Origin: Candidatus Neomarinimicrobiota bacterium
GTDB lineage: Bacteria > Fidelibacterota > SORT01
NCBI GenBank assembly: GCA_022573815.1
Contig: JACZTG010000005.1
Location: 1 to 64,000, forward strand
DNA length: 64,000 nt
Reading direction: 5' to 3'
Position 1 is the first letter of the stretch. Each line of letters begins with the position of its first letter. Position numbers and translations under genes: made by a program. The notes beneath the pieces were generated by a model, which worked only from the letters and a program-made list of their open reading frames with translations, did no database searches and was not told where the DNA came from. This document shows positions 1 to 64,000 of the stretch, one piece after another.

Positions 1-371
1 GCCATCCCCACTCTTTATCCCAATTCCCATGTTACGCATTAAGCCCTTAGATTGCACTATGAATATTTCTCGTATTCTCATTAACGTACGAGTTCTGAAA
101 CACTAAAAATGTGTTTCATAAACCATCATTTTTGAGGGACATAAGCCACTGCCTCAAAAGCTAATTGTCAGAAACTCTGGATTTCATGAGTCTGGGACCA
201 AGAAATGGTGTGTCATAACTGACGTTTATGGGATAGTATTGTCACAATCGTGACAAAATAATGTCACACTTTTATCGTATTTCAGCCTATTTGAGCCGTT
301 TTGACATGAAAACGGACTTTTCAGGAATCCTCTGAAAAGCCCGTATAATGCAGTGTTTAAGCGGTTTTGAA
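1..371. other. Intergenic region with several inverted repeats
   Basis: I see no convincing coding region here. The stretch holds several perfect inverted repeats: 96-103 with 111-118 (8 bp, 7-nt loop), 130-137 with 152-159 (8 bp, 14-nt loop), and 239-245 with 250-256 (7 bp, 4-nt loop, arms TTGTCAC/GTGACAA). The TGTCA core of the last also recurs nearby. The terminator-like hairpin at 312-344 is listed separately. The repeats could be operators for a gene to the left or parts of an unrecognised RNA. The sequence does not decide between these. Confidence 0.4.
312..344 (-). terminator. Probable rho-independent terminator after the tRNA
   Basis: An inverted repeat pairs ACGG-CTTTTCAG with CTGAAAAG-CCGT, with one mismatch and a 7-nt loop. 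Read on the minus strand it is followed by a short TTTT run. It lies about 30 bases downstream of the tRNA, at the end of the cvpA-mutS2-dnaG-tRNA direction, so it probably ends that transcript. The T-run is short, so efficiency is uncertain. Confidence 0.5.
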
Positions 372-374
372 GAG

Positions 375-448
375 TGGGCCCTGCTGGACTCGAACCAGCG
401 ACCGTCCGATTATGAGTCGGATGCTCTAACCAACTGAGCTAAGGGCCC
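375..448 (-). tRNA. tRNA with CAT anticodon (Ile2 or elongator Met)
   Basis: The minus strand folds as a full cloverleaf. It has a 7-bp acceptor stem starting GGGCCC, a D-arm GCTC..GAGC, an anticodon stem TCCGA/TCGGA with loop CTCATAA, and a T-arm GCTGG-TTCGAGT-CCAGC. Position 375 is the discriminator A, and CCA is not encoded. The anticodon CAT is used by elongator Met, initiator Met and the lysidine-modified Ile2 tRNA. The C4-G69 and C5-G68 pairs and the T-arm resemble E. coli tRNA-Ile2 more than E. coli elongator Met, but this does not settle identity. It lies just downstream of dnaG on the same strand. Confidence 0.93.
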
Positions 449-516
449 GTTACGGCAGGGCGTAATTTACTTGGGTCGGCAAGTAATGTCAAGCCGAGTA
501 TTTTATGCGGCGAACG

Positions 517-2307
517 TTAATTGAATAAGTCAGGCTCTTTCTTCTCTTCTTCGCCGTTCGATTTCAATTTGTCCGTGAGTTCTTTCTGTTCCCGCAAAAG
601 TGTTGATATGTCTTCCCCTTTGCTTTCAGCGATTCGGAGCTTCTCCCTGACAGTTTTTATCTCGCCTTCAAGTTTCAGCATTATTAGCCTGGATTTACTT
701 TCGGATAGGGTTTTGGATTCATCATTCACCGATGATATTTCTTCCATAAGTTTCATCAGCAGCGCACGTTCCACAGGGTCATCGATTTCATCAAAAAGTT
801 TTGAGTCGTTCCCGCGATTTTCGTCTTTCATCAGGACACCCGCAATTTGCGCCAGCGCTTCGTGAGAGACATCGTAACTGTGGAGAAATTCCTTCGCGGA
901 AGATATTATCTCCTGATTCGTTGAGAGCAGCAGCATAACAAGCTGATATTCGATCTTCTGAATCAGACTTTTCAATTTGACCGTTACTTTTTCCCGTTCG
1001 TTCTCCTCTCTGTTATCATACGGTTTGAACTTTTTCGATTCCTGCTTCAGCAGTTCCGCGTCCACACCAAGCGCGGAAGCAAAATCTTTTAGAAGAACAG
1101 CTTTTACCAATTCATCTCTAAGCTCGAAGAGCTCTTCCACAATTCCCCTTATGGCTCTCACTTTCAGAGTGGATTCGGAGAGCTCCTCTTCCGAAAGCAG
1201 ACCGACCCTGAAATCCACATAGCCCACCGCATCAGCTATTAATGTTTGCAACTTCTCAGAGCCTTCTTCCCTAACGAAACTGTCGGGATCGCTCCCATCG
1301 GGCAGCTTTGCTATCCGCACGTCAAAACCGCTTTCCATCAGCGCTATAGCAGCCCGAGCAGCCGCTTTTCGTCCTGCGTCGTCTCCGTCATATAATAATA
1401 CAGCAGAATCCGCATACCGCTTAGCGAGCCGCGCCTGTCCCGTTGTGAGAGCGGTGCCTGATGTTGCCACTGCGTTTGTCACTCCCGATGCCACAACGCT
1501 GAGCAAATCTGTATAACCTTCAACCAGCACAATCTGATTGGATTTTCTCACATCTTCCTTAGTCTGAAAAAGACCGTAAAGCACCCTCCCTTTACTATAT
1601 ATGGGCGAGTCGGAACTGTTGACATATTTCGCCGCTTCGGTGTCATTATCAGCCCAGATTCTGCCTCCGAACGCCACAACTTTTCCGGCTTCATTCAGCA
1701 CGGGAAAAATTATCCTGCCTTTAAACCGTTCCCAATTTTTTCCCTGCTCGCTTTTGCCGATGAGCCCGACTTCCATAAGCGATTTTTCGTCAAACCCTTT
1801 TGCGGTCAATTTAGGTTTCAGCCATTCCCAATCGCCCGGCGCTAATCCGATGCCGTATGTTTTCAGCATCTCGCCTGCTATCCCTCTATCGCTCAGGTAA
1901 TCTCTGGCGCTTTTTCCGTCATCGCTCATAAGCTGTTTATGATATTCGGACGCGGCCGCTCTGTTCGCTTTATAAAGGACGGCGGATTTACTTTCGCCTT
2001 CTTCTCTTACTCCTGATTCGGGGAGTTCAATTCCGGCGTTTTCCGCTAACATTTTCACCGCATCGATGAAATTTACTTTTTCATATTCCATCACGAAGCT
2101 GAATACGTTCCCTCCGCGATTGCAGCCGAAGCAGTGCCAGATCTGTTTTGATGCGTTTACGCTGAAAGAGGGCGTTTTCTCATGATGGAACGGGCAAACC
2201 GCGAAATAATTTACTCCCTTCCTCTTGAGCTTCAAATAGCTGCCCACGAGATTCACTATCTCATTTGAATCTCGCACCTGGTCTATTATGTGTTCGGGAA
2301 TTCTCAT
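517..2307 (-). CDS. dnaG: DNA primase DnaG
   Basis: This is the replicative primase, which makes RNA primers at the fork together with DnaB helicase. The N-terminal CHC2 zinc finger is visible as C38-x2-H41 and C59-x2-C62. A Toprim domain follows at roughly residues 260-345, with the EGYTD motif and the acidic DGDDAG motif that bind catalytic metal. The C-terminal part is helical, charged and variable, as expected for the helicase-interaction region. The length of 596 aa is normal for the family. The ATG lies one base after the mutS2 stop, so the two genes are probably translationally coupled. A tRNA follows in the same direction. Confidence 0.97.
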   Translation of the reverse strand: MRIPEHIIDQVRDSNEIVNLVGSYLKLKRKGVNYFAVCPFHHEKTPSFSVNASKQIWHCFGCNRGGNVFSFVMEYEKVNFIDAVKMLAENAGIELPESGVREEGESKSAVLYKANRAAASEYHKQLMSDDGKSARDYLSDRGIAGEMLKTYGIGLAPGDWEWLKPKLTAKGFDEKSLMEVGLIGKSEQGKNWERFKGRIIFPVLNEAGKVVAFGGRIWADNDTEAAKYVNSSDSPIYSKGRVLYGLFQTKEDVRKSNQIVLVEGYTDLLSVVASGVTNAVATSGTALTTGQARLAKRYADSAVLLYDGDDAGRKAAARAAIALMESGFDVRIAKLPDGSDPDSFVREEGSEKLQTLIADAVGYVDFRVGLLSEEELSESTLKVRAIRGIVEELFELRDELVKAVLLKDFASALGVDAELLKQESKKFKPYDNREENEREKVTVKLKSLIQKIEYQLVMLLLSTNQEIISSAKEFLHSYDVSHEALAQIAGVLMKDENRGNDSKLFDEIDDPVERALLMKLMEEISSVNDESKTLSESKSRLIMLKLEGEIKTVREKLRIAESKGEDISTLLREQKELTDKLKSNGEEEKKEPDLFN

Positions 2308-2308
2308 A

Positions 2309-4693
2309 TTATTTCAGCTCGACTACCGTAACTCCTACGCCTCCCTTTTCCGGCGGCGGAGTGTGAAATCCTTTTACGTTGGGATGCGCCTCCAGCTGCT
2401 CGGCGACGATTTTCTTCAATATTCCTTCGCCTCGTCCATGAACTATTTCAACTCTTGAGAAGCCTGCCAATATTGCGTCATCAAGATATTTTTCAAGGAC
2501 AGAGAGCGCTTCTTCCGCCCTCATTCCTCTGAGGCTTATTTCGTAGCCAACATCCCGCGGTTTAGGTCCGCCGTAACCTATGGTTGGAACTGACGCTGCT
2601 TGAATTTTATCATCGGAAAGTTTTGTCAGCTTACCGACATTTATCCGTAAACTCGTGCTGCCAACTGACACAACCGCTTCATTTTTATCTGTCAACAATT
2701 CGCTAATCGTTCCTGTAACATTCAGGGAAGGAATCGATACGTACATACCCTTTTTTGCATCGTCAATATTCAATGGAACCGAACCGCCGCTTTCCGGATT
2801 TTCTTCCTCCAAACTCAGGCTCTCAACACGATTCTTTTGTCCCTGCACATTTTTTCTAACTTCCCTAACCACTTCGGCATCGGCGTTACTCTCCCTGATT
2901 TCCCGAATCGCTTTCTCTATAGTGGAATTCGCTTCCGCAAGAATTGACTTCGCCTCGCGCGCAGCTTCCGCTTTGGACTTTTTCTTCAGAGATTCCGATT
3001 CTTTCAATCGGACATCATACTTTGATACCATTTTATCCAATTGCGATTGAGCGCGATTGGCTTCATCCTCCATCTTCCGGAGTTTCTGCCGCTCTCTTTC
3101 CAATTCGGAAATGAGCTGATTCACATTGACGGCATCGCTCCCCAATATAGATTCGGCCTTTTGAATCAATTTTTTATTTAAGCCTATCTTTTTAGAAATT
3201 TCAAAAGCATAAGACGAACCGGGAGTCCCCTTAAGGAACTTATAGCTGGGCGATAGAGTGGCTGCGTCAAACTCCATAGAACAATTTAGAAATCCTTTCG
3301 TCTCCTGAGCAACCGCTTTAAGACTGCTGTGATGCGTCGTTACAATAGTAATGGCTCCGCGCTTGTTTATATCCAGCAAGAACGCTGCGGAAAGCGCTGC
3401 CCCTTCGGCGGGGTCTGTCCCCGTTCCGATTTCGTCTATCAGCAGAAGACTTTTGCTGTCGGCATTGTCAAACATCTCCTTGAGATTTCTCATATGAGAC
3501 GTGAAGGTCGAAAGGTCTTCAGAAATTGACTGTTTGTCGCCTATATCAGCGAATATTTTATCAAACACTACGACGGACGAATCTTCCGCAACCGGAATAT
3601 GAAGCCCCGACTGCGCCATGGCAGTGAGCAGTCCAACGGTCTTCAGCGCCACTGTTTTTCCGCCGGCATTCGGACCCGTAATCACCACCGTTTTTATATC
3701 GGCGCCGGGAATGAACTCGAGGGGTACTACTTTCCGATGCTGTTCCAATACAGGATTTCGCGCGGATTTCATAGCTGTCGAACCGTTTTTTAAAATTTTG
3801 GGGGCGCAGGCGTTCAGTGACTTTGAAAAAACCGCCTTTGCGTATATCAAATCAAATTTTGTCAACGCATCGAACGCTTGAGAAATATCACCGGCATAAG
3901 GAACGAATTCCGCGGTGAGCTCTTTCAGTATCCTTTCTATTTCTCTCGCTTCTTCGTTTCGGAGTTCCTGTACTTCATTGCTTATCTCAACAACTTCCAT
4001 CGGCTCGATGAAGACCGTAGTCCCACTGGACGAACTATCGTGAATAATTCCATGAACCTGCCTTTTATACCCCACCTTTATGGGAATGACAAACCTGCCG
4101 TTCCGGATGGTAGGGTTCCCTTCCCTGGCGATTCCTTCCTTCACCAAGCGTCCCATCATCTCCTCAAGCCTTTTTCTCATACGGTTTTCGGCATTGGAAA
4201 TGGATTTGCGAATTTTCCTGAGCTCAGGACTGGCGCTGTCAAGAATTTCGCCATCCGCTCCGACTGTTTTAGAGACCTTTTTTTCCAGCATGGGAAAAGA
4301 AATCAGATTATCAGACAACGCATAAAGTCCGGGCTGCTTTTCGATTCTGTTTTTCAGGAATGTTTTAATGATTCTTGAATCAACGAGAATAATTCCCAAA
4401 TTAGCTAATCCGGTGGGCTGAAGGATCGCTCCCTCTTTATTTAGAACTGCGATTTCTTTTTCAATACTTTCGAAAGTGTCAATTGGAAACCGTTCGCCAT
4501 CGTCATGGATTTTCCGCATTTCCGTGACCAATCGAAGTTGATATTCAATCTCTTTTAAATTAGCGATTGGGCGTAACTCATCAACGAGTTTTAGAGTCGC
4601 TTCAGAATGTGTCGAGCCGGAAAGAAGTTCTTTTATTACGGGAAAGTCTAAACTTTCCAGAACTGCTGCTGAGCAGACTTCATTTCTTACCAT
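2309..4693 (-). CDS. mutS2: Endonuclease MutS2
   Basis: MutS2 is a MutS-family ATPase that lacks the mismatch-recognition domain. It acts in recombination control and, in some bacteria, on collided ribosomes. The ATPase core shows Walker A (GPNAGGKT, near residue 340) and Walker B (LLLIDEIGTGTDP, near 418). A long charged coiled-coil region follows at about 500-640. The C-terminal 85 residues are a Smr nuclease domain with the LRGMRAEEA and HGRGEGIL motifs. The length of 794 aa is typical. The start overlaps the end of the cvpA-like gene by 14 bases and has no clear ribosome-binding site, which suggests coupling. Confidence 0.97.
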   Translation of the reverse strand: MVRNEVCSAAVLESLDFPVIKELLSGSTHSEATLKLVDELRPIANLKEIEYQLRLVTEMRKIHDDGERFPIDTFESIEKEIAVLNKEGAILQPTGLANLGIILVDSRIIKTFLKNRIEKQPGLYALSDNLISFPMLEKKVSKTVGADGEILDSASPELRKIRKSISNAENRMRKRLEEMMGRLVKEGIAREGNPTIRNGRFVIPIKVGYKRQVHGIIHDSSSSGTTVFIEPMEVVEISNEVQELRNEEAREIERILKELTAEFVPYAGDISQAFDALTKFDLIYAKAVFSKSLNACAPKILKNGSTAMKSARNPVLEQHRKVVPLEFIPGADIKTVVITGPNAGGKTVALKTVGLLTAMAQSGLHIPVAEDSSVVVFDKIFADIGDKQSISEDLSTFTSHMRNLKEMFDNADSKSLLLIDEIGTGTDPAEGAALSAAFLLDINKRGAITIVTTHHSSLKAVAQETKGFLNCSMEFDAATLSPSYKFLKGTPGSSYAFEISKKIGLNKKLIQKAESILGSDAVNVNQLISELERERQKLRKMEDEANRAQSQLDKMVSKYDVRLKESESLKKKSKAEAAREAKSILAEANSTIEKAIREIRESNADAEVVREVRKNVQGQKNRVESLSLEEENPESGGSVPLNIDDAKKGMYVSIPSLNVTGTISELLTDKNEAVVSVGSTSLRINVGKLTKLSDDKIQAASVPTIGYGGPKPRDVGYEISLRGMRAEEALSVLEKYLDDAILAGFSRVEIVHGRGEGILKKIVAEQLEAHPNVKGFHTPPPEKGGVGVTVVELK

Positions 4694-5375
4694 ATTTTTT
4701 CGACAGATTGTCTATCTGTTTCTTTTGTTTAGTTCCTTGTAAATCAATATCCCCTAAATCCTTGAGCCTATCCAGCCCTTTCAAATCCGGCATCATATCC
4801 TGCAATCCGCCCGGCAATCCTGACGAGCCGGACATAGTGCCGCCGTAACCCTGAATTGTCTTGCTTATCTTTTCCTGAAAGGAAAGCGCATCGGGGAATA
4901 TACCGTATATCCAGTCATAGACTGCAGGAGCAACCCCTTTCATAGGAGCGTAAAATTTGGATTTTTTCTCAATGCTTTTTGTAAAATCACCCGGAATCAG
5001 CGAAATCGCCAATAGCACAGAGCTTATCATAAAGGAGGCTTTTAGGGCACCGAACAATGCGCCGCCACCGCTGTCAACCCAGCCGAGCATGGTGATTTGC
5101 ATAAGTTTTTTTAAGCTTGCGGCAATGAATCGAGCTGTGGCTGCTACTGCTATAAATATAATGATAAAACTTAATCCGGCTGCAACATTCGGGCCCACGC
5201 CGAACTGCTTCATTATAATCCCGGTACCCGCGCTAAAAAACGTTGCGGCGGCGAGGAAACCGCCGAACATACCTATCAGCTTGAACACTTCGAGGATTAA
5301 TCCTTTCCTCATTCCCTTATATGCGAAAAATCCGAGAGCAATGATTATAATGCTGTCGACTGATAAATTTGGCAA
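4680..5375 (-). CDS. CvpA family membrane protein
   Basis: This is a 231-aa inner-membrane protein of the CvpA/colicin V production family, often found next to mutS2. About four hydrophobic segments lie in the first 130 residues, starting with SIIIIALGFFAYKGMRKGLI, and a small-residue-rich stretch is typical of the family. The C-terminal 80 residues are soluble and Gly-rich, then Lys-rich. The start codon is TTG, preceded by GGGAG at a usable distance. It is the first gene of the cvpA-mutS2-dnaG run. The molecular role of the family is poorly defined; links to envelope stress and biofilm are known in other bacteria. Confidence 0.85.
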   Translation of the reverse strand: MPNLSVDSIIIIALGFFAYKGMRKGLILEVFKLIGMFGGFLAAATFFSAGTGIIMKQFGVGPNVAAGLSFIIIFIAVAATARFIAASLKKLMQITMLGWVDSGGGALFGALKASFMISSVLLAISLIPGDFTKSIEKKSKFYAPMKGVAPAVYDWIYGIFPDALSFQEKISKTIQGYGGTMSGSSGLPGGLQDMMPDLKGLDRLKDLGDIDLQGTKQKKQIDNLSKKYGKK

Positions 5376-5570
5376 ACGGCTCCCGTGTTTTTGAGTTTCT
5401 GAACTTTCAGAAAAATACTAAATCCTTCTTTTGCTTGCAAGCGAAATTGAGGAGAGGTAAGCCTAAAATTCCTGTTATTGCTCTATTTAATATTCGAGAG
5501 TAATTTAATCAACAATATCTTACCACTACATATTTCTTGATTATTACCGAAAGAATCGAATATTACGGTT

Positions 5571-7307
5571 ATGCTGCTCGTTTATTTTCTTATTATTGCC
5601 ACTACATCATCAATCGCTTTCGCTCAGGACGGTCTGATTCTCACCGAAATTATGTTTAATCCGGCCGGAAACGAAAATTTTAATGAGTTCGTAGAGATAT
5701 ATAACAGGGGTGACGCTTCAATAAACCTTAGTGGCTACACTATCAGCGACGGTGTGGCAAGTGATGAAATTATCAGCGCCGGAAACGGCTTAATCTTAGA
5801 GCCATTGCAATACGGCGTAATTCTTGACAACGGCTATTTCGATAATTCAACTCAATATGACGCCATAATCCCGCAGGGGGCGCTCGTTATGACGATAGAC
5901 GGAGCAACTATAGGGTCGCGCGGACTGCTTAATTCAGCGCCGGAGACTGTCACAATCTCCACATCATCCGGCATTACGATAGCCGAGTATACTTATACGG
6001 TTGATAATTCAGATGGATATTCAGACGAGAAGATAGATCTGAATGCGGGAGACGATTTATTCAACTGGTCAAACAGCATCGTACTGAACGGCACACCCGG
6101 ATTCAGAAACAGCGTCTTCCCCTTAGGCATTGATTTAGCAATGAAAAGAATTTATACCGAACCGTTGAATCCGGTTTATGGCGAACAGTTTTCGCTTAAC
6201 GCTGTTATTGAAAACCGAGGAACAATTACCGTATCAGATTTCAATTTAACTTTTTTCGTGGAGTTGAAAGAAGATTCCATATTCTCGGAAAACGAATTGT
6301 TATCACCTCCAATTTCCAATTCCACCTCTCTTCTTCCTTCCGACTCTATCGTTCTCAGCATTGACATTATTGATTTCCCCCGGAGTGTCGCCTTTGTGGG
6401 CGCTATAGTATTAGCTATTGGCGATGAAAGGACAGAGAATAACATAGCTTTTACATTGATAACTTTGGAGTTCAACGCCGCTTCTCTCCTAATCAATGAA
6501 GTGATGTATGACCCTTTCGTTGAGGGCGAAGCGTTTTCGCCTCAATCGGAATATATCGAACTGTTCAATCCTACAGATCGGATCATCGGTCTAAGCGGCT
6601 GGTCAATCTCTGATTCGGACACATCACGACAGACAACCATAGACAATATTGATGCCGTTATTTTAGCCGGCGGGTATTATGTTTTGTCAGCAGATTCAAA
6701 CCAAATAGAGTTTTTTGGCGACAATCCTGATAAAACTCTGATAATCGGCTCAACATTTCCGCGTCTGAACAATGACGGCGACACTGTTTTCCTGTTCGGC
6801 CCAAGTGGAAAAATAATTGACCGAGTCAGTTTCACTCCTGAAGCTGGCGGCGGAAGAGGAGTTTCGATAGAAAAAATAGATCCGTTTTCTTCATCTGAAC
6901 CGATATTCAATTGGTTAAGCTCGGTAGAGCTGCTTGGAGGAACGCCGGGAGAGATTAATAGTGTGTCAAAGAAAATAAAGACTAACAATTTGATAATCGA
7001 ACTGACTCCGAACCCGTTTTCACCTGATGGTGACGGTATTGACGATGCGCTGACGATGAACTATACGCTGCCCTCCCGGTCTGTCATTATGGATATTTTT
7101 ATTTTCGATTCGCTTGGAAGGCAGGTAAGGAGACTTCTGAATTCTCTTCCGTCCGGTTCCGAAGGCTCTTTTGAATGGGATGGTCTGGGTGATAACGGAA
7201 GAAAGCTTCCTATAGGAATTTATATTATATATTTTGAAGCGACAGCTCCATTGGAAGGAAAAGTCTATTCGGAAAAAGCGGTAGCCGTATTAGCGAGAAA
7301 ATTCTGA
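5571..7307 (+). CDS. Secreted protein with two lamin-tail domains and FlgD/CHU_C-like C-terminus
   Basis: A signal peptide is evident (residues 1-18, ending near AFA-QDG). Two lamin-tail domains follow, at about residues 20-140 and 300-425. Each begins with an LxxxEVMxxP- or ILTEIMFNP-type strand followed by FVEIYN or YIELFNP. Between them lies a CARDB-like beta domain with LAMKRIYTEP and NNIAFTL. The last 100 residues (NPFSPDGDGIDD.., LPIGIYIIYFEA) resemble FlgD-Ig/CHU_C domains, which in FCB bacteria often sit at the C-terminus of exported surface proteins. The protein is probably extracellular or surface-attached and its binding partner is unknown. No good ribosome-binding site precedes the ATG. 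Confidence 0.8.
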   Translation: MLLVYFLIIATTSSIAFAQDGLILTEIMFNPAGNENFNEFVEIYNRGDASINLSGYTISDGVASDEIISAGNGLILEPLQYGVILDNGYFDNSTQYDAIIPQGALVMTIDGATIGSRGLLNSAPETVTISTSSGITIAEYTYTVDNSDGYSDEKIDLNAGDDLFNWSNSIVLNGTPGFRNSVFPLGIDLAMKRIYTEPLNPVYGEQFSLNAVIENRGTITVSDFNLTFFVELKEDSIFSENELLSPPISNSTSLLPSDSIVLSIDIIDFPRSVAFVGAIVLAIGDERTENNIAFTLITLEFNAASLLINEVMYDPFVEGEAFSPQSEYIELFNPTDRIIGLSGWSISDSDTSRQTTIDNIDAVILAGGYYVLSADSNQIEFFGDNPDKTLIIGSTFPRLNNDGDTVFLFGPSGKIIDRVSFTPEAGGGRGVSIEKIDPFSSSEPIFNWLSSVELLGGTPGEINSVSKKIKTNNLIIELTPNPFSPDGDGIDDALTMNYTLPSRSVIMDIFIFDSLGRQVRRLLNSLPSGSEGSFEWDGLGDNGRKLPIGIYIIYFEATAPLEGKVYSEKAVAVLARKF

Positions 7308-7408
7308 TTTAGCATCAATATCTCTTGTTCCAAAGAAACTATCACTCTACATTTATCCGTAATAATCATAATTCGTTCACTTTTAATATGATTCAAAATT
7401 TTAACTAA

Positions 7409-8713
7409 ATGGATATAGCTAAAAAGAGAGAGCTGTTCGGTTGGTCAATGTACGATTTTGCCAACTCCGGTTATGCCACAACCATACTCGCTTCCGTACT
7501 ACCGATATATTTTGTAAGCATAGTCCCTGAGGGCGGAGTTAGTTTTATCCTGTTTGGAAAATCTTTTCTATTGAAGGCATCCGCTATCTGGGCTTACACG
7601 TTGTCATTCAGCCTTTTGCTGGTTGCGCTCTCCTCGCCGATTCTCGGAGCTATTGCCGACTTCTCCGGCACGAAGAAAAAAATGCTGGCTATATACTGTT
7701 ATACAGGCTCTTTTTTCACCGCTTTACTTTATTTTGTGGAGCAGGGTGATTATCTGCTTGCTATGTTTCTCTTCAGTGTGGCTAACATCGGATTTGCAGG
7801 CGGAAATGTATTTTATAACGCTTTTCTTCCTCAAATTGCAGATGAAAATGAAATTGATTGGGTCTCCGGAAAAGGATTCGCTTACGGATACATCGGTGGC
7901 GGCATTCTCCTTGCGCTGAATCTGCTTATCATCACCAATTACGAAAGCTTCGGTTTGGAAAGCAGGGCGATGGGAAGCCGAATAAGCTTTTTAAGCGTAG
8001 GTGTCTGGTGGGCGGTAATGTCCATTCCAACTTTCTTATTCGTGCGGGAACGTAAAGGAACAGTTCTTCCGAAACGTGAGAGCTATCTGGCGATTGGATT
8101 TAAAAGAATCAGAAAGACTATAAAAGAAATAAGAAATTACCGGCAACTGACGCTGTTTCTCGTGGCGTTTCTCATTTACAACGACGGGGTTCAAACTGTT
8201 GTTGTTATGGCATCAATTTTCGGCAGAGAAGAACTTGGACTCAGCTCCGGTTCTCTTATCGGAGCGCTGCTGATGACCCAATTTATCGCCTTCCCCGGTT
8301 CATTAATTTTCGCAAAATTAGCTAAAAGTATCGGTCCCAAAAAGTCCATAATCTTTTCGCTTTTTATCTGGTCGGCAGTGGTTATTTACGCCTACTTTAT
8401 TCAAACTGCTCTCGAATTTTGGATAATTGCCGGAATAGTCGGACTGATTTTGGGCGGGACACAGGCGGTAAGCAGATCGCTTTTCGCATCGTTTGTTCCA
8501 AAGGAGAAAAGCGCTGAATTTTTTGGATTTTTTGCTATCAGCAATAAATTTGCTTCCATAATCGGGCCTCTTACATTTGCCTTGATCGGACAAATCACGG
8601 GCAGCGCCCGCGCAAGCATTCTCTCGCTTATTGTTTTCATTTTATTAGGTCTTATTATCCTAACTCGGGTTGACACTGAAGAAGGAATTCGACAGTCAAA
8701 ACTGGCGCTGTAA
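7409..8713 (+). CDS. MFS transporter, UMF1 (Atg22-like) family
   Basis: This is a 434-aa integral membrane protein with about twelve hydrophobic segments. The N-terminus FGWSMYDFANSGYATTI is the hallmark of the UMF1/Atg22-like branch of the major facilitator superfamily. The loop GAIADFSGTKKKM after the second helix and GGTQAVSRSLFASFVP in the C-terminal half also fit. Substrates of bacterial UMF1 members are mostly unknown; the yeast relative exports amino acids from vacuoles. The stop codon is directly followed by the TTG start of the next gene, so the two are probably co-transcribed. Confidence 0.88.
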   Translation: MDIAKKRELFGWSMYDFANSGYATTILASVLPIYFVSIVPEGGVSFILFGKSFLLKASAIWAYTLSFSLLLVALSSPILGAIADFSGTKKKMLAIYCYTGSFFTALLYFVEQGDYLLAMFLFSVANIGFAGGNVFYNAFLPQIADENEIDWVSGKGFAYGYIGGGILLALNLLIITNYESFGLESRAMGSRISFLSVGVWWAVMSIPTFLFVRERKGTVLPKRESYLAIGFKRIRKTIKEIRNYRQLTLFLVAFLIYNDGVQTVVVMASIFGREELGLSSGSLIGALLMTQFIAFPGSLIFAKLAKSIGPKKSIIFSLFIWSAVVIYAYFIQTALEFWIIAGIVGLILGGTQAVSRSLFASFVPKEKSAEFFGFFAISNKFASIIGPLTFALIGQITGSARASILSLIVFILLGLIILTRVDTEEGIRQSKLAL

Positions 8714-9238
8714 TTGACTGACTCAAACTCTATAATCATAGGCTATGAGGAAAACAGTCCTGTGGGCTGCGTATATATTGCCGTTTCCGACAAAGGATTA
8801 TGCCGTATAAGCACCGATTCCGCCTCAATAGAACAATTCGCTCAGGAAATGGAGGAGGTATATCCAAATAAAACAGTAATCTTTGATAATGAAAAAATGA
8901 AAAACATCAGGGGGGAAATCGTAGAATATTTCTCTTATGAAAGACGAAAATTCAACATCAAGATAGATTTAAGTCACCTAACGGACTTTCAGAAAAATGT
9001 ATTGGAAACGTGTTCGAAATTAGAATTCGGAGAGACAGTCAGCTATGGGGAGCTTGCGCTTCGTTCGGGATATCCGAAAGCTGGTAGAGCTGTGGGCAGC
9101 GCAATGTCCAAGAATCCCATACCGATAGTCATTCCTTGCCATCGTGTAATCGCAGCATCAGGAAAAATCGGTGGATATACGGGCGGCCTCCACAAAAAGA
9201 GACTCCTTCTAAAGCTTGAAAATATAGAAATAGATTAA
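8714..9238 (+). CDS. ogt: Methylated-DNA--protein-cysteine methyltransferase
   Basis: This suicidal repair protein transfers alkyl groups from O6-alkylguanine to its own cysteine. The active site IPCHRV is present (Cys near residue 142), preceded by the DNA-binding helix region GETVSYGELALRSGYPKAGRAVGSAMSKNP and followed by the GGYTGGLHKKRLLL tail. The N-terminal half is the less conserved Ogt-type domain. The length of 174 aa is normal. The predicted start is TTG, immediately after the transporter stop. Its own stop overlaps the next ATG (TAATG), so the three genes form an operon. Confidence 0.95.
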   Translation: MTDSNSIIIGYEENSPVGCVYIAVSDKGLCRISTDSASIEQFAQEMEEVYPNKTVIFDNEKMKNIRGEIVEYFSYERRKFNIKIDLSHLTDFQKNVLETCSKLEFGETVSYGELALRSGYPKAGRAVGSAMSKNPIPIVIPCHRVIAASGKIGGYTGGLHKKRLLLKLENIEID

Positions 9239-10146
9239 TGGCGGTATCGTCAGGGAAAAAACTAACCGGATTTATCGCTCTCTCCCTTATCTGGGGGACA
9301 ACATGGCTCGTTATTAAGATAGGATTGGATGGAATGCCTCCATTCCTCGGAGTCGGATTACGTTTTATTGCGGCAGGCGCAATCGTAGTTTCTATCGGTT
9401 TCATTAAAGAGCGTAAAGTCTCATTTTCATTAGCTTTACTCAAACTTACACTCATTATCGGTATATTAATGTTCACCATTTCGTACAGCGCCGTTTATTG
9501 GGCGGAGCAATACATTTCCAGCGGAATGGCTTCAATTATGTTTTCCACTCTTCCATTTTATGTGGCGGCATTCGCGGCAATAATACTGAAAAACGAAAGG
9601 CTGAACAAACTTAGAGTGATGGGTATGATCGTTGGCGTAGCTGGCACAGCCCTTATCTTTTCTGAAAATTTAAGCGTGCAAAATTTCATCGAACTAATGG
9701 CGCTTCTGGCTGTTTTTGTCAGTCCGATCTCCGCCGCATTCGCTGTGGTCATCACAAAAAAAAATATACATAATCATAACCGATATCTCTTAAACGGCGG
9801 GAGTATGCTTGTCGGCGGGATAACCACACTCTCAATTCATTTTATATTTGACGGTAATGCTCATCTAATCTGGAATATAAATTCAATCGGGGCGCTGATT
9901 TACCTAACATTGATAGGTTCAGCTCTCGCATTTTCAATTCATTTTTGGATGCTCCTGCACGTAGAGGCCACAACTCTTTCTTTTGTCACGATAGTTTCGC
10001 CTGTTGTTGCGCTGTTTCTCGGTTACATAATTCTCTCTGAAAATTTATCCGGGCTTCAATTCGCCGGATCGGCTCTCGTGATTGGCGGAGTCCTTATCAG
10101 CGAAGTATTAGGTGTAAAGACGACTAATGCATCTACCGGCGGCTGA
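9238..10146 (+). CDS. EamA family (DMT) transporter
   Basis: This is a ten-helix drug/metabolite transporter of 302 aa with two EamA repeats. The first begins LIWGTTWLVIKIGLDGMPPF and contains the AEQYISSGMASIMFSTLPF segment; the second covers about residues 155-290. Related proteins export amino acids or metabolites such as cysteine pathway compounds or threonine. The substrate cannot be read from the sequence. The start codon overlaps the preceding ogt stop by one base. A second, distinct EamA gene lies beyond the Lrp-type regulator. Confidence 0.9.
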   Translation: MAVSSGKKLTGFIALSLIWGTTWLVIKIGLDGMPPFLGVGLRFIAAGAIVVSIGFIKERKVSFSLALLKLTLIIGILMFTISYSAVYWAEQYISSGMASIMFSTLPFYVAAFAAIILKNERLNKLRVMGMIVGVAGTALIFSENLSVQNFIELMALLAVFVSPISAAFAVVITKKNIHNHNRYLLNGGSMLVGGITTLSIHFIFDGNAHLIWNINSIGALIYLTLIGSALAFSIHFWMLLHVEATTLSFVTIVSPVVALFLGYIILSENLSGLQFAGSALVIGGVLISEVLGVKTTNASTGG

Positions 10147-10266
10147 TGCTATCTATTATTAGTTTTCGGCTTAATCTCAATATAATTCGCCAATAGTAAC
10201 TAATTAACGAAACTTATTCGCTATTAATGCGCATATTTAGTATATTATGCGGTAACAACATCAATA

Positions 10267-10734
10267 ATGAGTATAATGGACAAAATAGACCTGAAAATAT
10301 TGAACATAATGCAGAATAATGCCCGTATCTCCAATGCGGAGATATCGCGAATTCTCAAGATGGCTCCATCGGCAATTTTAGAACGCATCCGCAAACTTGA
10401 AGACAAAGGTGTTATAACCGGTTATGAAACCCGTCTTAATCCAAAAATTTTGAACCACGGATTAGCAGCTTTCATTTTCGTGCGCGAAACTGAAGGCAAA
10501 GGAGACTGGCAGACAGCGGAGCAGCTGGCAAAGCTGCCTGAAGTATTAGAAGTTCATCACGTAGCCGGGGAGGACTGTTTACTCGTAAAAGTTCGCACGA
10601 GGGATACCGATCATCTTGAAAAATTGTTGAAAAAAGATTTTGCCGCTATTGACTCTCTCATCTCGACACGCACGACTATCGTCTTATCCACAACTAAGGA
10701 ATCAACAAGTTTACCGCTGAACGGAGAAGAATAG
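10267..10734 (+). CDS. Lrp/AsnC family transcriptional regulator
   Basis: This is a feast/famine regulator of 155 aa. The N-terminal winged helix-turn-helix (KIDLKILNIMQNNARISNAEISRILKMAPSAILERIRKLEDKGVI) is followed by a RAM ligand-binding domain with HHVAGEDCLLVKVRTRD. Such proteins sense amino acids and often control an adjacent exporter. The next EamA gene starts right after the stop codon, so it is the likely target and operon partner. The upstream 120-bp AT-rich gap is the likely operator region, although I could not define a site. The second methionine (MDKIDL) is an alternative start. Confidence 0.93.
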   Translation: MSIMDKIDLKILNIMQNNARISNAEISRILKMAPSAILERIRKLEDKGVITGYETRLNPKILNHGLAAFIFVRETEGKGDWQTAEQLAKLPEVLEVHHVAGEDCLLVKVRTRDTDHLEKLLKKDFAAIDSLISTRTTIVLSTTKESTSLPLNGEE

Positions 10735-11709
10735 ATGGTTTCAGCCATACAAAAAAAATTAGAAATACCCGGCAGTAAAATCATTCTCGCATTTGCCTCG
10801 GTTTACCTGATTTGGGGATCAACATATCTTGCCATACGTTTCGCAATTGAAACAATTCCAACGTTCTTTATGGGTGGAGTCAGATTTCTAACTGCAGGAT
10901 TTATAGTTTATCTGTTCTTGAGATTAAGGGGAAGAGAAAAGCCGTCAATGAGTGAATGGCGTACCGAATCTATCGTCGGGCTGCTCTTGCTGGCAATTGC
11001 AAACGGCAGCGTTGTCATGGCTGAGCATACGGTTCCGTCCGGTCTTGCCGCTCTTATGGTGGCGACGGTGTCAGTATGGATGGTATTGCTTAATTGGCTG
11101 TGGAAAGGTGCGCCACGACCTAATCTTGGAGTTACGTCAGGAATTATTACCGGATTTATCGGATTGTATGTGCTTGTGGGTCCATCTAATGTATCCTCAA
11201 ATCTCGCTCTTGACCCATTCGGAGTATTCTTGTTATTATTCGCCGCTTTTACCTGGGCAGCAGGTTCCGTTTATTCGAAAGGAGCGCACCACAACAAATC
11301 GCTAATGCTTTCGGCGGCAATGCAGATGATAACAGGAGGAGTATTCCTTATGATTTTCGCCACTATAAACGGAGAATGGCAGACGTTGAATCTCTCCGGC
11401 ATATCACTGTTATCGTTTTATTCTCTCGGGTATTTGATAGTGTTCGGTTCGATAATCGGATTCAGCTCATACGTTTACATACTGCGTCATTCCTCACCTG
11501 ACCATGTATCCACATACGCTTATGTCAATCCTGTTATTGCCGTCATTTTAGGCTGGGCGTTTGCGGATGAAATTATTGATTTGAAAATTATTATTGCTGC
11601 CGGGTTTATTATATTTTCCGTGATATTGATAACGAAATTCAGAGAAGGGAAAAACATAACAACAGAAGTAACATCTGTTAAGAAAAAAGTAATAGTTGAA
11701 AACCGCTAA
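10735..11709 (+). CDS. EamA family (DMT) transporter, Lrp-linked
   Basis: This is a 324-aa drug/metabolite transporter with two EamA repeats and about ten membrane segments. It begins YLIWGSTYLAIRFAIETIPTFFMGGVR, as in YedA/RhaT-like members. A GGAGAAG ribosome-binding site lies inside the end of the Lrp/AsnC gene and the start directly abuts its stop, so the two are translated as one unit. Amino-acid export under control of the regulator is a reasonable inference. It faces the usp gene tail to tail, with only 12 bases between the stops and no clear terminator. Confidence 0.9.
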   Translation: MVSAIQKKLEIPGSKIILAFASVYLIWGSTYLAIRFAIETIPTFFMGGVRFLTAGFIVYLFLRLRGREKPSMSEWRTESIVGLLLLAIANGSVVMAEHTVPSGLAALMVATVSVWMVLLNWLWKGAPRPNLGVTSGIITGFIGLYVLVGPSNVSSNLALDPFGVFLLLFAAFTWAAGSVYSKGAHHNKSLMLSAAMQMITGGVFLMIFATINGEWQTLNLSGISLLSFYSLGYLIVFGSIIGFSSYVYILRHSSPDHVSTYAYVNPVIAVILGWAFADEIIDLKIIIAAGFIIFSVILITKFREGKNITTEVTSVKKKVIVENR

Positions 11710-11721
11710 CGAGGAAATTTA

Positions 11722-12603
11722 TTATTTAACAATTAAAACAGGACAGTTGCAGTCCTGCACCACCTTGACTGCTTTAGTAGCCTTGAAGAATTTGCTGAGC
11801 TGAGAGCTTTTACTGGAACCCATAGCTATTATGTGATTGTCACCCGCTTCTTCAATGATTGTTTCGGTGGGGTCTCCGATTGCAATTTTCGTCGTGTAGG
11901 GGATATTCATTCTTTTAAATATCTTCTCCCCTTTCGCTATACACCTCTCTCCCATTTCAATATTTTCTTCTTTGTCCACTACACTTAATAAGGTTGCTTC
12001 CGCCTTAAGAAATTTTGTCGCTCTCGAGCCTAAGAAAAGAGCTCTTCTTGACATTTCAGTATCATCTACCGCGAATAAAAATCGGTAATCTATATCCCTC
12101 AAATTTTTGGTGATGAAGAGTGAACAGTCTATGAATTGAATCATCCGATGAATCAGTCGCCTCTCTTTACTCGCCCCCATAAAAACCAAATTATAACCGC
12201 CTAAATCCACTTCCTTGATGACCTGGTCGATTATATCTCCTTCCCTCAGGCGAAGTCTGATATTTTCTCCCTGTTTGCCCAGCGCGTGAAGCTCGTATGC
12301 GCCGTTGATGTCCGGTCTAAGCGAATGTTTTTCTAATATATCTCCGGAATCATCAACCTTGAGAAGATTCATGTCCTTTAGAACTTGCCCGGCATATCGG
12401 AGGATCTTAACACCCGGAAGTTCAATTTCCCATTCAGAGAGCTTCATCCTGCTCATATCTAACATACCTGTCATTGAGCCGGAGTGTTTAGCCCCTACAT
12501 ATAATACAGACAGGTCGGAATGAAAAGCTGCCGCTATTTTCCCACCTGTGACAATCGTGTCATGCGACATCTCTCCTCCGCCTATGCAGAGTAAGAATTT
12601 CAT
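11722..12603 (-). CDS. Universal stress protein, tandem UspA domains
   Basis: This is a 293-aa protein with two Usp-like halves. The first begins MKFLLCIGGGEMSHDTI and ends with the VFMGASKERRLIHRMI segment. The second runs from YRFLFAVDDTEMSRRAL to the C-terminal nucleotide-binding-like motif AMGSSKSSQLSKFF, ending CPVLIVK. An AGGAG ribosome-binding site precedes the ATG at good spacing. It is the last gene of a run with two SLC13-type transporters. Usp domains beside anion and cation transporters often bind ATP and modulate transport, so a role in regulating these carriers is plausible. Confidence 0.85.
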   Translation of the reverse strand: MKFLLCIGGGEMSHDTIVTGGKIAAAFHSDLSVLYVGAKHSGSMTGMLDMSRMKLSEWEIELPGVKILRYAGQVLKDMNLLKVDDSGDILEKHSLRPDINGAYELHALGKQGENIRLRLREGDIIDQVIKEVDLGGYNLVFMGASKERRLIHRMIQFIDCSLFITKNLRDIDYRFLFAVDDTEMSRRALFLGSRATKFLKAEATLLSVVDKEENIEMGERCIAKGEKIFKRMNIPYTTKIAIGDPTETIIEEAGDNHIIAMGSSKSSQLSKFFKATKAVKVVQDCNCPVLIVK

Positions 12604-12630
12604 TTTATTCTCCTAATCGATAGAAAATTT

Positions 12631-14037
12631 TTATTCAAATAATTTCCAATACGTTGCCGATATCAATACCAACATTGCTAACGATGAAAGGCTTAATTTC
12701 CATCCAGCCCGGAAGAAATCATGTGGTCTTATAAAATTACTGCTGAAAACTATTGTATTTGCGGGCGAGCCTATGATTGTCATAAAAGTAAATGACGACG
12801 CCATAGCAACTACAAACCCTACTGCGATTAAGCTTGTGTCCGTTATTACCGCCAACTCAAGAAAGATAGGACCGAGAACAGCGACCGCAGGCCCATGGCT
12901 CATTACATTTGCGACTATCATAGTTATAACTGCTACAACTATAATGAGAGCAATTCCTCCTCCAATGTGAATTGCTTCCATTCCGCCAAGGAGAGCGTTA
13001 GCCATCCAGGATGCCGCTCCTGTTTTCTGCATAGCAACTCCAAGAGAGATGGCTGAACCGTAAAGCAGAACCACACCCCAGTTCACTCCCGAGTTGATAT
13101 TGTCCCAATTTACAAGTCCTGTAATTAAGTATAATGAAACCCCTATGAATGCGGGTATTCCAAGACCAAGACGATCGCTTGAACTCACCCACAATATAAG
13201 AGTAAATAAAAAGATGAAGATGGTCAACCATTCGGCTTTTCCTAAACTTCCCTCATTTTCCACACTCTTTTTCAATCTGATAATTGCCTGACTAATATCC
13301 CTGTTTTCAGGCTTGAAAGTAATATTTATGAAGAACGCAACAACGGGAATCTGAATTAAGACCATTGGATAGGCGTATTTTATCCATTCGGTATAAGTTA
13401 TATTTATATCGTATAGGCGACTCCAGTAATCCAACATTACGGCATTCCTTGCTCCACCTGACGGGGTACCGACAGAGGCAGCTGCGCAGCCGTATGCAAT
13501 GGAAAACATCAGTATGAGCGAAATATTACGAATCTTTTTGCTATCGGCATCAATATTATTTACGATGGTGATTGCCACCGGAAGCATAATCGCCGCCACA
13601 GTATGCGCTCCTATAAATGAAGCCATAATGGCGCAGACGAGTATGAAACCAAACGATAATCGTGTTACACTGCCCTTTGTAAACCGTAAGATAAAATATG
13701 CAATTCTTCTGTCGAGTTTTTGATGCACAATAGCAACCGCAAGCATAAGCGAACCCATTATAAAGAAAACCGAATCGCTCATAAACGATTGAGAAATCGC
13801 CTTTGGAGTATCCACACCAAATAAGACCTGAAACACTGCTATAAGCAGTGGGACTGTCGGAAGCGGAACTTCAGCGGTTATCAGAATTATAGTCGACATT
13901 ACAAGGATGGCGATTACATCCATTCCATTTTCGGACAGACCTTCTGGCGGCGTCAGATTCGCAATGGTAACACAGGCAAAAATAGCGGTTATAAACCACC
14001 TGTGGGTATCTATCCAATATAAGACTATCCGAATCAT
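12631..14037 (-). CDS. SLC13/DASS family anion transporter
   Basis: This is a 468-aa polytopic membrane protein of the divalent anion:sodium symporter superfamily. It shows the two hairpin regions typical of the family, with small-residue motifs near GCAAASVGTPSGGARNAV and TFMTIIGSPANTIVFSSN. It probably imports a di- or tricarboxylate, sulfate or similar anion with sodium. The exact substrate is not readable. It starts eight bases after the end of the larger homologue at 14045-15817, and the pair plus the Usp protein probably form one operon. Confidence 0.85.
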   Translation of the reverse strand: MIRIVLYWIDTHRWFITAIFACVTIANLTPPEGLSENGMDVIAILVMSTIILITAEVPLPTVPLLIAVFQVLFGVDTPKAISQSFMSDSVFFIMGSLMLAVAIVHQKLDRRIAYFILRFTKGSVTRLSFGFILVCAIMASFIGAHTVAAIMLPVAITIVNNIDADSKKIRNISLILMFSIAYGCAAASVGTPSGGARNAVMLDYWSRLYDINITYTEWIKYAYPMVLIQIPVVAFFINITFKPENRDISQAIIRLKKSVENEGSLGKAEWLTIFIFLFTLILWVSSSDRLGLGIPAFIGVSLYLITGLVNWDNINSGVNWGVVLLYGSAISLGVAMQKTGAASWMANALLGGMEAIHIGGGIALIIVVAVITMIVANVMSHGPAVAVLGPIFLELAVITDTSLIAVGFVVAMASSFTFMTIIGSPANTIVFSSNFIRPHDFFRAGWKLSLSSLAMLVLISATYWKLFE

Positions 14038-14044
14038 CTGTTAC

Positions 14045-15817
14045 TTAAAAGGGCCAAAAAACCGGTATTAATAGAGTAACTAACAGCCACGCTATAAGGT
14101 TCAAGGGTAATCCTACTTTGACATAATCAAAAAATTTATACTTTCCGGGTCCATAAACTAACGTATTTGTTTGATAACCTATAGGCGTAATAAGGCTCGT
14201 GGATGCGCCGAACATAGTTGCCATCAGAAACGGTTTCGGATTAACGCCCAATGTGATAGCCATAGAGATTCCGATAGGAGCAATCACGATTGCCGTTGCG
14301 GTATTCGACAGAACAGATGTCAATAGGACTGTTCCGATATAAATCCCCGAAAGAATAAAGGTAGGAGATAGATCCCCGAAAATATTCAAAATACCTTCCG
14401 CAGCGTTTATTGCAAGTCCGGATTTTTCTATTGCTATCCCAATCGGAATCATTCCCGCTATAAGGAAAATGACCATCCAATCTATATTGGCGTATGCTTC
14501 TTTGATGTTTATGCATCCGGTTGTGACCATAGCGATAGCCCCGAAAATGGCAGCCACCATTATCGGAAAAACTTCAAACGCTGATAAAATTACTACCGAA
14601 AAGATTATTCCTATTGCGATAATCGCTCTATTGGTTCTGAAATTATCTAATTTCACCTCTTCTGTCATAAGAAAATCTTGATTGCCGCGTAGATCTTGAA
14701 GCGCATCGGCGCTCCCCTGAAGCAGCAACGAATCACCGAAATTAAGGGAAATTTGTCCAATTTTACTTCTCAGTGTTCTGCCGTGAGTCTGGATAGCCAA
14801 CACAAACGCTCCGTATCGTCGTCTGAAATTTATCGTCTTGACTGTAAAACCTATCAGCTTTGAATTGGGAGCGATAACTGCTTCCGCAAGGATAACATCT
14901 TCCGCTTGCAGGTCTCTGTCGCCAAGATCAACATCGCTTAAACTCAATAATTTCTCAGATTTCGTAAAATTGAGAATATCTTGCACGCTTCCCCTGACCA
15001 ATAGAATATCCTGATCCTCAATCAAAGTTGATCTAAGTTTCTGCCAGTATTTTTTTTCGCCTCGAATAATCTCCAATATGTTTACATCATAGGTTTCCGC
15101 AATTTTTCTGTCTGTAAGCGATTTGCCTATCATCGGAGAATCACCTGTCACGGTAACCTCTGTGAGGTATCTGCGCATACGATAATTCTTTGTCAAATCT
15201 CCTGTACTGGCTCTGTTCGGCAGCAATTTATAGGAAAAGAGCAATAGATAAACTCCGCCGACTGCGAATAAGATTATTCCCATCTTCGAAAATTCAAATA
15301 TCTTAAACTCCTCATATCCGTAGCTTTTCGAGATAGAACTTATAAGGATGTTTGTTGAAGAGCCTAAAAGCGTCATACTCCCGCCGAGAATAGCCGCAAA
15401 CGAAAGCGGAATCAGGAATTTAGAAGGGCTTATTCCTCTCTCCCGTGAAATTTTAATTATTACCGGAAGGAACACAGCAACAACAGCCGTGTTGTTTACA
15501 AATGCCGACGCACCTCCGGCGACGACGATTATGAACAGCATCAGTCCGATATTGGCATTCTTGATTTTTTTATCTGCTATGAATGCGAGATAGTCCACAA
15601 CCCCGGTGTGAATTAAACCTGCGCTTAAAATGAACATTGCTCCGATAGTTATGGTGGCGCTGTTGGAAAATCCTGATACTGCTTCTGCGGGTGTAACTAA
15701 TTTAAATAGAAGTAAAACCGCCAACATAAACATCGCAACCAGATCCGCTGATAATTTGTCCGAGATAAACAATATCAGCGCTCCGATTAATACCGCTATT
15801 AGTATAATAGAATCCAT
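14045..15817 (-). CDS. SLC13 family transporter with two TrkA-C (RCK_C) domains
   Basis: This is a 590-aa membrane protein. The N-terminal transport half has the GGASAFVNNTAVVAVFLP and GSMTLLGSSTNILIS hairpins, and the C-terminal half has VLLTSVLSNTATAIVIAP and GASTSLITPIGYQTNTLVYGP. Between them, at about residues 210-375, lie two soluble RCK_C domains (TGDSPMIGKSL.. and APNSKLIGFTV..), as in the YfbS/SdcS-like and citrate-transporter-like branch. These domains usually bind a regulatory ligand. The substrate may be sulfate, a dicarboxylate or another anion. It heads the transporter-transporter-Usp run. Confidence 0.88.
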   Translation of the reverse strand: MDSIILIAVLIGALILFISDKLSADLVAMFMLAVLLLFKLVTPAEAVSGFSNSATITIGAMFILSAGLIHTGVVDYLAFIADKKIKNANIGLMLFIIVVAGGASAFVNNTAVVAVFLPVIIKISRERGISPSKFLIPLSFAAILGGSMTLLGSSTNILISSISKSYGYEEFKIFEFSKMGIILFAVGGVYLLLFSYKLLPNRASTGDLTKNYRMRRYLTEVTVTGDSPMIGKSLTDRKIAETYDVNILEIIRGEKKYWQKLRSTLIEDQDILLVRGSVQDILNFTKSEKLLSLSDVDLGDRDLQAEDVILAEAVIAPNSKLIGFTVKTINFRRRYGAFVLAIQTHGRTLRSKIGQISLNFGDSLLLQGSADALQDLRGNQDFLMTEEVKLDNFRTNRAIIAIGIIFSVVILSAFEVFPIMVAAIFGAIAMVTTGCINIKEAYANIDWMVIFLIAGMIPIGIAIEKSGLAINAAEGILNIFGDLSPTFILSGIYIGTVLLTSVLSNTATAIVIAPIGISMAITLGVNPKPFLMATMFGASTSLITPIGYQTNTLVYGPGKYKFFDYVKVGLPLNLIAWLLVTLLIPVFWPF

Positions 15818-16039
15818 AGTTTAATTGATGACTGTCATATCTTTTTTTGGTCTGCTAAAAACGAAACTAAATCACTGAAACATCATAACTTACGATGATC
15901 GGATTAATGTATATGAAACTCCGTGAAATGTCAATGCTCAAGATGTTGAATATTAACCTTGAAACTGCATTTTATACCGGGTAAAATTGAACATTGATAT
16001 ATAATTATAAAAAATAAAGTATAATTTCAGGATAATAGA

Positions 16040-16066
16040 AAAACGCTCCTTCGGGAGCGTTTTTTA
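16040..16066 (-). terminator. Rho-independent terminator
   Basis: The stem AAACGCTCC/GGAGCGTTT has a 4-nt loop and a T-run on both strands. On the minus strand it begins at the stop codon of the GAF/HD-GYP gene, so it ends that transcript. The plus-strand version has a CTTCGG tetraloop. Confidence 0.88.
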
Positions 16067-17707
16067 TGAGCCAAGGTCGGAAGTTTTCCAGTCAATTTGC
16101 TCGGGTAATAGAAACTCATTTGCATATTCTTCTGCCATTCCCTCTTTCAGAAACAGATCTACAAGATCGGCATCGAGATGTTCGTCTTTTACCATAAAAC
16201 CGAGAATTTGTATCGCCTGAGAGAGCTTCATTGGTTTCTTATACGGTCTATCCTTCGCGGTCAACGCCTCGAAGATATCAGCGATAGCCATTACTCTTGC
16301 CTGGATAGATATTTCTTTCCCTTTTAATTTAAGCGGATAGCCCGTTCCATTGAGTTTTTCATGGTGCGCTGCCGCGTATTCAGGAACGTGCCGCAATTTT
16401 TTACTGAACGGAAGTTCATTCAACATCTTAAGGGTCATCGTGGCGTGGTTTTCTATTATCTTTCTGTCGGATTCGTTTAACGTTCCCCGCTTGATAGATA
16501 AATTTAGGAGCTCGTCTCCGGAGATAATTGGTTGTGAGTTTCCGCTAATCAGGTAGGATTGCTTAGCAATTTCCTGTAACCGATCTATCTTTTCATCTTC
16601 CATAAATTCACCGGGTTCATTGCATTGTAAGCAGAAATCTGCGTCCTCCTGGAATCGGGCAATTTTCGCGGAATACTCTTTTTCCAAGTCAGCCAGTTTT
16701 TTGCTCTCTTTTCCTTCAGCCTCCAACAGCTCAACTTTCTTCTTATACCATTCGTTTTCCATCTGAAGCTTTATTGTCTCAAACCTTACCCTTAGAAGTT
16801 CAACCCGATCGAATATCTTTTCAAGTTTTGTGCTCTTATCAACTACATGTTCAGGCGTGGTTATCTTACCAACGTCGTGCATCCACGCCGCGAGCCTTAA
16901 TTCCTCAAGCTCGTCATCAGAAAATTTGAACTTTCCGTACTTGCCCCATTTCGTGACGTTGATCTTTCTTGCAATTTCCATAGTTAAGTTTGCCACACGG
17001 CTAATGTGACCGGCGGTATAAGGTGATTTTTCATCAATCGCAGTTGCGATAGTTCTGATGAAGGAATCAAACAGATCTTTTAAATCTTGAATAAGCCGCA
17101 CATTGGTAACAGCAATCGCAGCTTGTGAGGCTAATGAAGCAGTCAGGTCAATACTTTCTTCCGTGAACGGTATTGTCTCACCTGAGCTATCATCTATTGC
17201 GTTGAGAAGCTGAAGCACGCCGATAATTTCATTCTCGTGGTTTAACATCGGAATTACGAGCATTGACATAGAGCGATAACCGGTACTTTCATCGAACTTT
17301 CGTGTTCCCTCGAAATTAAACCCTTCAACATCATAGACATCCGGGATATTAACCAACTTTTTCGTAATTGCTACGTTAGTGGAGACGTTTTCTTTATTTG
17401 GGGAACCGTCTTTATTAAATAATGGTACGGGAGGCCAATTTATTTTCTCACCTGTTTTGCCTCCCATGCGGATATTTAGACTGTTCGTCTGAACGATTTC
17501 GAAATTTAATGATTTTTCATCATCGCTGACTATGTATAAAGTACCTCCGTCAGCGTTTGTGAAATCCCGGGCGCTGTCCACAATTAATTCTAACAGGTTA
17601 AAGATATCCTTTTCAGCGGATAAAGCGATACCGATGTCAATTAATTTTTTGGAGTGCGCACGCTCTTTATCAGCGTAATCCTTTAATTTTTTATCAGAAC
17701 TATTCAA
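16064..17707 (-). CDS. GAF domain/HD-GYP phosphohydrolase
   Basis: The N-terminal GAF domain (about residues 20-200) contains SARDFTNADGGTLYIVSDD and MSMLVIPMLNHENEIIGVLQLLNA. It is followed by an HD-GYP output domain with HISRVANLT, the MHDVGK metal motif near residue 277, and HHEKLNGTGYP, which is the GYP signature. HD-GYP domains hydrolyse cyclic di-GMP. Between the HD and GYP parts lies an unusual charged insert of about 130 residues (roughly 295-420) with a coiled-coil look and a CLQC pair. The start appears to be TTG. The gene is monocistronic, with a terminator overlapping its stop. Confidence 0.88.
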   Translation of the reverse strand: MNSSDKKLKDYADKERAHSKKLIDIGIALSAEKDIFNLLELIVDSARDFTNADGGTLYIVSDDEKSLNFEIVQTNSLNIRMGGKTGEKINWPPVPLFNKDGSPNKENVSTNVAITKKLVNIPDVYDVEGFNFEGTRKFDESTGYRSMSMLVIPMLNHENEIIGVLQLLNAIDDSSGETIPFTEESIDLTASLASQAAIAVTNVRLIQDLKDLFDSFIRTIATAIDEKSPYTAGHISRVANLTMEIARKINVTKWGKYGKFKFSDDELEELRLAAWMHDVGKITTPEHVVDKSTKLEKIFDRVELLRVRFETIKLQMENEWYKKKVELLEAEGKESKKLADLEKEYSAKIARFQEDADFCLQCNEPGEFMEDEKIDRLQEIAKQSYLISGNSQPIISGDELLNLSIKRGTLNESDRKIIENHATMTLKMLNELPFSKKLRHVPEYAAAHHEKLNGTGYPLKLKGKEISIQARVMAIADIFEALTAKDRPYKKPMKLSQAIQILGFMVKDEHLDADLVDLFLKEGMAEEYANEFLLPEQIDWKTSDLGS

Positions 17708-17948
17708 TAATTAACCTGATTTGTCAGACTGAAATGATTTCTAAACATATTTATTGATAAATACTTAATTAATTAACCTTTCGAAGAAAATTTATTGATT
17801 TTCCAGCTTTTGTAAGCATTAATATATTTAACAGCCACACAGTATTCAAGCATTTCCATAAATATTAATAACAAAAAATTTATAACAAAAATCACTCAAT
17901 ATTTATTTGGCGTGATTTTATTGAAATAATTCCCTAAACTTTAAGCCG

Positions 17949-18344
17949 ATGATGCTGATTTATTTTATATTATCAATTATCCTGATGGGGATTTTTATGT
18001 ACCTGTCCCGTTGGGCGGGATGGAAGAAAGATATCGGGAAACAAATTGATAATTACAAACAGCTAAGAAGACAATTACCTGATGCCAACGAAAATAATCT
18101 CTCCAGTAGATTGCTCAGGATAAAGATAAAAAATGATTTAAACCCGTCATTGAAAAAACATTATGAAACGCTTTCGTCTCAAAGCGGCTTGACCTTAAGA
18201 AATACCCTCTTTTTTATTATTGAATACGACTATATCAGAGGCAGAGGATTAAATCCTGTCGAATCGGGTCCATTGCTCTTCCTTAATAAGGTCAAAGAAC
18301 ATATTGATGATACGGTTCGGAGGGAATTCCCAAGAGGAGCGTAA
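17949..18344 (+). CDS. Hypothetical membrane-anchored small protein
   Basis: I do not recognise this 131-aa protein. Residues 3-22 form one hydrophobic segment, followed by a basic, probably helical cytoplasmic part with no cysteines. It looks like a small single-pass membrane protein. It is transcribed away from the GAF/HD-GYP gene across a 241-base AT-rich gap and lies 76 bases ahead of the SelW-like gene in the same direction. Codon use and the lack of overlap with another gene support it as real, but no family assignment is possible. Confidence 0.6.
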   Translation: MMLIYFILSIILMGIFMYLSRWAGWKKDIGKQIDNYKQLRRQLPDANENNLSSRLLRIKIKNDLNPSLKKHYETLSSQSGLTLRNTLFFIIEYDYIRGRGLNPVESGPLLFLNKVKEHIDDTVRREFPRGA

Positions 18345-18420
18345 TCAGTAACATTCACTTGCATCAAATATAGAAAATTGTAAATTTAAGAGCCGGATAA
18401 CCATAAATTTTGGAAATATA

Positions 18421-18648
18421 TTGAATATAAGCATCGAATACTGTGACGTCTGAGGATACTTACCACAAGCTTCCAGTTTGGCGGCAGACATAGAGAATAA
18501 TTATAGCGTAAAGAGCGAGCTTATCCCTTCGAGTCATGGGGTATTTGAGGTCGTCGTGAACGATAATTTGATTTTTTCGAAAAAAGAGATAGGCAGATTT
18601 CCGGAGCATTCGGAAATTATGGAGAGCATCAATTCGATGGATGACTGA
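18421..18648 (+). CDS. SelW/Rdx-family selenoprotein with in-frame TGA (Sec)
   Basis: Reading from TTG 18421 gives a 75-residue protein if the TGA at 18451-18453 is read as selenocysteine. The start MNISIEYCDV-U-GYLPQAS has C8-x-x-U11, exactly the redox position of SelW/Rdx proteins, whose vertebrate member reads YCGAUGYKP. The remainder keeps the family pattern: a helix with ADIENNY, then the FEVVVNDNLIFSKKEIGRFP strand pair and the C-terminal helix. The reading frame stays open for 64 codons after the TGA and ends at TGA 18646. A weak ribosome-binding site (GGA at 18412) precedes the start. Rdx proteins are thioredoxin-fold oxidoreductases. A Cys gene with a nonsense mutation is the alternative. 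Confidence 0.82.
18469..18485 (+). promoter_or_regulatory. Candidate bacterial SECIS hairpin
   Basis: This hairpin lies inside the coding sequence, 15 nt after the in-frame TGA. The stem GCTTCCA pairs with TGGCGGC, with one T-C mismatch and one T-G wobble, around the loop GTT (18476-18478). The apical loop lies 22 nt past the TGA and begins with G, in line with the general bacterial SECIS pattern recognised by SelB. Confidence 0.6.
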
Positions 18649-18691
18649 CAATTCTCCGAATTTCACAACTTCACTTTCTAACTATTCAGCA

Positions 18692-20062
18692 TTATTTTTG
18701 AGATAGACCCTCGTATAAGTATGCCATAGACTCAATTCCTTTTTGAAAATTCTCTAAGTCTATCCACTCATTCGGCGCATGAGAATGTTCATCCGGCAGA
18801 CCGAACCCTATTAACATTACCGGTACATTCAATAATTCCTCGAAATCCGTTACGATAGGAATCGATCCCCCTTCCCGCATCATAACTGTATCAGTACCGA
18901 ATGCCTTTTTTAGCGCTTCTCTCGCCGGTTCGAATATCGGAGAATTCATAGGCGAGATATATGGCATTCCGCCGTGTAGATTAAGCACTTCAACTTCCAC
19001 TGCTTTGGGAGCAATCTCCTGTATATAATCGTTGAATTGCTCTTCAATTTTATGATAATCCTGATCCGGTACCAACCTCATACTGATTTTTGCGGTGGCG
19101 ACTGCCGGGATCACGGTTTTTGCGCCCTCACCCATAAATCCCGAGTAAATTCCGTTGATGTCGAGCGTAGGTCTCGCCCATGTGCGCTCTAAAGTTGTAT
19201 AACCCTCCTCGCCAAATAATTCCGGCGCTTCAAGTTCTTTACGATATTTTTCGTCATCGTGGGGTAAACTTTTAAACATCTCCCTTTCTTCGTCCGTAAG
19301 AGCAAGAACATCATCATATATACCGGGAATCAGGATTTTGCCATTGTCGTCCTTCAGTTTAGATATTATTGTTACAAGCGCATTTGCGGGATTTATCACT
19401 GCTCCACCGAACGTTCCGGAATGGAGGTCGCTATTCGTCCCCCGAACCCGTATTTCAAAATATGCGAGTCCTCTCAAACTGTAACAAATAGACGGAATAC
19501 CTTTTGCGAACATATGCGAATCAGATATCAACACTACATCCGTCTGTAATTTATCAATGTTACTCTTGATTAAAGGAACTAAATTCGGGCTACCCACCTC
19601 CTCTTCACCTTCTATGAGAAATTTTACGTTCAGAGGCAAAGTACCTTCCGTTTTTAAATATGCCTCAACTGCCTTCATATGTAGGTATATCTGTCCCTTA
19701 TCATCCACAGTGCCCCTTCCATAAAGACCGCCGTTTCTCACTTCAGGCTCAAACGGCGGCGTATCCCATAAATTCAAAGGATCTACCGGCTGCACGTCAT
19801 AATGTCCATATATTAGAATTGTAGGCTTTCCTTCGGCTTTTTTCCACTCTCCATAAACAGAGGGATGTCCGTCAGTTGGAATTATTTCAACGCCTTCCAT
19901 TCCCATATTTTCAAGATCATCTCGAACCCAATTCGCACATTCGACCATTTCATCTGCTTTTTCAGGGTCACTGCTGATACTTTGAATTCTTACAAATTTT
20001 TTCAGCTCTTCTAAATAATTCTCTTCGTTCTTCTGAATATGTTCAATGATGTTATTGCTCAA
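18692..20062 (-). CDS. M20 family dipeptidase/peptidase
   Basis: This is a zinc metallopeptidase of the M20/ArgE/DapE/carnosinase type, acting on di- or short peptides. Metal-site motifs are in place: GHYDVQP, GRGTVDDKGQ with the bridging Asp, GEEEVGS with the catalytic Glu pair, DSHMF, and the C-terminal GLPDEHSHAPNEW His. The dimerisation domain lies at about residues 205-370. A start at TTG 20077 would place its own ribosome-binding site GGAGG inside the gene. The TTG at 20062, 8 bases after GGAGG, is the better start and gives about 456 aa. The family is usually cytoplasmic and no signal peptide is seen. Confidence 0.92.
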   Translation of the reverse strand: MSNNIIEHIQKNEENYLEELKKFVRIQSISSDPEKADEMVECANWVRDDLENMGMEGVEIIPTDGHPSVYGEWKKAEGKPTILIYGHYDVQPVDPLNLWDTPPFEPEVRNGGLYGRGTVDDKGQIYLHMKAVEAYLKTEGTLPLNVKFLIEGEEEVGSPNLVPLIKSNIDKLQTDVVLISDSHMFAKGIPSICYSLRGLAYFEIRVRGTNSDLHSGTFGGAVINPANALVTIISKLKDDNGKILIPGIYDDVLALTDEEREMFKSLPHDDEKYRKELEAPELFGEEGYTTLERTWARPTLDINGIYSGFMGEGAKTVIPAVATAKISMRLVPDQDYHKIEEQFNDYIQEIAPKAVEVEVLNLHGGMPYISPMNSPIFEPAREALKKAFGTDTVMMREGGSIPIVTDFEELLNVPVMLIGFGLPDEHSHAPNEWIDLENFQKGIESMAYLYEGLSQK

Positions 20063-20182
20063 TGAGTGTTCCTCCAAATATTAACGCTATAGTATGTTGC
20101 TGTTGATTCAGTAAGCAAATATATGTGATCATAGAGTGAGAATAAAGCTATTCCATTATAACGCCTTTTGTTCACTTTTTCC

Positions 20183-20211
20183 TTGACTTGCCTTTCGTCA
20201 ACAGCTATATT
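20183..20211 (+). promoter_or_regulatory. Sigma-70-type promoter for the Cys-rich gene
   Basis: TTGACT at 20183-20188 and TATATT at 20206-20211 are separated by exactly 17 bases. The predicted start of transcription is about 16 bases upstream of the ATG at 20234, and an AAGGAG ribosome-binding site lies at 20223-20228. Confidence 0.75.
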
Positions 20212-20233
20212 AAGGCGTACAAAAGGAGTATAG

Positions 20234-20713
20234 ATGAATACTTTAGATATTATCAAAAACGAATCTAATCTTAATACGAGTAGATCGATACCTCAAAATT
20301 TGCCTTTATGCCCCCTATGCGGGGAAGAAAAAAGCGCGTTGGTGAATTGCGGCGCGCATGAAAATTTATTAAATGATGAGAGAAAACTTAAGAACGCCTC
20401 CAATAAACTTTTCGATCTCGTTGGGCAAGCTGCCTCGCAAGCATATGACAGTGAAGAAATGGATTGTTTTATATGCCCGCAATGTCGTTCGGCATATTTA
20501 CAGTCTTCTTCATTTTGTCCGCTTTACGTTTTATATCAGGGAATTTACACATTCCTCGAAGAACAAGAATTTCTTCATCAAAGGAATGAAGTGGAAGCAA
20601 TGAATTTACTTTGGAACCATCAGTCAAATGGAAGTATAAATCCCAACACTGTTATTCACAGATTTAGAATCACAAGCGCATTGGATGAAAATCAATCAAT
20701 TCTTAGCGCTTAG
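20234..20713 (+). CDS. Cys-rich putative zinc-binding protein
   Basis: I do not recognise this 159-aa protein. It has CPLC (C26, C29) and C39, then CFICPQC (C78, C81, C84) and C95, which look like one or two zinc-ribbon-type knuckles. A helical linker with AAS and small residues lies between them. The C-terminal half is helical with FLEEQEFLHQRNEVE. No signal peptide or membrane segment is seen. An AAGGAG ribosome-binding site, a 17-bp-spaced promoter just upstream and a strong terminator after it show that this is a real, independently expressed gene. A protein- or nucleic-acid-binding role is possible but unproven. Confidence 0.8.
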   Translation: MNTLDIIKNESNLNTSRSIPQNLPLCPLCGEEKSALVNCGAHENLLNDERKLKNASNKLFDLVGQAASQAYDSEEMDCFICPQCRSAYLQSSSFCPLYVLYQGIYTFLEEQEFLHQRNEVEAMNLLWNHQSNGSINPNTVIHRFRITSALDENQSILSA

Positions 20714-20777
20714 TTTATTTTAGCGTATTCGTAATTTCGGATTTTCGGAGATAGCGAACACGACGCTACCTTCAACG

Positions 20778-20815
20778 ATATCTACCGAAAAGTAATTTTT
20801 CGGTAGATATTTCTC
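20778..20815 (+). terminator. Rho-independent terminator
   Basis: A perfect 14-bp stem (ATATCTACCGAAAA with its complement) and a 5-nt loop are followed by TTCTCTT. It lies 65 bases past the stop of the Cys-rich gene and separates it from the histidine kinase gene. Confidence 0.8.
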
Positions 20816-20890
20816 TTCCCGTTTTCAGTCTTTTTATTATATTATAAGTAATATATTAACGAATGACACTTTGGAAACAATTAACAAATA

Positions 20891-22876
20891 ATGGCAAAAA
20901 AAAGGGATCAAAAAAAACGTTCTGCCATTACCTCTCTGACGAACACAAGTAGCAAAAATTCTAACGACAAAAGATGGAATTCCGTCTTGAAATCAGTTAA
21001 TAAATCATTCTCTTCCGGCCTGTCTGCTGATTTTGGTTTTATTTTTTGGCGGAATCATAGTTCTTCTAAATTTAATGTTCTTTCGGTAATTGGAAATTCT
21101 AAAAGAGCTTTAAGCGGAGATCTCGACAAGAAATTAATCCCGGCAAAATGGACCAAAAAGAACGGGTATAATACACTTATATCTTCTCCCGGAAAAACTC
21201 TATCCGCCGAACCGCGTTTGATTAGGGAGCTGCGAAAGAGTGATTCTGATGCGATGTTAGTTCCCATTAGCTCAGGTAAAAAATTGAAGGGTTTTATTTT
21301 TACTCAAAATTCAGGTAACAACCGATTTGCCAAAAGTGAGGTTAAATTTGTTGAATCAATGGCATCTATTCTCGCAATTGCCGATGAGAACAGAAAGCTG
21401 AATAAAATTACACACGATCTTCAGGAGATTTCTGTTCTAAATCCAAACTTGATTATGAAATTTGATTCAAAAGGAAAACTATTATATCATAATCCGGCGG
21501 TTGAGAACTTACTGAAATCATTAAAATTAAAAACGGCTGAAGTAAGAAAAATTTTGCCATCTACTCATAATAAGCGATTTGAATTATCGTTAAAGAATGA
21601 TCAAGTGTTAACTGCGGAAGCAATAATCGGGGATAATCATTTCGAATTTCAATACACTCCTATTCCTGATGATAATATCTTAATAGTATTGGGAAAGGAT
21701 GTTACCGATCGGCAGGATGCGCTAAATAAGCTTCTTCACAGCCAATCCAGGTTAGTTGAATCCAACGAGGCTCTAAAGGAACTTTACGAGAGGGAAAAGC
21801 AGATACGCTCTCAACTTATTCATGCCGAACAGCTTGCAGCATTGGGACAAATGGGATCAAAAATTGCCCATGAGCTTAATAATCCCCTGCAGGTAATATC
21901 CGCGTGTGCGGAAGTTATTTCGGATATGGTAAACGATGATGACGTAAAAGACATAGTCAAAGATATGAACACAGAGATACAACACATCATTAGTCTCGCT
22001 TCAGGTTATATGCGACTCGGAAAGCCATCTGCTTCCAATCGGAAAAATATCAATGTAAATATTATTCTCCGTGATTTAGTTGGTACTTTAAAATCTATCG
22101 GTCATCTTAAAACTACCAATCTTAAGTTAAAACTCAGTAAAATGAGTTCTAAAGTTTATGTAGATCGAGAACGCTTGGATCAAGTATTCAGGAATTTAAT
22201 TCTAAATGCCTTGCAGGCAATGCAAGGAAGAAAGATTAAAAACCTGACCATATCCACACGGGTTGATAAAGCTGCCAAGTCAGTAGTCATAGTATTTTCA
22301 GATAGCGGAAGCGGTATTCCAAAAAAGTATCTCAACAAAATTTTTGATCCCTTTTTTACTACAAAATCCGAAGATTCGGGAACGGGAATCGGCCTTCTCA
22401 TTGTTAAGGATATTGTTGAAACAGAATATAGCGGAAAAGTTAATGTAACTTCAGTAAGTGGGAAAGGCACATCTTTTACGGTTTCGCTCCCTGTGGCGCC
22501 GGTTGACCCGTACACAGCTAAGATATTGATAGTCGATGATGAGCCGATGCTTTGTCAGAGCTATAATAGATATCTCACAAAATTAGGATACCTCGTAAAA
22601 ACTACGGGAGACGCCAAGGAAGGATTAAAAATCTTCGAGGAGTTTATTCCGGATGTAATCATTGCCGATATTCAAATGCCGGGAATGGATGGATTTCAGT
22701 TTGCTGAACGTATTTGGGAAAAAGACTCCTCACAAAAGATAATATTCTCTTCCGGATTTGCTTATGTAGAGGATATTAAAAGTAAGTTAGAAACAGATAA
22801 CCTGATATTCTTTAAGAAACCGGCACGATTAGTCGAAGACCTTTTGCACTCTGTCGAAGAGGCATTAAAGAATTAG
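20891..22876 (+). CDS. Hybrid sensor histidine kinase with C-terminal receiver
   Basis: This is a 661-aa soluble kinase without membrane segments. A weak GAF-like region spans roughly residues 30-165, and a PAS-like region covers about 175-275 (PNLIMKFDSKGKLLYHNPAVENLL). A short coiled coil leads to the HisKA box LAALGQMGSKIAHELNNPLQ (phosphorylated His near 326). A HATPase domain follows with the N, G1 and G2 boxes (FSDSGSGIP, GTGIGLLIVKDIVE). The C-terminal receiver domain (ILIVDDEPML, Asp near 592 in IIADIQMPGMDG) completes a hybrid kinase. The partner protein is not in the immediate neighbourhood. It converges on the DUF5916 gene with 18 bases between the stops. Confidence 0.93.
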   Translation: MAKKRDQKKRSAITSLTNTSSKNSNDKRWNSVLKSVNKSFSSGLSADFGFIFWRNHSSSKFNVLSVIGNSKRALSGDLDKKLIPAKWTKKNGYNTLISSPGKTLSAEPRLIRELRKSDSDAMLVPISSGKKLKGFIFTQNSGNNRFAKSEVKFVESMASILAIADENRKLNKITHDLQEISVLNPNLIMKFDSKGKLLYHNPAVENLLKSLKLKTAEVRKILPSTHNKRFELSLKNDQVLTAEAIIGDNHFEFQYTPIPDDNILIVLGKDVTDRQDALNKLLHSQSRLVESNEALKELYEREKQIRSQLIHAEQLAALGQMGSKIAHELNNPLQVISACAEVISDMVNDDDVKDIVKDMNTEIQHIISLASGYMRLGKPSASNRKNINVNIILRDLVGTLKSIGHLKTTNLKLKLSKMSSKVYVDRERLDQVFRNLILNALQAMQGRKIKNLTISTRVDKAAKSVVIVFSDSGSGIPKKYLNKIFDPFFTTKSEDSGTGIGLLIVKDIVETEYSGKVNVTSVSGKGTSFTVSLPVAPVDPYTAKILIVDDEPMLCQSYNRYLTKLGYLVKTTGDAKEGLKIFEEFIPDVIIADIQMPGMDGFQFAERIWEKDSSQKIIFSSGFAYVEDIKSKLETDNLIFFKKPARLVEDLLHSVEEALKN

Positions 22877-22894
22877 CGATTGACCTGGAAATCT

Positions 22895-25546
22895 TTAAGG
22901 ATTCCACCAATAAGTAAATTTTGCAAGGATAATATTGTCGGGTTTGGTATCGAATAACCGCCTTGTATTATCTCTAAAATCAAAGAAACCATTCCCATCA
23001 TCGAAGTCACTTCTGTTCTGGGTCCAGGCGAGGAAAAATACAGAACCGGGCAGATATTCCCACCGTAAAACTGCATTTCCTATTAGCGATTTGAAATTGA
23101 AATCTTGATTGTCTATTTCAAAAGATTCGGCGTTACGTGAGATATCAGGACTGATAGTAAAAATTTCCCCGTCATCACTTTGTACTATCGTAGAATTATC
23201 GTCTTTACCATAGATATTAAATTCAAATTCGCCGGGATTTGCCAACTCCTTATAATCTTTATATTTGATGGCAAAAATGAGGGGTTGCACAAAAAGCTGC
23301 AGACTTAACTTCGGGGTAAAAGTCCAATTGAGTCTCGTTCCCAGTGAAAACGATCTGTTATCGGTTTCGGCGAATAAATATCGTTTACCGAAGGTATTCA
23401 ATGCCGTAAGGTCTTCTTCTTCACCCACATAAAAAGCCTCTGTTACATCCCAGGTATAAACCGGGTTTAAACTCAGGTTAAACTGTGAGTTTGGTTTCCA
23501 TGTCATATCAAAGCTATAGTTCCAAAACCAGCGAGTGGCTTTGCCTTGCTGTACTCCAAGGGAATAGGACAATTCCTTTCTCTCATCAGACCTAATGATT
23601 ATCTCCGCCAATCTGCCGATTGGTCCTTTTATAAAAGGCCCTCCTCTGCTCAGATTATTATTAGAAAATTGGGGGAAATATGAATAATTAAATTCCATGT
23701 TCCAATAATTCAGCAACTCACCTCCGGAAAAGAGGAAATATCCTTCTGCATATTTATTCCCTCCAAAATCCCAATTTCTGAAAGTAGCAATGGAAAAAAA
23801 TTTGCTCCTGAGATATTTTCCCGGATCAACATCATTGTATCCGGTTGCGATATGCCAGTTGATTTGATCAGCGTTTGATTGAAAACCGGCATCATTTATC
23901 TCAAATCCGGGCGAGATCATCGCAAAACCCGAATTGAATATTACACTGCCCTTTTGCTTGTTGATGTAAATCCTGCCTGCTGATCCTGTCATTGATGTAG
24001 CCGTAGAATCGACTGAGACATAATCTGCATCCGGACGTTGATAATAATGGGGGCTTGAACGTTGAACAGCTGTGATTACCTCCTCTGTTCCGTTGATTCT
24101 ACTTCGTGCCAACCATCCTGTAACAACATACTTCCTATCAGAATCAAGAGTGAGCCAGCCGTCAACTCCGCTCATAAAAGCGCTGCCCGTTAATGAATTC
24201 TCAAGAATTGAGTTTCCCATATCTCTATAGGTATTTGTACCTATCAGACCCAAGCCGTGTCTTCCCCCGTTAAATTCCCGTTGTGTCCTGATCACAGTAT
24301 AATTAGTTAGCGGCTCCACTTCCTCTCTAAATCTCGATCCATTGAAGTCCACATCCGCATATTCCCTTGCAGTTAGGGCATTAATCAGACCAATTGACCA
24401 TTCAGGAGTTACTTTGCCTGATATCTTACCAGCTCCAAGAATTGTTGAACCGGAAGGAATCGAAACATTTTCATAGTCATCATTAGTTTCACCCTGAGGA
24501 AATCTTCCGATACGCCTTGTATAGAAGAACAGTGGGTCCCCGTAATTAAAACTCAAGTAATTTTCTACCCCTCCACCTCCAAATCGAAAAATATTCGAAC
24601 CTTCAATGAAAAAAGGGCGCTTTTCAGGGAAAAACGTTTCGAAATCAGATAAATTTACTACTTCCGGGTCTACTTCCACCTGACCGAAATCAGGATTAAA
24701 CGTGGCATCGAGAGTAAGACCGCTTGATAATCCCAATTTCAGGTCTAAACCCAATTGATTGAAAAATCTACTTCCGTCATTAAATGGATTACCGGCATTC
24801 GTTTGTATATATTCTGCTCTTCCGGCAGAAAATGGGAGCAATTCAATTAATCTGGGTTGACTGATATTTTCAATTCCGGTAAGATGCGCAAACCAGGATG
24901 CATCACCGCTGGAATTTTTCGGAATCATCACATACATAATTCGTTCGTTATTCCGCTCAATCTGCCTAATAAAGTTAACCCCCCAGGTATGAATTTCTTT
25001 TTCCGGAAATCTAAGCTGTGAATAAGGAATTTTTATTTCAACTTCCCATCCTTCACGATTTATGGATGTGGCGCTTTCCCAGACGCCGTCCCATGAATCA
25101 TCATTTGATCCGTCGTTGAACAGGATTCCGTCTCTTATTGCCCCCGCCGCGGAGACTCTAAAGAAAAACCCCGATCTATGATCTAACCAGGGATCAACCC
25201 TAAACTCGAACTCATCTGAAGCGACTCTTTCATCCCTTCTTGCAAGTCGAGCGATTATCGAGTCCGGAGACGAATCGTACAGTTTAGCTGCCACATAAAT
25301 AGCTTCGTTGTCATAAGCGACCCAAACTTCCGTTTTCTGGGTCGGCTTCCTGCCTTCAACAGGGTCGCGTTGAACAAATTCTGTGACACCATTATCTTTC
25401 CAACTGCTTTCGCTTAAGTACCCGTCAATATTAATCGGTTCGTTTATCCTGATCGCCTTCAAAGATTTTGAAGGATGGTCAATCTCAGCCCCTAAAGGAA
25501 ATGTTATTGTTATTAAGTATAATATTGTTGTTAAAATAAACTTCAA
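22895..25546 (-). CDS. DUF5916 outer-membrane protein with CBM9-like N-domain
   Basis: This is an 883-aa exported protein with a signal peptide (residues 1-20). Residues 30-220 are a CBM9-like sugar-binding domain (INEPINIDGYLSESSWKDN..) and the rest matches the DUF5916 family. From about residue 250 there are many alternating aromatic strands, consistent with an outer-membrane beta-barrel, and the protein ends in the aromatic FTYWW-N-P. The family is common in FCB and Gemmatimonadetes-type bacteria and its role is unknown; a glycan- or peptide-related surface function is plausible. It is divergent from nothing and stands alone, between the kinase gene and the chemotaxis operon. Confidence 0.85.
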   Translation of the reverse strand: MKFILTTILYLITITFPLGAEIDHPSKSLKAIRINEPINIDGYLSESSWKDNGVTEFVQRDPVEGRKPTQKTEVWVAYDNEAIYVAAKLYDSSPDSIIARLARRDERVASDEFEFRVDPWLDHRSGFFFRVSAAGAIRDGILFNDGSNDDSWDGVWESATSINREGWEVEIKIPYSQLRFPEKEIHTWGVNFIRQIERNNERIMYVMIPKNSSGDASWFAHLTGIENISQPRLIELLPFSAGRAEYIQTNAGNPFNDGSRFFNQLGLDLKLGLSSGLTLDATFNPDFGQVEVDPEVVNLSDFETFFPEKRPFFIEGSNIFRFGGGGVENYLSFNYGDPLFFYTRRIGRFPQGETNDDYENVSIPSGSTILGAGKISGKVTPEWSIGLINALTAREYADVDFNGSRFREEVEPLTNYTVIRTQREFNGGRHGLGLIGTNTYRDMGNSILENSLTGSAFMSGVDGWLTLDSDRKYVVTGWLARSRINGTEEVITAVQRSSPHYYQRPDADYVSVDSTATSMTGSAGRIYINKQKGSVIFNSGFAMISPGFEINDAGFQSNADQINWHIATGYNDVDPGKYLRSKFFSIATFRNWDFGGNKYAEGYFLFSGGELLNYWNMEFNYSYFPQFSNNNLSRGGPFIKGPIGRLAEIIIRSDERKELSYSLGVQQGKATRWFWNYSFDMTWKPNSQFNLSLNPVYTWDVTEAFYVGEEEDLTALNTFGKRYLFAETDNRSFSLGTRLNWTFTPKLSLQLFVQPLIFAIKYKDYKELANPGEFEFNIYGKDDNSTIVQSDDGEIFTISPDISRNAESFEIDNQDFNFKSLIGNAVLRWEYLPGSVFFLAWTQNRSDFDDGNGFFDFRDNTRRLFDTKPDNIILAKFTYWWNP

Positions 25547-25588
25547 TTATTACCTCAAAAAATAGTTTTCTAAAATATTTGACGCAAA

Positions 25589-25613
25589 ACACCCCGATAA
25601 TGCTGTCGGGTTA
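25589..25613 (-). terminator. Probable terminator of the chemotaxis/motor operon
   Basis: CCCGATA pairs with TGTCGGG (7 bp including one wobble) around a short loop. On the minus strand it is followed by TGTTTTG. It lies about 60 bases past the motB stop and before the DUF5916 gene. It is of moderate strength. Confidence 0.55.
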
Positions 25614-25671
25614 TTTTAAGTTACGGGAAAATTAAAGAACTGTTTCAGAAATTACAATAAAAATTAACGAA

Positions 25672-26349
25672 TCAACGGGCTTGGAATATTATCTCCACTC
25701 TCCGATTTTCTGCTCTATTTTCGGGGATAGGGTTTCCGGAATTGTCTCTATTCGGTACTTTTGATTTTGTGTCGGCATATCCGGCCGCAAATAATTTTTC
25801 AGTCTCAACTCCCCTGCCTATCAAGAATCTTACTACACGTGATGCCCTGGCAGTAGATAATTCCCAATTTGATGGGAATTGAGGAGATGAAATAGGTATG
25901 TCATCCGTATGTCCTTCAATCGCAATACTATAAGGTAATGACTTCATTACTCCTGCTAATCCAACCAAAACGGGCTCTATATTTTTTTTGATCGTCGCAT
26001 TGCCGGAAGAAAATAACGTATTCCCTTTGAAAGTGACCGCAACTCCTATGGGTCGCAATTCCACCTCCACGTATTCAGCATAAGCTGATTCACCGATCAA
26101 CTCATTAATCATTCTAAAAACTGTTTTGAGATCTACCTGTCGAGTATTTTTAGATGTTCCGTAAGCGCCTGATAAGGACTGTGCAATTCTTTCAAAACGG
26201 AGCGGATCAACTTTAGAAATTGCTGCCAGAAGTATGAAAAATGTTAATATTAGGGTAACAAGATCACTGTACGTGATTAACCAATCATCAACATCATCAA
26301 CTGATTTTCTGTATCTTCTGCCAATCTTTGTTGGATTTACGCGAGGCAT
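25672..26349 (-). CDS. motB: Flagellar stator protein MotB
   Basis: This is the stator subunit that anchors the ion channel to peptidoglycan. A short N-terminus is followed by one membrane helix (LITYSDLVTLILTFFILLAA) carrying the conserved ion-binding Asp29. A plug and linker region follows, then an OmpA/MotB C-terminal domain (IEGHTDDIPI.., NWELSTARASRVVRFL, ENRRVEIIFQ) that binds the cell wall. The length of 225 aa is slightly short but complete. It follows motA with a 2-base gap and is the last gene of the chemotaxis/motor operon. Confidence 0.97.
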   Translation of the reverse strand: MPRVNPTKIGRRYRKSVDDVDDWLITYSDLVTLILTFFILLAAISKVDPLRFERIAQSLSGAYGTSKNTRQVDLKTVFRMINELIGESAYAEYVEVELRPIGVAVTFKGNTLFSSGNATIKKNIEPVLVGLAGVMKSLPYSIAIEGHTDDIPISSPQFPSNWELSTARASRVVRFLIGRGVETEKLFAAGYADTKSKVPNRDNSGNPIPENRAENRRVEIIFQAR

Positions 26350-26351
26350 TA

Positions 26352-27176
26352 TTATGCTACTTCTGCCTGCGCTATTCTTTTCTTTTTGTTTTTAAAATCT
26401 TCTCTGTCAGGAAGCACTCGCTTACTCGGTTTTATAAAGGAATTCATATAATCCTGTACTTTAGCCGGATGCCATCCTTCACTTATCATTTTTACGCTGT
26501 CAATGATCATCTCCATCATAAGAATTTCCTCTTCGGTTCTCGTAGCTAATTTTACGCCGATAGGTTTAAAGATCAGGTTGGCAAGCAGTACTCCATAAAA
26601 TGTTGTTATCAAAGCAACTGACATTCCAGATCCAATATTATCCATAGATTCAAGGGTCATGTTGCTAAGGAGAATAATTAGTCCAATAAGTGTTCCAATC
26701 ATCCCAAATGCAGGTGCGAATTTAGACATTGACGTTAACATATCAGATTCTTTTCCCTCTCTCTGAGACCTGAAATATACTCTTTCATTGAGGATGTCAT
26801 TAATTTCGTTGAGTGAATATCCATCCGCGAGCATCTGTATTGCATCAGCCAAAAAAAAGTTTTTTATCTTGCTCACTTTCTTTTCCAACGCTAATCGTCC
26901 ACCCTTTCTCGCCGTCATTACCAGATTCATAACTTCCGGAATGTAATCTTCCAATCTGGGCGGTTCTTTTCTGAGAACGACATAAAAAGACCTGAAGACA
27001 CCTAATACGTCCATAAAAGGATAACTTAAAAACGATGAAGCAGCAGTTCCTCCCAATACAATCAAAATGCCGGCCGGATTATAGAATACTCTCCAATCGT
27101 CCGTTTCAAGTGAAATTGCGCCGACTACTAATCCAATTCCGAGAATAATGCCTAATACTGTTGATTTATTCATCAA
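26352..27176 (-). CDS. motA: Flagellar stator protein MotA
   Basis: This is the channel-forming stator subunit that pushes on FliG. It is a 274-aa protein with four membrane helices, two near the N-terminus and two at about residues 155-210 (SKFAPAFGMIGTLIGLIILLSNM, GMSVALITTFYGVLLANLIF). The charged cytoplasmic loop between helices 2 and 3 is typical. The long GTLIGL and PAFGMIGT motifs are MotA/PomA hallmarks. It is co-transcribed with motB and with the HD-GYP gene, 6 bases away. Confidence 0.97.
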   Translation of the reverse strand: MMNKSTVLGIILGIGLVVGAISLETDDWRVFYNPAGILIVLGGTAASSFLSYPFMDVLGVFRSFYVVLRKEPPRLEDYIPEVMNLVMTARKGGRLALEKKVSKIKNFFLADAIQMLADGYSLNEINDILNERVYFRSQREGKESDMLTSMSKFAPAFGMIGTLIGLIILLSNMTLESMDNIGSGMSVALITTFYGVLLANLIFKPIGVKLATRTEEEILMMEMIIDSVKMISEGWHPAKVQDYMNSFIKPSKRVLPDREDFKNKKKRIAQAEVA

Positions 27177-27182
27177 TATTCC

Positions 27183-28265
27183 TCAAATGATTGATTCTAT
27201 CTCTATATTATTTGAATCTCCATTTTGAGATATGTCAATTTCAGGTGAATTCTCTATCTTATTACCGTCCGAATCCGTGAGAAGTTTGATAATTGGTTGA
27301 TTAAGTATTGATGCATTATTTCTCAATACTATTGCCGTCTCCCCTGTTTTAAGTCTCACAAGACTACCTGAAGTATACCGTGCGACACAATTTCTCAATA
27401 GTTTCAAGAGATCCGGCTCAAATTTTCCTTCAGATTCTTTATATATTATGTTTAGAGCTTGATCGTTGTTATAACGTTTTCGATATACTCTGTCTGATGT
27501 TAGTGCATCATATGTGTCGATTATGGCTACAATTTTTGAATATATATGCATTTGATCACCGCCAATACCGTCAGGATAACCAGTACCGTCAAATCTTTCG
27601 TGGTGCTGATACGCGACTATTGCGATTTTAGGACTTACATTCGAGTCGTTTAACAAAAATGAAAATCCTTCATTTGTGTGCCGTTTTACGATTTCATACT
27701 CTTCATCGGTTAAAAGTGAATCCTTAGTAAGTATCTCAAAAGGAGTGTGCATTTTTCCTATATCGTGGAGCATCGCACCTTTTGCCAATTCCCTTAATTC
27801 AATTCCGTTTAATCCCGCTTTTATTCCCAAAACTATTGCAAGTACGCACACATTTACTGAATGTTGAAAGGTATAATCGTCATGAGTTTTCAGACTATAC
27901 AGATCGATCATTAAATTATCATTTCCGGTTATATCATTTATAATGCTATCTGTAATGTTTTCAATTCCATTTTTCAAGTCAAAATTATTTCCGTCTCCAT
28001 TACCCTCCATAGTAGATTTGAACAACGATTTGACCTGGCCAATGGCAAATTTTCTGGTAGAATCCTGAATCACATCATTCAGCTCAACTTCATCATCAAA
28101 ATCATCCGAGACGAATATCGAATAATACCCCATCTCCTTTAAGCGATTTAGGTACTTACCTGTAAGATCAACTCCTCTGCCGAGCAAGATTCTGCCATCG
28201 GCTGAATAGAGAGCTTTTCCCAGCTTACTACCGCTTACTATTTTGTCTAATGATACTACATGCAT
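27183..28265 (-). CDS. HD-GYP domain protein (c-di-GMP phosphodiesterase)
   Basis: This is a 360-aa protein. The N-terminal part (about residues 1-110) resembles the small domain often found before HD-GYP modules (LGRGVDLTGKYLNRLKEMGY). The HD-GYP catalytic domain lies at about residues 135-315. It has HSVNVCVLA, the metal motif HDIGK and HHERFDGTGYPDGIGG, so hydrolysis of cyclic di-GMP is likely. In this operon, just before motA and motB and after CheZ, it may tune motility to c-di-GMP levels. No membrane segment or receiver domain is seen. Confidence 0.93.
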   Translation of the reverse strand: MHVVSLDKIVSGSKLGKALYSADGRILLGRGVDLTGKYLNRLKEMGYYSIFVSDDFDDEVELNDVIQDSTRKFAIGQVKSLFKSTMEGNGDGNNFDLKNGIENITDSIINDITGNDNLMIDLYSLKTHDDYTFQHSVNVCVLAIVLGIKAGLNGIELRELAKGAMLHDIGKMHTPFEILTKDSLLTDEEYEIVKRHTNEGFSFLLNDSNVSPKIAIVAYQHHERFDGTGYPDGIGGDQMHIYSKIVAIIDTYDALTSDRVYRKRYNNDQALNIIYKESEGKFEPDLLKLLRNCVARYTSGSLVRLKTGETAIVLRNNASILNQPIIKLLTDSDGNKIENSPEIDISQNGDSNNIEIESII

Positions 28266-28277
28266 TTGTTATCGATG

Positions 28278-28865
28278 CTATCCTTTTTCTTCAATAACTT
28301 TATCAACTAAACTTTGCCTATCCTTAGAATCTGTATATTCTGCAGTCGGATCAAAATAATCTTTTGCAACAATCTTTTTTAGTTTCGTAACTTCACCTAA
28401 AGCGTTTAGTAATGTATTTAATTTATGCTCTACTCCATCAAGCAACGTGGTGATGAAGCCTATTCTTTGAGAGGTGATGTCCTGGAATTGGAGTGATTCC
28501 ATAATTTCGTAGGAATCATTTAAATCAGATGAAAATGCGTTTTCCAATTTTACCAAGGTTTTTTTAATTGTATCTCCGGTTTTCGAATCTCCGAGCTTTT
28601 CTATCTCGCCTACAATGATTTCAAGCGCTTCACTATCTCTTTCCGTCATCGCATCCAGCTTATCGAGTATTTGATTTGTAGCCAGCTCTGTCTGTTTCGT
28701 TATCTTAGAAAGATGATCTGTAGCCAGAGGCATGTTCTCCGTGGATTCTTTGATAGGCCCGGATATTATTTGCAAAGATTCAAACATTTCGGATAGATTA
28801 ATTGTTAATTCCTTGATATTAGAATTTATTTTATCTAATAATTTATCTTCATTTAAATTCGTCAT
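28278..28865 (-). CDS. cheZ: CheZ-like CheY-P phosphatase
   Basis: This is a 195-aa, mainly helical protein with long coiled-coil stretches. It carries the CheZ signature ESLQFQDITSQ, in which the Asp and the Gln correspond to the residues used to dephosphorylate CheY (E. coli form DFQDLTGQ). The N-terminal helix region and the C-terminal tail, which usually binds CheY, are present; the tail sequence is not strictly conserved. It lies immediately downstream of a cheY gene and between it and the HD-GYP gene. CheZ outside proteobacteria is less usual, but the motif and context support it. Confidence 0.85.
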   Translation of the reverse strand: MTNLNEDKLLDKINSNIKELTINLSEMFESLQIISGPIKESTENMPLATDHLSKITKQTELATNQILDKLDAMTERDSEALEIIVGEIEKLGDSKTGDTIKKTLVKLENAFSSDLNDSYEIMESLQFQDITSQRIGFITTLLDGVEHKLNTLLNALGEVTKLKKIVAKDYFDPTAEYTDSKDRQSLVDKVIEEKG

Positions 28866-28877
28866 TATTTCCTCATT

Positions 28878-29243
28878 TTATACTATACTTTCAATTTTAT
28901 CTTTTAGTACCTGTGGTGTGAAGGGTTTTACAATATAGCTGTTGGCTCCTGCCTGCAATGCTTCTTTAACATCTTCCTCAGCGCTTCGTGTTGTTACCAT
29001 TAATATAGGCAAATCATTATAGCCACCGTCTGCCCTTAACGATTTCACGAATTCCAACCCTGTCATTCCAGGCATATTCCAGTCAGTGACGATTAGTTCA
29101 AAAGTACCTTCGCCTAGCTTATTGAGCGCATCATTTCCATTTTCTGCTTCCTCCGTATCTGGATAGCCTATTCTTTTCAACGTATTTGCAACTATTCTTC
29201 TCATTGTCGGAGAATCATCTACTACCAATACTTTTCCAGCCAT
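28878..29243 (-). CDS. cheY: Chemotaxis response regulator CheY
   Basis: This is a single receiver domain of 121 aa. The acidic pocket is visible in VLVVDDSPT, the phosphorylation Asp54 lies in IVTDWNMPG, the Thr/Ser position is in ILMVTTRSAEE, and the Lys is in IVKPFTP. The sequence is close to flagellar CheY, with the TDWNMPGMTGLEFVKSLR signature, so it probably binds the motor switch FliM. It lies between cheB and cheZ in the operon. A second, less typical CheY-like gene lies upstream of cheA. Confidence 0.95.
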   Translation of the reverse strand: MAGKVLVVDDSPTMRRIVANTLKRIGYPDTEEAENGNDALNKLGEGTFELIVTDWNMPGMTGLEFVKSLRADGGYNDLPILMVTTRSAEEDVKEALQAGANSYIVKPFTPQVLKDKIESIV

Positions 29244-29262
29244 TTTTTGCTCCTTAAATTAT

Positions 29263-30318
29263 TTATTGCCTAACGTAATCCATTATTGCTTCTGCGATGT
29301 TGGTCGCCGGTTCAGTTCTATCGACAATTCCCGCTTCAACTACCGCTTTCGGCATTCCATATACAACACAAGATTCTTCACTTTCAGATAATATCATTCC
29401 ATTTTTTCCATACAAACTGTTAGAGCCCTTTAATCCGTCCTTACCCATTCCCGTCATAATTACGCTAAGTGTTTGTGATCCATAAATATCCACAATTGAT
29501 TCCAACATAATGTCTACCGAAGGACGATGTAATGTGTTATCGGGAGTATCGCTGATCTCAATTTGTAAGGAAGTTCCATTTTTTTTCAACTTCATATGTT
29601 TTCCGCCCGGGGCGATATAAACTGTTCCCGATTTAACAGAATCATGGTGCTCAGCTTCTTTCACTCTGACCTCGCTCATTTTATCGAGCCTTTCGGCCAA
29701 AGATTTAGTGAACTTCGGCGGCATATGTTGGACTACCATCACCGGCCTGGGAAAATCTTTTGGAAGTCGGGGAATAACCTCTTGTAACGTTCTCGGTCCC
29801 CCAGTAGATATACCGATTGCAATAAATCTTATTTTTTTACCTATCTTATCATGCTGTAAACTCAAAACGGGAAGTTTTTTTCTTGGTGACATCACATTTT
29901 TTATGATAGATTTACTGAGAGATCTGATATTTTTAATTTTCTCGATAAGGGTATCTTTTATCTTCACTATGTCCAAAGAAACATAAGAGAGAGATTTGGG
30001 TATAAAATCCACCGCGCCTAATTCCAGCGCTTTAATAGTTTCATCTGCTCCCTCAGTTGAAAGCGAACTAATCATTATCACAGGAGTTGGCGTATCCTTC
30101 ATTATTCTTTCAAGAACCTCAAGTCCGGTCATTCCCGGCATTTCAATATCGAGTGTTACAACATCCGGTTTTAATTCTCGAATATACTTGAGGGCGTCTT
30201 CCCCGTTATTCGCCGTAGCCACAATTTCAAAGCTTGACTCTTCCCGAAGCATCATCTCAATTGCTTTTCTCATAAAAGCCGAGTCATCCACGACTATAAT
30301 TTTTGTTTTTCGAATCAA
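29263..30318 (-). CDS. cheB: Protein-glutamate methylesterase CheB
   Basis: This is a 351-aa two-domain enzyme. The N-terminal receiver domain has Asp57 in VVTLDIEMPGMTG. The C-terminal methylesterase has the catalytic Ser in AIGISTGGPRTL, the His in VVQHMPPKFT and the Asp in VIMTGMGKDG. It removes methyl groups from chemoreceptors after phosphorylation by CheA, giving adaptation together with CheR. It lies between cheA and cheY. No receptor gene is in the window. Confidence 0.97.
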   Translation of the reverse strand: MIRKTKIIVVDDSAFMRKAIEMMLREESSFEIVATANNGEDALKYIRELKPDVVTLDIEMPGMTGLEVLERIMKDTPTPVIMISSLSTEGADETIKALELGAVDFIPKSLSYVSLDIVKIKDTLIEKIKNIRSLSKSIIKNVMSPRKKLPVLSLQHDKIGKKIRFIAIGISTGGPRTLQEVIPRLPKDFPRPVMVVQHMPPKFTKSLAERLDKMSEVRVKEAEHHDSVKSGTVYIAPGGKHMKLKKNGTSLQIEISDTPDNTLHRPSVDIMLESIVDIYGSQTLSVIMTGMGKDGLKGSNSLYGKNGMILSESEESCVVYGMPKAVVEAGIVDRTEPATNIAEAIMDYVRQ

Positions 30319-30359
30319 TCATTCCCCGCTATTCCAACTTGTCAGTATTAAATTATTTT

Positions 30360-32798
30360 TCATTGTTCTAAGACCATTTCTTCTTTATCTAATTTTTCAT
30401 CACTTTCCTGTTCACTATAATCTTCGGGGATCTCTCCTTCGTATTTTTCATCTGAGAAATCCTCTGCATCCTCATCATCAGATATTTCTTTCTCTTCAAC
30501 ATTCTCATTTTCGTTACTTTGCAAGTCTGTTTCATCGGTTATTTCTTCAGTGTTACTCTTCTCTTTTGCGAGTTTTCTTCTGATTTCTTTTGGTGATATT
30601 CCTTTTGTTTTTGCAGCGAGATCGAATAAATCTCTTATCTCAAGAATCATTCTTACTCTTCCATCACCCATGATAGTTGCTCCTGATACTCCGGGTGTCT
30701 GACCAAGTTCTTCACCGAGTGATTTTATTACGACCTCCTCCTGCCCAAGCATCTTACTGACTACTAAACCAAGTTTGTGTTCCGCCATTCCCACTACCAC
30801 AACATAAACAAATGACTCTTCCTCATTGTTTATTTTGGGGATTCCGAACAGAGCATCTAACCTAACCAGCGGCAAAATTGAGTCGCGCAACCTAATCGCT
30901 TCCCTTTGATTCATATACGATATATCCTCGACGTTAACCCGTGAAGTTTCCAATACCGCACTTAACGGAATGACATAAACTTCTTCATTTACTTCCACTA
31001 ACAGCCCTTGAATTATCGCAAGTGTCAGCGGCAATTTAATTACAATTTTCGTTCCTTCTCCCAGTACTGATTGTATATCTATCATACCGTTGAGCTTGGC
31101 TATGTTAGTTTTTACCACATCCATTCCAACGCCTCTTCCTGAAACATTGGTCACTTTTTCCGCCGTGCTGAATCCGGGAGCGAATATGATATTAAAAGCC
31201 TCTTTTTCCGTCATTCTTTCCGCTTCTGCTTTAGTGATAACACCTTTTTTTACAGCTGCTGCTTTGAGTTTATTAGCGTCAAGACCGTTACCATCATCTT
31301 CGATCCCGATAATTATATTATTCCCCTCTTGGGTAGCGTATAGTTTTACTTTCCCAACTTCGTCTTTTCCGGCGGCTATTCTTTTTTCCGGCGTTTCAAT
31401 CCCATGATCAACCGCATTTCTAATGAGATGAACCAACGGATCGTTTATTTCTTCGATCAATGATTTATCAAGTTCTGTTTCTGCGCCTTCAATGGTAAGC
31501 TCAATTTTCTTATTAAAATCTCGTGAAAGATCCCGAACTATGCGCGAGAATTTATTAAATACCTTTCCTATCGGGAGCATTCGTGTTTGCATAACCGAGA
31601 ATTGTAATTCCGTTGTCAGATAGCTAATATGACCGGCAGTAGAAGTTAGCTCCTCCATATACTCCGAATCTTCCGCTTCTTTATCTAACTTATTAGTGAT
31701 CTGCATCAGTGAATTACGTCTCAAAACTAATTCACTCACTAAATTCATTAAAGAATCTAATCTTTCTACATCCACTCGTATTGTAGCATCGACAACCGAT
31801 TTTGACGAGTTTTTCTTTACAATATCTTTATTCTTTTTTTGCTCTGTAGATTTTGAAACTCCTTTATTCTCATTTGATTGGTTATCCGGCGATGAATCTC
31901 CCCGGAAAGCCATTAATTGAGTAACAAGTGGGACAATATCTCTGTCAACCAACTCTTTATTTCTTACGTCATCCATCAATACTTTCAGGAAATCCACAGC
32001 ATCCAGTAGTACGTCCATTATCTCGCTATTAACGGTAAGGACTTTTTTCCTCAAATCATTGAGAACATCTTCCGCATTATGGCTAAGCTTGGTAATTAGG
32101 TCCAAACCGAGGAACGAAGATGTTCCTTTAATTGTGTGCAGTCCTCGGAATATGGAATTTAGGGTCTCTTCATCATCAGGATTATGTTCGAGTTCTATCA
32201 AATCCTGATCCACAGTCTCTAATATTTCCTCAGTTTCAATGGTAAAACTATCGACTAATTCCTCCATTTCCTCACCAAACATATCAACTTCGAATTCGTC
32301 CTGTTCTTGATCAGCTTCAGCTGCAAGCTTAGCTGCTTTTGCATCTATTGCTGATTTTTCCTCCTTTGCCGAAACTTCAGATTCGTCTTTATTATTAGAT
32401 GCTTCACCCATTTTTTTATAGGCTTCCTCCAAAATATTCACTACGGAGATATCAATATCCGAGATATCCTCGTCCCGAACTAAACACTCAGTAATTTGTT
32501 TTAATACATCTAATCCGGATAATAGAGGGTCGATTATATCCGTGCTAAGAGAGGTTTCACCTTTTCGAATCTTATTGAGAATGTCTTCCATTCTGTGTGC
32601 TACCGTTTGCAATTTTTCATTCCCGACCATCCCGGCGCCACCTTTTATGGTATGCACCGATCGGAATATTTCGTTTATGAGGTCGGAATCATTGGGCTTT
32701 GATTCAAGAATCACAAAGTTGTTGTCGAGCTCCTCTAATAGTTCCTTTGCTTCAATTAAGAACTCTTTTAACATTTCTTGTTCCAAAGATAAAGACAT
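30360..32798 (-). CDS. cheA: Chemotaxis histidine kinase CheA with two HPt domains
   Basis: This is an 812-aa kinase. HPt domain 1 carries His49 (SVHTIKGGAG) and a second HPt carries His near 221 (GLHTIKGTSSFLG). The P3 dimerisation region starts near IRVDVERLDSLMNLVSELVLRR. An ATPase domain follows with LIRNAVDHGIETPEKR and GRGVGMDVVKTNI, then the P5 CheW-like domain. A very acidic tail of about 60 residues (ending EEMVLEQ) completes the protein. It phosphorylates CheY and CheB. Two HPt domains are uncommon in single-chain motility CheA proteins. There is no separate cheW in the window. Confidence 0.97.
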   Translation of the reverse strand: MSLSLEQEMLKEFLIEAKELLEELDNNFVILESKPNDSDLINEIFRSVHTIKGGAGMVGNEKLQTVAHRMEDILNKIRKGETSLSTDIIDPLLSGLDVLKQITECLVRDEDISDIDISVVNILEEAYKKMGEASNNKDESEVSAKEEKSAIDAKAAKLAAEADQEQDEFEVDMFGEEMEELVDSFTIETEEILETVDQDLIELEHNPDDEETLNSIFRGLHTIKGTSSFLGLDLITKLSHNAEDVLNDLRKKVLTVNSEIMDVLLDAVDFLKVLMDDVRNKELVDRDIVPLVTQLMAFRGDSSPDNQSNENKGVSKSTEQKKNKDIVKKNSSKSVVDATIRVDVERLDSLMNLVSELVLRRNSLMQITNKLDKEAEDSEYMEELTSTAGHISYLTTELQFSVMQTRMLPIGKVFNKFSRIVRDLSRDFNKKIELTIEGAETELDKSLIEEINDPLVHLIRNAVDHGIETPEKRIAAGKDEVGKVKLYATQEGNNIIIGIEDDGNGLDANKLKAAAVKKGVITKAEAERMTEKEAFNIIFAPGFSTAEKVTNVSGRGVGMDVVKTNIAKLNGMIDIQSVLGEGTKIVIKLPLTLAIIQGLLVEVNEEVYVIPLSAVLETSRVNVEDISYMNQREAIRLRDSILPLVRLDALFGIPKINNEEESFVYVVVVGMAEHKLGLVVSKMLGQEEVVIKSLGEELGQTPGVSGATIMGDGRVRMILEIRDLFDLAAKTKGISPKEIRRKLAKEKSNTEEITDETDLQSNENENVEEKEISDDEDAEDFSDEKYEGEIPEDYSEQESDEKLDKEEMVLEQ

Positions 32799-32822
32799 AT
32801 ATTAATAACTCCTTACTTGTTT

Positions 32823-33188
32823 TTAATTCAAAAATTTTGAGACTTCATACTGCAATTTTTTTGCGTCAAATGGCTTTTCCATATATAAATCAGCTCCCGC
32901 AGAAAAACCCTTTTGTTTATCATCTTCATCCGATTCCGAGGATAGAATTATTATCGGTGTATCTTTATACTGATTTATTTCTCTTATGCTTGATATGAGT
33001 TCGTAGCCATCTAAATGGGGCATATTTAAGTCGGTTATAACTAAATCAAATTTTTCCGTGGTTAGTTTTTCCAATGCCTCCATCCCATCCGATGCCATAA
33101 CCACTTCGATTCCCATCGATTTTAATGCGAATGCGACAAATTTTCTTATTGTGGATGAATCATCTGCTATAAGTGCGATTTTACTCAT
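32823..33188 (-). CDS. CheY-like response regulator
   Basis: This is a single receiver domain of about 121 aa. It has ALIADDSSTIRKF with the acidic pair, Asp53 in LVITDLNMPHLDG, the Ser position in IIILSSESDE and the Lys in MEKPFDAKKL. An upstream GGAG lies 7 bases before the ATG of MSKIALIADD, so I take that as the start rather than the earlier in-frame codon eight residues upstream. It lies between cheR and cheA and is probably phosphorylated by CheA, either as a motor regulator or a phosphate sink. Confidence 0.92.
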   Translation of the reverse strand: MSKIALIADDSSTIRKFVAFALKSMGIEVVMASDGMEALEKLTTEKFDLVITDLNMPHLDGYELISSIREINQYKDTPIIILSSESDEDDKQKGFSAGADLYMEKPFDAKKLQYEVSKFLN

Positions 33189-33217
33189 TTCTATCTCCAT
33201 GTGCCAATCCAAACATT

Positions 33218-34090
33218 TTATTCCTCTTTTCTGTAAGCAAGCGCTTTTTCAAAATGAACTAATTTAAACGCATCGGTTATTCCGTGAAGAGATTCACTGT
33301 GTCCTATAAAAAGATATCCCCCCGGATTCAGTAAATCGTAAAATTTTCTTATTACTTTTTTCTTTGCTTCCACATCAAAATAGATTAAAACATTTCTGCA
33401 AAAGATTACGTCAAACTTCGCATTTAATGGAAATGCGTGGGCTTCGGATAAATTGACTATTTTGTGTATTATTGGTCTGCGTATTTCATCCTTAACTCGA
33501 TGATCATGGCCCTCAGGAGTGAAATAATTTATAAGCTGTATTGATGTCAGATTCCTGATAGCATATTTTCCATAAACAGCTTTTTTTGCCTTATCCAAGA
33601 TTTCTCTCGAAATATCTGTAGCCAAAATTTCGTAAGGAACTTTTATTCCCCTGATCGCTTCTTCTTTAAAAATTATTGAAAGAGTATAGGGCTCTTCGCC
33701 TGACGAACAGCCGGCAGACCAAATCTTTGCTCTTCCAGAAAAATTATTAACTAATTTTTTGTTCAAATAAGGTATGATTATTGATCTAAAAGCATTTAGC
33801 TGGGGCTCATTTCTAAAAAAATATGTCTCATTTGTGGTTATGGCGTCGAATAGATTGCTGAGCTCCTCCAATTTATTTGTACCATATTTGATCAGGTAAA
33901 GATACTCTTCACAGTCTTTTAAATTTAATTCTACAGTTCTTTTTGATATTCTATTTTCAAGTAGATATTTTTTATGGTCGGCAAAAAACATACCGCTCTT
34001 ATCGTAAATATAATCTCTAATCTCAGTAAAGAGCTTATCACTTAAAGCGTTTATCGTTGGCGTTGTAGAGGTAGCAACGGAAGTTTCCAA
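33218..34090 (-). CDS. cheR: Chemotaxis protein methyltransferase CheR
   Basis: This is a 290-aa S-adenosylmethionine-dependent methyltransferase that methylates receptor glutamates. The N-terminal helical domain includes RISKRTVELN and TTNETYFFRNEPQLNAFR. The SAM-binding domain has IWSAGCSSGEEPYTLSIIF, ILATDISREIL, FDVIFCRNVLIYFD and GGYLFIGHSESL, all CheR hallmarks. It lies upstream of a cheY gene and downstream of an HDOD gene, with a 1-base gap to the latter. Confidence 0.97.
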   Translation of the reverse strand: METSVATSTTPTINALSDKLFTEIRDYIYDKSGMFFADHKKYLLENRISKRTVELNLKDCEEYLYLIKYGTNKLEELSNLFDAITTNETYFFRNEPQLNAFRSIIIPYLNKKLVNNFSGRAKIWSAGCSSGEEPYTLSIIFKEEAIRGIKVPYEILATDISREILDKAKKAVYGKYAIRNLTSIQLINYFTPEGHDHRVKDEIRRPIIHKIVNLSEAHAFPLNAKFDVIFCRNVLIYFDVEAKKKVIRKFYDLLNPGGYLFIGHSESLHGITDAFKLVHFEKALAYRKEE

Positions 34091-34091
34091 A

Positions 34092-35000
34092 TTATACCTC
34101 CGCTTGCTGTTTGAAGGAGCCTACCATCGACAGGAACTCGAATGATTTAATAACTTCAGATTCTAATTCGAATGTAAACCGCTCCAAGTCCATCTCCTCT
34201 AACTGAGGTCGTTCTTTTAATAAGATTTTCCAGGGTTCACTATTCTCCAATGTAATTTCAGATATAAATCCCCCAAACTTTACTCCTTCTATCTTACATA
34301 GCATATCCGCAAGACTCACTATCGCTACGAGTATCTTACCGTTTTGAGCTTTTAAAGGCGAATGGTGATATCGTATTGCATCCACAAGATTTAGAGGAAG
34401 ATTCCATTTATTTGCCATCCATGCTCCTAATTCAGCATGGTCAACTCCCAATTCTCTCTTTTCAGCTTCATGTAATGAGATATTGTCTGAAATAGATAGT
34501 TTCCAAGCTCTCCCAAATTCTTCAGGGAAATATTGATCAAAGACAATTCTACCCATATCATGAAGCAGCCCCGCAGTAAACTCTTCACCTTCCATTTGGA
34601 TAGATAATTTCGTAGAAATCGATCTTGCTATTTGACCGGTGCTTACCGAATGCTGCCAAAATCGTACTTTATCAAACAGTTTAGAATGGTTCACATGATC
34701 AAATGTTTTAAAAACCGAAAGCCCTATGACAATATTGCGAATTTCTCTTATCCCGAGCATAACGAGAGCCAGTTGAAGAGAAGAAACGCTTTGGTGCAAT
34801 CCGTAAAACGCCGAATTCACGAATTTCAATACTTTAACAGCTAAAGATGGGTCCCGTCCGATTACGTTACTTATCTGTCTCATCGAAACAGTGGAATTAT
34901 TTACAAGATTTACAACCTCCGATGCAGTTTCAGGAAAGGTCGGCAGCTGACCGATAGATTCGATCTTTTCTCGAATTGAGCTATCAAGAGTATTATTCAT
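34092..35000 (-). CDS. HDOD domain protein
   Basis: This is a protein of about 302 aa with an HDOD domain, an inactive-looking HD-related fold common in signalling genes. It shows IGQLPTFPETASEVVNLVNN, the IGRDPSLAVKVLKFVNSAFYG signature and a helical core with GLLHDMGRIVF and HAELGAWMANKWNLP. The ATG at 35000 overlaps the end of the HEAT-repeat gene by eight bases and is favoured over an upstream TTG. HDOD proteins often work with chemotaxis and c-di-GMP systems, but the specific role here is unknown. Confidence 0.88.
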   Translation of the reverse strand: MNNTLDSSIREKIESIGQLPTFPETASEVVNLVNNSTVSMRQISNVIGRDPSLAVKVLKFVNSAFYGLHQSVSSLQLALVMLGIREIRNIVIGLSVFKTFDHVNHSKLFDKVRFWQHSVSTGQIARSISTKLSIQMEGEEFTAGLLHDMGRIVFDQYFPEEFGRAWKLSISDNISLHEAEKRELGVDHAELGAWMANKWNLPLNLVDAIRYHHSPLKAQNGKILVAIVSLADMLCKIEGVKFGGFISEITLENSEPWKILLKERPQLEEMDLERFTFELESEVIKSFEFLSMVGSFKQQAEV

Positions 35001-36351
35001 TTTCAAACTTTCCAATTATTTCGTTTAGAGTCTCCTTGACACCCTCATCCGTAATAAATTCCGAGCTGGTTAAGCTCTGTAATTCATCTTTAGCAGCCAT
35101 AGACTCAAGCGCCTTAATAATGGCTATTTGTCTTAAGGGAGTATCTGATTCCATTTTTGAAAGGAGAGCTTTTATGCTGCCCTCTCCTCCAATTAATCCT
35201 ATTGCTTCGGCAGCTCTGTAGCATACCCAATCATCTTCATCGTCAAGCACTTCGATGAGATGTTTTACTGATTTTACATCCTCCCAATTGTAAAATAAGC
35301 TAATCGCCGCCATTTTTATAAGAGTATTAGGTTCCTTTAAAGCGCTAATAGCCAACTCCACTGTCATATCGTTTTTCTTATTCATTAATGATTTCAATAC
35401 AACCACTTTCAGTTCATTGCTGAGATTTGGGTAATATCCGAACGTGCCTCCGGCATAGTCATTTTTTACGGCTTGAACAATATAGTTCTCAACGAACTCA
35501 GCAACTTCTCTATTTCCCTCAACTGCGGAATTCAATTCTGTGATGTTTTCATCTGATAGAAGATCAATATTAGATTCGCTGTTTGTGCGGATAAGGATTC
35601 TCACTAATGACGTAATAGCAACTCCTTTTATATAACCATTACACTCCTTGATCAGCGTTTCTAATAAATTTAAATCCTTTTTCCCTCCTATCGAACCAAA
35701 CGCTTCAGTGGATGCATATACTACAAGGGGATCTTCATCATGCAATCCTTCCTGAATTACTCTTGCTCCATCGGGATTCCCTATTTTACCTAATGTTTCA
35801 GCCACAGTTGCTCTAACATTCGGAATTCCTTTAAATGCTTCTTCCAATTTACTGAATGCTTCATCACCACCTATTTTTCCTAATGCCTCAACCGCTGAAA
35901 ATCCCACATTTGAATCTTCATCATCTATCGCTTTTATAAGGGATAAAACCGCAGCAGGTGACCTTACATCACCCAGAACATCCGCTGCAAACTTTCTCAC
36001 ATCCCTGTCAGAGTCGTTCAACGCCGGAATAACGTGCTCCAAAACAGGTTCGCCCATTTCAGTTAATAAAAGCATCGCCTGATTTCGAACTTCTATCCGC
36101 GGATTCGCGAAATTCTTGACCAATCTCGCAGCTCCACTCTGATTCCCCCTTCTTAACAATGCCTCTCCTGCAGCTTCTCTGACTCCTTTGTTCTCATCTA
36201 AAATCAATTCAAACAAAAGTTCTTCTGCATCTTGCGTCTCGACATAAACAAGATCGTCAGCTGCTTCTCGCCGAACTGAAACATCGGTATTTTTCACTTT
36301 ACCTTTAATTTCCTCTAAGACAGTTATTTCAGTCGTCATAGTTTGCGCCAT
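34993..36351 (-). CDS. HEAT-repeat protein in the chemotaxis operon
   Basis: This is a protein of about 452 aa composed of HEAT/PBS-lyase-type repeats of about 30 residues (for example VRREAADDLVYVETQDAEEL, VRKFAADVLGDVRSPAAVL, VGFSAVEALGKIGGDEAF, VCYRAAEAIGLIGGEGSI). There is no signal peptide or enzyme motif. It is likely a scaffold or protein-binding solenoid. The start is uncertain: ATG 36351, with a GGA upstream, is chosen, with 36339 and 36381 as alternatives. It overlaps the end of the excisionase-type HTH gene. Its function in chemotaxis is not known to me. Confidence 0.8.
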   Translation of the reverse strand: MAQTMTTEITVLEEIKGKVKNTDVSVRREAADDLVYVETQDAEELLFELILDENKGVREAAGEALLRRGNQSGAARLVKNFANPRIEVRNQAMLLLTEMGEPVLEHVIPALNDSDRDVRKFAADVLGDVRSPAAVLSLIKAIDDEDSNVGFSAVEALGKIGGDEAFSKLEEAFKGIPNVRATVAETLGKIGNPDGARVIQEGLHDEDPLVVYASTEAFGSIGGKKDLNLLETLIKECNGYIKGVAITSLVRILIRTNSESNIDLLSDENITELNSAVEGNREVAEFVENYIVQAVKNDYAGGTFGYYPNLSNELKVVVLKSLMNKKNDMTVELAISALKEPNTLIKMAAISLFYNWEDVKSVKHLIEVLDDEDDWVCYRAAEAIGLIGGEGSIKALLSKMESDTPLRQIAIIKALESMAAKDELQSLTSSEFITDEGVKETLNEIIGKFENE

Positions 36352-36526
36352 TATCCTTTCCACTGTGAAAAAGGGCATCAAGTCGGAATTTGGAAAATCT
36401 CCACTGACCTCCGATTTTAACCGCCGGAATACTTCCTGATTTCGCCAATTTGTATAGAGTTCTTTTCTTTATGCCTAAATATTCTTCAGCCTCTTCAATC
36501 GAGAATATTTCTTTTTCTACATACAT
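36329..36526 (-). CDS. Excisionase/MerR-type helix-turn-helix protein
   Basis: This is a small protein of about 65 aa with the DNA-binding pattern of the excisionase family HTH_17 (IFSIEEAEEYLGIKKRTLYKLAKSGSIPAVKIGGQWRFSKFRLD). The usual members of this domain act as phage excisionases or as small regulators beside other genes. A ribosome-binding site AAGGG lies 5 bases before the ATG at 36526; an in-frame ATG at 36556 is an alternative. It lies between the CphA-N-like gene and the HEAT gene. Regulation of the operon or a nearby gene is possible, but no partner is shown. Confidence 0.82.
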   Translation of the reverse strand: MYVEKEIFSIEEAEEYLGIKKRTLYKLAKSGSIPAVKIGGQWRFSKFRLDALFHSGKDNGANYDD

Positions 36527-36617
36527 GACATCCCTTGACTTCATTTCATTTTCCATATCAATTTATCTCTGTTGTAATTTCAGTTAATGGAACAAAATAT
36601 TTTATAGCCGCTTTTCA

Positions 36618-37253
36618 TCATGCGATTCCACCCTGAGGATGAAAAAATGAAAGAGATTTCAAGGTTCTTATTACCATCTCAATCTGATCTTTGGACCAGC
36701 CAAATTCCCATTTGAGCTTTTTGGCCGGTAATTGATCATATGAAGACGGATATAAGTGTTTAGCTGAATTAAGTATGAAATCCCAAAGCGGGCTTCTATC
36801 ACCATGAATAAGTATATCTTCAACCAGATTTTTTGCTGCAAACACCGCGAACTCACCTAAGCACGGATCATCACATTCTACAAAAATGCTATATAAATAT
36901 TCGTTCGTCTTAGAAACACATGTCAAACCATTAGCATTATCAATATTACCCACCTGATTGATGACTCCTAAAATTATGTGTTCTATTATAAGAGGAATTT
37001 CGTTTATGTCTCTTTCTTTCATTTGATGTGAACTATCTTCAACAGAATAATGATTAAATGAACAGTTATGATCTTTACAATCGGGCAATAATTCGTAAGC
37101 AGAAAATAAAACATATGGAATATTTCGATTCCATTTACTCATATTCGGATCCAAATATAAGGAAATCCGAATTTTATTTTTTTTCTCACTGAATGAAGGG
37201 TTCAAATAAATTATTTCTTCGAACATCCCATAATCTATTCTTTTTATCATCAC
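36618..37253 (-). CDS. Stand-alone cyanophycin synthetase N-terminal-domain homologue
   Basis: This is a 211-aa protein. Residues about 12-150 align by eye with the N-domain of cyanophycin synthetase CphA: NIPYVLFSAYELLPDCKDHNCS matches the IPGF..LLPSL.EH.CS region, IPLIIEHIILGVINQVG matches GHIVEHVALELQELAG, and LYSIFVECDDPCLGEFAVFAAKNLVE matches YQVVIEY...G..A...A. The CphA HxxEH-type motif is here LxxEH, so a hydrolase activity is unlikely. There is no ATP-grasp or Mur-ligase domain. A C-terminal tail of about 55 residues is unique. It starts at GTG or the adjacent ATG. The gene is third in the sigma-54-driven chemotaxis operon. Confidence 0.68.
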   Translation of the reverse strand: MMIKRIDYGMFEEIIYLNPSFSEKKNKIRISLYLDPNMSKWNRNIPYVLFSAYELLPDCKDHNCSFNHYSVEDSSHQMKERDINEIPLIIEHIILGVINQVGNIDNANGLTCVSKTNEYLYSIFVECDDPCLGEFAVFAAKNLVEDILIHGDRSPLWDFILNSAKHLYPSSYDQLPAKKLKWEFGWSKDQIEMVIRTLKSLSFFHPQGGIA

Positions 37254-37319
37254 TCTGTTATTTTCCGGTTGCTTTGGTTACAAATTCTATATCAATACAC
37301 TTAGAGCTATCGTCCGCTC

Positions 37320-37487
37320 TCAGGAATTGACTATGTCAGATATTTCTTTCACAGCATCCATCATAGTTTCTGTTGTTTGAATAATATCTTCTAACGTTTC
37401 ACTCATTTTCCTCATAGTACCTTCTTCAGCTTGAAACGTGCGCTCAAAAATATTTTTAACTTCTGTATCCATTAAGTTTTGCTCCAT
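37320..37487 (-). CDS. Small 55-aa protein in chemotaxis operon
   Basis: This open frame is preceded by AGGAAGG at 8 bases before ATG 37487. It encodes a 55-aa acidic protein with no cysteines, likely mostly helical, starting MEQNLMDTEVKNIFERTFQA and ending DAVKEISDIVNS. Its heptad-like hydrophobic spacing (MRKMSETLEDIIQTTETMM) suggests a coiled coil. It starts 16 bases after the preceding 31-aa frame and runs in the same direction as the chemotaxis genes. I cannot assign a family. The strong ribosome-binding site and position in the operon make it likely to be translated. Confidence 0.6.
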   Translation of the reverse strand: MEQNLMDTEVKNIFERTFQAEEGTMRKMSETLEDIIQTTETMMDAVKEISDIVNS

Positions 37488-37503
37488 CTTTAAAACCTTC
37501 CTC

Positions 37504-37599
37504 TTATCTAATTGTTACCTGATAAACAAAGTATGAAAACATGAAAATCCACATCGAGAAGTAACTCACCATCTTAAATTTCAATATTTCTATTTTCAA
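37504..37599 (-). CDS. Small 31-aa predicted membrane peptide
   Basis: The first frame after the sigma-54-like promoter starts at TTG 37599 and encodes 31 residues (MKIEILKFKMVSYFSMWIFM and the rest to VTIR). Residues 11-28 are strongly hydrophobic and aromatic, so it would span or insert into the membrane. The AAGGAAGGTGG just upstream is a very strong ribosome-binding match, with GGAAGG at about 7 bases. The stop lies 16 bases before the ATG of the next small gene. The family is unknown and the size is at the limit of detection. Confidence 0.5.
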   Translation of the reverse strand: MKIEILKFKMVSYFSMWIFMFSYFVYQVTIR

Positions 37600-37641
37600 T
37601 TTTCCACCTTCCTTACTGTGGTACTGTTTTCTAGTTAATTC

Positions 37642-37657
37642 TGCAAATAATATGCCA
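37642..37657 (-). promoter_or_regulatory. Sigma-54 promoter of the chemotaxis/motor operon
   Basis: On the minus strand the 16-mer TGGCATATTATTTGCA matches the sigma-54 consensus TGGCAC-N5-TTGCA. GG and GC are exactly 10 bases apart (-24/-12). The predicted transcription start near 37631 lies about 32 bases before the first small ORF. Such promoters need an AAA+ activator bound upstream. Confidence 0.8.
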
Positions 37658-37663
37658 TATTGC

Positions 37664-37834
37664 ACTTTTCAGCCCCTAACCTTGCAAATAACCACATAAT
37701 AGTTATAATCACGTTCGTTTTGAGCATTTGTACCCAGTTTATTCCGTCTATATCTATATATCGGCAATGTTCGTCTAAATCTTAAATCGGCAGTTGACTG
37801 CCACATAATGTTGAAAGAGTCGATTTATTATAAA
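37664..37834. promoter_or_regulatory. Candidate upstream activator region for the sigma-54 promoter
   Basis: No gene is seen here. A palindrome GGCAGTTGACTGCC at 37789-37802 lies about 160 bases upstream of the predicted start. The word ATCGGCA occurs at 37760-37766 and 37786-37792, 26 bases apart. This is where an enhancer-binding protein would sit, but no specific activator can be named. Confidence 0.4.
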
Positions 37835-37836
37835 TT

Positions 37837-37868
37837 AAAAAGCCCGGATATTAAACCCGGGCTTTTTT
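37837..37868 (-). terminator. Terminator after the FlgM-like gene
   Basis: The stem AGCCCGG/CCGGGCT (7 bp, extended by flanking A-T pairs) has a 9-nt loop and a T-run on the minus strand. It lies 17 bases past the stop of the FlgM-like gene, and also has a T-run on the plus strand. Confidence 0.9.
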
Positions 37869-37885
37869 CTTAAAATATCAGTGAT

Positions 37886-38326
37886 TTACTTTAAAAAATC
37901 CAAAAGCTTTGTCGCTATTGTTTCTATTACATCTTTGCCGTCGTAAAAACCGCGATCGATTTTCCTACTAATATCGCTAATATGATTTGACTGCTCTTCT
38001 CCTCTTCCCAAATTTTCAGATTTGATGATTGATGACGCTATTTCATCAATGACTTCCGGGCGTTCATAATAACCCTCTTGAATCCTTGAGATTACTTCAT
38101 CAATGCTGGTAGCTTTATCAAGAATACCTATGGCAGCGATTCTCGCCGGCTGGCTGGCCTGATTCGCATGCACTTCTATTGCTTTAGAAGAAATATTAGC
38201 CGTATCAATAAACTTACTTACGGAAGATTTAACATCTCCGCTTTTACTTCCTTTTTGAGTATCCTCACCTCGCGCCCTTTTTATTTCTCTATCGAGTATC
38301 ACCCGAGTTACATTTTTTATTGTCAT
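37886..38326 (-). CDS. flgM: FlgM-like anti-sigma-28 factor candidate, with duplicated C-terminal motif
   Basis: This is a 146-aa protein with a disordered, basic N-terminus. It then reads DTANISSKAIEVHANQASQP-AR, like the SxxA..R region of FlgM. There are two similar segments, SRIQEGYYERPEVIDEIASSII (about residues 80-101) and SRKIDRGFYDGKDVIETIATKL (about 120-141), each resembling the single sigma-28-binding IxxGxYxVDxxxIAxxL motif of FlgM. FlgM is normally about 100 aa with one copy. It is the last gene of the flaG-fliD-fliS group, followed by a strong terminator. The flagellin gene nearby has a sigma-28 promoter. The assignment rests on motif and context only. Confidence 0.6.
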   Translation of the reverse strand: MTIKNVTRVILDREIKRARGEDTQKGSKSGDVKSSVSKFIDTANISSKAIEVHANQASQPARIAAIGILDKATSIDEVISRIQEGYYERPEVIDEIASSIIKSENLGRGEEQSNHISDISRKIDRGFYDGKDVIETIATKLLDFLK

Positions 38327-38358
38327 CTTATTATCCGTTTTATGGTGATGTTGGCGCT

Positions 38359-38796
38359 TTATCTGTTAATATCAATAAATCTGGCGTTTGGATTCCCCCC
38401 TTCCGTGTATTTTGCAAGTGTTTCCGTTTCATTTCGTATACTCAGCAATTCCATTTCCAGTTCATTTAGTTGTTTTTGTGATACAATTTTTGTTCTTTCT
38501 TCGAACTTAAGAACATTTTCTACTTTAATTATCGCTGCTTCTACGTAATTCTTTAGTTCCGGATTGGTTTTAATTGATAAAAATGGGTCAAAATCACCAT
38601 TCTGACTGTTTTTGATCCTCATATCCAATTTATTTAATTTTTCAATCAATTTCGCTTTATTTTTCATCACACCTAATAAAACATTCAATTTATCATCATA
38701 TAAGGCATCAATCTCAGATTTACAAAGAGTTTCGAACTCGGCATAAATTCCAACTTGCTCTTTAAGAACATCTTCTAACTCTTTTTTATTTACCAT
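38359..38796 (-). CDS. FliT/FlgN-like flagellar export chaperone
   Basis: This is a 145-aa, all-helical, acidic protein with no membrane segment. It begins MVNKKELEDVLKEQVGIYAEFETL and has heptad-rich helices to residue 130, like small flagellar chaperones of the FlgN/FliT type. It lies between fliS and the FlgM-like gene, 3 bases after the fliS stop, where FliT commonly occurs. The FliT assignment is by position and size. Sequence alone cannot separate FliT from FlgN, and a separate FlgN is encoded with flgK. Confidence 0.65.
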   Translation of the reverse strand: MVNKKELEDVLKEQVGIYAEFETLCKSEIDALYDDKLNVLLGVMKNKAKLIEKLNKLDMRIKNSQNGDFDPFLSIKTNPELKNYVEAAIIKVENVLKFEERTKIVSQKQLNELEMELLSIRNETETLAKYTEGGNPNARFIDINR

Positions 38797-38799
38797 TTT

Positions 38800-39255
38800 T
38801 TATCCCATCCGCGATACGAAGTTTCCGCTTTTAGATTGGTTTGAAACTATCGTATTGGCAGCGCTTTTTTGTTCTGCTGCCGCCTCTTGCCAAGCAGTGC
38901 GTAATTCCCATATCATCTCCCTAATAGCTTCAACACCTGAGGCGTCTGATTTTAAATTCGATTCAAATAGGTGCTTAAGCATAAAACTATATAAGGAAGC
39001 GAGTGACTTGGCTATTTCACCACCTTCTTCATAATTAATACTGTGCTGCAGTTCTTGCAGTATAGCTTGTACTCTTCCAAAGGCATCATCTCTAACTTTA
39101 TGATTTTCTTCAAGAATAGCCTGTTTCATCTGAACCAGGAAGTTCAAAGCGCCATCGTAAAGCATTGAAATTATTTCGCTTTGCGAAGCACTTTGAATCT
39201 TATTCTCAAGATAATGTCTATTTAGTGTTTTAACATAAGTATTATTATCAGTCAT
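38800..39255 (-). CDS. fliS: Flagellar secretion chaperone FliS
   Basis: This is a 151-aa chaperone that holds flagellin in an export-competent form. It shows the FliS pattern YLENKIQSASQSEIISMLYDGALNFLVQMKQAI, then the helix with LQELQHSINYEEGGEIAKSLASLYSFMLKHLFESN, and the conserved REMIWELRTAWQEA. It follows fliD with a 22-base gap and precedes the FliT-like gene. The C-terminal 15 residues are a variable tail. Confidence 0.93.
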   Translation of the reverse strand: MTDNNTYVKTLNRHYLENKIQSASQSEIISMLYDGALNFLVQMKQAILEENHKVRDDAFGRVQAILQELQHSINYEEGGEIAKSLASLYSFMLKHLFESNLKSDASGVEAIREMIWELRTAWQEAAAEQKSAANTIVSNQSKSGNFVSRMG

Positions 39256-39277
39256 TATTTAGCTATCTCCTTGAAAA

Positions 39278-41989
39278 TTAACCCAGTAAAGACTGCAGTC
39301 CTCTAAGCTGTGCGGTCAATGCGATACTTCTCGAGCTTAATTCCGCTAATGCGGCTTCCATTGCTACAAATTTATTGAGTAAAAACGTTTTTTTCCTGTC
39401 TAACCTTTCTCTTATTACAAATATCCTGTCATCAAGCGTGTCTATCCTGTCTTCGATAGCCTCCTGCCTCAAGGTCACAAATCCGTCTAACGAATCGGTA
39501 ATAAACCCCAGCTGCCTGTTTATTAATTCACCTACGCCCAACGTCAACTTGACCGTCCCCTGATCTCCGGTAGTAGTGCCTGTGTATAAAATGACGAGAC
39601 TATCGGTATTGGAATTGTCTGTGTCTCCGATGAGTACCTGGCCGTCTCCCGTGGCTGATTCACCGCCGATTGTCCCTGCCACATCCTTGCCTATTGTAAC
39701 ATTGGTATCTTCAATTCCAAGCGTTGCGCTGGTCGTCACGGTAAAATCAAAAACATCGCCGTAATTATCATGCGTTAAAACGAGGTTATTCGAGCCATCT
39801 TTGGAAGCGGCCATCTCTATTTTGTAACGCCCTTCAGTTCCTGACTCGTTTGTTGAATTGTTGGTAGCATCAACCGTTCCAAAATCCAATGAACCCGCGC
39901 TTTCTGCTATTGTAATTGAAAATGACGAATCTCTGCCCTTGATGTCCTTAAACACAATATATCCGTCATCAAGAGTGACGTTCATCTCTTTGTCAAAGGC
40001 GCCTTCTATAAACGAGAGAAAATCTTGTACCGTTCCTGTAGTGATATCATCTATTAAGAATGAATCCTCTATCGTAACGCCAGCGGCATTGGTACCGGTG
40101 ACAGCGATGGTGTCGTTGTTTGAAATTGCCGTCCCGAGATTAATTTCGCTCCATAAAGTAGTCGATGTTATTGCAGTAGAGCCATCCGTAGTAATTCTAA
40201 AGCTGCCGATATGCGTCTCAATGGTTTCAGAGGAAAGACTTGAGTTTATCGTGTTGATTATGGTATCAATATCATCACCGTTACTGAGGCTTACCGTTGC
40301 GACTCGACCGGTGCCAGAGTCCGTAATGGTGAACGTTTCATCCGCAGTAAGGGGATTCGCGGATAGGTCCACTGTGCCTGTTATTGTAGTTTGTGTCGCT
40401 GCCTGGGTGATGTTTACCGTGTACTCTCCCTCGGTTGTGTCCTCCGTATGATTGATAAACTCTACATCAGAGTCTGTGGCTGTTTCTTCGGCAATAAAAA
40501 CTCTCATTGTAGCCGCGAAATCTGCTCTCAGGGCTGCTCGGACATCGTCTTCATCAAGCTCCAGCTTCCCTTTCGCATTCACAGTTATACCGATTTTACT
40601 GAGTGAATTATAGTCATCCGGCAACCCTGTAATACTGTCCGTAGCAGCTGATCTCGCAACTGAACGAGCCGAAGTAATGCCGGAGTCACCCGACAGAATT
40701 CCGGGAATAACATTGCTGTCCTCATCTACCTGCTCTTCATCTAATTGGAGTTGCTGTTTAACGAATTGCACAACAACATTATAAGCCTTGACTAAGTCAG
40801 TCATCTTACTAATAACGGAATCAAGATTTCTCTCTACATTTACTTCAATATTAGTACCCGTTTCAGCCTGCAACAGGTTAAGCGTAGTCCCCTCGATTAC
40901 GTCATCAATTATATTATCGTCTCTGTTGATAGTAATACCGTCAATAACTATTGTCGAATCTGATTCCGCGTTCAGTTCGCTTGTGACGGCGCTTTCTAAT
41001 ATACCAAGAGCTTGAAGTACGTTACCCGAATCGGTAAAAGTCGGAGCTCCTGTAGAATCGACTATTTCAAGCCGGTAGATCGTTTTACCGTCATCATCCT
41101 CTGTTGTGGTTATAGTCGTACTGATATTCGCTATACTTGCGTTATCAATCGCTGTCTTTACATCGGTGATACTCATTGTGCTCAAATCTAAAACCACGTC
41201 ACTGCCATTAATTTGAATTGTGCCACTGGGCGCGCTACTCAGACCCGTTAATGCGTCCACAGTAGCGGTAGAGCTTGTAAAATAATCGGAAGCTGCATCG
41301 TCAGGAGAAACCGAATTTTTTATACTCATAGTGCCAGTGATGAAATCAAACCCTCCGGACTGTAAAATATTGGTAGAGCTTGCGTCAAGCAGATCAAATT
41401 TATCCGCTCCTGTTTCATCAGAGGTCAATATGAGACGATAATCGGAATCCACCGTTACTGTCAGGATTGTTGCCGTCACTTTAGTAGCGTCCGAACCGCT
41501 GTTTAAATTGTTTATTGCGTCTCTAATATCTAACAGCGTGTCGGTGGATGCTATACTCACCGCTACTCCGTTGATCAGAAACTCCCCGGTTAGACTAAGA
41601 GCAGTGGAATCAGAACTGAATGCTGCTGAAGATAATTTACGCGCCTCTGCCCGGGATTGTATTTCAATTGTATAGTTTCCGGGCTGCGCATCAGCGCTGG
41701 TGCTGACGCTTATCAGATCTTCTACATCCGTACTTGAAGAAGAGGTAGAATTAGTTTTGAAAGTTTTGAAGTCGGTATCTGCGTTCAAAGCATCGCCCGC
41801 AGATTTTAATGCAAGTAATTTAGTATTGAACTCTCGCCAAGCAGTAAGTTTTTGGCGTTGTTCATCAATTTGAAGTTGAAGAAGATCAGCCGATATTCCT
41901 TCGACTGCTATTATTTTTTCTATTGTATCTCTAAAATCTATACCGGAAAATAATCCGCTAACACTGCTTGTGCCACCCGCTTCCGCCAT
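39278..41989 (-). CDS. fliD: Flagellar hook-associated protein FliD (unusually long)
   Basis: This is the filament cap protein of 903 aa; most FliD proteins have about 450-700 aa. The N-terminal FliD_N part (FSGIDFRDTIEKIIAVEG.., QIDEQRQKLTAWREFNTKL) and the C-terminal FliD_C part (ELINRQLGFITDSLDGFVTLRQEAIEDRIDTLDDRIFVIRERLDRKKTFLLNKFVAMEAALAEL) are intact. The middle contains several IN-motif-like beta repeats: residues near 125-340 and 510-730 repeat GEYTVNITQAA-like and ILxLTxDxxGD-like patterns. The extra length is probably surface-exposed domains on the cap. It lies between flaG and fliS. Confidence 0.92.
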   Translation of the reverse strand: MAEAGGTSSVSGLFSGIDFRDTIEKIIAVEGISADLLQLQIDEQRQKLTAWREFNTKLLALKSAGDALNADTDFKTFKTNSTSSSSTDVEDLISVSTSADAQPGNYTIEIQSRAEARKLSSAAFSSDSTALSLTGEFLINGVAVSIASTDTLLDIRDAINNLNSGSDATKVTATILTVTVDSDYRLILTSDETGADKFDLLDASSTNILQSGGFDFITGTMSIKNSVSPDDAASDYFTSSTATVDALTGLSSAPSGTIQINGSDVVLDLSTMSITDVKTAIDNASIANISTTITTTEDDDGKTIYRLEIVDSTGAPTFTDSGNVLQALGILESAVTSELNAESDSTIVIDGITINRDDNIIDDVIEGTTLNLLQAETGTNIEVNVERNLDSVISKMTDLVKAYNVVVQFVKQQLQLDEEQVDEDSNVIPGILSGDSGITSARSVARSAATDSITGLPDDYNSLSKIGITVNAKGKLELDEDDVRAALRADFAATMRVFIAEETATDSDVEFINHTEDTTEGEYTVNITQAATQTTITGTVDLSANPLTADETFTITDSGTGRVATVSLSNGDDIDTIINTINSSLSSETIETHIGSFRITTDGSTAITSTTLWSEINLGTAISNNDTIAVTGTNAAGVTIEDSFLIDDITTGTVQDFLSFIEGAFDKEMNVTLDDGYIVFKDIKGRDSSFSITIAESAGSLDFGTVDATNNSTNESGTEGRYKIEMAASKDGSNNLVLTHDNYGDVFDFTVTTSATLGIEDTNVTIGKDVAGTIGGESATGDGQVLIGDTDNSNTDSLVILYTGTTTGDQGTVKLTLGVGELINRQLGFITDSLDGFVTLRQEAIEDRIDTLDDRIFVIRERLDRKKTFLLNKFVAMEAALAELSSRSIALTAQLRGLQSLLG

Positions 41990-42002
41990 TAATTTCTTCC
42001 TC

Positions 42003-42383
42003 TCAAGATATCCTATCCATCATCATACCGACGAAAATATGAATCTTCGCAGATAAATTCACCAATTCCACCGATGGTACCTCCATAATTACTTTATCGG
42101 TCTTTGAATCAATAACTTGAATGATTTGACGATTATTTACAGGATGCCTCCTGATAATTATCCGCTTATTAACGCTGAAGACCTCGTTGTTCATTTTTCT
42201 TATGAGCTCATCGATATCCTGTTTTTGCATCTCAGCGTTTCTCTTTGCAGCAGCCGCAACGTTCTCGCTTGATTTCTTTGATTTTGCCGCTACTACTTTT
42301 AGCACTCGTAAATCAACTTTTTCGATTTGCGGCTTTGGTGTCGATTTTGCAGCCTGGCTTGGTATATTGGTTGTTGATTCCAT
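42003..42383 (-). CDS. flaG: FlaG family protein
   Basis: This is a 126-aa protein. The N-terminal 65 residues are a low-complexity, charged and probably disordered region. The C-terminal FlaG core spans residues about 68-126: NEVFSVNKRIIIRRHPVNNRQIIQVIDSKTDKVIMEVPSVELVNLSAKI. FlaG genes commonly lie between flagellin and fliD and affect filament length. An AGGTGA ribosome-binding match is seen upstream. It starts 28 bases after the flagellin terminator, so transcription may come from readthrough or a separate promoter that I could not find. Confidence 0.87.
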   Translation of the reverse strand: MESTTNIPSQAAKSTPKPQIEKVDLRVLKVVAAKSKKSSENVAAAAKRNAEMQKQDIDELIRKMNNEVFSVNKRIIIRRHPVNNRQIIQVIDSKTDKVIMEVPSVELVNLSAKIHIFVGMMMDRIS

Positions 42384-42410
42384 CTCAATTCACCTGTATA
42401 TATAAAGCAG

Positions 42411-42442
42411 AAAAGGGACGAGCTGTTGAGCTCGTCCCTTTT
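42411..42442 (-). terminator. Flagellin terminator
   Basis: A perfect 14-bp stem (AAAAGGGACGAGCT with its complement) and a GTTG/CAAC loop, with A/T runs on both sides, lies 57 bases past the flagellin stop on the minus strand. Confidence 0.9.
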
Positions 42443-42498
42443 CCTATTATCATTATGCTCCGCGTAGCATTCACGGGATAATCCTATATGGGCTTCTA

Positions 42499-43620
42499 TT
42501 ATCCGAGAAGCTGTAGAATTCCTTGTGACGCTGCGTTGGCCTGCGAAAGCATAGCGGTCGCTGCCTGTTGGAGTATTTGTGATTTGGTGAACTGTATCAT
42601 TTCTTTCGCGAAGTCAACATCACGAATACCGGATTCCGCTGCCGATATGTTTTCCAGCGTTCCCGCGATATTCGCGCTTGCGAATGACAGTCTGTTTATA
42701 ATAGCACCTATATTGCCAAGAGAAGTGTTGACACTGTCAATTGCTGAATCAACGCTTGTTATACCTGACTGCGATCCTGAACGAGTTGAAAGGTTCAGAG
42801 AATCGAGTCCAAGTGTGGCAAGTGTCATATCACCGATAGTGAAACTGTATCTATCAGCGTTCGCGTCGTTGTCAGCGCCGACCTGGAACGTACCGCCGGT
42901 GCCAGTATCAATTGAGAAGCCGCCTGCTAATTCGTTGACAACATCAAAACCGGAATCAAGAGATAACTTGACGCCGAGAGCTGAAAAGTCCAAAGTCTGG
43001 ACTGTACCGGTCGCTACACCGGTGATTGTCTGTGTAATAACGCCGTTTGTCATGGTTACGTCAGATGATGTTCCGGAACCGGCTACACTCGTCACCGTAT
43101 ATACCAAGCCCGCATCTACCGCGCCGGATACGTCAATTGCTGTCACACCTTCGGATGCTGCAAACGAGGCGGCTCCATCGCAATATGTCGCTCCGAAAGT
43201 ACCCTTGATAAGGGAAGTATCCTGGTATTTGGTATCGTTTACGATACGTGTGACTTCTGAAGTCAACGCCGATGCTTCAGAGTTGATTTTGGTTCTCCCA
43301 CTCGATGAGACGTTGTCAGAAGCGCCTTGAGTAGCCAATTCTTTCAAACGCTCAAGGATACTTGAGATGTTGTTCATGGAACCTTGGGCTATATTCACAA
43401 TCGAAGAAGCCTCTGATACGTTCCTTGACGCTGCGCCCAATGATCTGTTGGTAGCGCGAAGCTTGTTAGCAATCGCAAGACCAGCAGCATCATCTGCCGC
43501 ACTGTTGATTCTGAAACCTGTTGAGAGTTTTTCTAATGATTTGCTCAACTGGCTGTCGGCTATGAAAAGACCTCTATATGCTTTTGCAGCCGCTGTGTTT
43601 GTTTGAATTCTTAAACCCAT
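42499..43620 (-). CDS. fliC: Flagellin
   Basis: This is the filament subunit, 373 aa. The conserved N-terminal D0/D1 domain (LRIQTNTAAAKAYRGLFIADSQLSKSLEKLSTGFRINSAADDAAGLAIANKLRATNRSLGAASRNV) and the C-terminal D1/D0 domain (SALTSEVTRIVNDTKY.. and DVDFAKEMIQFTKSQILQQAATAMLSQANAASQGILQLLG) are complete. The middle variable region is short and Ser/Thr-rich, a possible target for the glycosyltransferases downstream. A sigma-28 promoter lies upstream. The 155-base leader holds a CsrA-type hairpin and an AAGGAGG ribosome-binding site. Confidence 0.97.
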   Translation of the reverse strand: MGLRIQTNTAAAKAYRGLFIADSQLSKSLEKLSTGFRINSAADDAAGLAIANKLRATNRSLGAASRNVSEASSIVNIAQGSMNNISSILERLKELATQGASDNVSSSGRTKINSEASALTSEVTRIVNDTKYQDTSLIKGTFGATYCDGAASFAASEGVTAIDVSGAVDAGLVYTVTSVAGSGTSSDVTMTNGVITQTITGVATGTVQTLDFSALGVKLSLDSGFDVVNELAGGFSIDTGTGGTFQVGADNDANADRYSFTIGDMTLATLGLDSLNLSTRSGSQSGITSVDSAIDSVNTSLGNIGAIINRLSFASANIAGTLENISAAESGIRDVDFAKEMIQFTKSQILQQAATAMLSQANAASQGILQLLG

Positions 43621-43661
43621 GGTATTAATCCTCCTTGATTACTATATGGGATGTACTTTTG

Positions 43662-43687
43662 ACTTGCTTACATCCTTGCAAGCAAGT
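43662..43687 (-). promoter_or_regulatory. CsrA-type leader hairpin of flagellin mRNA
   Basis: On the minus strand an 8-bp perfect stem (ACTTGCTT/AAGCAAGT) closes a 10-nt loop GCAAGGATGT. The loop contains CAAGGATGT, which fits the CsrA consensus CANGGANGU. A second GGA-containing site overlaps the AAGGAGG ribosome-binding site at 43627-43636. This layout resembles the two CsrA sites in the B. subtilis hag leader. The window also encodes CsrA and FliW. Confidence 0.65.
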
Positions 43688-43781
43688 TTAGCCCGCCAAT
43701 CAATTCTAAATTGAACGATTGTACCTAACGGGCTTCTTTGTTTCTTTCCGTATCTTTGTAGATTACTCATTACATTAATAA

Positions 43782-43808
43782 TTATCGGTGCCCGTAAGAT
43801 TTACTTTA
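43782..43808 (-). promoter_or_regulatory. Sigma-28 (FliA) promoter of flagellin
   Basis: On the minus strand TAAA (43808-43805) and ACCGATAA (43789-43782) are separated by exactly 15 bases, matching TAAA-N15-GCCGATAA with one difference. It implies a leader of about 155 nt before the flagellin ATG at 43620. Confidence 0.82.
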
Positions 43809-43971
43809 GAAGTAACGATAAAAATTTACAGATCGGCTCTGAACGTTATCTGATAAGGCTTTAAGAGAAAACGAAACTGATTTTGCACAAATAAGAAAAA
43901 GTCTATTGTATTTCGTATATCTTTGTAAATATGAGAGTTAGATGCTTTTTACCAATCAGTCTGTATTATTG

Positions 43972-46900
43972 CTATGCCACAGGCAGTGATTCAAGCTTCC
44001 CGGCTTCACCCTGAATAGCTTTTGCTGTTTGAAAACTCAATTCCGCCGCTTCCGTCTTACCAAGTCCCTCATACGTTTCTCCCATAGCGGCGAAAGATTC
44101 CCAGTCCATAGGATCAATTCTTACAGCCTCTTCTAATTTATTCAATGATTCCTCGTATCTTCGCTGTGACAACAGCAGTACCCCTGAGAATTTCCTGGAT
44201 AAATGATATTCGGCATTTAACTTCGACGCTATGTCGAAAGACAGAATAGCCTCCATCGTACGATTTGAGTCTTCTAATCTCACGCCCAGTTTTAGAAATC
44301 TTTCATGTAACTCTACATCGGTTCCCGCCGGAATTATACTTAGCTGAGCTTCGAACTCTTCTAACAATCTCTTACACTGTTTTCTATCGCCTCTTTCCGC
44401 ATAAATATTCGCCAAAAGAAGTTTTATATCGTCAAGCTCGGGCTCAAGAACGAGCGCGTTTGACAAATACGGTTCCGCTGCCGGGTAGTTCTTCTCCTTG
44501 TAAAGTAAATTACCGAGATTTATCAGTGAATCAATGTTATCAATGTCATATTTTAAGGATTCCCTATAATATCGTTCGGCTGCGTCCGGGTTCCCCATAA
44601 AATTTTCTACCGTTCCAAGGTTGGTCAGCACGGAAACATTTTGAGAATCCCTGTTTAAACACCATAATAGTTCTTCTTTAGCGTCTTCAAATCTTCCTTC
44701 TCTTAAGTAAACAGTACCAAGATTTTTTCTTGCCCGTTCTGATTCGGCATCTATTGTCAGAGCTTTTTTATATGATTCGATTGCATTTTCATTTTTTCCT
44801 AATTTATCATATATATGACCGAGATGATTATGGGCAGCCAACTCTAATTTTGGAACAGATACCGGAAAAGAATCGGTTGCAATTTTTTCTTTATTTTTTA
44901 GAAAATATTTATAATATTTTTCCGCCTCTTCAAATCGTTCCGATACAATCAACGCCTGTCCATAGGAATAGTGGTTCACCGGATCATCTTTATTTTCGTT
45001 TAAAAGCTCTTTGAACATACTAAGCGCTTTTTCACTGGCGCCGGATTTAAGGTAAACATGGGCTACCTTGCTCTTTATGTGAAAATACCAGATGGATTTA
45101 CCGTGTTTTCGGACTTCTGTAAGCGCCTTTTCACCCCATTCTAACGCTTGCTCATACTCTCCGTTCAAGTAGTAATTTCTGCATAAAAAGTAAAGTATCT
45201 CATGATCATGCGGATTATCGTCTAATTCTTTCAAAAGCAGCGGTCTGTTTCGCTCATATTTTATTTCTTGAGCGCCCATACCATAACCGAGATGGTTGAT
45301 TGCAATGTCAACATTGCTCGTTTCTATTCCGGCTTCATTGATGGCAAATATAATTTGCTCGTGCACTCTACGGCGAAATCGTAGCTCTGGTAGATTGGGG
45401 AAAACCCTCAACTGGCTTGCAACGAAATCTGCCGTCCCACCCATCTCGTTGAATATCTTTAGAAAATAAGCGCGGTTCTTTTCCTTCGGCATATGAAGCT
45501 TCAATTCCAATAACCGTTTCGCCTGGTCTGGAGAAATAACATCATCACCATCAAGCCAAATTATATAATCTTTACTTGCGTGTTCTAAAGACACGTTACG
45601 AGCAGCGCTAAAGTCATCGATCCAATCAAAGTGATATACCTCTGCTCCGAATGATTTTGCCACCTCGACAGTCGCATCCTCCGAACCGGTATCAACGATA
45701 ACGATTTGGTCCATAATTCCCACTACGGATTCAAGACAATTCGGCAAGTTTTCTGCTTCGTTTTTCACTATCATACAAAGAGTCAGCGTTGCTTCCGGTC
45801 GTTTCGCTTTTTCGTTCAAACGTGTTATATGCTCATGTACCACATCGTTATCAGGTTTCACTGCCAATGCTTTATTATACATTTCAGAAGCCTCTTTAAA
45901 CATATTTCGTTCTTCATACCAGATTCCTAAATTTGTCATCAGTTGATCCGAACCGGGTGTTTTTTTAAGTCCCATCTCGAAAGTTCTTTTGGCATCCTTA
46001 GCTTTTCCTAATCGCTCCTGCGCCACTCCTAACATATTGTATGAAGAATCTTCAGTATAATTCAGGCTTATACTTGAATCATTTTCCTGATTATTTACCG
46101 CTATTTGAAAAGATTTTTCTGCTTCCGCGTAATTATCATTATGAAAATATTGAAGCCCAAGCTCATAGTGCGCATTAGGGTCATTTGCCCTCTCTTGGGC
46201 CTTTTGTTGGTTCATTTCAAGATAAACAGCTCTAATTCCATCGCCCTCTTCTCTTGAATATCCAAGATGATGTACACTTACATCTATGGCGCCTATTTTT
46301 CCGCCGTTCTCCACTATGGAATCTTCTACTAATTCGTGTACATTTCCTTTAAAGCGAATTGAGGAGTCGTTTTTAAATAATCTTACTATGAATGAAGATA
46401 TATAACCCATCCAATTCTCTTCTTCTTTCGGATATTTACCGTCACATTTCTTCCAATCCTTGCGATTCTTGTTGTTGGTGTAATTTCTCTGAATAAGCTT
46501 GTAACCGTCTATATTCTTTGAGTTTACGGCAGACCTTATCAGATCAAAATCTTTCGACGAGAGTACTTCATCCGAATCAAGTACCAAAACCCAATCTGAA
46601 TTAACATATTCCAGTGCTTGATTGCGGGCTTTACTAAAGTCATTTTCCCACACTGTGGAGTACACTATTGCTCCAAGAGATTTACAGATTGCTATCGTTT
46701 CATCGGTGGAGCCGGTGTCAAGTACAACAACCTCATCCACTAATCCATTCACGCTATTAATCGTGCTGGCAACAGTCGCAGCCGAATCCTTCGTTATCAT
46801 ACACAGACCGATAGTTGTTCTATTATTGCTGTCAACAGATTTTCCTTTTGGATTATCACCCTCGGAATCAAAGTAGGCGAATGCGTCGCCGTTTAGCGGT

Positions 46901-48117
46901 ATAGTGGTCAACGCGATTTGGCAGTCCCTCATTCCCAACTGCGCATCTCTATAACTCGCATCAATGTTCAATATTTTTCTAAAGGTTCCTCTGGCGTCGG
47001 CGAAGTTTTTTCTTGAAAATTGATATTCAGCAAGCCGATAGAGAAACAGTAGATTCCGTGGATCCAACTTCAATGCTGCAACGTATTCTTCTTCAGCCTC
47101 TTCAAGCCGTCCGGCTTCGTAATAAGCGTTGCCGAGATTATATTTAATTACAGGGTTCTCAGGATAGTGTTTTTCTGCTTTCAGCTTGAGAGTAATGGCT
47201 TCATCCAATTTTCCCGACCATTGAAGGAGTCCGCTTAGATTGTTCAATGCGCCTAAATGAATCTCATCAAGAGAAAGAACCTCTTTATAATGTTTTATAG
47301 CTTCCTTCCTCCTGTCTAACCGCTCAGCTGTTAAACCTGCGCAGAAATATAGTTCCGCGCTCCCCTGTATTTTTTTTAGATATGCCTTGCTCAATTTGTG
47401 AGCTTCTTTCATATCACCTATTTCTATCAGCTGATTTAACAATTCTATCATCGCTTTGGGGTCGTCAGGATTATCCGCTATCTTCTTTTTACCGAGTTCC
47501 ACATACATTTTCATCTTTTTCTCGATCTTTTCGCTCTCAAGAACCTTGCCGTAATGATGTATGGGCAATTTTGAGTCAGTTATTCCTAAATGATTTTCTA
47601 TTAGTGATTGCTCTACTATCTCGTGAACCCGCCCACTGTATTCTATTTGTGAAGAATTCCTAAATAACCGGACGACATCTTGCGGTATGTATCCCGGATA
47701 GTTCATTTCTTCCGGATATTCGCCAACAGATGACACAGAATTCGTCAGACTTAAATTAATCAGATATGTCCGTTGATTTAGTCTGAAACCGAATGTTTTA
47801 GTTTGAGTGATAAGCTGTTTTAACTGCTCAAGATCCCTTTTAGCGATTCTCTCATCGGCATCAAGAACCAATATCCATTCATAGTTTGCCTCGCTGAGAC
47901 TCAAATTACGTGCAGCTGAAAAATCATCGTTCCACTCGGTTTCGATGATTTTCGCACCCGCTTCACGAGCTATCTGAAGTGTTGCGTCTTCCGAACCTGT
48001 GTCAACTATTACTATTTCATCCACAAAATCTTTCACAGAATCGAGGCATCCCCTGAGAAACACCTCCTCGTTTTTAACTATCATACAAAGTGAGATTCCA
48101 TATTGTAAATCGTTCAT
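43972..48117 (-). CDS. TPR protein with three GT2-type glycosyltransferase domains
   Basis: This is a 1381-aa protein with three copies of a GT-A fold domain. They start at residues about 9, 441 and 790, each with the pattern CMIxKxxE..L..CLxSV...VDEIVIVDTGSxDxT and WxxDFSxARNxxLxxAxxDWxLxLDxDE. Two TPR runs separate them (about 250-390 and 650-780) and a long TPR run at 1000-1370 follows. The DxD-like motifs (LDADE, LDSDE, LDGDD) indicate sugar transfer. It overlaps the next gene by four bases. It lies between flagellin and flgL in a block of transferases, so it may modify flagellin or another surface protein. Confidence 0.82.
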   Translation of the reverse strand: MNDLQYGISLCMIVKNEEVFLRGCLDSVKDFVDEIVIVDTGSEDATLQIAREAGAKIIETEWNDDFSAARNLSLSEANYEWILVLDADERIAKRDLEQLKQLITQTKTFGFRLNQRTYLINLSLTNSVSSVGEYPEEMNYPGYIPQDVVRLFRNSSQIEYSGRVHEIVEQSLIENHLGITDSKLPIHHYGKVLESEKIEKKMKMYVELGKKKIADNPDDPKAMIELLNQLIEIGDMKEAHKLSKAYLKKIQGSAELYFCAGLTAERLDRRKEAIKHYKEVLSLDEIHLGALNNLSGLLQWSGKLDEAITLKLKAEKHYPENPVIKYNLGNAYYEAGRLEEAEEEYVAALKLDPRNLLFLYRLAEYQFSRKNFADARGTFRKILNIDASYRDAQLGMRDCQIALTTIPLNGDAFAYFDSEGDNPKGKSVDSNNRTTIGLCMITKDSAATVASTINSVNGLVDEVVVLDTGSTDETIAICKSLGAIVYSTVWENDFSKARNQALEYVNSDWVLVLDSDEVLSSKDFDLIRSAVNSKNIDGYKLIQRNYTNNKNRKDWKKCDGKYPKEEENWMGYISSFIVRLFKNDSSIRFKGNVHELVEDSIVENGGKIGAIDVSVHHLGYSREEGDGIRAVYLEMNQQKAQERANDPNAHYELGLQYFHNDNYAEAEKSFQIAVNNQENDSSISLNYTEDSSYNMLGVAQERLGKAKDAKRTFEMGLKKTPGSDQLMTNLGIWYEERNMFKEASEMYNKALAVKPDNDVVHEHITRLNEKAKRPEATLTLCMIVKNEAENLPNCLESVVGIMDQIVIVDTGSEDATVEVAKSFGAEVYHFDWIDDFSAARNVSLEHASKDYIIWLDGDDVISPDQAKRLLELKLHMPKEKNRAYFLKIFNEMGGTADFVASQLRVFPNLPELRFRRRVHEQIIFAINEAGIETSNVDIAINHLGYGMGAQEIKYERNRPLLLKELDDNPHDHEILYFLCRNYYLNGEYEQALEWGEKALTEVRKHGKSIWYFHIKSKVAHVYLKSGASEKALSMFKELLNENKDDPVNHYSYGQALIVSERFEEAEKYYKYFLKNKEKIATDSFPVSVPKLELAAHNHLGHIYDKLGKNENAIESYKKALTIDAESERARKNLGTVYLREGRFEDAKEELLWCLNRDSQNVSVLTNLGTVENFMGNPDAAERYYRESLKYDIDNIDSLINLGNLLYKEKNYPAAEPYLSNALVLEPELDDIKLLLANIYAERGDRKQCKRLLEEFEAQLSIIPAGTDVELHERFLKLGVRLEDSNRTMEAILSFDIASKLNAEYHLSRKFSGVLLLSQRRYEESLNKLEEAVRIDPMDWESFAAMGETYEGLGKTEAAELSFQTAKAIQGEAGKLESLPVA

Positions 48118-50282
48118 TGAACCGCTACCTCTTCTTGTAGATTGATTTCCATTTTCGTTTCAACTTCAGTTAGAAGCGACTTCAATTCTTCGTTGTCCGG
48201 ATCTTCTTTAAGTAGAGACCGAATTGTAGCCTCAGATTTCTGATATTCGCCTTGCCTGAACTGACAATCCGCAAGCAGATACCATAATTCTGTCTGTTCG
48301 TCATCTTTAATTGCCTGTTTTAAAGATGACTCGACTTCAGAATGGAGGCCTAAATTGTAGCCTGAATCTATCAGATTTACAACCGCATCTCCATTGCCGC
48401 TGTCAATTTCAAGGGCCCTCTTAAACGCTTGAAACGCTTCTTGCTGCTTACCTGATTCCCACAATGCAACTCCATAATTAACATAGTTTTCGGAAGAACC
48501 TGATAATTCTATCAAACTTGAAAATGATTTTAATGCCATTTCCCAAAATCCGTTCTCTGCGCACCATTTCCCATGTTCGAACATCTTTTCAGTTACTTCT
48601 TCAGCTATCCAGCTGTTGTCTATCGCCGGATTACTCTCTTCATCGGTTTTATTCCATTTATTTTCAAATTTTATCCTGTTTTCTTCGACAAGACTATTAT
48701 AATCAATATCTGAAGCATCGAAAGAAACATGACCAAAATGATGTACATAGCTGTCCAACCCGATTTTCAGCACATATCCCTTTGAGGTCAGAGTTTTGCA
48801 AAGGTCATTATCTTCATAATTGCCTATACCGTAATCTTCATCAAAGCCGCCAACTGATTTCAGCAATTTCGTCCTACCCATAAAGCAAAAGCCCACCAAC
48901 AGTTCCTCTATACTGGATTTTCCTTTGTTATTTTTGGAATTGCTTTCAGCATACTCGACCATCTCCGAAACGGAGCTGTATTTCGCCTCCAAATCAATTT
49001 GGCGACCTTTAACAAAATTCGTGCGTGGCCCCACTAAGGCGCAGTTATCGTCTTCATTCAAAACTTGAATCAGAGATTCAACTGACCCGTCGGTAAGCAA
49101 CACATCGTTATTCATAATCAATGTGAATTCGCCTTTTGCGCTGTTTATACCTCTGTTATTCCCGGCTGCGTAGCCTAAATTTTCTCGGTTCGCGATTAAA
49201 GAATAGTTGTCATTTTGTTCGACTATTGAAGTGAGATATTCAACAGTTCCGTCGGTCGAAGCATTATCCACGAAAATAATCTCGTAATCGGAATCCATAA
49301 ATCTTTCTACACTTTTCACGCAAAGTTTAGTGTATTCGAGTTGATTATGAGTGAGTATCACAATAGAACACAATCCAGCTGTTAATTCAGAGCCGGAATT
49401 AAGACCTGTATATTCATTCGCAAATGCGGATTGCAGCACTGCTCCCATTCGATGTTGATATGTGTGATATTTATGGACGTGATTCCTGCCTGCATCGGCA
49501 ATAGCCTCACGTTCTTCTTCAAGTTCAAGATATTCATTTATCCGCGCTATTAAATCAGCTTCATCTTTATACATTACAAGATGCTTTCGGTCCTCGAATA
49601 GCGCATCTAAACCGTTATCATCAATGGCATTCGTTATTAACAGACTGCCCGTTGAAAGAGCCTCAAATACCCTCATATTAATATCATTGCTTATGCTCTG
49701 ATTAAACACTGTCCGCCCTTCTGAAAAAGTTTCTGCCATCTCATCGAAATATTTCTGACCGATAAAATGATTGGGGAAATATTTTCTAATTGCTTTTAGA
49801 CAGCCTTCACGTTCTTTACCAACAAAATTACCGACAAACACCACATCGAATTTTTTATCTGTCGCAACTTTTTTATGCCGCTCCGGGTCACACGCCAACG
49901 GCAGCCATTGAGCGTTTTTCATTCCGTCCTGCTTGAATTTAATTGCCGCGTCCCGCTGTGCGGTGAACAGGTAATCGAACTGACCGGCAGAACGCAAATT
50001 TTCATCGTAGTTTAAGTGAGTGTCAATGACCCACCAAGCTGACGGACTTAAATTATCCGGCAAAAAATAACGGAATCCGTCGTCTATAAATAAATATAAA
50101 TCAAAACCTGCCGGGACTTTTTCCATTTCTGTAGGCTGAAAGTGCTCAACCCGGCAGATTTTCTCTAACGCTTTCCGGCAATAAACTCCTGTAGTGTCCG
50201 GGCGCACGATATCATCGTAAAGCAGCGCAATTCGCTTATCCTTAAAAGAAAACCCGCTTTCATTTTTCAGCAGTGGAATCAT
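48114..50282 (-). CDS. CgeB-like and GT2 glycosyltransferase with TPR tail
   Basis: This is a 722-aa fusion. Residues 1-285 resemble CgeB/DUF3880-type glycosyltransferases (WWVIDTHLNYDENLRSAGQFDYLFTAQRDAAIKF, VVFVGNFVGKEREGCL, NMRVFEALSTGSLLITN). Residues 305-555 are a GT2 domain (IVILTHNQLEYTKLCVKSVERFMDSDYEIIFVDNASTDGT, LIMNNDVLLTDGS). A TPR tail spans 600-710. The stop codon overlaps the start of the large triple-GT gene (4 bases). The same gene block supports a role in surface or flagellar glycan assembly; substrate and acceptor are unknown. Confidence 0.83.
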   Translation of the reverse strand: MIPLLKNESGFSFKDKRIALLYDDIVRPDTTGVYCRKALEKICRVEHFQPTEMEKVPAGFDLYLFIDDGFRYFLPDNLSPSAWWVIDTHLNYDENLRSAGQFDYLFTAQRDAAIKFKQDGMKNAQWLPLACDPERHKKVATDKKFDVVFVGNFVGKEREGCLKAIRKYFPNHFIGQKYFDEMAETFSEGRTVFNQSISNDINMRVFEALSTGSLLITNAIDDNGLDALFEDRKHLVMYKDEADLIARINEYLELEEEREAIADAGRNHVHKYHTYQHRMGAVLQSAFANEYTGLNSGSELTAGLCSIVILTHNQLEYTKLCVKSVERFMDSDYEIIFVDNASTDGTVEYLTSIVEQNDNYSLIANRENLGYAAGNNRGINSAKGEFTLIMNNDVLLTDGSVESLIQVLNEDDNCALVGPRTNFVKGRQIDLEAKYSSVSEMVEYAESNSKNNKGKSSIEELLVGFCFMGRTKLLKSVGGFDEDYGIGNYEDNDLCKTLTSKGYVLKIGLDSYVHHFGHVSFDASDIDYNSLVEENRIKFENKWNKTDEESNPAIDNSWIAEEVTEKMFEHGKWCAENGFWEMALKSFSSLIELSGSSENYVNYGVALWESGKQQEAFQAFKRALEIDSGNGDAVVNLIDSGYNLGLHSEVESSLKQAIKDDEQTELWYLLADCQFRQGEYQKSEATIRSLLKEDPDNEELKSLLTEVETKMEINLQEEVAVQ

Positions 50283-50286
50283 TTAA

Positions 50287-51294
50287 TTATTCCGCATATC
50301 CCAGAGCGCGTAATTGATGAAGGATGTCAATTCTTTCTTCGGTATTAAGCTGATTTTTAACAAATAATTCGTGAAGGATTCGCCCATCCATCATCGGCTT
50401 ATCGGGTAGAAGGACATCAAACATATTCAATATTGTGGGAGTAATGTCAATTAAATTTGCGTTAACCTTCATTCCATCGTCTATTATATCTTTCCCTTTT
50501 GCCATAAAGACCCCATCATATTGATGCCAGCCGAGCATTTTCAGATGGACTTTATCTCCTTTTCCTACCAATAGCTTGTGAAAATCTTCTGTTTCCGGAA
50601 TTTCTTTTGCGTTCATTCCATGATCGGAAATTATCATTACGTTATCGGGGTTAATCTCTTCGATGAGTTTACTTAAAATATCTTCCAAAAATTGATATGT
50701 GTCGTGGAGAATATTATCATACCCCCAAAACCAATGACCTATGTTATCTGAAGCATTGAATACTACCGTCATAAAATCCGTCGGAAACGATTTTGCTACT
50801 TTTGTTGTATATCTAAATAGCTGGGAATCCACCGCAATCTGATCTTTGAGGAACTCCTCACTCGTTTCGGCAGGAATCGGATATTGACGATAGCCTTCGA
50901 AAAGTTCTTTGACGTTATCGCTTATTCGGGTGATAGGACCGAATCTACCGGGTACCATATATCCGTCTAATCGTCCCAGTGGATAAGCCAACGGCACGTT
51001 CAACATTCCCGTAGAGATCTCTTCTGCGTTTAGATATTCCCAAAGTTTCGGCACCTTAACGTCGAGATAGCTCATATCCTCAAACCGCCGTGTATTTTCA
51101 TCGAAACCATGATTCACAGGCTCCATTCCGGTAAAAAAGCTGGGCCATGCACAGCCTGTCACCGGCGGAGATACTGATCTGAGATTTCCCCAAACGCCTT
51201 CTTCTTTAAAACTGTTAAATGTTGGAAATTCCTCTATCCAATCATAAAGCAAATTCGGCGTCATACCGTCAAATCCGACTACCAGTAATTTCAT
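50287..51294 (-). CDS. Alkaline-phosphatase-superfamily phosphodiesterase
   Basis: This is a 335-aa protein of the type I phosphodiesterase/nucleotide pyrophosphatase branch. The N-terminal metal site LLVVGFDGMTPNLLYDW, the nucleophile region SPPVTGCAWPSFFTGM, NHGFDEN, the second site VMIISDHGMNAKE and LIDITPTILNMF are the superfamily pattern. It is cytoplasmic, with no signal peptide. Homologues next to glycosyltransferases may hydrolyse nucleotide-sugars or phosphoglycans. The substrate here is not known. It lies between the AsnB-like gene and the CgeB/GT2 gene. Confidence 0.85.
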   Translation of the reverse strand: MKLLVVGFDGMTPNLLYDWIEEFPTFNSFKEEGVWGNLRSVSPPVTGCAWPSFFTGMEPVNHGFDENTRRFEDMSYLDVKVPKLWEYLNAEEISTGMLNVPLAYPLGRLDGYMVPGRFGPITRISDNVKELFEGYRQYPIPAETSEEFLKDQIAVDSQLFRYTTKVAKSFPTDFMTVVFNASDNIGHWFWGYDNILHDTYQFLEDILSKLIEEINPDNVMIISDHGMNAKEIPETEDFHKLLVGKGDKVHLKMLGWHQYDGVFMAKGKDIIDDGMKVNANLIDITPTILNMFDVLLPDKPMMDGRILHELFVKNQLNTEERIDILHQLRALGYAE

Positions 51295-51321
51295 TCGATA
51301 ATCTCCTTCTTTTCCTAAAAA

Positions 51322-53226
51322 TTATGTGAGAGCCAATTCGGATAATCTCTCTTCCGAATCGTCGTCAAAACTCAGTGTGCTGTCTTCGATAAACACATCC
51401 CACCATAGCTGAAATGATGCGATTGTCCAAAATTGCCTTCGTGTAATAACATTTGAGAGGTCTTTTGAAAGAAGGTTTTTCACCTGTTTTACGTTGAAAA
51501 TTCCCTGCTCTTCCAATCTTGCGGCATCAAATAGATTATTATCAAAAAATTCCCTTTGTGATTCATAAAGCGTGTGAAGAGGAACCGTGAATCCTTTCTT
51601 TTTCCTTTTAAGGATATTTGACGGTAAAACATTCGCCATCGATTTGCGTAAGAGCGATTTATTTCCATTTCCTCTTGTTAAAATTGATTCCGGTAAACGC
51701 AGCACATATTCAACCAAATGATGATCAAGAAATGGTAACCGTGCCTCTATTCCATATGCCATATTCATCTTATCGTTCTTGAGCAATAAATCATCGGGAA
51801 GCCAATATTTTAAATCCCATTCTCTTAAAGCAAGGACAGGATCTTTGTCATCTCTATGCTTTAGAAAATTCGATAGATTTTCCCGGGTTGAACCGGAATT
51901 TTTTACCTTTCTGTATGCTGTTTTAGTGAGAAGATTTTTCTGCTCGTCAGCAGTGAATACAGACATCAGATTGAGGTACGAATCCGCCAATCCGCCCTTA
52001 GTTGCGAGATAATCCTTTAACCGCGACATATATGTGTTACCCGGCATAATCTTACTAATTGTGCTGATTGATTTTGATAGTAATCCGCCCCTGAGATTTT
52101 CCATTCGACGAAGGAAATTGTATTTCGGGTATCCAAGGAAAAGCTCATCGGCTCCCTCACCGCTCAATACTACTTTTATGAATTGAGATGTGGCGCCTGC
52201 CAGCTGATAAGTAGGTATGACGGTGGCATCACCCAACGGTTCTTCAAGGTGCCACATAATCGCTTTTAACATTTCAGGAATAACTATAGCCCCTTTGACC
52301 GTATGATGCTCTGCTGAAAACAGATCAGCCGTTGATGCCGCAAGTAAACTCTCGTCGTAGGCTGCGTCCTCAAAACCGGCGGAAAAAGTGTTGACACTGC
52401 TATCTGAATGCCTTGTCATCGCTGATAATATTGAGGCTGAATCCACGCCTCCTGAAAGATAAACTCCAACTTCCACATCGGCCATTAAACGCACAGCCAC
52501 TGCATCGTCAAAGAGTTCATATATATTCTCAAGAATCTCTTCTTTTCCTGAATCCTCGATTGAATCCGTTGGAATATCCCAATATCTGATTACCTCCGAA
52601 ATTCCATTATGGTATGACAGCATCGTACCCGGAGGCAATTTAGAGATTCCCTTGAACATTGTATTAGGCGATGGGATGTATCGTAAAGTCAATAAGGATT
52701 CAAACGCTTCCCAATTAATAGGAGGCGTATGACCTAATTGTTTCAATATGGACTTAATCTCAGAAGCGAATATCAGGCTTCCATCTACTTTTGAATAATA
52801 GAGCGGTTTGATACCGAGTCTATCTCTTCCTAAAAGTAAGAGTCCTTTCTTTGAATCCCATAGTGAAATTGAGAACATACCTCTTAATGTGCTGAAGAGA
52901 TTCCTGCCAATCTCTTCATATTGATGAATTATTACTTCACCGTCACTTTTAGTTTTGAACTTATGTCCTTTTCGCTCCAAATCACGCCGTAGCTGCTCAT
53001 GATTATATATCTCACCATTATATGAGAGAATAATTGTCCCGTCCTCATTTGATATTGGTTGATTCCCTTTGTCAACATCCACGATAGCCAGCCGCCGATG
53101 CCCGAGGTAAATATTTTGGTCTTGAAACTCCCCCGAACCATCCGGTCCCCGATGGCTGAGGAGATCCCTCATCTCCTTGCCGATATCCGGATTAGTTTCT
53201 CCCACAACGCCGCAGATTCCACACAT
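51322..53226 (-). CDS. asnB: Asparagine synthetase (glutamine-hydrolysing) AsnB-type
   Basis: This is a 634-aa class II amidotransferase. The N-terminal Cys2 nucleophile (MCGICGVVG) and the RGPDGSG motif define the glutaminase domain. The synthetase domain has the PP-loop SGGVDSASI near residue 260 and the DKMNMAYGIEARLPFLDH region. Members within sugar or surface gene clusters often make amide bonds on sugars or lipids rather than asparagine, so the substrate may not be aspartate. It lies two bases upstream of the GT4 gene's stop and within the flagellar glycosylation-like block. Confidence 0.88.
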   Translation of the reverse strand: MCGICGVVGETNPDIGKEMRDLLSHRGPDGSGEFQDQNIYLGHRRLAIVDVDKGNQPISNEDGTIILSYNGEIYNHEQLRRDLERKGHKFKTKSDGEVIIHQYEEIGRNLFSTLRGMFSISLWDSKKGLLLLGRDRLGIKPLYYSKVDGSLIFASEIKSILKQLGHTPPINWEAFESLLTLRYIPSPNTMFKGISKLPPGTMLSYHNGISEVIRYWDIPTDSIEDSGKEEILENIYELFDDAVAVRLMADVEVGVYLSGGVDSASILSAMTRHSDSSVNTFSAGFEDAAYDESLLAASTADLFSAEHHTVKGAIVIPEMLKAIMWHLEEPLGDATVIPTYQLAGATSQFIKVVLSGEGADELFLGYPKYNFLRRMENLRGGLLSKSISTISKIMPGNTYMSRLKDYLATKGGLADSYLNLMSVFTADEQKNLLTKTAYRKVKNSGSTRENLSNFLKHRDDKDPVLALREWDLKYWLPDDLLLKNDKMNMAYGIEARLPFLDHHLVEYVLRLPESILTRGNGNKSLLRKSMANVLPSNILKRKKKGFTVPLHTLYESQREFFDNNLFDAARLEEQGIFNVKQVKNLLSKDLSNVITRRQFWTIASFQLWWDVFIEDSTLSFDDDSEERLSELALT

Positions 53227-53227
53227 C

Positions 53228-54364
53228 TCAATGCACCTTTATCGCTTCGTCATAAAAATTGAAATATTCCTGAGCTGTTTTGCTCCATGAAAAATCTTTC
53301 GACCGTTCCAACGATAATCTTTTCATCTCACTAAGCTTATCCTTATCGGATATTATTGTCTGCAATGCATCTCGAATAGAGTCGGATGAACCTTTTTCGA
53401 TGATAACAGCATTTCCATTCAGCAGCTCGCTTGTTCCACCTGTCGCTGTGGTGACAATCGGTAATCCTGACGCCATTGCTTCTAACATTGCATTTGACAT
53501 TCCTTCGTTGAATGACGGTAGAACAAAAACGTCGTGTGATGAATAAATAGCTGCTAATTCGTTATGAGGAACTTCACCAAGAAACTTCACGGATTCTGAT
53601 AGCTCCCGTTTCTTCACAAGAGCCTCTAATTCGTTCTGTTTATCGCCGGACCCAACTATCGTTAAGCTTATACCCGGGATAATATCTTTTAGGTCAGACA
53701 GTGATTTTATCAGATAATCAATTCCTTTTCTATCTATAAGTCTCGCGACGGTGAGAAGTCGTGTTCCGTTGCCCGGTTCCGCTACAAAGGGCGAAAATTC
53801 GTCATTATCAACCCCATTTGGGATTATCCTTATATTAATTTGTGGGTCGGTCAGAAGAGCCAGCTCTTTCAATCCTTTTGAATTTGCTGTTAAAGCCGAG
53901 GCCGAGGCCCAGATTTTTTTAATCAATGGCCGAATCAGTTTATATCCGAAGGAAAATCTTGAATTGAACATAGGCACATCCGAACCTCGCATAGAAACAA
54001 CATAAGGAACCTTCTTACGGAGCAGATACGCTATTAAGCCCGACGGAAAACCGAAAACAGCATGTATCAGATCATACTTATTTTTCAATACGAGTTTAAA
54101 TGCTAAAAAATATGCTTTTATCAAATAGACAAGCATCTCCCTGAAAGTCCAATGATGAAGATTTTTCTTCCATACATTCACTTTTCTGATATTTATATTA
54201 CTTCCAAAATCATGGCTGATGGATGTATGGTTAACTCCTGAAGTAATGAGATCTAATTCCACATCGTGATGTTTTGCTACTTCCTTTAGAAAATACCAGT
54301 TCATATTCGCAGCTCCGCCGCCAATTGGCGGAAATTCACAATTCAGCATCAGAATTCTTATCAT
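53228..54364 (-). CDS. GT4-family glycosyltransferase
   Basis: This is a 378-aa GT-B fold enzyme. The N-domain has NCEFPPIGGGAANMNWYFLKEVAKH. The nucleotide-sugar domain shows LLTVARLIDRKGIDYLIKSLSDL, VGSGDKQNELEALVKK, VKFLGEVPHNELAAIYSSHDVFVLPSFNEGMSNAMLEAMASGLPIVTTATGG, the usual EGM...EA.A.G.P signature with the acidic retaining-enzyme motif. It shares one base with the start of the adjacent TPR/GT gene. Its sugar is unknown. Confidence 0.92.
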   Translation of the reverse strand: MIRILMLNCEFPPIGGGAANMNWYFLKEVAKHHDVELDLITSGVNHTSISHDFGSNINIRKVNVWKKNLHHWTFREMLVYLIKAYFLAFKLVLKNKYDLIHAVFGFPSGLIAYLLRKKVPYVVSMRGSDVPMFNSRFSFGYKLIRPLIKKIWASASALTANSKGLKELALLTDPQINIRIIPNGVDNDEFSPFVAEPGNGTRLLTVARLIDRKGIDYLIKSLSDLKDIIPGISLTIVGSGDKQNELEALVKKRELSESVKFLGEVPHNELAAIYSSHDVFVLPSFNEGMSNAMLEAMASGLPIVTTATGGTSELLNGNAVIIEKGSSDSIRDALQTIISDKDKLSEMKRLSLERSKDFSWSKTAQEYFNFYDEAIKVH

Positions 54365-56301
54365 CAGTCTAACACCTCCCTAATGACGTATATAGGTTTA
54401 TCCTGAGATTCATGGTAGGTTCTGATTACAATCTCTGCCATCAAACCCATTGTTATGAATTGAATACCCATTAGAGCCATAAATACGACTGTGGAGAACA
54501 TCAGAGTTGAGGATATGTTTACTCCATAAGCGATTTTAGCGGTCATTACGCCCACGATAACCGCCATTGATAAAAAAATGAATATGAGGCCGATTTTTCC
54601 GAAATATTGGAGAGGCCGAGTTATATAGCTCAGAAGAAATTTTACGTTAATTAGATCAAGAATAACTCTCCATGTTCGTGTCAGGTCATATTTGGTTGTG
54701 CCTCTTGTTCTTGGTCGATGGTTCACGGGCATTTCCGCAATTTCTGCTCCGAGCCAGCTCACTATAGCCGGGATAAATCTGTGCATTTCCCCGTATAATT
54801 TTATGTTTTTTATAACACCTTTTTTATAAACTTTAAGAGCGCAACCGTAATCGTGGAGTTTTGTGCCTGTTATCTTGCCAATTATTTTATTGGCGATAAT
54901 AGAAGGTATTCTCCGTGTAAGGAGTTTATCTTTCCTGTGTAATCTCCATCCGCTAACCATATCATAACCCTCCGCGAGTTTTTCAATCATTCTCGGAATA
55001 TCAGCAGGGTCATTTTGGAGATCGCCATCAAGAGTCACCACAACGTCTCCGACCGCATAGTTGAAACCTGCTGATAGAGCGGCGGTTTGACCGTAATTTT
55101 TTCTAAACCTCAAAACTTTAATTCGACTATCATTTTTTCTCATACGACTTAAAACATCGAAAGTACCGTCTTTACTGCCATCATCTATAAAAATAATTTC
55201 GTAATTTTCACTTACTTCTTTCATTACTTCCTGTAATTCTTTTGTAAGAAGTTCAATATTCTCCTCTTCCTGAAATACGGGAATGACTATAGATATTTCT
55301 GCCGTTTTATGATTGACACCATTATTCTTATTATTAATGGTCGGGTGAATTATTTTAAATTCGCTTATTTTGTCCCAGCCGGTAAGCCTCGAAATTACAG
55401 TTGTGCTTACTTTTTTTTCTCTTTCAGGAAGGTGAAGAATGGATTCCCAAATTGAGAGAGCCTCATCTGCTTTCCCGGACTTTAATAGCGTCGTTGCCAG
55501 GCTTTCTTTGGCTAAGAGATTATCGGGATTTATCTCTAAGCTTTGAGTAAAAGCATCCAGCGCAAGATCAAGATTATCTACGCAGTAATATGCCTTTCCA
55601 AGAAAATAAAGTGATTCGGAATCCTCGAAATTTGAATCAATAATTTTTTTAACCTCTACTAACGCCTCGTCGGCTTTTCCGTTCTGCAGTAAAGATTCTG
55701 TCAGGAGCTTCCTTATTTGAATATCATCCGGGAATTGACTTTTTAATATTACGAAGTTTTTAACAGCTTCCTCATAATCTCCCGATTCCATATGTATTAA
55801 TCCAAGATTATGCGTGGCATCCACGTTATCAGCGTTTGATTCTAATGATTGAAGAAACAATGATTTAGCTTCGTCAAGATTTCCCCGCCTATGAAGGAGT
55901 ACTCCCAAATCGTTCAGCGATTCTGAATCGGATGGCTGTTTCTTAATAAGCTCTCTAAAAGCCTGTTCAGCTCCTTTCCAGTCTTCAGCTTGAAATGACG
56001 CATTAGCAAGCTGTTTTAAGGCTGATTCATTACCAGGATCCAACCGGATAATATCAGAAAACACGGATATACTTTCTTCAAATTTCCCCGTCTGTAAGTA
56101 AGAATATCCAAGTGTTTCAAGCAGATCAACATTAAACGGATCTAATGCAATCGCATTGGATAGATGCTCCGCCGCTGATTGGTAATTCCCGATTTCGAAC
56201 TCAATTATTCCCTGCTTTAGAGACTCTTGCAGAGTTGGAGAAACTTGAGAATTATTATATTTAAGCCTGCTCAATCTTCCTGATTTTCGCTTGAGGGCCA
56301 T
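54364..56301 (-). CDS. TPR/GT2 (DPM1-like) membrane glycosyltransferase
   Basis: This is a 645-aa protein. Ten or so TPR units fill residues 25-290. They are followed by a GT2 domain of the dolichyl-phosphate-mannose synthase/ArnC type at about 325-550 (ISIVIPVFQEEENIELLTKELQEVM, EIIFIDDGSKDGTFDVL, VTLDGDLQNDPADIP, DYGCALKVYKKGVI) and two membrane helices at the C-terminus (FGKIGLIFIFLSMAVIVGVM, TLMFSTVVFMALMGIQFITMG). It probably attaches a sugar to a lipid carrier. A hairpin with a GGA in its loop and a GGAGG ribosome-binding site lies just upstream. Confidence 0.9.
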   Translation of the reverse strand: MALKRKSGRLSRLKYNNSQVSPTLQESLKQGIIEFEIGNYQSAAEHLSNAIALDPFNVDLLETLGYSYLQTGKFEESISVFSDIIRLDPGNESALKQLANASFQAEDWKGAEQAFRELIKKQPSDSESLNDLGVLLHRRGNLDEAKSLFLQSLESNADNVDATHNLGLIHMESGDYEEAVKNFVILKSQFPDDIQIRKLLTESLLQNGKADEALVEVKKIIDSNFEDSESLYFLGKAYYCVDNLDLALDAFTQSLEINPDNLLAKESLATTLLKSGKADEALSIWESILHLPEREKKVSTTVISRLTGWDKISEFKIIHPTINNKNNGVNHKTAEISIVIPVFQEEENIELLTKELQEVMKEVSENYEIIFIDDGSKDGTFDVLSRMRKNDSRIKVLRFRKNYGQTAALSAGFNYAVGDVVVTLDGDLQNDPADIPRMIEKLAEGYDMVSGWRLHRKDKLLTRRIPSIIANKIIGKITGTKLHDYGCALKVYKKGVIKNIKLYGEMHRFIPAIVSWLGAEIAEMPVNHRPRTRGTTKYDLTRTWRVILDLINVKFLLSYITRPLQYFGKIGLIFIFLSMAVIVGVMTAKIAYGVNISSTLMFSTVVFMALMGIQFITMGLMAEIVIRTYHESQDKPIYVIREVLD

Positions 56302-56309
56302 TATCTCCT

Positions 56310-56325
56310 CCCGCTATCCGGCGGG
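56310..56325 (-). promoter_or_regulatory. GGA-loop hairpin before the TPR/GT2 gene
   Basis: On the minus strand CCCGC and GCGGG enclose the loop CGGATA. The ribosome-binding site GAGGAG follows directly, 4-5 bases before the ATG. The shape resembles CsrA-binding hairpins, but the match to the consensus is weaker than in the flagellin leader. Confidence 0.35.
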
Positions 56326-56327
56326 TT

Positions 56328-57209
56328 TTATAAGAAGTTTACCAAACTCAGATTTAGAATTCGACCTGCTGTTGCTAACGCTCCATTTATTATATTTTGT
56401 TTTGCAGCCATATCGATTATTGCTTGTGCCATATCAAGATCTACTGTATCTGATATTACGAGTTCTGTATTAGCTGAGAATTTATTCAAAGTTGTTCTTG
56501 AATTTTCTATTCTGTTTAATCTTGCGCCGGATTCGGCTATTTTAACATTTATCGAGTCAAATGCAGTTACGATTTTGTCGATTGAATCTCCAATGCCCTG
56601 CGAGTCGCCACCTTCCAAAGCATCCTGTAATGCCTTAACTGCAGCGAATATATCTTTCCCGCCATTTCCGGTTGTAAACACTTCATCGCCTGACATATTT
56701 ATTTTTAGATCCGAATTACTTCCGATGTTTATTCTGAGCTCACCACTATCGCCGATATACGAGCCATCTGATTGGAACGGTGGATTAAGAGTGTCATGCC
56801 CTCCAAATATATATTTCCCGCCAAGTTTAACGTTTGAAAGCAATACGATTTCCTCAAATAAATTTTTGACTTCTACCGCTGCCGATTGGCGTATCTGCAA
56901 ACTTGTTGTCGAACCCCGGTTCTGAACCGCTATTTCTTGCGCCCGCGATAATATATTTAGCAGCTGATCAAGGGACGTAAGAGTAGTTTGAACATATGAT
57001 TTGGAATAAGTTAAATTTGACTTATAGATTTCAAACTCTCCCAAGTCGGCAACGAGCTGCATCGTTTTTACAGAGCCTACGGGATCGTCAGAAAGTGTTA
57101 ATATTCTTCTACCCGTTGCAATTTGGCTCTGTAATTTTATTAAATCACTGGTGGCTGTAGCTAACTGACTTGCGATGGTTCTTGCGAGGTTTAGTGAAGT
57201 AACTCTCAT
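56328..57209 (-). CDS. flgL: Flagellar hook-associated protein FlgL (HAP3)
   Basis: This is the junction protein between hook and filament, 293 aa. The N-terminal flagellin-like domain (MRVTSLNLARTIASQLATATSDLIKLQSQIATGRRILTLSDDPVGSVKTMQLVADL) and the C-terminal one (LNRIENSRTTLNKFSANTELVISDTVDLDMAQAIIDMAAKQNIINGALATAGRILNLSLVNFL) flank a short variable core (YIFGGHDTLNPPF). It is preceded by csrA with a 2-base gap and followed by the hairpin ahead of the TPR/GT2 gene. Confidence 0.93.
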   Translation of the reverse strand: MRVTSLNLARTIASQLATATSDLIKLQSQIATGRRILTLSDDPVGSVKTMQLVADLGEFEIYKSNLTYSKSYVQTTLTSLDQLLNILSRAQEIAVQNRGSTTSLQIRQSAAVEVKNLFEEIVLLSNVKLGGKYIFGGHDTLNPPFQSDGSYIGDSGELRINIGSNSDLKINMSGDEVFTTGNGGKDIFAAVKALQDALEGGDSQGIGDSIDKIVTAFDSINVKIAESGARLNRIENSRTTLNKFSANTELVISDTVDLDMAQAIIDMAAKQNIINGALATAGRILNLSLVNFL

Positions 57210-57211
57210 AA

Positions 57212-57481
57212 TTATCTCATTGTATCCATTTCTTTTTGATTGAATTTCTTCTTAGGTACCACAATGTTTTCTGCTGCATATTTAACATTGGATATATCAG
57301 TTTGGGTTGCCTTTAAATTTTGCTTTTTTATCTCTTCATAAACTTCATCCCTATAAATTCGCACATCCGGGGGAGCATCAATTCCTATTTTGATTTGATT
57401 TTTATGAATTTCAAGCACCTTAAGATTAATATTTTTGCCCACCACCAACCCTTCGCCTAATTTTCTCGTTAGGACTAACAC
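57212..57481 (-). CDS. csrA: Carbon storage regulator CsrA
   Basis: This is a translational regulator of 89 aa; most CsrA proteins have about 60-75, and longer forms are common where FliW is present. The core MLVLTRKLGEGLVVGKNINL has the conserved Leu4 and Arg6, and PDVRIYRDEVYEEI has the other RNA-contact Arg44. The C-terminal 25 residues are a charged extension, as in FliW-controlled CsrA. It overlaps fliW by one base. The likely target, the flagellin leader with a CsrA consensus hairpin, is in this window. Confidence 0.95.
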   Translation of the reverse strand: MLVLTRKLGEGLVVGKNINLKVLEIHKNQIKIGIDAPPDVRIYRDEVYEEIKKQNLKATQTDISNVKYAAENIVVPKKKFNQKEMDTMR

Positions 57482-57921
57482 TAAGCGGTTTCCATATTGA
57501 TTGACGGCTCGGAAATATGATACTGAAACGAATATCTGTCATCATTTAATACCATCTGTTTACCGCATTTCTCTTTTTCATTTATAATGATTGGTCCTCT
57601 AAGATTTACGGTAGGATCGCCTTTTGAAAAATTCACAATATTATAAACTACATTTGATTCAGGGGATTTTAAAAACCCCTCATACATATTTTCTTTGTTT
57701 AATTGTACGGTGTAGTCAGGAACGATATTAACCGGATTAATAATCGGGAACGCAATCATACTCTCTTCTAAAGAGACTAACCATTCAAATGGGAGTGTTT
57801 CTTCAAGGTGTACTAATAAGAACTTTGTCAGATGCTCAAAGCCTAACAGTCCCTCATTGAATAATATTATCTGGTCTTTATCATAATCCAGTTCACCAAG
57901 TTGATTCGAAATAAACTTCAT
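57481..57921 (-). CDS. fliW: Flagellar assembly factor FliW
   Basis: This is a 146-aa protein that binds both flagellin and CsrA and so couples flagellin level to its translation. It shows FLLVHLEETLPFEWLVSLEESMIAFPIINP and the C-terminal NFSKGDPTVNLRGPIIINEKEKCGKQMVLND of the family. The ending overlaps csrA by one base and the start overlaps the flgK stop by four. It is the expected partner of the downstream csrA. Confidence 0.95.
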   Translation of the reverse strand: MKFISNQLGELDYDKDQIILFNEGLLGFEHLTKFLLVHLEETLPFEWLVSLEESMIAFPIINPVNIVPDYTVQLNKENMYEGFLKSPESNVVYNIVNFSKGDPTVNLRGPIIINEKEKCGKQMVLNDDRYSFQYHISEPSINMETA

Positions 57922-59333
57922 CCTACCATCTCCAGCATAGTTTGCATCATATTATCAACAACACTTATTATTCTGGCTGAGGCAGCGTAATTGGTTTGAA
58001 ATACTATCATCTTCGTGAGCTCTTCATCTAATGATACGCCTATCTTTGCATCTTTCATGTTAGTGATTTGATTCACTAATAATTCTTGAATTTCTGAAGA
58101 GTCTTTTGCCTGTTCCGAATCAAATGCAATACTTCCTAATAGGCTTCCATAAGAATCTAAAATCGAACTTGTTCCATCTGAATTAATAGGGGTGTTCCTC
58201 AAGTCGGCGATTAATTTTATAATTGAATTATCGCCCGGACCATTTGAAGTATCGTTTATGCCATCGTTATTAGCGTCGTACCCTCCTGATGCCGCGATTT
58301 GTCTGGAATTAGATGATACTTCGCTGCTAACAGCCATATCCAATGCAGATTCTATCTTTGATTTGAAAAAATTAATTCCGGTGTTACCATCTAAATCAAA
58401 TCCGGTAGAATGAATGGCGTTTACGCTATTCGAAAGATCAACTGCCATTTTATCCAGGCTGATCCTGTATCTTCCAATGTAATTATCTCTGGTATCGATT
58501 AATCCTCCCAGTCGACCGCTTATAACTTTCAGTTCTGTTGAATTACCTTCCAATGATAGAGTGGTGATCGAACCCCTTCCCGATGATTTCTGAACTATTA
58601 TAAGATCTCTTTGCGCTTTTCCGTCAACTAACAGGTTTCCATCCAAGCTGATGATAAATCCACCGTCTTTCTTTTGCACAGTTTTGACATCTAATAACCC
58701 CGATATCTCTTCCAACAAAATATCGCGCCGATCCCTCAGATCATTTGCTGTATTGTCACCGGACTCAGTTATGATAATCAATTCGTTGATACTAGCTATA
58801 TTACGGGTAAGTTCATTTACCTGTCTGGCTACAGTTTGAATTTCACGATCAATGTTTATCTGCATGCGAAGCAATAGTTCGGCGGTTGTGTTAAATTTTG
58901 TGGCCATAAACTCCGCTCTCTGAATTAAATTTGCCCTGGCGGCAAGACTTTCAGGATTCACTGAAAGTTCCTCATTAGCATTAAAAAAGTTAGTGATTGA
59001 TGCGCTTAGATCCGATTCCCCCGGTCCTGAAAACGAAAGTTCAATTTCTCTTAGTGATTTGTTTATAGATGTCCATTTTCCTAATCCTTGATGTTCGAAA
59101 AAAAGCCGTTCTTTTAGGAATCTGGCTTCCGCCCGTACAACGGAACCCGCATTCACTCCTCTTCCGAACACCCCGAGCGCCGTAATGAGCGGTCTATTTG
59201 AAGTAAAGTTTATCCGCTGAACAGAATAGCCCTTCGTTCCGGCATTTGCTATATTATGACCTAAAACCTGCATTGCTTGCTGGTTGGCGGCTAAGGACGA
59301 TTTCGCTATATTAAGTATATCAGTGATGCTCAT
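57918..59333 (-). CDS. flgK: Flagellar hook-associated protein FlgK (HAP1)
   Basis: This is the first hook-filament junction protein, 471 aa. The N-terminal rod-type motif ILNIAKSSLAANQQAMQVLGHNIANAGTKGYSVQRINF is present. The middle is typical of FlgK (ASITNFFNANEELSVNPESLAARANLIQRAEFMATKFN; LRDRRDILLEEISGLL). The C-terminal MIVFQTNYAASARIISVVDNMMQTMLEMVG is the flg_bbr_C motif. It is followed by fliW and preceded by flgN, with one-base or small overlaps. Confidence 0.95.
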   Translation of the reverse strand: MSITDILNIAKSSLAANQQAMQVLGHNIANAGTKGYSVQRINFTSNRPLITALGVFGRGVNAGSVVRAEARFLKERLFFEHQGLGKWTSINKSLREIELSFSGPGESDLSASITNFFNANEELSVNPESLAARANLIQRAEFMATKFNTTAELLLRMQINIDREIQTVARQVNELTRNIASINELIIITESGDNTANDLRDRRDILLEEISGLLDVKTVQKKDGGFIISLDGNLLVDGKAQRDLIIVQKSSGRGSITTLSLEGNSTELKVISGRLGGLIDTRDNYIGRYRISLDKMAVDLSNSVNAIHSTGFDLDGNTGINFFKSKIESALDMAVSSEVSSNSRQIAASGGYDANNDGINDTSNGPGDNSIIKLIADLRNTPINSDGTSSILDSYGSLLGSIAFDSEQAKDSSEIQELLVNQITNMKDAKIGVSLDEELTKMIVFQTNYAASARIISVVDNMMQTMLEMVG

Positions 59334-59845
59334 TAAATTGTTCCGTCAATAAGTTTTGGCGAGTTGACAGACTCTTTGTACTTCCCATTCTGATCATACG
59401 TGGATGAAATAGAGTCGTCTGCCGTCATTGCGCTAATGCTGCCGGAAATTATCTCTACCGTTTTTTTCATCAATAAACTGTTATGCGCATTTAAATTTCT
59501 AACGTTTTTAATCAACTCAATCTGGTTATCTCTAAATGCGGATAAATCTGCGGCCGAATCATCGTCCAATTTTTCTATAATATTCTTCAGAGTCGGCGGG
59601 GATTGCAAATATGCACCGGGAAACAATTCATTTCCCACGGCGATGGCGCTATCGGTTCTTAATTGTTCCAGTACTTTAATTTTTGAAACTAATTCATCTT
59701 TTTCAAACAATATTATCGTCGCTGCATCCACATCCCATTTTAATAATGCTTCCTTTTCACCTATAAGTATTTGGTTAAGGGATTTGTATGCTTCAACTTC
59801 AGATTTCAAATCTGATATAAATGTCCGAACGGTACTGCTAATCAT
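59333..59845 (-). CDS. flgN: FlgN-type chaperone for FlgK/FlgL
   Basis: This is a 170-aa, mainly helical protein with the FlgN-type pattern: an N-terminal helix LKSEVEAYKSLNQILIGEKEALLKWDVDAATIILFEKDELVSKIKVLEQLR and a C-terminal helix with LNAHNSLLMKKTVEIISGSIS, followed by a disordered tail. It lies directly upstream of flgK, where FlgN is expected, with a one-base overlap. It holds FlgK and FlgL for export. Confidence 0.85.
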   Translation of the reverse strand: MISSTVRTFISDLKSEVEAYKSLNQILIGEKEALLKWDVDAATIILFEKDELVSKIKVLEQLRTDSAIAVGNELFPGAYLQSPPTLKNIIEKLDDDSAADLSAFRDNQIELIKNVRNLNAHNSLLMKKTVEIISGSISAMTADDSISSTYDQNGKYKESVNSPKLIDGTI

Positions 59846-60201
59846 TTTTCAGCCGTTTCCTTAGAATCATTTACAATTCCGGTTCTCTCAAAATATTTAT
59901 AAATCATGTCTGATAAACCCATTCCCTTTCCTTGAGTTAGTTGCTCGCTGATTGATTGCACGAATAAACTCTGGAAAATGTCACCGGATAATCCTTTGCC
60001 CATCAGAGCGCCTCCGGTGGTTTTCATCATTTCGTTCATCAAGTGAGACAAAAACAGACCTTCAAAATTCCTTGTCGCTTCATCTATCTCAGGATCTCTT
60101 TTGCCGGATTTATTAGCGCTTTGAGTGTTATGGAGCTTCCCAATAAATGAATTGGTATTATTTCCAACTCCGATTATTATTTTATTTAAGTCTATTCCCA
60201 T
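59842..60201 (-). CDS. flgJ: FlgJ-type rod-binding protein (no muramidase)
   Basis: This is a 119-aa protein equal to the N-terminal rod-binding part of FlgJ (EATRNFEGLFLSHLMNEMMKTT..GLSGDIFQSLFVQSISEQLTQGKGMGLSDMIYKYF). The C-terminal glycosyl-hydrolase domain of E. coli FlgJ is missing, so peptidoglycan cleavage must be done by another enzyme. The gene overlaps the neighbouring flgN by four bases and shares a base with flgI. Single-domain FlgJ is common outside proteobacteria. Confidence 0.9.
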   Translation of the reverse strand: MGIDLNKIIIGVGNNTNSFIGKLHNTQSANKSGKRDPEIDEATRNFEGLFLSHLMNEMMKTTGGALMGKGLSGDIFQSLFVQSISEQLTQGKGMGLSDMIYKYFERTGIVNDSKETAEK

Positions 60202-61328
60202 TACATTATAATAAGTTCAGCGTGAAGGGCGCCTGCTTGTTTCATTGCTTGAAAAATAGCTATCATATCACGTGGTGATACGCCCAGTAAATTGAGTGCG
60301 GAGGCGATATCCGAAACTGTTGCTGCAGAGTTTAATACCATTGCTGTTTCACCGCCCGATGATTCACTTACAGTAATACTCGCAGCCCTTGTTACAACGG
60401 TCTTTCCCTGCGAAAATGCGTTTGGCTGAGATATTATGGGTACAGTAGTAATTTCTATACTTAAATTACCATGCGCTATTACCACTGCGGACAGACTGAC
60501 ATTTTCACCAACTACGATGGTTCCTGTTCTCTCGTTAATTACAACTCTTGCCGTTTGATCAACTTCAATTTCAAGCGTCTCTATCTCAGATACAAATTTT
60601 ACCAGTTTCCCTTCAGCTCTATATTCCTCCGGAACGGTTACGGTTACTGTTGATGCGTCGCGAGCGTTTGCGATTTCAACCGCAAAACTGTCATTTATAG
60701 TTTGTGCCATTAAATTTGCGGATGTGAAATCAGGATCTCTTAAGACCAATGTTAGCAGCCAATCATTCACTAACTCACTTTTGATGTCTATTTCGATTCT
60801 GCCGCCGCCGGGAATCCTTCCTACTTGAGTATGATTTTGCCTTACCTGATCGCCGAATACCGTTTCGTAATTATATCCACCAACGGACAATGGTCCTTGT
60901 GCATATGAGACGAATGTTCCCGAAGTAGTGAACAAGGGAGCAAGCAAGAGAGTTCCCCCTTGCAGACTTCTTGCATCACCGATACTTGAAATACTGACAT
61001 CAATCCGAGTTCCGGGTTTGGCAAATGCCGGTAATTCTGCCGTTACCATTACAGCCGCAACGTTTACGGATCTTAAATCATTTGCAGCTATAGTAATTCC
61101 GAATCGTTCTAACATATTCGATATTGATTGTAGCGTAAGAGATGCTCTTCTGCTTGATCTGTCTCCCGTACCGTCCAGACCTGTGACAAGTCCATAACCG
61201 AGCAATTGCGTACTCGACAGTCCTGATATACTCGCAACATCCTTTATGCGCGAAGCGCCGGATAGAGTTGCGCCAAATAGTAAAATGACGCTGAAAACCG
61301 CTGTAATTTTTCTTATTCCCATAGTCAT
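60201..61328 (-). CDS. flgI: Flagellar P-ring protein FlgI
   Basis: This is the periplasmic P-ring subunit, 375 aa, with a signal peptide (TAVFSVILLFGATLSGA) and then SRIKDVASISGLSSTQLLGYGLVTGLDGTGDRS, a FlgI hallmark. The protein continues with ADVSISSIGDARSLQGGTLL-like and VVINERTGTIVVGENV family motifs and ends with SAATVSDIASALNLLGVSPRDMIAIFQAMKQAGALHAELIIM. The start may be the second Met (MGIRK). It shows that the cell has an outer-membrane-type flagellum. Confidence 0.96.
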   Translation of the reverse strand: MTMGIRKITAVFSVILLFGATLSGASRIKDVASISGLSSTQLLGYGLVTGLDGTGDRSSRRASLTLQSISNMLERFGITIAANDLRSVNVAAVMVTAELPAFAKPGTRIDVSISSIGDARSLQGGTLLLAPLFTTSGTFVSYAQGPLSVGGYNYETVFGDQVRQNHTQVGRIPGGGRIEIDIKSELVNDWLLTLVLRDPDFTSANLMAQTINDSFAVEIANARDASTVTVTVPEEYRAEGKLVKFVSEIETLEIEVDQTARVVINERTGTIVVGENVSLSAVVIAHGNLSIEITTVPIISQPNAFSQGKTVVTRAASITVSESSGGETAMVLNSAATVSDIASALNLLGVSPRDMIAIFQAMKQAGALHAELIIM

Positions 61329-61331
61329 CTC

Positions 61332-61925
61332 CTAAAAGAACCAGCCTGCTACTCTTCTGATTAGACCCATACGTTGACCTGTGTGGATTGGACCCTTACC
61401 TGTATACGTAATTCTTGCCTCAGCTATATTGTACGAAAATACCGTGTTGTCAGCCCTGATGTCCCTCGGTCTCACAATTCCTGTTAACTCCATCTCCTGT
61501 GTATCTTGATTAATAATAATGATTCGTTTTCCTTTTACTATGTAATATCCGTTCGGACTTATCTCCATAATTGTTGCGGTCATTTTCCCTGTAAGGGAAC
61601 CGCGCTTGGATGTTCCGCCTTGTCCGCTAAACGCGTTACTTGATGTGGAGCCAAAGGATAAAGATGGCAAAAAGCTCAACGAACCCGTTCCTACCGGCAC
61701 TGATACCGAGAGATCGCTTGATTTGGAAGTGGAGGTGGCGCTTTTGTTATCTGCTTCAGAAAATTCGATAATGTGAATAGTAATTACATCACCAATCGCT
61801 CTTGCCTTGTGGTCTGAAAAAATTGATTTCTGATTCTCAATCGTAAACCCCTGGGCATTAAGACCTGTTGCCCATAACATTGGGAGAAATATTAACATAA
61901 TTAACGATCTCGTAAAAGTATTCAT
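61332..61925 (-). CDS. flgH: Flagellar L-ring protein FlgH
   Basis: This is the outer-membrane L-ring subunit, 197 aa, with a signal peptide of the type I form (SLIMLIFLPMLWATGLNA). FlgH is usually a lipoprotein, but here no lipobox Cys follows the hydrophobic segment. The family core is seen in SIFSDHKARAIGDVITIHIIEFSEADNKSATSTSKSS, MTATIMEISPNGYYIVKGKRIIIINQDTQEMELTGIVRPRDI and ARITYTGKGPIHTGQRMGLIRR. It lies between flgA and flgI with 3-base gaps. Confidence 0.94.
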   Translation of the reverse strand: MNTFTRSLIMLIFLPMLWATGLNAQGFTIENQKSIFSDHKARAIGDVITIHIIEFSEADNKSATSTSKSSDLSVSVPVGTGSLSFLPSLSFGSTSSNAFSGQGGTSKRGSLTGKMTATIMEISPNGYYIVKGKRIIIINQDTQEMELTGIVRPRDIRADNTVFSYNIAEARITYTGKGPIHTGQRMGLIRRVAGWFF

Positions 61926-62915
61926 TTATATTTCCACAACTACTGTCGAGCTGTTTAGGATTTTTGCTTTTATTCTCTTCCCCGATGGAAGCGGTTGAAC
62001 TTCTATCCAATCGTTCAGCTGCCCATCTTCTCTGGCCATTCCACTCGTGAGAACCACCAAATTTTTTGTGATTACTTTTAACGTTAACTGGGTGCCGCGA
62101 GTTATTAGAGGTGGATTTCTAAGCATATCAGATCTTAGTATCCTGTTCGCACTGACTCCCCTGACTAATCTTTTGTCTTTCACTTCATCAAACGAATTTA
62201 TGTATTTGTTTGAAGAGGCTTTAGTTGTTTCTCGTAACTCGACTCTAAAATCATCATCCCTGATATTTGAATTCCTGTATAATTGTCGATTTGTCACAAG
62301 GACATCTTCAAATGTTCGAATGTTTACTGAAAAGGGAATAATTTTTTTGAAATTATTTCCGGATCTTAAAACAAGTTGTATTGTCACTCTTCCTCTGGAT
62401 AATATTCCAATTGGTATGCTGAAATTCAGTGACGTATCATCTGAAGGTAGGATAATCTCGGCTGGCGGATTGATTACTTCCACTTGTAATTTTCGTACTG
62501 ATGACGGAAAATTATCTCTCACATATTGCCGCAATAATTCTGCGACGAATTGACCTGAAATTGCGTTATAGACACGCTTAACCTTTACTTTTGCCGCTCC
62601 GTCCAGAATTACCTTTTCACTGAGTTTCTCTTTGGCAAGGCGCAGCATCACAATACTCTTAGGTATATTTCTTGATCGTCCCGGAAGGGGCGCCGGACCT
62701 ATCAAAACCCGCTCTAAATTTGATAACAATGGTTCCGCTATTTCCGATAAATTTGCAATATCCTCCAAGTAGATCTTTTCAGATGATATGGAAATATCTT
62801 CAAGGAGTGTGACTGTGACGGTATTCACCTGAGCAATTGCAGGAAAGCCACCAAAAATTACTATAAAAAATGTTATCGAAAATAGTTTAGTCAAATTTCT
62901 GAAATATGATTTCAA
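61926..62915 (-). CDS. flgA: Flagellar P-ring assembly chaperone FlgA
   Basis: This is a periplasmic chaperone for FlgI, 329 aa, with a signal peptide (ITFFIVIFGGFPAIA). The N-domain contains EDIANLSEIAEPLLSNLERVLIGPAPLPGRSRNIPKSIVMLRL. The C-terminal SAF-type domain has VLVTNRQLYRNSNIRDDDFR, VKDKRLVRGVSANRILRSDML, NPPLITRGTQLTLKVI and WIEVQPLPSGKRIKAKIL. It abuts flgH with no gap and follows flgG with a 3-base gap. Confidence 0.94.
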   Translation of the reverse strand: MKSYFRNLTKLFSITFFIVIFGGFPAIAQVNTVTVTLLEDISISSEKIYLEDIANLSEIAEPLLSNLERVLIGPAPLPGRSRNIPKSIVMLRLAKEKLSEKVILDGAAKVKVKRVYNAISGQFVAELLRQYVRDNFPSSVRKLQVEVINPPAEIILPSDDTSLNFSIPIGILSRGRVTIQLVLRSGNNFKKIIPFSVNIRTFEDVLVTNRQLYRNSNIRDDDFRVELRETTKASSNKYINSFDEVKDKRLVRGVSANRILRSDMLRNPPLITRGTQLTLKVITKNLVVLTSGMAREDGQLNDWIEVQPLPSGKRIKAKILNSSTVVVEI

Positions 62916-62918
62916 CAG

Positions 62919-63707
62919 TTATCTCTTCAGGTTTGTTGCAGTAGTCAGCATTTCTTCTGCCGCTTTTACCGCTTTAGAATTTATTTCATATGCACGTTGT
63001 GCAACTATCAGATTCACCATCTCCTCCACCACGTTTACATTTGAAGTTTCAAGAAATCCCTGATGGAGAACTCCTATATTGAGGGAATTACCGAAGTTCG
63101 TTAGGGGATCTCCCGATGCTGCGGATTCGCGATAAAGATTTTCACCTAAATTTTCAAGACCGGCTGGATTTATGAAATTTACCAACTCTATCTTGCCCAC
63201 TTCCACAGGTAGATCGTCGCCATCTACTATAACTGAAACAGTCCCGTCTTTGTTAATGGTAATTGCTACCGCATCCGAAGGTATTATCACTTCCGGTTCA
63301 AGTCTATATCCATGAGTAGACACCACTGACCCGTCGCTTGATAGTTTAAAAGAGCCATCCCGTGTATAGACGTCATTACCATTTACAGCTAAAAGTCGAA
63401 AGAATCCTCGTCCTTGTATTGCTAAATCAAAAGTATTATCCGTCTGAACCATCTCACCTTGTATAAAAATCTTTTGCGACGCAATAGCTCTGGTGCCGTA
63501 ACCTATTTGGAGGCTCGTTGGATCGGTAACACCATTATCTTTCGCCACGCCGATTGCTTTTATTGTATGATAAAGCAAATCCTGAAATTCAAGTTTTGTC
63601 TTTTTATACGCTGTTGTATTTACATTCGCTAAATTATTAGCGATTGTATCCACATAAAGCTGTTGGGCATACATTCCCGAAGCAGCAGTTTTCAATGCTC
63701 GAATCAA
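62919..63707 (-). CDS. flgG: Flagellar distal rod protein FlgG
   Basis: This is the distal rod subunit, 262 aa. The N-terminal MIRALKTAASGMYAQQLYVDTIANNLANVNTTAYKKTKLEFQDLLY and C-terminal GFLETSNVNVVEEMVNLIVAQRAYEINSKAVKAAEEML motifs flank the FlgG core with IKAIGVAKDNGV, GYGTRAIASQKIFIQGEM, NTFDLAIQGRGFF and the PDG-type VYTRDGSFKLSSDGSVVSTHGY. All match FlgG. It is preceded by flgF and followed by flgA. Confidence 0.97.
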   Translation of the reverse strand: MIRALKTAASGMYAQQLYVDTIANNLANVNTTAYKKTKLEFQDLLYHTIKAIGVAKDNGVTDPTSLQIGYGTRAIASQKIFIQGEMVQTDNTFDLAIQGRGFFRLLAVNGNDVYTRDGSFKLSSDGSVVSTHGYRLEPEVIIPSDAVAITINKDGTVSVIVDGDDLPVEVGKIELVNFINPAGLENLGENLYRESAASGDPLTNFGNSLNIGVLHQGFLETSNVNVVEEMVNLIVAQRAYEINSKAVKAAEEMLTTATNLKR

Positions 63708-63735
63708 TTCCTATTCCTCCATTTTATATATAACA

Positions 63736-64000
63736 TTACCGGACTCTTCCCACTTCCCGCGCTTCTTTCTGCATTAATTCATCGTTGGTTTGAATGATTT
63801 TCTGATTAGCATCAAATTCTTTTCCGAGCGTTATCATCGTAATCATCTCCTGAACGAGATTTACGTTAGATGTTTCAAGATATCCCTGGGATATTATGTA
63901 TTTTTTTTCAGGTTCTATGGGATATACGCTTGCATCACGTGGGACAAATAAGCTATTGCCTATTTTCTTTATTTTTGTCAAATCCTCGAATGTTACAATG
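63736..64000 (-). CDS. flgF: Flagellar basal-body rod protein FlgF (3' part)
   Basis: This is the C-terminal portion of a rod protein. The frame continues off the right edge of the window. Its end reads IVTFEDLTKIKKIGNSLF, then ISQGYLETSNVNLVQEMITMITLGKEFDANQKIIQTNDEL, the flg_bbr_C motif. It lies just upstream of flgG, so FlgF is the natural identity, although another FlgE/F/G paralogue cannot be ruled out from the fragment. Confidence 0.8.
   Translation of the reverse strand, partial: IVTFEDLTKIKKIGNSLFVPRDASVYPIEPEKKYIISQGYLETSNVNLVQEMITMITLGKEFDANQKIIQTNDELMQKEAREVGRVR

Follow-up and report, generated by a model that had tools for sequence, protein, structure and literature searches.

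The window, by which we mean the whole stretch of 64,000 nucleotides analysed here, contains a gene for a SelW-like selenoprotein of the Rdx family at positions 18421-18648 of the forward strand. The gene starts with TTG at 18421, contains a single selenocysteine-coding TGA (18451-18453) and ends at a second TGA (18646-18648), giving a product of 75 residues. It is almost certainly functional, with the UGA at 18451-18453 decoded as selenocysteine (Sec) by the organism's own machinery via a SECIS element. The gene, its family and predicted fold, the Sec machinery of the genome, the covariation of the SECIS and the selection on the frame are all directly visible in the computations.

An earlier note on this DNA had claimed that gene calling leaves the stretch empty and that reading through the TGA yields 75 amino acids, and every coordinate that it gave was correct. 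With the standard code (table 11), 18421-18648 holds no sense-strand open reading frame, and gene finders overlook the SelW-like gene because one of its codons resembles a stop. The read-through product begins with LNISIEYCDVUGYLP (M for the TTG start). After the TGA there are 64 sense codons before the TGA stop; the note had described this part as keeping SelW/Rdx features up to a normal stop, and the frame was indeed intact, with a match to the Rdx profile. The position of the start codon is common to three relatives from the same family, ATG being used in two of them and TTG in the third. A scan of the unoccupied parts of the window for frames opened by read-through of a single TGA returned seven candidates, and the SelW-like frame alone resembled a real protein; the translations of the other six were judged by eye to be of low complexity or random-looking. 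The sole open reading frame listed at the locus under table 11 is an antisense one of 68 amino acids (18460-18666), and it might be argued that this is the real gene and that the sense match is incidental. However, each of the three closest relatives, all of the same family (L024, L025 and L026), has stops within the antisense frame, indicating that this frame is not the gene, and the family matches of the sense product reach E-values of 1e-20 to 1e-28. We therefore see practically no chance that the antisense reading is correct.

A search of the read-through product against the Rdx family, which the earlier note had proposed as a check, gave matches above the curated cut-offs: 73.7 bits with Pfam Rdx PF10262 (cut-off 22.6, E = 1.4e-20), 98.3 bits with the NCBIfam model NF041051, SelT/SelW/SelH family (seleno)protein (cut-off 88), and 64 bits with TIGR02174 (cut-off 34.2). 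With such an E-value in Pfam, the read-through frame cannot be due to chance. A sequence search of the PDB also matched the product to Rdx proteins. The TGA was said to sit at the Sec site of a CxxU motif, and it does fall on the second residue of the CxxC/U pair: the motif Cys8-Asp-Val-Sec11 (18442-18453, forward strand) has Cys8 and position 11 invariant in an alignment of 29 members. According to the alignment and the predicted structure, CDVU (residues 8-11) lies between a strand (residues 3-8) and a helix (residues 14-28). The AlphaFold2 model built from the 29-member alignment has a mean pLDDT of 89.4 and a predicted thioredoxin-like fold, beta-alpha-beta-beta-beta-alpha. When the model was compared to the PDB, the 22 best matches by E-value were all Rdx-family chains (bacterial SelW-related proteins, then MIEN1), followed by mouse SelW. 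The bacterial SelW-related crystal structures 2fa8 (Agrobacterium), 2obk and 2p0g, and likewise 3dex, are Cys-type Rdx proteins with the same fold (TM about 0.9), but they carry CxxC in place of CxxU and are only 25-32% identical to the window protein.

Conservation was assessed in 61 genomes: the source genome, four from the same family and 56 from the same phylum. The SelW-like gene was present in 28 of them, with 30 matches in total, one of which (G001) is cut at a contig end. The codon at the Sec position was TGA in all 30 matches, and no Cys version of this codon was found among them in the 61 genomes searched. The frame after the TGA was open to a normal stop in every complete match; the comparison of relatives at this codon, which the earlier note had also suggested, thus showed the TGA kept throughout, with no frameshifts behind it. 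For the 63 codons after the TGA, comparison of the window with three same-family genomes gave a dN of 0.18-0.21, with dS above 1 or saturated. A dN so far below dS indicates that what follows the "stop" is translated and under selection, and purifying selection is thus acting on the coding region after the TGA. These data bear on the notion that the locus is a pseudogene, derived from a Cys-type Rdx gene by mutation of the Cys codon (TGT/TGC) to TGA. Such a change requires one substitution, and Cys homologues do exist in other groups, where 40 homologues have TGC or TGT at this position. The scan of contigs that returned them used a query with the Sec position back-translated as Cys, so that only Cys homologues could be returned and the numbers of Sec homologues elsewhere are not given by it. 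Against a pseudogene stand the TGA in 30 of 30 phylum matches with Cys in none, the lack of any frameshift or extra stop, the purifying selection 3' of the TGA, the covarying hairpin in the same region and the complete Sec machinery of the genome. The conservation of the TGA and of the downstream coding sequence across the phylum refutes the pseudogene reading, to which we give next to no credence.

The hairpin that we assign as the SECIS apical hairpin lies at 18469-18485 of the forward strand, with arms at 18469-18474 and 18480-18485, the loop AGUUU at 18475-18479 and a conserved G at 18476. Its arms fall 16-21 and 27-32 nt after the UGA, ungapped in all relatives. If the closing A-U pair of the consensus loop is counted, the loop begins with G 18476, and 22 nt separate the TGA from this G. 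The earlier note had placed a hairpin with a G-starting loop exactly here, and the covariation with its controls supports its assignment as a SECIS. The hairpin copy in the window contains a single U/C mismatch (18472/18482), and upon free folding of 50 nt (18451-18500) it is not the optimum (z = -0.94); Rfam searched at gathering thresholds over the whole window detected only a tRNA. The case for the SECIS is therefore based on covariation in the family, and not on the energy of a single sequence. Among 28 distinct sequences, 89.3% of the cells were standard pairs, compared to a mean of 70.3% after shuffling and at most 52% for slid helices. Compensatory changes were observed in five of the six hairpin pairs, and the covariation score was reached by none of 500 shuffles. 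In one pair, both partners are third codon positions (21 and 33 from the T of the TGA); it occurs as AU, CG, GC, UA, GU and UG, but is never unpaired, which cannot easily be explained by protein constraint. The loop reads AGUUU, GGUCU or a similar sequence, and its G is invariant. In the 40 Cys-type homologues, which come from other bacteria and from haloarchaea, only 24.2% of the cells in the same columns were paired, a control that is supportive rather than decisive because these homologues are less closely related and belong for the most part to the genus Demequina. A diverged SelW subgroup with the motif EFCxxUNYHP (L049 and L050, in G039 and G043) has the SECIS UUUGAC-CGUGU-GUCAAA, in which all six pairs are preserved and the distance from the UGA is unchanged.

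The earlier note had further proposed a search of the same genome for selA, selB, selC and selD, and all four are present. In the source genome (2.39 Mb, 96% complete), contig C1 carries selA (545 bits) with selB (358.6 bits) directly behind it. The tRNA-Sec scored 64.5 bits, and ARAGORN reported it as tRNA-SeC with the anticodon TCA (UCA). The selD gene (358 bits; positions 1186-2109 of locus L018, contig C21) has one internal TGA that places Sec within TSGGUACK, the site occupied by Sec or Cys in SelD proteins. With this in-frame TGA, annotation probably truncates selD or misses its start. With SelW and the Sec-containing selD, the genome has no fewer than two Sec genes, and selA, selB, tRNA-Sec and selD make up the complete four-part machinery. 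The frame would likewise stay open, with no Sec involved, if the organism had reassigned TGA throughout to another amino acid such as Trp or Gly. Yet the SelW-like gene itself stops at TGA, as do several of its relatives, and large genes of the window, such as those at 12631-14037, 14045-15817, 18692-20077 and 20891-22876, have no in-frame TGA. Moreover, the codon falls on a redox position typical of Sec or Cys, a tRNA-Sec with the anticodon UCA is encoded in the genome, and the hairpin is confined to genes that carry the TGA. The TGA stops, the tRNA-Sec and the hairpin thus all contradict reassignment, which we regard as exceedingly improbable.

Decoding as Sec also agrees with the distribution of the machinery in the phylum. 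A selA match over the cut-off was found in 27 of the 28 SelW carriers and in 16 of the 33 non-carriers (Fisher p = 3.8e-5, a value that ignores shared ancestry). The lone carrier without a selA match (G052) is 86% complete and has a tRNA-Sec over the cut-off, while two other carriers (G015 and G039) have no tRNA-Sec over the cut-off; these absences probably reflect incomplete assemblies. Many members of the phylum seem to have lost the whole Sec system. One family (f5, 12 genomes) lacks SelW and shows neither selA nor a tRNA-Sec over the cut-off, and two others (f8 and f13) have selA and no SelW match. This patchy use of Sec suggests that the trait or the SelW gene has been lost repeatedly in the phylum. 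One genome (G051) has two diverged Sec-type SelW genes (L035 and L051), whose products share 50% and 43% identity with the window protein.

Just upstream of the SelW-like gene, on the same strand, is a gene for a 131-residue protein with no assigned function and an N-terminal hydrophobic stretch (17949-18344). On four contigs from three genomes of the same family, a homologue 53-66% identical to it adjoins the SelW gene, and these three are all the same-family genomes that carry the SelW gene. From this gene order, a functional link between the two proteins is possible. Downstream, the locus is bounded by a convergent gene on the reverse strand (18692-20077), a putative M20-type dipeptidase named from reading its sequence, of which a 72-74% identical homologue stands at the corresponding position in three genomes of the family.

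Sec insertion, the redox chemistry and the redox partner are what we infer beyond these observations. By the established bacterial mechanism, SelB with Sec-tRNA(Sec) would bind the hairpin and deliver Sec at UGA 18451. Decoding would be directed by the SECIS just 3' of the UGA, within the coding sequence, with its conserved loop G, and the later UGA (18646-18648) would terminate translation. Most likely, the product is a small thiol/selenol oxidoreductase of CxxU type that belongs to the Rdx family and adopts a thioredoxin-like fold. A redox role and an interaction with glutathione have been noted for SelW (PMC1088965). The two redox residues of the CxxU motif most likely form a selenenylsulfide reversibly, and the protein most likely reduces oxidised targets, whether proteins or small molecules, in a reaction linked to glutathione or another thiol.

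Eukaryotic Sec versions of such proteins use a SECIS in the 3'-UTR. The window gene differs from mammalian SelW in having the SECIS inside the coding sequence, adjoining the UGA, while the Rdx fold and the CxxU/CxxC motif are common to the window protein, mammalian SelW (2npb) and MIEN1/C17orf37 (2ljk). The Cys homologues from other organisms that were compared at the DNA level are without the hairpin. The SelW of Epsilonproteobacteria (PMC4607533; NF041051 SelTWH_Campy) is also a short CxxU protein of the Rdx family with a 5/6-bp apical SECIS a few nt after the TGA, in a gene that annotation often misses; it belongs to another lineage, and the window gene has a TTG start. The SelW-like selenoproteins of the marine surveys (PMC1088965, PMC2398784) share with the window gene the Rdx family, the CxxU motif and the SECIS with a loop G right after the UGA, and we found no difference of substance on a comparison made above the level of direct sequence alignment; the window copy comes from an assembled genome that also has the Sec machinery. 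The earlier note's view that bacterial SelW-like selenoproteins are scarce fits the sequenced isolates covered by early surveys, with 10 reported (PMC1794560). It does not fit marine bacteria, in which surveys found them to be the most abundant selenoprotein family, with 48 genes in the Sargasso Sea (PMC1088965) and 427 sequences in 40 samples of the Global Ocean Sampling (PMC2398784). Of two reviews, one lists SelW as a table entry only (PMC9312934), and in the other (PMC13188914) SelW was not found.

The window gene is thus a sound but ordinary addition to the known SelW-like selenoproteins, and it leaves the general picture unchanged, since the abundance of such proteins in marine bacteria is already established. 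It illustrates that reading raw sequence can recover a small selenoprotein gene left out by standard gene calling, and it adds a clean example of a SECIS covarying at third codon positions and of a family, found in the Sec form only, whose presence tracks the Sec machinery across a phylum. In this phylum the gene seems to be Sec-only. It is tempting to speculate, though we would stop a little short of calling it probable, that the SelW-like protein is kept there in no form other than that with Sec, which would suggest a function in which Cys could not take the place of Sec. If true, the gene would be lost along with the machinery, with no conversion to Cys.
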